IMG/VR virus record: IMGVR_UViG_3300035698_013502
Location: 1-20,346 of that record
Direction: 5' to 3' (one strand)
Length of the DNA: 20,346 bases
Origin: a virus
Under the pieces are notes generated by a model. The model ran no database searches. It was not told where the DNA came from and worked only from the letters and a program-made list of their open reading frames with translations. Numbering within the stretch: the stretch's first letter is position 1; each line of letters starts with the position of its first letter. Below are positions 1 through 20,346 of this stretch, in pieces. A program made the position numbers and the translations under genes.

Positions 1-129
1 CGAGATTCCTATAGTGAATTAACAAAATGGAATGCTAATGTTCTTATAGCTAATAATGGCACTTTAGAAGAATTTTATAAATTATGTATTCTTCATTATG
101 AGTCTATGGTAAGGAAGCAAGGAGAATGA
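1..129 (+). CDS. C-terminal end of a probable (deoxy)nucleotide kinase (partial)
   Basis: The frame is open from the first base and ends at TGA 127-129, leaving 42 residues. The visible tail contains WNANVLIANNGTLEEFYKL. An 'x-V-I-x-N-NGTLEEFY' segment near the C terminus is typical of P-loop dNMP kinases and dephospho-CoA-kinase-like phage proteins, where it follows the lid region. The P-loop would lie outside the window, so the assignment rests on this tail only. The stop overlaps the next start as ATGA, so the gene is translationally coupled to the small gene behind it. A role in nucleotide salvage would suit a lytic phage, but that is inference. Confidence 0.45.
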   Translation, partial: RDSYSELTKWNANVLIANNGTLEEFYKLCILHYESMVRKQGE

Positions 130-239
130 AAATGGAACCCTATGTGATACCTTTTATAATATTAATAATATTATCATCTATTGTAGTTTGTGCTTTTATT
201 TTAGAGTTGATACAAATTTTTAAAAGGAAACTAAAATAA
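126..239 (+). CDS. Tiny single-span membrane protein (37 aa)
   Basis: This 37-residue ORF starts at ATG 126, overlapping the upstream TGA by four bases, and its TAA overlaps the next ATG (TAATG). Upstream GGAG at 121-124 is very close to the start, so translation is probably coupled. After a short start (MKMEPYV) comes one strongly hydrophobic segment (about residues 6-28, rich in I, L and V), then a basic tail ending KRKLK, which suggests a membrane protein with a cytoplasmic C terminus. It is not recognisable by family. Tight overlaps on both sides and the clean transmembrane pattern support a real gene despite its size. Confidence 0.55.
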   Translation: MKMEPYVIPFIILIILSSIVVCAFILELIQIFKRKLK

Positions 240-1141
240 TGGGATACATGCATATAGATAATCTATATAAGAGCAAGGATATTCTGTTATTCAAGGAATG
301 TTATGCTCTTGAAAAGATACATGGTACATCTGCTCATATTCATTGGAATACTCGAAACAATGATAATTATTTAGGGTTCTTTTTCGGTGGCGAAAAGAAA
401 GAGGATTTTATTAAACTTTTTGATCAGCAAATATTAATTCAAAAATTTATTGCACTTGGATATGATAAGGCTGTCATATATGGTGAAGCATATGGCGGTA
501 AATGCCAGGGAATGTCAAGAACATATGGCAAGGAAAAGAAATTTATTGTATTTGATATCAAAATTGGGGATACATGGTGGCTAACTGTTCCAACGATGGA
601 AAGGGTGGCAACAAAACTTGGATTAGAAGTTGTAGCATATGAAAAAACTTCAACTGATCTTGATAAATTGGATAGTATTAGAACATCTCCATCCGTTCAA
701 TCCCTTCGTAATATTGGGGAGATGCATAAGAAACGTGAAGGGATTGTTCTGCGTCCATTGATTGAATTTTTATACCCCAATGGTAAACGATTAATGGCAA
801 AGTACAAGAATGAGGATTTTATTGAGACTAAAACAAAACGTGAGGTAACTCCAGAACAATTAAAAGTATTAGAAGATGCTAAAGAGATTGCAGAGGAATG
901 GGTAACATCCAATCGTTTGACAAATATAATAGGACAAGTAGGTATTGTCATTCAACATGAGGTGGGGATTGATAATACAGGTATGGTTATACATGCAATG
1001 ATGGATGATGTTGAACGTGAAGCTAAGGGAGAAATTGTATTTTCTAAGGAAGCTCGAAAAGCAATGGGCAAACAGACTGCTAAAATGTTCAAACAGTATT
1101 TGCAGGAACAGCTAAGAAAGAGTCAGGAGAAAGTAATATGA
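239..1141 (+). CDS. ATP-dependent RNA ligase (Rnl2/RNA_ligase family)
   Basis: This 300-residue protein joins RNA 3'-OH and 5'-phosphate ends through a covalent lysyl-AMP intermediate. All nucleotidyltransferase motifs can be seen: motif I KIHGT (K26 is the expected adenylated lysine), motif III YGEAYGG (E83), motif IIIa FIVFDIKI (102-109), motif IV EGIVLRP (167-173) and motif V MAKYKNE with K188 and K190. The HGT form of motif I and the length fit RNA ligases of the Rnl2-like Pfam RNA_ligase family rather than DNA ligases. Residues 200-300 are helical and charged and probably form the C-terminal domain. The start overlaps the preceding TAA, and the stop overlaps the next gene as ATGA. A tRNA and a phosphoesterase gene lie downstream, which suggests RNA repair; the substrate itself is not shown by the sequence. 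Confidence 0.9.
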   Translation: MGYMHIDNLYKSKDILLFKECYALEKIHGTSAHIHWNTRNNDNYLGFFFGGEKKEDFIKLFDQQILIQKFIALGYDKAVIYGEAYGGKCQGMSRTYGKEKKFIVFDIKIGDTWWLTVPTMERVATKLGLEVVAYEKTSTDLDKLDSIRTSPSVQSLRNIGEMHKKREGIVLRPLIEFLYPNGKRLMAKYKNEDFIETKTKREVTPEQLKVLEDAKEIAEEWVTSNRLTNIIGQVGIVIQHEVGIDNTGMVIHAMMDDVEREAKGEIVFSKEARKAMGKQTAKMFKQYLQEQLRKSQEKVI

Positions 1142-1329
1142 AATATTTTATTCTATTTATATTAGCAATGGGTTTAGGTGTATTTTCTTTTTGTTTGGCA
1201 GGACATGCCTTTAATACAAGAAATGAAGTATTAGCGATATTTGCAACAGTTTTAGTAATGCTTAGTGGATCATTGATGACTGCTTTTCAGTGGTGTTGGA
1301 TGTCAATATTAGATAATAAGAAAGGTTAG
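1138..1329 (+). CDS. Small two-span membrane protein (63 aa)
   Basis: The gene starts at ATG 1138, overlapping the ligase stop (ATGA), with AGGAGAAAG just upstream. It encodes 63 residues with two hydrophobic segments, about 3-22 and 31-53, separated by a short polar loop containing HAFNTRNE, and it ends in a polar tail NKKG. That is a small helical hairpin in the membrane. I do not recognise a family. Size and topology would allow a holin- or superinfection-type role, but nothing in the sequence decides this. It stops at TAG six bases before the phosphoesterase gene. Confidence 0.6.
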   Translation: MKYFILFILAMGLGVFSFCLAGHAFNTRNEVLAIFATVLVMLSGSLMTAFQWCWMSILDNKKG

Positions 1330-1335
1330 ATTTAT

Positions 1336-2511
1336 ATGGCAAAAAAAAGATATGTTTTAACGGATGAGGATAAAAAGATTATTGGTGATATGTTGGATGA
1401 GAATGATGGGGCAATTCGTTTTTCCCATAAACAATTGAAGTTAGCTGGATATGATTATGGTTATGGATCAGTTCAAAAGGTGGCAAAGGAACGATTAGAG
1501 GAGGAGAATTTACAGGCTAAAGTAGTGGCATTACAGGCTCGTACTCGGACACTTCAAAGCAGATTAACGTATACTCGTAAATTGTATGGAGAATCATTGC
1601 GAATTAGTGAGGATTTGATGGGGGCAATTGAGACAATACCAGCTCCTAAATTATCCATTCCTAAACTGTCAAAAACTTCTCAAACCATTACCCCCATTTG
1701 TTCCCCGATTGCAGATTGGCATATTGGGGAAGTGATTGATGAAGGTGAGATGGAAGGGTTTAATAAATATAATTACGAAATAGCTAAAAGGCGAGTTGAA
1801 TTCCTTGCCCAGAAGGTTATGAAGTGGGTTAAAACTGAGAGGAATGGGCATAATATTGATGAGATTCATATACCTATAATGGGTGATATGATTACAGGAA
1901 GTATACATGATGAGTTAATCACATTTGCTGAATTTCCCATTACTGAATCTGTTGTTCGATCCTCTAAGCTAATATCATGGTATATATCCCAAATATCAAC
2001 ACTGTTTAAGAAAGTAACTGTACATGCATTAAAGGTTGATAATCATAGTAGATTTACAAAAAAGAAGGGCAGTAAACGTAGGGGAACAAATTCTTGGAAT
2101 CATATTATAGCAGAATTGATTAAGGAACAATTGAAATATCATGATAATATAGAATTAATATTCCATGAATCCCAGAAAGCAGAAATTGATATTGCAGGTC
2201 AAATCATATTAGCGGATCATGGTGATGGAACTACGGCATTTATGGGATTGCCTTGGTATGGATTTGCAAGAGAAGATGGTAGAGAAGCTGTTAAGCGTAT
2301 GCGGGAAGGAAAACGTTTTGATGATAGGATGAGAGCCCATTGGCATACTGCTGCCGCAGGGCCATTTGGTATTCTCTGCGGATGTCTTTGCGGAAGTACT
2401 GAATTAGATGCCCAGGCTGGTAGGCATAGTGATCCTTACCAAGTATCGTTTTTAGTCCATCCTAAATACGGGTGGTTTAACTTTTGTCGATGGAACTTGA
2501 AACATGCCTGA
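1336..2511 (+). CDS. Calcineurin-like metallophosphoesterase with N-terminal helical/coiled-coil region
   Basis: This 391-residue protein hydrolyses a phosphoester bond with two metal ions. The metal-binding motifs appear in order: DWH at 127-129, GD at 183-184, DNH at 235-237 (in place of the usual GNH), DHGD with H295, and HWHT with H335 and H337 (in place of GHxH). Residues 1-50 look like a small DNA-binding-type helical domain, and residues 51-100 form a charged coiled coil. Phage members of this family are often annotated as phosphoesterases or SbcD-like nucleases. The start is ATG 1336, six bases after the previous stop. The position behind an RNA ligase permits an end-processing role (trimming phosphate or cyclic phosphate ends), but a DNA nuclease role is equally possible. 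Confidence 0.8.
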   Translation: MAKKRYVLTDEDKKIIGDMLDENDGAIRFSHKQLKLAGYDYGYGSVQKVAKERLEEENLQAKVVALQARTRTLQSRLTYTRKLYGESLRISEDLMGAIETIPAPKLSIPKLSKTSQTITPICSPIADWHIGEVIDEGEMEGFNKYNYEIAKRRVEFLAQKVMKWVKTERNGHNIDEIHIPIMGDMITGSIHDELITFAEFPITESVVRSSKLISWYISQISTLFKKVTVHALKVDNHSRFTKKKGSKRRGTNSWNHIIAELIKEQLKYHDNIELIFHESQKAEIDIAGQIILADHGDGTTAFMGLPWYGFAREDGREAVKRMREGKRFDDRMRAHWHTAAAGPFGILCGCLCGSTELDAQAGRHSDPYQVSFLVHPKYGWFNFCRWNLKHA

Positions 2512-2522
2512 GGAGAAAAATA

Positions 2523-2798
2523 ATGCGACAAAGAATTGGAACATGTAGTATTTGTGGTGGGGATGTAATGGGTTGGAGAGGGCCTTGGGGGGGATACTCT
2601 CCCCCTCCACCAGATCAATGTTGTAATTGTGGAGCAGTATTAGCAAAATATAGCCCTCATGATATTCTTCCTATGGTTCCTATGGTTCTTTATCCTTATC
2701 CATATAAAAGAAAAATAGGGGATGGGGATGATACAGTATGGAGCCATGAAACAGTAAAGGTTGATAGACGAAGAGACAGAATGCCTTGGGAGAATTAA
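2523..2798 (+). CDS. Small zinc-ribbon protein (91 aa)
   Basis: I chose ATG 2523 because TGAGGAG lies at the right distance upstream; an in-frame ATG at 2484 would overlap the phosphoesterase and lacks that site. The protein has CSIC (C8, C11) and CCNC (C33 or C34, C36), a four-cysteine zinc-ribbon arrangement with a Gly/Trp/Pro-rich loop between (residues 12-31). The C-terminal half is basic and polar with RRRDRMPWEN at the end. It is probably a metal-stabilised nucleic-acid or protein-binding factor. No specific family is recognised. It is the last protein gene of the left plus-strand block, immediately before the tRNA. Confidence 0.65.
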   Translation: MRQRIGTCSICGGDVMGWRGPWGGYSPPPPDQCCNCGAVLAKYSPHDILPMVPMVLYPYPYKRKIGDGDDTVWSHETVKVDRRRDRMPWEN

Positions 2799-2810
2799 TA
2801 AAATGATTAT

Positions 2811-2876
2811 GCCCCCGCAAAAGGATAAGCCCGTCTTGTATGCGGGAATACGTGAGTTCAATTCTCACCGGGGGCT
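2811..2876 (+). tRNA. tRNA-Thr(UGU) with a missing D stem
   Basis: Acceptor stem GCCCCCG (2811-2817) pairs perfectly with CGGGGGC (2869-2875), with U2876 as discriminator. The anticodon stem is 2830-2834 with 2842-2846 (one G-U pair). Its seven-base loop CTTGTAT puts U33 before anticodon UGU (2837-2839), followed by A37, giving threonine codon ACA. The variable loop is AATAC. T stem GTGAG/CTCAC encloses the canonical T loop TTCAATT. Between acceptor and anticodon stem there are only 12 bases (2818-2829) instead of about 19. They keep a GG like G18G19 but cannot form a normal D stem. G1-C72, C2-G71, G35 and U36, identity bases for bacterial threonyl-tRNA synthetase, are all present. CCA is not encoded. 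Confidence 0.8.
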
Positions 2877-2880
2877 ATAT

Positions 2881-3045
2881 GGGATGTGGCAATAAGCAGA
2901 TTGCTATGTTGGTGGTTTGAAATGATAATTCTACTGCCTTATTATCATGCGGAGCTGTCAGACACAGAAGAATAGAATAGCTATCTAATGAATGAAGTGT
3001 TTTCTGCAAGTTTTAAGAAGACTGGACAGCGAAGCCAACCATCCC
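2881..3045 (+). ncRNA. Candidate structured RNA between tRNA and terminator
   Basis: These 165 bases carry no convincing ORF but many inverted repeats that nest together. A closing helix joins GGGATG+TGGC (2881-2890) to GCCA+CATCCC (3034-3045) with a two-base bulge. Inside it are an 8-bp hairpin 2922-2929/2941-2948 and a helix GCTGTC 2954-2959 with GACAGC 3025-3030, itself enclosing CAGAAGA 2965-2971 with 3000-3006. One pair in that last helix is G-U on the plus strand and would be a mismatch on the other, so the plus strand is favoured. It lies four bases after the tRNA and five before the terminator, so it could be processed from the same transcript. It resembles no RNA family that I recognise. 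Confidence 0.5.
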
Positions 3046-3050
3046 ATTAA

Positions 3051-3079
3051 AAAAGAACCAGCTATATGCTGGTTCTTTT
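3051..3079. terminator. Bidirectional intrinsic terminator
   Basis: A 12-bp perfect stem, AAAAGAACCAGC (3051-3062) with GCTGGTTCTTTT (3068-3079), has a five-base TATAT loop. It runs out into T-rich sequence on the plus strand and has A/T runs on both sides. It lies between convergent gene blocks (plus-strand genes to 2798 with the RNAs, minus-strand gene ending at 3108), so it can end transcription from both directions. Confidence 0.9.
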
Positions 3080-3107
3080 ATTTGATTGATTACTTGTTCT
3101 TTGATTG

Positions 3108-3383
3108 TTATTTGACAGTGAAAAAGGATTTTAAAACTTGTTTGATCTTAACAATCATGTCCTCATCAACCTTGCCGCAGTTCAATTCACGCTGTACGAT
3201 GTGAGCTGTCTTGGCAATGTCATCATGCATATTTAAGACGACTAGGTCGGTTAGAAGATGGTGGCCGTGAAGATTGATTGTAATTGCCGTTTGGAGATTG
3301 CCTTTAGCAACTGGATAACGAGTGAGGATTGCGAAGTTGTTCTTGATTCCCGTAAGCTTGATTTCGTTGTTGATGATCTTCAT
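3108..3383 (-). CDS. Small hypothetical protein (91 aa)
   Basis: It starts at ATG 3383 (minus) behind TATAGGAG at an ideal distance. It is the only gene downstream of the promoter at 3429-3457 before the terminator. The protein is 91 residues with no signal peptide or membrane segment. The N-terminal half looks like alternating beta strands (KLTGIKNNFAILTRY), followed by HGHHLL and a helical C-terminal part ending in KSFFTVK. No family is recognised. Having its own strong promoter suggests high early expression. Confidence 0.7.
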   Translation of the reverse strand: MKIINNEIKLTGIKNNFAILTRYPVAKGNLQTAITINLHGHHLLTDLVVLNMHDDIAKTAHIVQRELNCGKVDEDMIVKIKQVLKSFFTVK

Positions 3384-3428
3384 TTTCTAGCTCCTATAAA
3401 AGGTTATTATTTATCTCTTACTATATAT

Positions 3429-3457
3429 ATAATAGGGTACTTTCACTAAGAAGTCAA
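3429..3457 (-). promoter_or_regulatory. Sigma-70-type promoter, cassette copy 1
   Basis: On the minus strand TTGACT (3457-3452) and TATTAT (3434-3429) are separated by exactly 17 bases. An A/T-rich tract upstream (to about 3480) resembles an UP element. The downstream leader has TATATAGTAAGAGATAAA and then CCTTTTATAGGAG before the ATG. The same arrangement recurs at 4311-4338 and 6191-6218. Confidence 0.85.
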
Positions 3458-3490
3458 GCAAAAAACAAGAAATTTAAATAAAATTTAACA

Positions 3491-3633
3491 AGCTCTCAAG
3501 GTATGCTAGTTACACCATACAGGCAGTTTTAAAATCATACCCTTTTTGTAGCAGGATTGAGAATTAAGATTGACACCAGAAGGAATTATCCAAGGGATAC
3601 TCTGTTCCCGTGACCTGCACTATCTTGGGAGCT
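3491..3633 (+). ncRNA. Candidate structured intergenic RNA
   Basis: A 10-bp helix AGCTCTCAAG (3491-3500) with CTTGGGAGCT (3624-3633) closes a 143-base segment without ORFs. Inside are GTATG 3501-3505 with CATAC 3516-3520 (or 3536-3540), GCAGG 3551-3555 with CCTGC 3614-3618, and a hairpin GGGA 3594-3597 with TCCC 3606-3609. One pair of the closing helix is G-U on the plus strand but A-C on the minus strand, which favours a plus-strand RNA, although the neighbouring genes are on the minus strand. It lies between the end of gene 3665-3964 and the upstream A/T tract of promoter 1. No clear plus-strand promoter was found. Confidence 0.4.
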
Positions 3634-3664
3634 AGTTCTTCAATTGTCAATTAATATTGTATTG

Positions 3665-3964
3665 TTATGAAATTTTTAAGGTTAGAATATCTGTCAAGAC
3701 TTCAATAGGAATAGTTTTACCTTCTGAAAGAGCCTGTTTGATGTAGTGTGAATGAGAAACATCTGCATCTTTTCTCATTTTGGTAAGGATGCTTTTTGGT
3801 ACTTTTCCACCAACGTCTCCAGTACTTAAAACATAAAAATAATCATTATCCTTTTGAACAAAATTTCTTTCTATACCTATTTCTCTAAAGATGGTTTTTG
3901 TTATTAAATATTGTTTTCCTTTGAACCAAGAACTTGGTTGGTTTATTATTTCTTCTTTTGTCAT
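3665..3964 (-). CDS. Small hypothetical protein (99 aa)
   Basis: The start ATG 3964 follows the stop of the upstream gene by only three bases and lacks its own clear Shine-Dalgarno site, so translation is probably coupled. The 99-residue protein is soluble and basic, with a central beta-like part (DYFYVLSTGDVGG) followed by a helical C-terminal half (KMRKDADVSHSHYIKQAL). It is second in the unit driven by promoter 2 (4311-4338). No family is recognised. Confidence 0.65.
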   Translation of the reverse strand: MTKEEIINQPSSWFKGKQYLITKTIFREIGIERNFVQKDNDYFYVLSTGDVGGKVPKSILTKMRKDADVSHSHYIKQALSEGKTIPIEVLTDILTLKIS

Positions 3965-3967
3965 TTT

Positions 3968-4267
3968 CTATGGTTGTTTGGGGGTGGAATTTAAAACCTT
4001 TTGTATCCAATTTTGGGCATCTACTTTTTTGAAGAAATATTCAGTTTGAGTTCTTTTACCAGTTCCACCTAAAGGAGAAGTTGTTTCATAATCAACTGCC
4101 CAATTACCGTCAGACACTTTTCCTCTTATGTTACGAGGGATTTCGATTGATAGAATTGGTACTTCAATTTCTATCCAATTTCCCCATGAATCCTTTACCT
4201 TTTTATAAAATACTCCTCTTACATTATTTTGTACTGTTTGGGTTGATTGTTCTTTTGAATCTGTCAT
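3968..4267 (-). CDS. Small hypothetical protein (99 aa)
   Basis: It begins at ATG 4267 behind TATAGGAGTAAGAAA, the same leader ending as the genes at 3383 and 6147. It is the first gene of the promoter 2 unit. The N terminus is polar (MTDSKEQSTQTVQNN), the middle part is predicted beta-rich with DSWGNWIEIEVPI, and the C terminus has one amphipathic helix (NWIQKVLNS). There are no cysteines, membrane spans or known motifs. Function is unknown; position suggests an early-expressed phage factor. Confidence 0.7.
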   Translation of the reverse strand: MTDSKEQSTQTVQNNVRGVFYKKVKDSWGNWIEIEVPILSIEIPRNIRGKVSDGNWAVDYETTSPLGGTGKRTQTEYFFKKVDAQNWIQKVLNSTPKQP

Positions 4268-4310
4268 TTTCTTACTCCTATAAAAGTGTTATCTTTAACT
4301 TACTATATAT

Positions 4311-4338
4311 ATTATAGGGTGTTTCTACAAAATGTCAA
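4311..4338 (-). promoter_or_regulatory. Consensus sigma-70 promoter, cassette copy 2
   Basis: On the minus strand a perfect TTGACA (4338-4333) and a perfect TATAAT (4316-4311) are 16 bases apart. An A/T-rich tract (4340-4370) lies upstream. The downstream leader repeats TATATATAGTAAG and CTTTTATAGGAG. This is the strongest of the three copies. Confidence 0.92.
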
Positions 4339-4370
4339 GAGAAAAATCAAAAATTTTAAATAAAATTATC

Positions 4371-4436
4371 ACTGACTCTGACCCGTCTGGGCTGATTATG
4401 GGCAAGCATGACATAGGATGTCAATCCATCATCAGT
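4371..4436. other. Intergenic inverted-repeat element
   Basis: The gap between gene 4445-4642 and the A/T tract of promoter 2 holds paired segments. ACTGA 4371-4375 pairs with TCAGT 4432-4436. As an alternative, CTGATTATGG 4392-4401 pairs with CCATCATCAG 4426-4435 (nine of ten pairs) around a small hairpin GACAT-AGG-ATGTC (4410-4422). Read on the minus strand, T-rich sequence follows, so this may form the 3' end or terminator of the upstream unit. The active strand is not decided by wobble pairs. Confidence 0.35.
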
Positions 4437-4444
4437 AATATATA

Positions 4445-4642
4445 TTAATTTTTAAGATGTTCTCTATAAAGTTTGATTAACAATGCGGCAGTTCTTCTAT
4501 CAATTGCTCCAGGGGAACCTTTTCTTTTACAGCTTTTCATTTGAACTTCAAATTGGGTAGTCGTTATAGTAGTGATAGCATGGTATTCCTCATTCACTAA
4601 ATGATATATTTTGTTCCAAGCTGTTTTTTCTCTAAATACCAT
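4445..4642 (-). CDS. Small basic hypothetical protein (65 aa)
   Basis: I chose ATG 4642 because AGGAATAGGAAA lies directly upstream, the same site pattern as at the next gene. A longer in-frame start at 4678 would overlap gene 4647-4829. The 65-residue protein is basic and largely helical (NKIYHLVNEEYHAI, then RRTAALLIKLYREHLKN), with a KSCKRKG patch. No family is recognised. It is the last gene of the long unit from promoter 3. Confidence 0.65.
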   Translation of the reverse strand: MVFREKTAWNKIYHLVNEEYHAITTITTTQFEVQMKSCKRKGSPGAIDRRTAALLIKLYREHLKN

Positions 4643-4646
4643 TTTC

Positions 4647-4829
4647 CTATTCCTTACCTGTCGCTCTATTAATTGCACATTCTAAAGCATAAGCACATCC
4701 TAACATCCATTGATATTCTGTTTCTTTTGCAATAGATTCATTTCTTATTTTAGCTTGCTGGTTAAGGGATTTTAGGTAATGAGCACGTTCTACTTTTAAA
4801 TATTCTACAAATTCATCAAATTCATTCAT
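4647..4829 (-). CDS. Small helical hypothetical protein (60 aa)
   Basis: The start ATG 4829 follows AGGAATAGGAAA. The 60 residues are almost entirely predicted helix, acidic at the N terminus (MNEFDEFVEYLKVER) and ending with a hydrophobic helix (YQWMLGCAYALECAINRATG). The pattern resembles small phage helical proteins of unknown function. It sits four bases upstream of the next start in the unit, consistent with one polycistronic message. Confidence 0.65.
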   Translation of the reverse strand: MNEFDEFVEYLKVERAHYLKSLNQQAKIRNESIAKETEYQWMLGCAYALECAINRATGKE

Positions 4830-4852
4830 TTTCCTATTCCTTATCTAAAGGT

Positions 4853-5038
4853 TTACACCAAATAAGCCATAGCAATCATTTGATCTATATATGCTATTTC
4901 TTCTTGTACATTCATATATTTCACGGTTCTATGTGATTGAGGATTCGGTATATTCCGTAGCTCTTCCCCCAAATCTTCTCGAATACTTATAAGAAGGGTG
5001 ACAGCTTTCATAAGTTTAAGTTGAGTGTTTTTATTCAT
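4853..5038 (-). CDS. Small helical hypothetical protein (61 aa)
   Basis: It starts at ATG 5038, ten bases after the TAG of the preceding gene, without a clear Shine-Dalgarno site, so coupling is likely. The 61-residue protein has two helices: residues 5-29 (LKLMKAVTLLISIREDLGEE) and 43-61 (VQEEIAYIDQMIAMAYLV), joined by a polar linker with PNPQSHRT. This suggests a helical hairpin that might dimerise. Function is unknown. Confidence 0.6.
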   Translation of the reverse strand: MNKNTQLKLMKAVTLLISIREDLGEELRNIPNPQSHRTVKYMNVQEEIAYIDQMIAMAYLV

Positions 5039-5048
5039 TTTTAGTATT

Positions 5049-5222
5049 CTAATAAATATTGTTGCCTATTACTGTACGGTCAATTCTTTTTGCAAGTTCA
5101 GTGGCTTCTGGCAGTGTTTTACATTCAAAATAACTATGTAAAAAGTCAACTTCGACAGTGAATTCTTTTTTGTCTGTTTGTATTAAATTTGTATGGTATC
5201 CACGTTTAATTAATTTTCTCAT
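5049..5222 (-). CDS. Small hypothetical protein (57 aa)
   Basis: This 57-residue ORF fills the gap between its neighbours and has a strong site, AGGAGAAAGAAAAA, before ATG 5222. The sequence begins MRKLIKRGYHTN, continues with beta-like stretches (KKEFTVEVDFLH) and ends with a helix TELAKRIDR and VIGNNIY before TAG. That strand-strand-helix order resembles a small alpha/beta fold. No family is recognised. It is easily missed because of its length, but the ribosome site, position and codon pattern support it. Confidence 0.6.
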   Translation of the reverse strand: MRKLIKRGYHTNLIQTDKKEFTVEVDFLHSYFECKTLPEATELAKRIDRTVIGNNIY

Positions 5223-5256
5223 TTTTTCTTTCTCCTATTCAATATACGGTTAAAGG

Positions 5257-5487
5257 TTAGCAGGAAATAATAGATTTCCCTGACGGGCTGATCGTTGCAA
5301 GTAAGACATAATCAAGTATCCGTATGAATTTAAGCTTATGCTTTGCCTCATAGACGATATAGTATTTACAGGCAGTTCCAGCAGAGGCTATATTTACATT
5401 GCTCTTGGTTCTAGCTGCCCATTGCTCTGCAATATTCCATGCTTCGCTATAGGTATTGAGTGTGAATGATAGTTTGTTAGTTTTCAT
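5257..5487 (-). CDS. Small hypothetical protein (76 aa)
   Basis: I chose ATG 5487, which follows TAGGAATAAAAAA. An in-frame ATG at 5556 lies inside the upstream gene and has no matching site. The 76-residue protein starts MKTNKLSFTLNTYSEAWNIA and contains AEQWAARTKSNVNI in a helix-turn region, then beta-like CKYYIVYEA, ending ISPSGKSIISC. No motif is known to me. It lies ten bases after the stop of gene 5498-5728. Confidence 0.65.
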   Translation of the reverse strand: MKTNKLSFTLNTYSEAWNIAEQWAARTKSNVNIASAGTACKYYIVYEAKHKLKFIRILDYVLLATISPSGKSIISC

Positions 5488-5497
5488 TTTTTTATTC

Positions 5498-5728
5498 CTA
5501 CTTATCTTCAACGCTGTACAATACAGCGAAATGAGTCTTGTAGATTGTATTACCAAATCCGCAATCTTCTTTGGTAAGGCTGATCCCAGTTACCTGCTCA
5601 TAATCTTGAACATACATAGGATGTAAAAGTTGGTTTCTGGTGGAGGACTTCCTTACCTTTAATCTCATTGCGATACAGTGTTGATAATATGTATTCCGAT
5701 TCGTTTTATTCATAAATAATTTGTGCAT
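5498..5728 (-). CDS. Small hypothetical protein (76 aa)
   Basis: ATG 5728 follows TTTTATAGGAGATTCAAA, which reuses the last part of the promoter-cassette leader but without a promoter upstream. The 76-residue protein is basic in the first half (KVRKSSTRNQ) and more acidic later (YEQVTGISLTKEDCGFG). It has two cysteines (C18, C57) and no membrane segment. Function is unknown. Confidence 0.65.
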   Translation of the reverse strand: MHKLFMNKTNRNTYYQHCIAMRLKVRKSSTRNQLLHPMYVQDYEQVTGISLTKEDCGFGNTIYKTHFAVLYSVEDK

Positions 5729-5755
5729 TTTGAATCTCCTATAAAATTGTTATTG

Positions 5756-6016
5756 TTATAGTTCGATGCTTTGCTTGATAGTATAATCTGCTACAGAGTC
5801 AGTAACAGCATGAGTTCTGCTTCCGTTGTTTTGCCATACATTAATATAATATAGTCCTCCAGCAGTTTGACGAGCGTAATACCAAGTATTACCTTCAAGG
5901 ACTCCACCAACATGTTCTGGCTTAATCATCCATTGTAGGTTTATGCATTGTTGGTTCCGGCCATTTGTCGGGATGGTTTGACCAATTATTTTTAATGTCT
6001 TCAGATTCATTCTCAT
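5756..6016 (-). CDS. Small hypothetical protein (86 aa, start uncertain)
   Basis: The frame from ATG 6016 overlaps the stop of gene 6013-6147 as ATGA. The secure part is the C-terminal 57 residues from MIKPEHVGG (ATG 5929), with WYYARQTAGGLYYINVW and a polar end. The first 29 residues in this frame are competed for by another reading frame (5922-6023), which has a better-spaced ribosome site and ends in an ATGATTAA overlap exactly at 5929. So the gene may really begin at 5929. No family is recognised; the aromatic-rich beta part suggests a small compact domain. Confidence 0.55.
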   Translation of the reverse strand: MRMNLKTLKIIGQTIPTNGRNQQCINLQWMIKPEHVGGVLEGNTWYYARQTAGGLYYINVWQNNGSRTHAVTDSVADYTIKQSIEL

Positions 6017-6023
6017 ATGACAT
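5922..6023 (-). CDS. Possible 33-aa overlapping ORF
   Basis: On the minus strand ATG 6023 follows AAAGGAAAATGAAA at good spacing and opens a 33-residue acidic ORF (MSYENESEDIKNNW, then WPEPTMHKPTMDD), ending at TAA 5922-5924. Its stop overlaps ATG 5929 of the MIKPEHV frame. The composition looks protein-like and AT-rich at third positions, slightly better than the competing frame. It cannot coexist comfortably with the long form of gene 5756-6016, so one of the two is probably correct. Confidence 0.35.
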   Translation of the reverse strand: MSYENESEDIKNNWSNHPDKWPEPTMHKPTMDD

Positions 6024-6147
6024 TTTCATTTTCCTTTGCTGCCGCTTCTTCCAATCCTGCATAGTCCATTTTATGCAGTTCTACTCGTTTATTTTCATTC
6101 ATTGATTGATGAAGGATATTATCAAAGAACATTTCATACGTATTCAT
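6013..6147 (-). CDS. Small acidic hypothetical protein (44 aa)
   Basis: This is the first gene behind promoter 3. ATG 6147 follows CCTTTTATAGGAGCAAGAAA, the same leader end as in the other two cassettes. The 44 residues are helical (NTYEMFFDNILHQS, then GLEEAAAKENEN). The stop TGA overlaps the next ATG. It is short, but the promoter, leader and ribosome site make it a convincing gene. Confidence 0.6.
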   Translation of the reverse strand: MNTYEMFFDNILHQSMNENKRVELHKMDYAGLEEAAAKENENVI

Positions 6148-6190
6148 TTTCTTGCTCCTATAAAAGGTTAATGTTTATCTCTTACTATAT

Positions 6191-6218
6191 ATTATAGGGA
6201 GTTTCTATCAAAAGTAAA
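6191..6218 (-). promoter_or_regulatory. Sigma-70-type promoter, cassette copy 3
   Basis: On the minus strand TATAAT (6196-6191) is perfect, with TTTACT (6218-6213) as -35 at 16 bases. The flanks match copy 2 closely (AAATTTTTGATTTTT upstream, TATATAGTAAG and CTTTTATAGGAG downstream). The weaker -35 suggests lower activity than copies 1 and 2. It drives the longest unit (6147 down to 4445). Confidence 0.8.
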
Positions 6219-6283
6219 GAAAAAAATCAAAAATTTTAAAGAAAATTTTCAATATATTTGAAAAATCCTTTTATTATATATGT

Positions 6284-6386
6284 AAGGGATAAATTTATTC
6301 ATTCCCTTTTGTAATAGGACGAATGGTTTCACCCCAATTTGCCATGTCGTGCCTGAGATTGTAGGGGCAATTTTACAGGTTAGGCA
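6284..6386 (+). promoter_or_regulatory. Structured leader of the virion operon
   Basis: Before the first virion gene is a hairpin AAGGGA 6284-6289 with TCCCTT 6303-6308 followed by TT. A second helix TGCCT 6350-6354 with AGGCA 6382-6386 encloses TGTA 6360-6363 with TACA 6374-6377, and TTGCC 6339-6343 can pair with GGCAA 6366-6370 in that loop. No good plus-strand -35/-10 pair was found in 6241-6300, so late transcription may use a phage factor or read-through. Confidence 0.3.
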
Positions 6387-6392
6387 TTATAT

Positions 6393-7298
6393 ATGGCATT
6401 GGATGATAAGAAACGAAAGAAACGTTTAAGAGATATTGAAATTAATGAAGTATCCTGGGTAGATCGTCCTGCAAATCAAATCCCGTTCCTTTTCTGGAAG
6501 CAAGCTGATATTGAATCAGTTGATTTGAATAAAACTGATACTAAATTAGATATTTCTTTTTCAACCAAAGGCACTCCTGACAGTACAAAAATAACAGTCA
6601 ATGGTTCTAAAGTAGATGCTAGTTATTTCAGTTTGTATTATTCTCCCATTTCTGGAACAGATAACATTTCTTTAGGTTGTGAATACACAGTAAAAGCGAA
6701 GGGTGAATCTAATGGTGGATTTAGTGCTTCTCGCACCTATTCACTTTATAAAAACGTAGAACAGGGAAAACAATCTATTTCTGAACAAAAGGAATTTATT
6801 GAACCTGATGCTAATGATATTGAAACTATTACAGAATTTTTAGGTGAGCCTGTTGAGGATATTGATGCTCCACTGGCAAAAGCCCTATCGACACAAATTA
6901 CATTGATGAAATCTTACATGGATGCTTGTCCTGAAGATTTTTTAACTGCAATAAAGGATATTGTAAAACTTGCTTCAACTGCTGAAATTGTTGGGGAAGT
7001 TGAAACAGTGGAGAAAAAAGAAGTGACTGAAAAGGAAACGAAAGAAGTAAAAGAAACTAAAGAAGAAGTAAAAGAGGTAACACAAACGGTAGAGCAGACA
7101 ATTGATGTGAATGATTTAACTTCTAAAATTGTAGATGGAGTCATGTCTAAAATCAATGAACTGCAAGCTTTAAAAGAGAAGGAAACCAAAGAGGCGGAGG
7201 AAACAAAACCTGCTGCTGTTGACGATGAGGTTAGTCCTGAAGAAGCTGCCCAAATTTTAGCGGATGCCGTGAGTGAGGCAATAGAAGAGTCTAATTAA
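6393..7298 (+). CDS. XkdF-like N-terminal motif / scaffold-like protein with inserted beta domain
   Basis: This 301-residue protein sits immediately before the major capsid gene. Residues 19-36 contain EVSWVDRPANQIPFLFWK, the hallmark N-terminal motif of XkdF-like phage capsid-maturation proteins. Residues about 48-122 form a Thr/Ser/Gly-rich beta domain that looks Ig-like. The remainder is acidic and helical: residues 145-195 are mixed helix, 205-265 a Lys/Glu-rich coiled coil and 270-300 an acidic alanine-rich tail, as in scaffolding proteins. Serine-protease catalytic residues are not evident. It probably acts as a scaffold or combined assembly factor inside the prohead. The start at 6393 has only a weak site (AGG at 6382-6384). 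No other prohead protease is visible in the window. Confidence 0.65.
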   Translation: MALDDKKRKKRLRDIEINEVSWVDRPANQIPFLFWKQADIESVDLNKTDTKLDISFSTKGTPDSTKITVNGSKVDASYFSLYYSPISGTDNISLGCEYTVKAKGESNGGFSASRTYSLYKNVEQGKQSISEQKEFIEPDANDIETITEFLGEPVEDIDAPLAKALSTQITLMKSYMDACPEDFLTAIKDIVKLASTAEIVGEVETVEKKEVTEKETKEVKETKEEVKEVTQTVEQTIDVNDLTSKIVDGVMSKINELQALKEKETKEAEETKPAAVDDEVSPEEAAQILADAVSEAIEESN

Positions 7299-7323
7299 TT
7301 TAATTTATTTTGGAGGGAAAAAG

Positions 7324-8406
7324 ATGTTAAAAAGCGAGTTAGAAGCTATTGCAAAGGGGCTAAAAAGTTCTCTTGGTAATAGTATTAAGAAGAAAAATTC
7401 AAAGGAGGTTCGTAAGTCTACCAGTACGCCAGATATTGAAGTAATTAAGGAAAATGTATCTCTTAGTAAGTATATGAGAGGAGCAATTTTTAATACATGG
7501 ACGGGTGCAGATGATGAGTTAGCTCTTTATAAAGCACTTGGTCAAGATGTTGGCAATAGAGGTGGATTTCTCGTTCCTGAGCAATTAGCGAGTGGTATTG
7601 TTGAATTGCTAAAAGACAAGGCGAAAGTCAGAAGTATGCCCGGCGTTAAGACGATTACAATGACGGGTGATAAAATGAAGTTTAACACTGTTAGTTCTGG
7701 TCCTAGTATTTCTTGGGGTAGCGAAAGTGGTACTATCGCAGAAGATACGGGTCTTGGATTTGCACAGGAAACCCTAGAAACTCATAAGGCCGTTTGTTTG
7801 TACAAAATGTCTCGTGAGCTTCTTGATAATGCTAATCCAAGTGTCGATGCGATTCTTCGTATGGAACTTGCAGATGCGTTGGGGTTGGAAGAAGATAAGG
7901 TAGCACTTCAGGGTGTTGGCGGAACTCAGCCAGTTGGGATTTATTATAATCCTCGCGTTGTTTCTACTGATCTTTCTGGTGTTCTTGGCATTGATGATTT
8001 GAAAGATGCTCTTTATAATTTGCGTCTTCAGAATACTGAAGTCAATGGCTGGATTGCCCATCCTCGAACAGTTAATACCTTAGCCCAATTGAAGGATTCT
8101 CATGGCCGTTATATGTTTGGTCAGGGACCGGGCGAATCTGGTATTTCTAATCTTTGGGGAGCTCCGCTTGCCAATACTACTCAGATAGCCATTACTGGTT
8201 ATCCTTCGTCAACCGAATCATATATGATTGGTGGAGATTGGAGTCAGTTAATTATCGGTGAGAAACCGGGTATCCGTATTGAAACCTCAACTGAAGCTGA
8301 TACTGCTTTTGCAGCCGATCAGGTTTGGTTGAAACTTGTCAAGCATGTTGGCACATTGCTTAGACATCCACAAAGTTTTGCTGTCATTAAGGGAATCCAA
8401 GCTTAA
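7324..8406 (+). CDS. Major capsid protein (HK97 fold)
   Basis: This 360-residue protein forms the icosahedral shell. The sequence follows the HK97-family pattern: a short helical N-terminal arm (residues 1-70, basic), then GGFLVPEQLASGIVELL, the N-arm/E-loop region with TITMTGDKMKF and SWGSESGTIAEDTGL, the spine-helix region SRELLDNANPSVDAIL, LADALGLEEDKVALQG with GGTQPVGI, and the C-terminal part ending VGTLLRHPQSFAVIKG. The strong ribosome site TGGAGGG precedes ATG 7324 at good spacing, suiting high expression. The delta-domain-like N terminus is short, in line with a separate scaffold protein encoded upstream. A terminator follows the next gene. Confidence 0.92.
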   Translation: MLKSELEAIAKGLKSSLGNSIKKKNSKEVRKSTSTPDIEVIKENVSLSKYMRGAIFNTWTGADDELALYKALGQDVGNRGGFLVPEQLASGIVELLKDKAKVRSMPGVKTITMTGDKMKFNTVSSGPSISWGSESGTIAEDTGLGFAQETLETHKAVCLYKMSRELLDNANPSVDAILRMELADALGLEEDKVALQGVGGTQPVGIYYNPRVVSTDLSGVLGIDDLKDALYNLRLQNTEVNGWIAHPRTVNTLAQLKDSHGRYMFGQGPGESGISNLWGAPLANTTQIAITGYPSSTESYMIGGDWSQLIIGEKPGIRIETSTEADTAFAADQVWLKLVKHVGTLLRHPQSFAVIKGIQA

Positions 8407-8425
8407 GTTTGGGAGGTGAGAAAAT

Positions 8426-8938
8426 ATGAAAGGTATAATTGCTGAAAGTCGTTTCGCATGTTTAGCTATCAACGCTGCAACTGGAGCCACTGGTTCTGAT
8501 CTCATTCTCAATGAAGTGGATTGTGGTGGGGCAGAAAATGGTACTCTTGTTATAGTACTTCAGAATACTGCATCGAGTGATGTTGCAAATCTTGAAGTAT
8601 GGACTTCAATGGCAAGTGATTTTTCCAATTCTAGTGGAACTCAACTTAGTACAGTAACATCTGATGGAACTCGAATTGTACTCATTGCTTCTGATGCTAA
8701 TGATGGTAATGCGTATATGCAAGGTGTTTTAAATGCTGCTATGTCTGATCTTACTATTACAACTGGTACAGTTTCTAATATGTATGAGGATGGTATGTAT
8801 GTTTTTGATTGTCCTAATGTTGCTCGTTATTTGAATGTACAGTATGATAGTGATGGTACAGGTAGTACTATTTCTGCTGTGTTTATTGGTCGTAATCTTG
8901 CTGAAGTTCCTTGGACTTCAGAAAGATCAGCTTATTAA
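8426..8938 (+). CDS. Probable capsid-associated beta-rich protein (170 aa)
   Basis: It starts at ATG 8426 behind GGGAGGTGAG, 20 bases after the capsid gene, and encodes 170 residues rich in Ala, Ser, Thr and Gly with alternating beta strands (GTLVIVLQNTASSDVANLEVW, shown here only in part, and ARYLNVQYDSDG). It has no signal peptide or membrane segment. Position, composition and tight linkage with the major capsid gene suggest a decoration or minor capsid protein. Its end (ARYLNVQY...VFIGR) resembles in layout the end of the protein at 10391-10771, so the two may share a fold. No family name can be given. Confidence 0.6.
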   Translation: MKGIIAESRFACLAINAATGATGSDLILNEVDCGGAENGTLVIVLQNTASSDVANLEVWTSMASDFSNSSGTQLSTVTSDGTRIVLIASDANDGNAYMQGVLNAAMSDLTITTGTVSNMYEDGMYVFDCPNVARYLNVQYDSDGTGSTISAVFIGRNLAEVPWTSERSAY

Positions 8939-8955
8939 TAGTTATTTTGGAGGGA

Positions 8956-9002
8956 ATCATAGGGACTGTTTGGGTCTCCTTTCCAGTCCCTATGATATTT
9001 TT
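8956..9002 (+). terminator. Intrinsic terminator after the capsid genes
   Basis: A 13-bp perfect stem ATCATAGGGACTG (8956-8968) with CAGTCCCTATGAT (8984-8996) and a 15-base loop is followed by ATTTTT. It lies 17 bases after the stop of gene 8426-8938. It would allow strong capsid-gene transcription and weaker read-through into the genes behind it. Confidence 0.85.
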
Positions 9003-9010
9003 GATAATCA

Positions 9011-9093
9011 AATATTGTTGATATAAGGTTTAAGATTTTGGAAAACCCATCTGCTTAAACGGCTTTTACAACAATATTGTTAGATTGGGTTTT
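9011..9093 (+). ncRNA. Candidate pseudoknotted intergenic RNA element
   Basis: AATATTGTTG 9011-9020 pairs with CAACAATATT 9069-9078 (10 bp). Inside it GTTTAAG 9028-9034 pairs with CTTAAAC 9054-9060. The apical loop holds AAAACCCATCT (9042-9052), which is complementary to AGA plus TGGGTTTT at 9082-9093 outside the helix, forming a pseudoknot or a competing helix. It lies between the terminator and the next ribosome site (GAAGGA 9095-9100). No ORF is present. Function is unknown. Confidence 0.45.
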
Positions 9094-9108
9094 TGAAGGA
9101 TTTATATT

Positions 9109-9798
9109 ATGGCTACAACTGCTATTGGAACTGACCGGCAACAGGGTTCCGCGATGGAAAAATATCCCGATGCTGTTTTTATGCGGGATGGTAAAAATTT
9201 ATACTTTGGAAATGATGGAGATGCTTCTATTAATTTTGATGGTTCTACCGTAGTTCTTGGTGGAACATGGGTTATTGGTGGGGAAGCTTTTACTTTATCT
9301 GATACCACTACTCTTGCATTTGGTAATGCTGCTGATGCAACTATTGCTTGGGATGGATCAAACGTAGTCCTCGGTGGAGTATGGGATTTGGCTGGAGGGG
9401 ATATTGAACTTTCTGATACTCAACAGCTTCAGTTTGGTGATACTAGCGATGCTACTATTACTTGGGATTCTGCTCGTTTAGCATTAGGTGGAGTATGGGA
9501 TTTAGCAGGGGATGACATAGAACTTTCTGATACTCAGCAGTTTCAATTTGGTAATGATAGTGATGCAACAATTGCTTGGGATGGAACTACTATGGTTCTT
9601 GGGGGTACTTGGATTTTAGGCGGGTCTGATCTCGTTATATCTGATACTACCAATTTATCCTTCGGTGATACTGCTAATGTAACTCTTACTTGGAATGGTT
9701 CTGCTTTAATTATAACAGGATTACCCACATCTAATCCTAGCGTTACTGGCGGATTATATCTTGCAAATAATTCTGATGTTACTATGTCAACAAGTTAA
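9109..9798 (+). CDS. Tandem-repeat beta protein, probable virion fibre or decoration (229 aa)
   Basis: The protein is built of five repeats of 38 residues starting at about residue 25 (F33, F71, F109, F147 and F185 are equivalent). The repeat reads roughly LSDTxxLxFGNxxDATIAWDG followed by xxVLGGxWDLAGGDIE. Repeats 2 to 4 are the most alike. Each unit probably gives a few beta strands, stacking into an extended solenoid or trimeric fibre. 'DTxxLxFGxxxDxxIxwDG' repeats are known from phage fibre-like proteins. The N terminus (MATTAIGTDRQQGSAMEK) and the last 24 residues are non-repetitive and may serve as attachment and tip. ATG 9109 follows GAAGGA. Location among head genes favours a capsid fibre. 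Confidence 0.65.
   Translation: MATTAIGTDRQQGSAMEKYPDAVFMRDGKNLYFGNDGDASINFDGSTVVLGGTWVIGGEAFTLSDTTTLAFGNAADATIAWDGSNVVLGGVWDLAGGDIELSDTQQLQFGDTSDATITWDSARLALGGVWDLAGDDIELSDTQQFQFGNDSDATIAWDGTTMVLGGTWILGGSDLVISDTTNLSFGDTANVTLTWNGSALIITGLPTSNPSVTGGLYLANNSDVTMSTS
9181..9720 (+). repeat. 114-bp coding tandem repeat, about five units
   Basis: Units of 114 bases start at about 9181, 9295, 9409, 9523 and 9637. The best-conserved piece is GGTGGAGTATGGGATTT, identical at 9372 and 9486 (114 bases apart), followed by nearly the same GAACTTTCTGATACTCA. The DNA match between units 2, 3 and 4 is closer than to the outer units, which suggests recent expansion in the middle. Confidence 0.75.
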
Positions 9799-9808
9799 TA
9801 ATTTATCA

Positions 9809-9872
9809 CTTAACTATGTTCTACCGAACATAGTTAGGTTTAATGGTAGCTTACTCAATTGAGTATAGTACC
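9809..9872 (+). other. Two intergenic hairpins
   Basis: CTTAACTATGTTC 9809-9821 pairs with GAACATAGTTAGG 9826-9838 around TACC (13 pairs, one G-U on the plus strand). It is followed by GGTA 9845-9848 with TACC 9869-9872 enclosing TACTC-AATT-GAGTA (9852-9865). No long T run follows the first stem, so it is a weak terminator at best. It may be an mRNA-processing or stability element. The ribosome site of the next gene, GAGGA at 9877-9881, is not covered. Confidence 0.5.
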
Positions 9873-9889
9873 AAAATGAGGATGTAGAA

Positions 9890-10246
9890 ATGGCTTATAT
9901 TTTTGAACCGGAAGAAGCAACTGTATTAATTAGAATTTTACCTAATCATTATGTACGAATTAATGAGGAGTTAATAGCCCCTCAAAAATCAGTAGAGTTA
10001 AATGATCAGGGAAATAAAGTTATAGTTTGGGATAAGAAATCCGCAGAGGTTTGGGTGAGTCAGAAAGTAGCTCGTGAACTTACTACTTCAGGTGAAAATT
10101 TTAAGGGTAATGAAGGGGAATCTCGTCAAGTTCAGCCGATTGCTGAATTTGTTGAAACAAGGGATAAACCCAAAACAGTTACTATTAAAACTACTAAAAC
10201 AACTGAAACAAAAGATACTACTGTGGGCATGAAGCCTACAGTATAA
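9890..10246 (+). CDS. Hypothetical virion-region protein (118 aa)
   Basis: ATG 9890 follows GAGGATGTAGAA. The first 65 residues look like a compact beta domain (EATVLIRILPNHYVRI, KVIVWDKKSAEVWV). From about residue 80 the chain is low-complexity, Lys/Thr-rich and probably disordered (KTVTIKTTKTTETKDTT). The protein has no cysteines and no membrane segments. The place among head genes suggests a minor virion component or assembly factor, but no family is recognised. Confidence 0.6.
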   Translation: MAYIFEPEEATVLIRILPNHYVRINEELIAPQKSVELNDQGNKVIVWDKKSAEVWVSQKVARELTTSGENFKGNEGESRQVQPIAEFVETRDKPKTVTIKTTKTTETKDTTVGMKPTV

Positions 10247-10259
10247 AAATTAAATAAAG

Positions 10260-10375
10260 CGTAGAAACCGTAATAGACATAGTGCCTTTGAGGATTTCTA
10301 CGAGTTGGGTAAGGCACGAAAGAAATGACCGAGAATAATAACTCAAATAACTCTTTCGTGTCAAATAGAAATCCT
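10260..10375 (+). ncRNA. Candidate pseudoknot / switch-like RNA upstream of gene 10391
   Basis: CGTAGAAA 10260-10267 pairs with TTTCTACG 10295-10302. The enclosed GTGCCTT 10282-10288 pairs with AAGGCAC 10311-10317 outside, giving an H-type pseudoknot. CACGAAAGA 10315-10323 pairs with TCTTTCGTG 10352-10360. AGGATTTCTA 10291-10300 is also fully complementary to TAGAAATCCT 10366-10375, which excludes the first helix. The ribosome site GGAGG begins at 10378, directly after the last helix. So two mutually exclusive folds exist right before a start codon. No known riboswitch class is recognised. Confidence 0.5.
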
Positions 10376-10390
10376 ATGGAGGGATGAAAA

Positions 10391-10771
10391 ATGGCGTGGA
10401 AGGGCAGTATAGAAAATGTAGCAATTGCTAATGATTCCACTGGTACTTTGGAAACAATAGATATTACTGAAGGGGCAAGATATCTTTGGGCAGAAATTGC
10501 TAATGATAATCATAAGGAATTTGATGTTTTTCAAGTCCAAATACGTCCACATGCAGATGCTAGTTATTTTACAATAGCTAGTGTAGCTGATGATTTTACA
10601 AATCATATTAAAGAACCCGTTCTAGGATGTTCTGCTGATTTGACTTCTCTTGCAAAAAATACATCAGCTTTATTGTGGATGAATGTTAAAGGAATTAATT
10701 CAGTTAGATTTCGAGCAAGTTCAGCATCAGCTAGTGATACTACTGCTGACGTGTATTGGAGCGTGAGATAA
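10391..10771 (+). CDS. Hypothetical beta-rich virion protein (126 aa)
   Basis: ATG 10391 follows ATGGAGGGATG at good distance. The 126 residues are beta-rich and contain TLETIDITEGARYLWAEI, FDVFQVQIRPHADASYF and the end SVRFRASSASASDTT before VYWSVR. The pattern of long strands, small residues and an aromatic end resembles the protein at 8426-8938. The stop TAA is followed directly by the next ATG. It is probably a decoration or head-fibre component; the exact role is unknown. A structured RNA element directly precedes its ribosome site and may affect its expression. Confidence 0.55.
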   Translation: MAWKGSIENVAIANDSTGTLETIDITEGARYLWAEIANDNHKEFDVFQVQIRPHADASYFTIASVADDFTNHIKEPVLGCSADLTSLAKNTSALLWMNVKGINSVRFRASSASASDTTADVYWSVR

Positions 10772-11113
10772 ATGGCATGGTATGTAGGAATAGCGGAATC
10801 AAATGTTACAAGTGCTGTAGTAGATGCTGCTGCTGGGACACAAACTGAAATAGTTGCTACCCCTGGAGCAGGTAAACAAATTTGGGTATATGGTTACGAT
10901 ATTGGTTTTGATGCTGCGGGAACAATGAAATGGCAATCAGCAAACACTGATTTATCAGAACCTATCCCACGAGCACAAAATGGGGGAAGTGCTCCATATT
11001 CTTCAAATATTGATTTACCTATATTTAAATGTGCAACTAATGAGGCTTTGAATATTACAACTGTTACCGCTGCGGTAACTGGGATAGTCACATATAGGGT
11101 GGTTGGAGTATAA
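10772..11113 (+). CDS. Hypothetical small beta-sandwich-like virion protein (113 aa)
   Basis: The start is adjacent to the preceding stop (TAAATGG), so the pair is coupled. The 113 residues show the layout of a widespread uncharacterised phage family: GKQIWVYGYDIGFDAAGTM, then NGGSAPYSSNIDLPIFKC, then ATNEALNITT and a final VTYRVVGV strand. Such proteins are generally found among virion genes and are thought to be small beta-sandwich decoration or fibre proteins; that is family lore rather than proof. The stop overlaps the next gene as TAATG. Confidence 0.55.
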   Translation: MAWYVGIAESNVTSAVVDAAAGTQTEIVATPGAGKQIWVYGYDIGFDAAGTMKWQSANTDLSEPIPRAQNGGSAPYSSNIDLPIFKCATNEALNITTVTAAVTGIVTYRVVGV

Positions 11114-11406
11114 TGACAGTAACAAAAACAATTATTAAACAAGATATAAATGCTCCTAATATTTCAAGAGTTACTAAAAATGGTGTGGAACATGTTGTAG
11201 GGCATCGGCAATATGCTGACCTTTTAGTTCCTGTTGATTCTAATGTAACAGTTGAAGTAAAAATTAATGGAATCACACAAACTATATTAGGGCCGTGGGT
11301 AGCATCATCATTGAATAAAAAAACTTCTTTAGTGAATGTTAGATTACGAGTTAGAGATGATTGTGAATTAATAAAATTTTCAGAAGTATCAATTTTAGGT
11401 GAATAA
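11113..11406 (+). CDS. Hypothetical small protein (97 aa)
   Basis: The ATG at 11113 shares its A with the upstream TAA stop. The 97-residue protein is beta-rich with a basic N-terminal part (TKTIIKQDINAPNISRV), VKINGITQTILGPWV in the middle and VRLRVRDDCELIKFSEV near the end. It has no membrane segment. No family is recognised. It lies in the run of small beta proteins between capsid and adaptor genes, so it is probably a virion component. Confidence 0.55.
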   Translation: MTVTKTIIKQDINAPNISRVTKNGVEHVVGHRQYADLLVPVDSNVTVEVKINGITQTILGPWVASSLNKKTSLVNVRLRVRDDCELIKFSEVSILGE

Positions 11407-11408
11407 AA

Positions 11409-12755
11409 ATGGCATCAATAACTTTTAGTGATACTGGCACAGCATATAATACTGATGCTAACTGGGTTGGTGGGACTAAGCCTGGTTTGCTTGATACGGC
11501 TATATTTGATGCTAATAGTGGTGATTGTACGTTGTCTGGTACTGCTGCTACTCCTGCAGCTTTGACCATGACGGATTATACTGGTACGTTTACTATAGGG
11601 AAAGAAATTGATGTTGGGGGAGCAGCTATTTTTGGTGGAACAATAGTAGGAGAACCTCTAATTATTTTTGATATAAACGTTGAAGGTGATATAACAGCGG
11701 TTACTGGTACTAATTTTAGTAATTACTTTGGACAAATTATTTTTGATGGTGGCGATGCGAAAACATTAACAGCTAATGCTGATTTGCCAGAGCTTGAGAT
11801 AAACGCTGTTGGTGGTTTGACCGCAGCATCCACGGTTACTTGTAAATCATTTACTCTTACTGCGGGGGCTTACAATGATGGAGCAAGTGATCATAATATA
11901 GGTGGGACGATTTGGATAAACGACACGTTCACCAACGCTGCTACATGGACAATGACGAGTTCGGGAAATTTGATCAATAACGAAACAGCTTTTACTGATT
12001 TGGTTATTTCTGATAACGTCGATGCTGTTTTAATAGGTCAGACCAAATTTCTTGCTCTTACTACAGCGGCTACCGCTTCAATAACCACTTCGACAGACAA
12101 ACCATTATACACAAATGGGGACAACCACGTAGACGGTTGGTGGAGCGGGGTTGATCCTGAAACAGATATAGAAGTGCAACTGATTGTTTGGAAATCTGAT
12201 ACTGCTAAAAGCCCAGGTGCAGCTATCAACCTTAACGATAGCGAGCTTTTAATTTACACATCCCAAGCAGCCGATGTTTTAACGATGGACGCAGATATCA
12301 ATATTGGATCAGGAGCTTTGAACATACGGGGATTAACTAATGGAGATGGTCAAACTCTTGATATGGCTGGTTATAATCTTGTTTGTTCGGATGTAACTTT
12401 AGGAACTGTAACAGATACTACTGGATTTGGAAGATTAATATTAGAAGCAGGGTATCATAAAGTGGGTAATATTACAGGTGGACATGTTTCTAATAGTGAT
12501 TTAAATGGAATTGATTTTGGTACAGGAAGTTTAACAGTAACAGGAAAAATAGATGGTACTTTATTACATTCGGACTTTACTTCAGATACATCTTCAATTG
12601 TTTATGGTGGTATTATTAGTGATTTGAATTGTGCTTTAAGTGGACTTAATGTTATTGGAGCAACAGATGGTGGGGGAAATACAAATATAACATTTGATGA
12701 TTATGATGCTAATCCCGCAATAGGTACTTTAAGTACTACTGGGGCAGGAGCATAG
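11409..12755 (+). CDS. Large beta-solenoid-like virion protein (448 aa)
   Basis: This 448-residue protein is rich in Thr, Gly, Asp and Asn, with many short strands of the form GxxLxIxG, such as EPLIIFDINVEGDITAV, SGALNIRGLTNGDGQ and GSLTVTGKIDGT, typical of right-handed beta-helix adhesins. The N terminus (TFSDTGTAYNTDANWVGG) resembles the beginning of secreted passenger-type solenoid proteins, in which a 'NWxGG' entry motif is common. Residues 230-255 form a loop with DGWWSGVDPETDIEV. The location between head genes and the connector genes suggests a capsid-surface or tail-attached fibre. The following glycosyltransferase could act on it, which is speculation. The Shine-Dalgarno site is weak (GGTGAATAAAA). 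Confidence 0.6.
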   Translation: MASITFSDTGTAYNTDANWVGGTKPGLLDTAIFDANSGDCTLSGTAATPAALTMTDYTGTFTIGKEIDVGGAAIFGGTIVGEPLIIFDINVEGDITAVTGTNFSNYFGQIIFDGGDAKTLTANADLPELEINAVGGLTAASTVTCKSFTLTAGAYNDGASDHNIGGTIWINDTFTNAATWTMTSSGNLINNETAFTDLVISDNVDAVLIGQTKFLALTTAATASITTSTDKPLYTNGDNHVDGWWSGVDPETDIEVQLIVWKSDTAKSPGAAINLNDSELLIYTSQAADVLTMDADINIGSGALNIRGLTNGDGQTLDMAGYNLVCSDVTLGTVTDTTGFGRLILEAGYHKVGNITGGHVSNSDLNGIDFGTGSLTVTGKIDGTLLHSDFTSDTSSIVYGGIISDLNCALSGLNVIGATDGGGNTNITFDDYDANPAIGTLSTTGAGA

Positions 12756-12767
12756 AGATAAACTTTA

Positions 12768-13928
12768 ATGGTAAAAAAAAGCAAAATTAAAAGATTAGAA
12801 AAAAAGTTGAAGGTATCCCATGTAGTTCCAGCAACTCCGGGAGCTTGCGGAATGTACGAAACAGCCAGAGAACTTGTTTTAGCTGAACGAAGGTTAGGAA
12901 TTAATGCTCATATAGTTGATCCTAGACCTACGGAAGAACAAGCAAAAGGTAAAAGTCAAAAACAAATAAAAAAAATTAAATGTCCTAAATGTAAAAGTGA
13001 TTTTGATATGATTCTAAGTGAAAGACCTATGCCACATGGACCTAAAGGGTGGACTGAGGATAGGGGAGTTAGCATTGCCCCACATTCGTTTTTATACGAA
13101 TCGGATGTTATTGTATCTCATAGTGGATTAGGTGATAATTTTAATGATTGTAATGTTCCTAGAATTCATGTTGCTCATGGGAGACCTAATAGCAGTTATA
13201 GAATTGAACAATCAGGACAAACTCCCATTTATTCAATTTATAAAAAAATGAATGATGATCCAAAATGGAAGGTGATGGTTACGCTTTGGCCTTCATTTAA
13301 GAAATACTGGGAATTGATTTTTAAGGATGTAAGAGCATTTAATTCATTTGTTGATTTGGATCATTGGCAAAGAACTGATGAATTATATGATTTTGGTGGG
13401 AAAAAAGGTGATGTTAATGTTGTTATCACTGATATATGGAGGATGGACAAAGATCCATTCCATGTTGTAAATGCGTTTGCTTTGTTTGCTGAAAAAGTAC
13501 CAAATGCTAAACTTCATGTATACGGATTAAGCCCAAATAGTAGGGGCAGGGATGTATTGTTTTATAGTTTGAATGAAAAAGGTTTTATGGGGGAAATGAA
13601 ACCCCATGTAGATGATTTAAAACCTATATATAGTGCTGCTGATATGCTGATAACTCCGCATAACATGGCAACAAGAACAGTACGAGAATCGTTAGCTTGT
13701 GGAACTCAATTAATAGCAGGATCAGGAAATCCGTTTACTTCTTATACTGCTGATCCAGAAGATTTAGAAGCTTACTCAAATGTAATGGAACGGGCTTCAA
13801 TAGATTGGAAAAACGATAAAGAAGCTTGTATTATAAGAAACCGTAAAATTGCAGAAAAGGAATTTAATGCAATGGATACGGCTCAACAATTTGTTAATTT
13901 ATTTAATGAGATAAGAGGGGTAGCATGA
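12768..13928 (+). CDS. GT4-type (GT-B fold) glycosyltransferase
   Basis: This 386-residue protein transfers a sugar from an activated nucleotide donor. The N-terminal Rossmann half begins VSHVVPATPGACGMYETAR (17-35) with the glycine-rich acceptor-side loop. The C-terminal half has DIWRMDKDPFHVVNAFALF (222-240), AKLHVYGL (247-254), the PIYSAADMLITP segment (286-297) and TVRESLACG with E307, equivalent to the donor-binding E-x-ACG motif of GT4 enzymes. Residues 53-80 form a Lys-rich insertion with one CPKC (C72, C75), half a zinc ribbon. There is no membrane segment. The start at 12768 has a weak site; the stop overlaps the next gene as ATGA. Lying within the structural operon, it may glycosylate virion proteins; DNA or host-surface sugars are alternatives. 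Confidence 0.8.
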   Translation: MVKKSKIKRLEKKLKVSHVVPATPGACGMYETARELVLAERRLGINAHIVDPRPTEEQAKGKSQKQIKKIKCPKCKSDFDMILSERPMPHGPKGWTEDRGVSIAPHSFLYESDVIVSHSGLGDNFNDCNVPRIHVAHGRPNSSYRIEQSGQTPIYSIYKKMNDDPKWKVMVTLWPSFKKYWELIFKDVRAFNSFVDLDHWQRTDELYDFGGKKGDVNVVITDIWRMDKDPFHVVNAFALFAEKVPNAKLHVYGLSPNSRGRDVLFYSLNEKGFMGEMKPHVDDLKPIYSAADMLITPHNMATRTVRESLACGTQLIAGSGNPFTSYTADPEDLEAYSNVMERASIDWKNDKEACIIRNRKIAEKEFNAMDTAQQFVNLFNEIRGVA

Positions 13929-14194
13929 CTGAAAATGGTGAAGGGCGGGAACTAAAAATTCAAATTCCTTTAGAGGATTGGGTAAAACAGATTGTAGAGG
14001 AATCGGCGGATAGAGTTGCTCGTAAAGTATCCGAAGAATTCCAAAAATCTTGCCCAGCTTATTTAACAGTGGATCAGGTGAAAGAGGATCATGAAAAACT
14101 TGATAATTTAAGATTGCGATTTTGGTTATTAACAGGAATCCTTGCAGGTGGTGGAGGTTTTCTTGGGGGTTTGGCTAGTAGATTGGTAGGATAA
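13925..14194 (+). CDS. Small coiled-coil protein with C-terminal membrane segment (89 aa)
   Basis: ATG 13925 overlaps the preceding TGA. Residues 15-60 are charged helix with coiled-coil character (RVARKVSEEFQKSC, VKEDHEKLDNLRLR). Residues about 64-88 (FWLLTGILAGGGGFLGGLAS) form one hydrophobic Gly-rich segment. This layout is that of small phage proteins such as XhlA-like holin partners, but the sequence similarity is only in outline. The position within the head module, away from any lysin gene, makes a lysis role uncertain. Confidence 0.6.
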   Translation: MTENGEGRELKIQIPLEDWVKQIVEESADRVARKVSEEFQKSCPAYLTVDQVKEDHEKLDNLRLRFWLLTGILAGGGGFLGGLASRLVG

Positions 14195-14199
14195 AACAG

Positions 14200-15381
14200 A
14201 TGAGCACATATGATCTTATTGACATAAACGAAGTAAAAAGTTATTTGAGTATAACGGATGCTGATATCAGTGAAAATGCTATATCATTATATTGTTATGA
14301 TTCTGATGCAACAGCAGCTACAGCAGAAGTTATTTTTTCAGATGTTTATGCCCAATCATTATCATTAGTAATTACTGGTGGGAATCAAGCTGGCACTATC
14401 ACATACGATCTTGATAGTACTGGTAGCGATACATCATTAGGTTTAGCTAGGACAATTCAAGATACTACAGGATGGTCAGCTAGATTAGTGGGTTCAGGGG
14501 ATTATCCTTCAAGCGATTTGGAGTTAAGGGCAGCAACAGCATGTAATACATCAGCAAATGAAATTACATTGACTGTTGAAGATAATAGTCTTATTCAAAT
14601 GCTTATTAATCATGCTTCAATATTAATTGAAAAAGAATTAGGATTTAATGTATTATCCCGCTCTTATACAGAAACTCACAATGGGGATGGGGAACATAAT
14701 ATTTGGCTGGAAAACTTCCCAGTAACGGGTATTGCTGCTGCATATATTGACAGGGATGATGTAATGACTGTTAAATATTCAGCAGGAGATGCATCATACG
14801 CTACATGCGAAATTACTGATTCTGCTTTGAATTTACGATCAACAATATCTGGGACAGAAAGTACAGATACTATTACATTATCAGATTATGCAACCGTGAC
14901 TCTTTTAGCAGTGGCAATAAATGATATTACTGGTTGGTCTGCTACTGTTATTACTAATTATGGTACTTATTATTCTGCTGATATTATAAAGGTTCCTGCC
15001 CATGATGCAAATGATAGAAGCGTCACTTTGGAAGTTCCGGATCAACCTGAATATGATCTTGAATTAACCGATCCGGATAAAGGGCGTTTATATAATCCTT
15101 ATGGGTGGTCAAAAGGTAATGCCAATATAGTTATTAAATATACTGCTGGATATTCAACGGTGCCAAAGCCAATTGAATCAGCATGTTTAGAATTAGTTAA
15201 AATGATGTTCGATGCTAGTAAAAAAGATAGCACATTAAAATCTGAAAAAATAGGGGATTATTCATATACAGTGGCAGATAGATTAGATACTGTTTTTTCA
15301 GCATCAGGGGATGCTAAAACGTCTAATATGATAATGCTAAAATTACGACCTTACATAAGAGATTTTATATTTGGTGTATAA
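14200..15381 (+). CDS. gp6-like head-tail adaptor with two inserted domains
   Basis: The core matches head-tail connector proteins of the HK97 gp6/SPP1 gp15 type: IDINEVKSYLSITDADIS at the N terminus, DNSLIQMLINHASILIEKEL (128-147), LENFPVTGIAAAYI (170-183), then NIVIKYTAGYSTVPKPIESA (309-328) and a C-terminal helical part. Normal family members have about 100-200 residues; this one has 393. The surplus is two inserted beta domains, residues about 27-127 and 189-287. Both carry a TGWSA motif (90-94 and 244-248) and end in a similar strand (EITLTVE, SVTLEVP), so they look like copies of one domain. The adaptor ring binds the portal and the closure protein encoded next. AGGAT lies before ATG 14200. 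Confidence 0.82.
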   Translation: MSTYDLIDINEVKSYLSITDADISENAISLYCYDSDATAATAEVIFSDVYAQSLSLVITGGNQAGTITYDLDSTGSDTSLGLARTIQDTTGWSARLVGSGDYPSSDLELRAATACNTSANEITLTVEDNSLIQMLINHASILIEKELGFNVLSRSYTETHNGDGEHNIWLENFPVTGIAAAYIDRDDVMTVKYSAGDASYATCEITDSALNLRSTISGTESTDTITLSDYATVTLLAVAINDITGWSATVITNYGTYYSADIIKVPAHDANDRSVTLEVPDQPEYDLELTDPDKGRLYNPYGWSKGNANIVIKYTAGYSTVPKPIESACLELVKMMFDASKKDSTLKSEKIGDYSYTVADRLDTVFSASGDAKTSNMIMLKLRPYIRDFIFGV

Positions 15382-15716
15382 TGAGTTTTAGATCATTAAT
15401 GAACAACAAAGTTACGGTGAAAAAAAGTATTCAAACAAAGGATGCTTATGCAGGTGTGACTGAAACATGGTCCATTCGATACAGTAATATCCCATGTAGG
15501 ATTCAACCTATGAGCGGAAAGGAACAGGCTATGTATGGTAGTGAACGAGTTGTAGCTACTCATAAAATGTTCTGTGATGCTAAGTATAAAAATATTAGTG
15601 CTCATGACGAAATTTGGGAAAATAGTACAAGATATGATATTGAGCTTATCCGGGAAATCGACAAAATGAAACATCATCTTGAAATTGAATTACGACAAAT
15701 AGTAGGTGATGTTTAA
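15381..15716 (+). CDS. Head closure / head-tail joining protein (111 aa)
   Basis: The ATG at 15381 overlaps the adaptor stop (TAATG). The sequence is characteristic of the phage head-tail joining family (SPP1 gp16-like): MSFRSLMNNKVTVKK, a TETWSIRYSNIPCRIQPMSG stretch, the loop MYGSERVVATHKMFC, and ENSTRYDIELIREIDKMKHH at the end. The length, 111 residues, is normal for the family. It closes the connector pore after packaging and gives the tail its binding surface. Position between adaptor and gp10-like gene is canonical. The stop overlaps the next ATG. Confidence 0.82.
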   Translation: MSFRSLMNNKVTVKKSIQTKDAYAGVTETWSIRYSNIPCRIQPMSGKEQAMYGSERVVATHKMFCDAKYKNISAHDEIWENSTRYDIELIREIDKMKHHLEIELRQIVGDV

Positions 15717-16129
15717 TGTTATTATGGCATGGAAAGAAAATAACTTTTAAAATCAAAAAAGCTTCTAGAGAACGTATTAAAGAAGGATGTCAACTTGTTG
15801 AAGCTGAAACTAAAGCTTTATTGAATCTTAAAGGTGGTCGAACTGAATCAGGAGGCATATCAGATGGAAAGGAACCAGGATTGATTAATTCATATAGATC
15901 AAAACCCGGTGAACCCCCTCGTCATCAAACAGGTGATTTAATGGGATCGGTAACATATGAACTTGCTCCTGTTTTACCCATTGGTAGGGTAGGAACTAAT
16001 CTTGAATATGCAAGGGCTTTAGAATTAGGATATGAACCAAGAAATTTAAAACCAAGACCGTATTTAAGACCTGCTCTTTATAATAGTGCTGGGGCGTTAA
16101 GAGCTATTTTTGGTAGGCGAGTAATATGA
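15716..16129 (+). CDS. gp10-like head-tail/tail completion protein (137 aa)
   Basis: This protein belongs to the HK97 gp10-like family found at the neck of siphophages. Diagnostic are the central PPRHQTGDLMGSVTYE segment, GTNLEYARALELGYE (the usual 'YAxxLExG'), and the end KPRPYLRPALYNS. N-terminal residues 1-35 are helical (RERIKEGCQLVEAETKALL). At 137 residues the protein is of ordinary size. The start overlaps the upstream TAA and the stop overlaps the next ATG, so the connector genes form one coupled series. Confidence 0.85.
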   Translation: MLLWHGKKITFKIKKASRERIKEGCQLVEAETKALLNLKGGRTESGGISDGKEPGLINSYRSKPGEPPRHQTGDLMGSVTYELAPVLPIGRVGTNLEYARALELGYEPRNLKPRPYLRPALYNSAGALRAIFGRRVI

Positions 16130-16530
16130 AAGAAGTTATAAAAGCTATTTTTGATAAGGTAAAATTACAAGTAAATTCAGACTTGTATCAGGGTGTTTCC
16201 AGTGATTTTTATTATGGGCAAGTTCCTGATCCTAAAAATACTACTATGCCTTATATAGTTTTTTATAAGATTCCTGCTGAATTAATTAGGTGTTTTGGAA
16301 AAGCACAGGATATGGAACAAATAGTAATACAGTTTTCAATATATGATGATAGAAAAAGCATTGAAAATATTGAGGATTTGTTTAGTGATTTAGATTTGAT
16401 TTTTGATAGAGCAAATTTGATTTATGATAGTAAAAATGATGTTGGATGTTACAGAATGAATGTAACAGGTCCAACAAGGTTAGAAGACTGCTGGCAAATG
16501 ACAGCAGATTATATGGTTAGATATACTTAA
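16126..16530 (+). CDS. Tail terminator / tail completion protein (134 aa)
   Basis: It overlaps the preceding gene by ATGA. It begins with a helix (MKEVIKAIFDKVKLQVNSDL) and contains VPDPKNTTMPYIVFYKIPAE, the typical 'P..PYIVF' element of tail-completion proteins (DUF3168/gp17 type). It continues with IVIQFSIYDDRKSIENIEDL, a strand followed by the helix, and ends in a tryptophan-containing strand WQMTADYMVRYT. Such proteins cap the tail tube when it reaches full length. Order (gp10-like, terminator, tube protein) matches the usual layout. Length is normal. Confidence 0.75.
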   Translation: MKEVIKAIFDKVKLQVNSDLYQGVSSDFYYGQVPDPKNTTMPYIVFYKIPAELIRCFGKAQDMEQIVIQFSIYDDRKSIENIEDLFSDLDLIFDRANLIYDSKNDVGCYRMNVTGPTRLEDCWQMTADYMVRYT

Positions 16531-16554
16531 GAAAACCCGAAGGAGGGAAGTAAA

Positions 16555-16929
16555 TTGGCACAAATTAATGGTTACGATGGATTAGTACATTGGTCTGATA
16601 CTGCTATTTCAGATCATAACATTCATGCATGGACTGTGGATGTTACAGCGGATGTTGCAGATGTTACAGATTTTGCATCCACTGGATGGAGAAGTATCAA
16701 AGCAGGTTTGAAGAATTGGACAGGTTCTATGGAACTTTATACAGATTCTGATAACATGGTAGTCCCGTCTGATGTTGGATCAACTCAGTTACTAAAACTG
16801 TATCTGGATGGAACGAATTATCTACAAGGTCATGCAATTTGCAGCGGGTACCACCCTGCTGTTAGCGTTGATAGTGTAGAAACTCAGACATTAGATTTTC
16901 AAGGAACAAGCGATTTAATTTACTTATAA
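16555..16929 (+). CDS. Tail tube protein, copy 1 (TTG start)
   Basis: This 124-residue protein starts with TTG 16555 behind a strong GGAGGG (16542-16547); no ATG is suitably placed. It contains INGYDGLVHWSD, AWTVDVTADVADVTDF, AGLKNWTGSMELYTD and HPAVSVDSVETQTLDFQG, patterns of small tail-tube subunits built from a beta sandwich with a loop. It is paralogous to the protein encoded next (shared INGYDG, ADVTDF, GLKxWxGS, ELYTD, HPAVSVD, DFQG). Its leader AAAACCC-AAGGAGGG is also like that of copy 2, so the duplication included the ribosome site. The TTG start may set its amount below copy 2. Confidence 0.75.
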   Translation: MAQINGYDGLVHWSDTAISDHNIHAWTVDVTADVADVTDFASTGWRSIKAGLKNWTGSMELYTDSDNMVVPSDVGSTQLLKLYLDGTNYLQGHAICSGYHPAVSVDSVETQTLDFQGTSDLIYL

Positions 16930-16956
16930 TTAAAACCCAAAGGAGGGTAGATATAT

Positions 16957-17343
16957 ATGGCGTCAAAACAAATTAATGGATATGACGGTCACGTTGACTG
17001 GGCAACTCTAATTGATTCTGATGTTGCGTATAATACGCATTCATGGACTTTAGATTTGGTTGCAGATCAAGCAGATGTTACTGATTTTTCTGCTGACGGT
17101 TTTCGTGAGTTTAAAAGTGGTCTTAAAGGATGGTCTGGTTCAGTAGAATTATATACTGATGATACTCAAAAACTGCAAGTTTCAATAGTAAGTTCTAGTG
17201 CAACTATACGTTTGCATTTTGATAATAAAACAACATTCACTGGAACTGCGGTTTGTACAGGTTGGCATCCTGCTGTTAGTGTTGATGGAATTACAACTCA
17301 GACTGTAGATTTTCAGGGCGATGGAGCCTTGACCGTGGCGTAA
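16957..17343 (+). CDS. Tail tube protein, copy 2
   Basis: This 128-residue paralogue of copy 1 starts with ATG 16957 after AAAGGAGGG. The sequence includes INGYDGHVDWATL, SWTLDLVADQADVTDF, SGLKGWSGSVELYTDD and WHPAVSVDGITTQTVDFQG. Copy 2 has the stronger start and probably provides the main tube subunit, with copy 1 as a minor subunit or special ring; this division is inferred. Two tube-like genes in tandem are seen in some siphophages. The stop overlaps a possible ATG of the next gene (17343), but that gene probably starts at 17406. Confidence 0.78.
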   Translation: MASKQINGYDGHVDWATLIDSDVAYNTHSWTLDLVADQADVTDFSADGFREFKSGLKGWSGSVELYTDDTQKLQVSIVSSSATIRLHFDNKTTFTGTAVCTGWHPAVSVDGITTQTVDFQGDGALTVA

Positions 17344-17405
17344 TGATTTTTAATAACCCACTCGTATATGCTTGGCATATAGAGTTTATGGGTATGGAGA
17401 ATAAA

Positions 17406-17834
17406 ATGAGTAATGATTCATTGGACAAAGCTGCTGGTAAGGGAGTAACTGTTAATATTAAGGGAACTAATTATAAAGTATCCCCTATCACTCTTGGTGA
17501 TTTAGCAGACTTTGAAGCGTATGTAAGAAGCAATAGAATTAAATTGTTTTTAGGGGAAGCTGATGTTTTATCTGCGGAGGATCGTAGATCAGTTTTGAAA
17601 GATTTATGTTCCCAAGCAATTGATGAGGATACTGTTGCTTCTGAAATGAGTACCTTGAACGGGGTACGTTATTTGTTGTGCAAAGCATTGGAGAAAAAGC
17701 ATCCTGATATTACATTGGAAACCATTAGCACTTTAGTTGATATGGATAATTTGGAAACTATTTCTACAATCGTACAAACAATCGGGGGTGCAGAAGTATC
17801 TGAAAACCCTCCTGTGACAACGGAGAATATTTAA
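17406..17834 (+). CDS. Tail assembly chaperone, short form (142 aa)
   Basis: I chose ATG 17406 since GGAG lies six bases ahead; an in-frame ATG at 17343 (163 residues) is possible but has no site apart from overlap with the tube-gene stop. The protein begins MSNDSLDKAAGKGVTVNIKG and contains YKVSPITLGDLADFEAYVR, typical of gpG-like chaperones, followed by helices (RRSVLKDLCSQAIDED, VRYLLCKALEKKHPDI). Residues near the C terminus are NLETISTIVQTIGG and then a polar end. It keeps the tape-measure protein soluble and helps to recruit tube subunits. An AAACCCT slippery site eight codons before its stop gives a longer form. Confidence 0.78.
   Translation: MSNDSLDKAAGKGVTVNIKGTNYKVSPITLGDLADFEAYVRSNRIKLFLGEADVLSAEDRRSVLKDLCSQAIDEDTVASEMSTLNGVRYLLCKALEKKHPDITLETISTLVDMDNLETISTIVQTIGGAEVSENPPVTTENI
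17804..17810 (+). promoter_or_regulatory. Programmed -1 ribosomal frameshift site A AAC CCT
   Basis: AAACCCT fits the X XXY YYZ rule exactly in the chaperone frame (…GAA AAC CCT), so both tRNAs re-pair as AAA and CCC after slipping. Fourteen bases upstream is GGGGGTG (17784-17790), close to an internal Shine-Dalgarno stimulator. Downstream, AATATTTAA 17826-17834 pairs perfectly with TTAAATATT 17862-17870 and includes the short form's stop. The strength of these stimulators is inference. Confidence 0.8.
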
Positions 17835-18034
17835 GATGGGATTTTGTTTTTTCTCTGTTGATTAAATATTATGGATATGTTGAGAAAGATATTTTGAAAC
17901 TCACCATGAAACAATTTAATGATCGTATGACAGATATAGATACAATTTCAAAAATGGAACAGGGTGAAGGTAAAGGTAGAGTCAAAAGAAATAAACGTAT
18001 TATTAATGAGCGAAGGATGCGAAAAATTAAGTGA
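17804..18034 (+). CDS. Tail assembly chaperone, -1 frameshift extension (76 codons)
   Basis: The -1 frame opens right after a TGA at 17801-17803 and runs to TGA 18032-18034. It has no usable start of its own, but reads very much like the second chaperone domain: GEYLRWDFVFSLLIKYYGY, then EKDILKLTMKQFNDRM and a strongly basic tail (KGRVKRNKRIINERRMRKIK). The fusion would join residue ...SENP to SCDNGEYL..., in the manner of the lambda gpG-gpGT pair. The basic tail overlaps the tape-measure start (GTGA). The extension probably contacts the tube protein while the shared part holds the tape measure. Confidence 0.8.
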   Translation, partial: KPSCDNGEYLRWDFVFSLLIKYYGYVEKDILKLTMKQFNDRMTDIDTISKMEQGEGKGRVKRNKRIINERRMRKIK

Positions 18035-20253
18035 AGTTAGCTGAATTATATGTTGAATTAAGAGCAAAAGGATTAGCCAGAGTTTCCGGAGCTTTAAATG
18101 TAGTGCAGGCAAAACTTAAAGCAGTTCAAGCATCTATGGTAAAAGTTGCTGCTGTTGCTAGAAAAGCTTTTATGATTTCTGCTGCTATTATTGGAGGGGC
18201 TGTTTTAGCAGCATCCAAATTTGAAGATCAATTAGCTATGGTTTCGACTATGCTTGATACAAGTACTATGGGGTACATGAAAAAGTACGAATCCGGGCTT
18301 AAAAGTTTGTCTAAAGAATTTGGAGAAAGTACCTCTACTCTAGCTAAAGGCTTATACGATATTTTATCAGCATCCGTAGCTCCTGCAAAAGCGATGGAAG
18401 TTTTAAGGGTATCGGCAATAGCAGCTAAAGGTGGATTTACCACTACTGCTGATTCTGCTGATGTTATTACTACTGTTCTTAATTCATACACTATGTCTGC
18501 TGATAAAGCAACAATGGTTTCAGATAAGCTATTTGCAACAGTTAAACGTGGAAAAATTACTTACGCTGAATTAGCAAGTTCTTTAGGTAAAGCATCAGCA
18601 ACCGCTGCTATCGCTGGATTATCATTAGATGAATTGTTAGCTACTGTTTCTACAATAACTCGTGCAGGAATTAATTCGAGACAAGCAATGACTGGAGTTG
18701 TAGGAGCTTTACGTTCATTTTTACGTCCTACAGATGATGCAAAAGCATTAGCTAAAAAATTGGGTTTTGAAATGAATGTTGCTACTCTTAAATCTATTGG
18801 TTTAAGTGGAGTGATGCAAAAAATTAATGGTTTATCAGCAGATCAAGTTTCAGTATTGTTCCCAAATATCCGTGGGTTAAAAGGTATAGCTGCTGCAATG
18901 CAGGATAGTGCCGGATATGCTAAAGATTTAGCTATGCAAATGAATTCATCTGGTATGGCTCAAGAAGCTTTTGAAAAAGCTACTGCTACATTTTCTTTTC
19001 AAATGGCTCAATTCAAACAGGAATTTATAGGAGCAGCTAAAGATTTAGGAAAAATTTTTATTCCTGTTATAAAAAAAGTAGTGGATGTTTTTAGAAAATG
19101 GTTAAAAACTTTTAGTTATTTTTCAGATGATACAAAAAAATTCATAGCTAATACTATTTTAATAGTAGCAGCTATTGCTGGAATATTAATAATTATACCT
19201 AAACTTATTGGAATGGTCATGTTGTTAAATAAAACTTTTCTTTTAATGTTAGCCAATCCATTAGTTGCTACATTTATATTAGTAGGTGCTGCTATTGCAG
19301 GGGTAATTATAGCTGTACGAAAGCTGACTTCTAATATAGCAAGATTATCTAACAGAATGAAAGATTTGTTGGATAAGGGGGATGAACAAAGAAAAACTGA
19401 TCAACTTCGTATGAAACGATTAAAACAACTTGCCGCAAAAGAAAAATTAAATTCTGTGGAAATGGAAGAATCCTCCCGATTAATAAAAGAGCTTGAAGGA
19501 CGTTATGGGGATTTAGGTATTTCTTTAGATGCTACAACAGGAAAAATTAATGGTCTTGCCGGAGCATATATAAAGCTCAGTGAAGCTATGCGAAAAGCTG
19601 CTTTACTTCAAGTTAATCAAGAAATTGCTGAACGAAAACAAAATATTACTAAACTACAAAAAGAAATAGATTCTGTATGGTTTATGACAGGAAAGATACG
19701 GGAATTATCTGATAAACAAGCTGAAGAATTCAAAGCTATGAGAGGTTTGCTTAGTCGTAAAAAAGCTTTAATAGCTAGTGATCCTACTGCCATTACTGGA
19801 GCTCCTGAAACGAAAGCTGAAAAACTTAGAACAAAAATGGCAGCAGAAAATCTAGCTCAGAAACAAAAAGAAAGAGCTGAATATGATAAAAATTTTGCTT
19901 TGCGGAAAAAGAAGGAAGAACTTTTTGCTATCCAAAAAGCAAAATTCTGGAGAGATTTAAAATATTTGAAGGCTGATATAAAAAGGAATGTAGTAAGACC
20001 TGCCAAAGAAATTTTTAGATCAGTAAAAAAAGTATCAATTGATTTTGTAAAGAAACTATTTAAATATGAAAAAACTAAGTATGATACAGGATCATGGGTA
20101 GGTCTTGCAGAAGTTTGGAAGAATATTCAATCTGCTGCAATGAAAGATAATGTACCTAAACAACAATTATCAACACAAAAAAAGATAAATAATAATCTTA
20201 CAAGAATATATAATAAAATAAGTTCAGGAGGAGGGTCTCCAGTAGGCCCGTAA
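18031..20253 (+). CDS. Tail tape-measure protein (740 aa, GTG start)
   Basis: It starts with GTG 18031, overlapping the chaperone-extension TGA. The first 45 residues are helical (KLAELYVELRAKGLARVSG...), then come AASKFEDQLAMVSTMLD and the TP901-type tape-measure core with LSKEFGESTSTLAKGLYDIL, AAKGGFTTTADSADVITTVL and SLDELLATVSTITRAGINSR (60-260). Hydrophobic segments at about 371-432 (ILIVAAIAGILIIIP, FILVGAAIAGVIIAV) are the usual membrane-insertion part. Residues 435-740 are coiled coil and basic helix. With about 0.15 nm per residue, 740 residues predict a tail of about 110 nm. It sets tail length and is ejected before the DNA. Confidence 0.93.
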   Translation: MKLAELYVELRAKGLARVSGALNVVQAKLKAVQASMVKVAAVARKAFMISAAIIGGAVLAASKFEDQLAMVSTMLDTSTMGYMKKYESGLKSLSKEFGESTSTLAKGLYDILSASVAPAKAMEVLRVSAIAAKGGFTTTADSADVITTVLNSYTMSADKATMVSDKLFATVKRGKITYAELASSLGKASATAAIAGLSLDELLATVSTITRAGINSRQAMTGVVGALRSFLRPTDDAKALAKKLGFEMNVATLKSIGLSGVMQKINGLSADQVSVLFPNIRGLKGIAAAMQDSAGYAKDLAMQMNSSGMAQEAFEKATATFSFQMAQFKQEFIGAAKDLGKIFIPVIKKVVDVFRKWLKTFSYFSDDTKKFIANTILIVAAIAGILIIIPKLIGMVMLLNKTFLLMLANPLVATFILVGAAIAGVIIAVRKLTSNIARLSNRMKDLLDKGDEQRKTDQLRMKRLKQLAAKEKLNSVEMEESSRLIKELEGRYGDLGISLDATTGKINGLAGAYIKLSEAMRKAALLQVNQEIAERKQNITKLQKEIDSVWFMTGKIRELSDKQAEEFKAMRGLLSRKKALIASDPTAITGAPETKAEKLRTKMAAENLAQKQKERAEYDKNFALRKKKEELFAIQKAKFWRDLKYLKADIKRNVVRPAKEIFRSVKKVSIDFVKKLFKYEKTKYDTGSWVGLAEVWKNIQSAAMKDNVPKQQLSTQKKINNNLTRIYNKISSGGGSPVGP

Positions 20254-20257
20254 AATT

Positions 20258-20346
20258 ATGGCTGGTATAGACGATCTTACAAAAAAATGGGAAGGGTACA
20301 AAGAAACATTTACAAATACTTCTGGTTCCATTACTGCAATATATAC
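20258..20346 (+). CDS. Start of a tail gene behind the tape measure (partial)
   Basis: An ATG at 20258, five bases after the tape-measure stop, opens a frame to the window end (29 residues, MAGIDDLTKKWEGYKETFT...). GGAGGAGGG at 20227-20235 inside the tape-measure end lies rather far upstream but could serve. Position predicts a distal tail or baseplate protein. Too little is visible for a family call. Confidence 0.5.
   Translation, partial: MAGIDDLTKKWEGYKETFTNTSGSITAIY

Follow-up and report, generated by a model that had tools for sequence, protein, structure and literature searches.

The window, meaning the whole stretch of 20,346 bases analyzed here, represents a complete IMG/VR virus record and is a 20-kb fragment from an uncultured tailed phage. 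It carries an HK97-type major capsid gene with a head-tail adaptor gene on its 3' side, and further downstream a gap of 144 bases precedes the conserved gene of a 126-aa protein within the structural-gene cluster. Family searches returned zero matches for this protein. An AlphaFold2 model built with nine homologues yielded a confident β-sandwich, for which the best structure matches are uncharacterised proteins of uncultured phages and miscellaneous β-sandwiches. From gene position and predicted fold, we infer a role as virion decoration or fibre; gene 10391 is a probable virion-protein gene. The same cluster contains a well conserved glycosyltransferase-like gene (12768-13928), for which an alignment search matched 37 phage loci. 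The protein encoded at 9109-9798 consists of near-repeats of ~30-35 aa each (FGDTSDATITWDSARLALGGVWDLAG...) and is shorter in relatives.

The leader in the gap contains two helices, S1 with eight and S2 with seven perfect pairs, which cross and hence form an H-type pseudoknot; its loops measure 14, 6, and 8 nt. The knot ends ~73 nt 5' of the start codon. An alternative helix of 10 perfect pairs joins 10291-10300 (AGGATTTCTA) with 10366-10375 (TAGAAATCCT). All helices named in the initial annotation are thus present, with two refinements. The segment 10291-10300, described there as free to pair either way, is used completely by the alternative helix, but S1 shares only 10295-10300 of it; and the distance from 10375 to GGAGG (10378-10382) is two bases instead of three. 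All features are collected in Table 1.

Table 1 Features of the leader of gene 10391 and its neighborhood in the window
Feature	Position	Strand	Description
Major capsid gene	7324..8406		HK97-type
Gap	10247..10390		144 bases
S1 5' strand	10260..10267	+	CGTAGAAA, also listed as CGUAGAAA; covariation
Loop L1	10268..10281	+	3' end ACAUA; C four bases 5' of S2 in 7/7 (structural alignment)
S2 5' strand	10282..10288	+	GUGCCUU; invariant GU; pyrimidine-rich, anti-Shine-Dalgarno-like; pairs with Shine-Dalgarno in alternative fold
Competing duplex, upstream half	10282..10301	+	S2 5' strand, L2, and S1 3' strand; E -20.1, p 0.0005; also p 0.001
Loop L2	10289..10294	+	UGAGGA; separates S2 from S1
S1 3' strand	10295..10302	+	TTTCTACG, also listed as UUUCUACG
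Loop L3	10303..10310	+	3' end GGU (GGY in 7/7)
S2 3' strand	10311..10317	+	AAGGCAC; invariant AC; purine-rich, Shine-Dalgarno-like
Downstream hairpin, 5' arm	10313..10323	+	11 pairs with 10352-10362; overlaps S2 3' strand
Candidate short upstream ORF	10325..10387	+	MTENNNSNNSFVSNRNPMEG, stop; end 3 nt 5' of main AUG; unproven
Downstream hairpin, 3' arm	10352..10362	+	Pairs with 10313-10323
Competing duplex, downstream half	10365..10386	+	Includes UAGAAAUCCU and Shine-Dalgarno
Shine-Dalgarno	10378..10383	+	GGAGGG; 7 nt 5' of AUG 10391
126-aa protein gene	10391..10771	+	β-sandwich model, mean pLDDT 88.9; structural-gene cluster

The claim that these helices exceed chance holds. Among 2000 dinucleotide shuffles of the gap, 1.35% contained an H-type pseudoknot with two 7-bp stems, whatever its energy; none (0/2000) contained one matching the observed strength, and a Watson-Crick helix of at least 10 pairs appeared in 0.6%. 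When the knot is demanded to open S2 with GT, the observed strength is reached by at most 0.1% of shuffles in the gap of each of the seven genomes described below, the window again giving 0/2000.

Syntenic phages were sought with the capsid, 126-aa, and glycosyltransferase proteins. Six relatives were informative (L005, L007, L009, L010, L017, and L027), all showing the order 9890-homologue, gap, 10391-homologue; their 126-aa proteins are 39-52% identical to that of the window. The same pseudoknot occurs at the same place in all six gaps, and its stem sequences differ. Listed as S1 5', S2 5', S1 3', and S2 3', the strands are CGTAGAAA, GTGCCTT, TTTCTACG, and AAGGCAC in the window; CACCGCCC, GTATCCT, GGGCGGTG, and AGGATAC in L005; CCGAACGA, GTGTTTC, TCGTTCGG, and GAAACAC in L007; TCCAGGCC, GTATCCG, GGCCTGGA, and CGGATAC in L009; ACCTGTCC, GTACCTC, GGACAGGT, and GAGGTAC in L010; CACGGGAC, GTGCTCC, GTCCCGTG, and GGAGCAC in L017; and TTGTTGTC, GTATTCC, GGCAACAA, and GGAATAC in L027. 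Across these few sequences (n = 7, the window included), every one of the 105 base-pair cells is paired, and double-sided changes are found in 13 of 15 pairs (8/8 in S1, 5/7 in S2). The mean identity among S1 strands is 30-32%, so that pairing is maintained and sequence is not. S1 contains G-U pairs in L007, L009, L010, and L027; since these would be C-A mismatches on the opposite strand, the element acts as RNA of the gene strand.

S1 varies between 8 and 10 bp, L1 between 8 and 14 nt, and L2 between 2 and 6 nt. Constant across the seven genomes are the 7-bp length of S2 with its opening GU/AC, a C in L1 four bases before S2, and GGY at the end of L3. The window and L017 also have the loop sequences AATAGACAT and TGAG in common. 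A third helix between the GGY of L3 and an RCC after the knot is compatible by eye with all seven genomes and is left unclaimed because it would comprise just 3 bp.

A descriptor scan covered the window and contigs of the relatives (G003, G006, G007, G008, and G009 in full, and 20 kb of the 22 kb of G005) and located this type of leader once per contig, at the 10391 gene. The other, looser matches lack the conserved loop bases and fall inside ORFs or on different strands; the exception is G008, where a strong pseudoknot covers the start of the 6393 homologue (contig position 91288-91343). On both strands of 2.7 Mb, nine matches have both loop features, and six of the nine are the 10391 leader. 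A search of 50,697 phage genomes gave no cultured relative for the 126-aa gene or the glycosyltransferase and only distant capsid matches, and relatives were absent from bacterial genomes scanned for prophages. Several candidates were set aside: L002, with a 24-residue match, is an unrelated phage; L026 has a homologue of the 126-aa gene in a different gene order and without the leader; L024 and L025 lack the gene; L074 has the capsid gene and a different downstream region; and L032, the most distant syntenic genome, fits solely with an L2 of 25 nt and is excluded from the count. Judged from comparative sequence analysis, the pseudoknot leader is a real, uncatalogued RNA element conserved at one position of the late cluster in this phage group.

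The second part of the architecture is the competing helix. It is longer than the initial annotation had proposed, the 10-bp stretch being its lower half: 10282-10301 and 10365-10386 form a near-continuous single helix of -20.1 kcal/mol (p 0.0005 against shuffles), which is present in the nested minimum-energy fold of the window. It contains CCUUU paired with GGAGG and hence covers the Shine-Dalgarno sequence (SD); as it extends through CCTTT (10285-10289), S2 is disrupted too. L009 shows the duplex in the same register (8663-8679 with 8728-8745, -26.7 kcal/mol, p 0.001). In L005, it is weak (p 0.096, and p 0.023 against the last 30 nt), and in L007, L010, L017, and L027, that is, four of the seven genomes, no SD-masking duplex was found. 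Fisher combination over all seven genomes gives 1.8e-4, in which the window's own p is not independent, since the window suggested the hypothesis, whereas those of the relatives are; a restricted test against the last 30 nt only, with the window excluded, gives 2e-3. In the window, L009, and L005, no start region among 9-18 others from the locus is a better partner for the leader than its own. L007, L009, L017, and L027 can form a local second pseudoknot whose pairing involves the SD or bases beside it, so that the ribosome site is probably hard to reach in most relatives, by varied means.

The covariation test proposed at the outset therefore has a divided outcome: S1 and S2 covary in 7/7 syntenic genomes, but the competing helix recurs convincingly in one relative only. 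Likewise, of the proposed switch or timing element, structured RNA at the start site stands; as a general property of the group the competing helix does not, being convincing in L009 alone, weak in L005 (p ~0.02-0.1), and absent in 4/7. The knot is the conserved part, and a switch is supported in some lineages only; for the window's lineage, we infer it.

It is about evenly balanced, in our judgment, whether the leader RNA acts in cis on translation initiation of gene 10391; the element probably controls timing or amount of the 126-aa protein. The knot would form first, during transcription, and would hold the anti-SD-like S2 strand GUGCCUU against the purine-rich, SD-like AAGGCAC. If the knot opens or is not kept in place, the S2-L2-S1 segment would pair with UAGAAAUCCUAUGGAGGGAU, burying the SD. 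The knot would be the ON state with an accessible SD and the long helix the OFF state in the window, L009, and probably L005, and the second pseudoknot that follows the conserved knot in L007, L009, L017, and L027 may mask the SD or its edge. A candidate trigger is a phage protein that reads the conserved loop bases, perhaps the product of gene 10391 itself; other candidates are folding kinetics and ribosome loading. When each pseudoknot is charged a constant 9.6 kcal/mol, itself a rough value, the knot state and the best nested fold lie 0.2-5.7 kcal/mol apart by rough estimate (knot versus nested, -30.9 and -35.7 kcal/mol in the window, -46.2 and -51.9 in L009, -48.8 and -44.1 in L010). These rough modeled energies would fit bistability. 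The masked fold of the window is estimated to be ~5 kcal/mol more stable than the knot fold, meaning that the knot would prevail only with the help of kinetics or a partner.

Among known RNA families, the gap matches none. With the gathering scores of the Rfam 15 covariance models, no match was found in the window, and only chance-level hits (E 3-8) occurred in 10150-10450; the relatives' loci gave tRNAs only. The initial statement that no known riboswitch class is recognizable is borne out. A small-molecule riboswitch is highly improbable here: the compact pseudoknot, conserved loop bases, and SD-masking alternative do resemble translational riboswitches, but the leader always precedes the same structural-cluster gene, never a metabolic gene, in the genomes scanned, and Rfam riboswitch models match none of it. 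The SAM-II and preQ1 classes are translational riboswitches built on an H-type pseudoknot and coupled to SD access. The 10391 leader shares with them a pseudoknot tied to SD access and differs from them in having neither an Rfam match nor a metabolic gene context. An HDV-like self-cleaving ribozyme was considered and rejected, as the nested double pseudoknot is missing and no Rfam ribozyme matches; an HDV-like P3/L3 insertion, reaching from the P2 5' strand to the P1 3' strand, is ruled out because the corresponding L2 of 2-6 nt is too short.

Translational operators come closer. The pseudoknot of the ribosomal protein S15 (rpsO) operator exchanges with another fold near the ribosome site. The likeness to the 10391 leader lies in a pseudoknot serving as translational operator, the difference in gene and repressor being cellular in the S15 case. 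The S15 operator is mentioned in a 2010 review, according to which T4-type gene 32 perhaps has the sole viral pseudoknot that autoregulates translation (PMC3014915). In T4, gp32 blocks translation by binding to a pseudoknot located 67 nt 5' of its own start codon (PMC3014915). By working principle, this operator appears to be the nearest analog: as in T4, T2, and RB69, an H-type pseudoknot lies in a phage mRNA leader ~70 nt 5' of the start codon, and the 10391 leader is thought to act on translation as the gene 32 operator does. It differs in occurring in other phages, in its S1 of 8-10 bp and L1 of 8-14 nt, in the SD-masking helix of some members, and in its gene, which encodes a structural-cluster β-sandwich protein instead of the single-strand DNA-binding gp32 and gives no match to such a family. 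Since the gene differs and binding is putative, membership in the gene 32-type operators is not claimed. No description of the 10391 leader element was found in the open-licence literature.

Taken literally, the analogy would mean that translation of the downstream gene is repressed by a phage protein bound to the pseudoknot, perhaps the one that this gene encodes, with the strand exchange at the SD being incidental. The T4 precedent (PMC3014915) speaks for such repression, as does the fact that the conserved part is the pseudoknot, with invariant bases a protein could read (GU/AC of S2, the C of L1, and GGY at the end of L3). However, the 126-aa protein is modeled as a β-sandwich of no recognised RNA-binding family, no repressor candidate emerged, and the SD-masking pairings in the window and L009 are improbable by chance. 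We consider this repression unlikely.

The sequences flanking the knot bear on two further explanations. An A/T-rich linker lies 5' of S1 in most genomes, and the preceding unit ends in hairpins in the window, L005, L007, L009, and L010. A cut or transcription start in the linker would make the pseudoknot a 5'-terminal block to decay, with the hairpin after the previous gene protecting the other 3' end; a parallel is the RNase E cut at -71 of T4 gene 32 mRNA, beside its pseudoknot (PMC3014915). Such end protection is rather improbable, as it accounts neither for the invariant bases in the loops nor for SD masking in the window, L009, and L005, nor for the local SD knots in L007, L009, L017, and L027. 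On the other side of the knot, RTGRCC occurs 7-10 nt after S2 in 6/7 genomes (AUGACC in the window, RUGGCC in five others), and the S2 3' strand could serve as SD of a short ORF; ribosomes translating it would terminate at the main start and thereby open the structure downstream. The ORF stops 3 nt before the main AUG in the window and 1 nt before it in L007. Yet L027 has no start codon at that site, in L009 and L017 the ORF continues into the main gene in another frame, the peptides are dissimilar among genomes, and GGCC doubles as part of a hairpin in several of them. Coupling through a leader peptide is accordingly very doubtful.

Further elements were observed elsewhere in these phages. 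The leader of gene 9109 (9007-9094) contains a second, different pseudoknot-like motif, with an outer stem 9011-9020/9069-9078, an inner stem 9028-9034/9054-9060 followed by CGGCTT, and an inner loop (9041-9049) that pairs with 9086-9094 immediately 5' of the SD. This layout recurs with altered stems in L006, L007, L009, L017, and L032, several of which keep TTCTGG and GGCTT. At 8956-8996, 3' of gene 8426, lies a terminator-like 13-bp hairpin with a loop (TCTCCTTTC) resembling the 16S anti-Shine-Dalgarno; comparable loops occupy the same position in L005, L017, L027, and L032. At 6330-6400, the start codon of gene 6393 can, by eye, pair upstream (TGCCATGT with ATATGGCA) in a pseudoknot-like layout. 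In L010, two leaders (7725-7785 and 8825-8890) share a near-identical stretch of ~60 bases (TAGGCACATAGCTAAAGGGTGAGGG...), perhaps a shared promoter or terminator. A search for a shared phage promoter motif 5' of S1 did not establish one; a repeat of ACAATCGAAYACG ahead of two late genes is confined to L005.

Other late genes of the phage group also seem to have pseudoknotted leaders. We tentatively propose, as a possibility short of a probable one, that distinct pseudoknotted leaders, one per late gene (at least 6393, 9109, and 10391), determine at the level of translation when, or in what ratio, virion proteins are made, the 10391 leader being bistable and switching by strand exchange, so that its own anti-Shine-Dalgarno strand is either concealed or released. 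The 10391 leader suggests that further pseudoknot leaders exist in phage late operons outside Rfam. As a strongly covarying pseudoknot leader before a structural-cluster gene of uncultured phages, unrelated to the T4 type, it would provide a second case independent of gene 32, and a compact, testable model for how DNA phages set the amounts of virion proteins post-transcriptionally.
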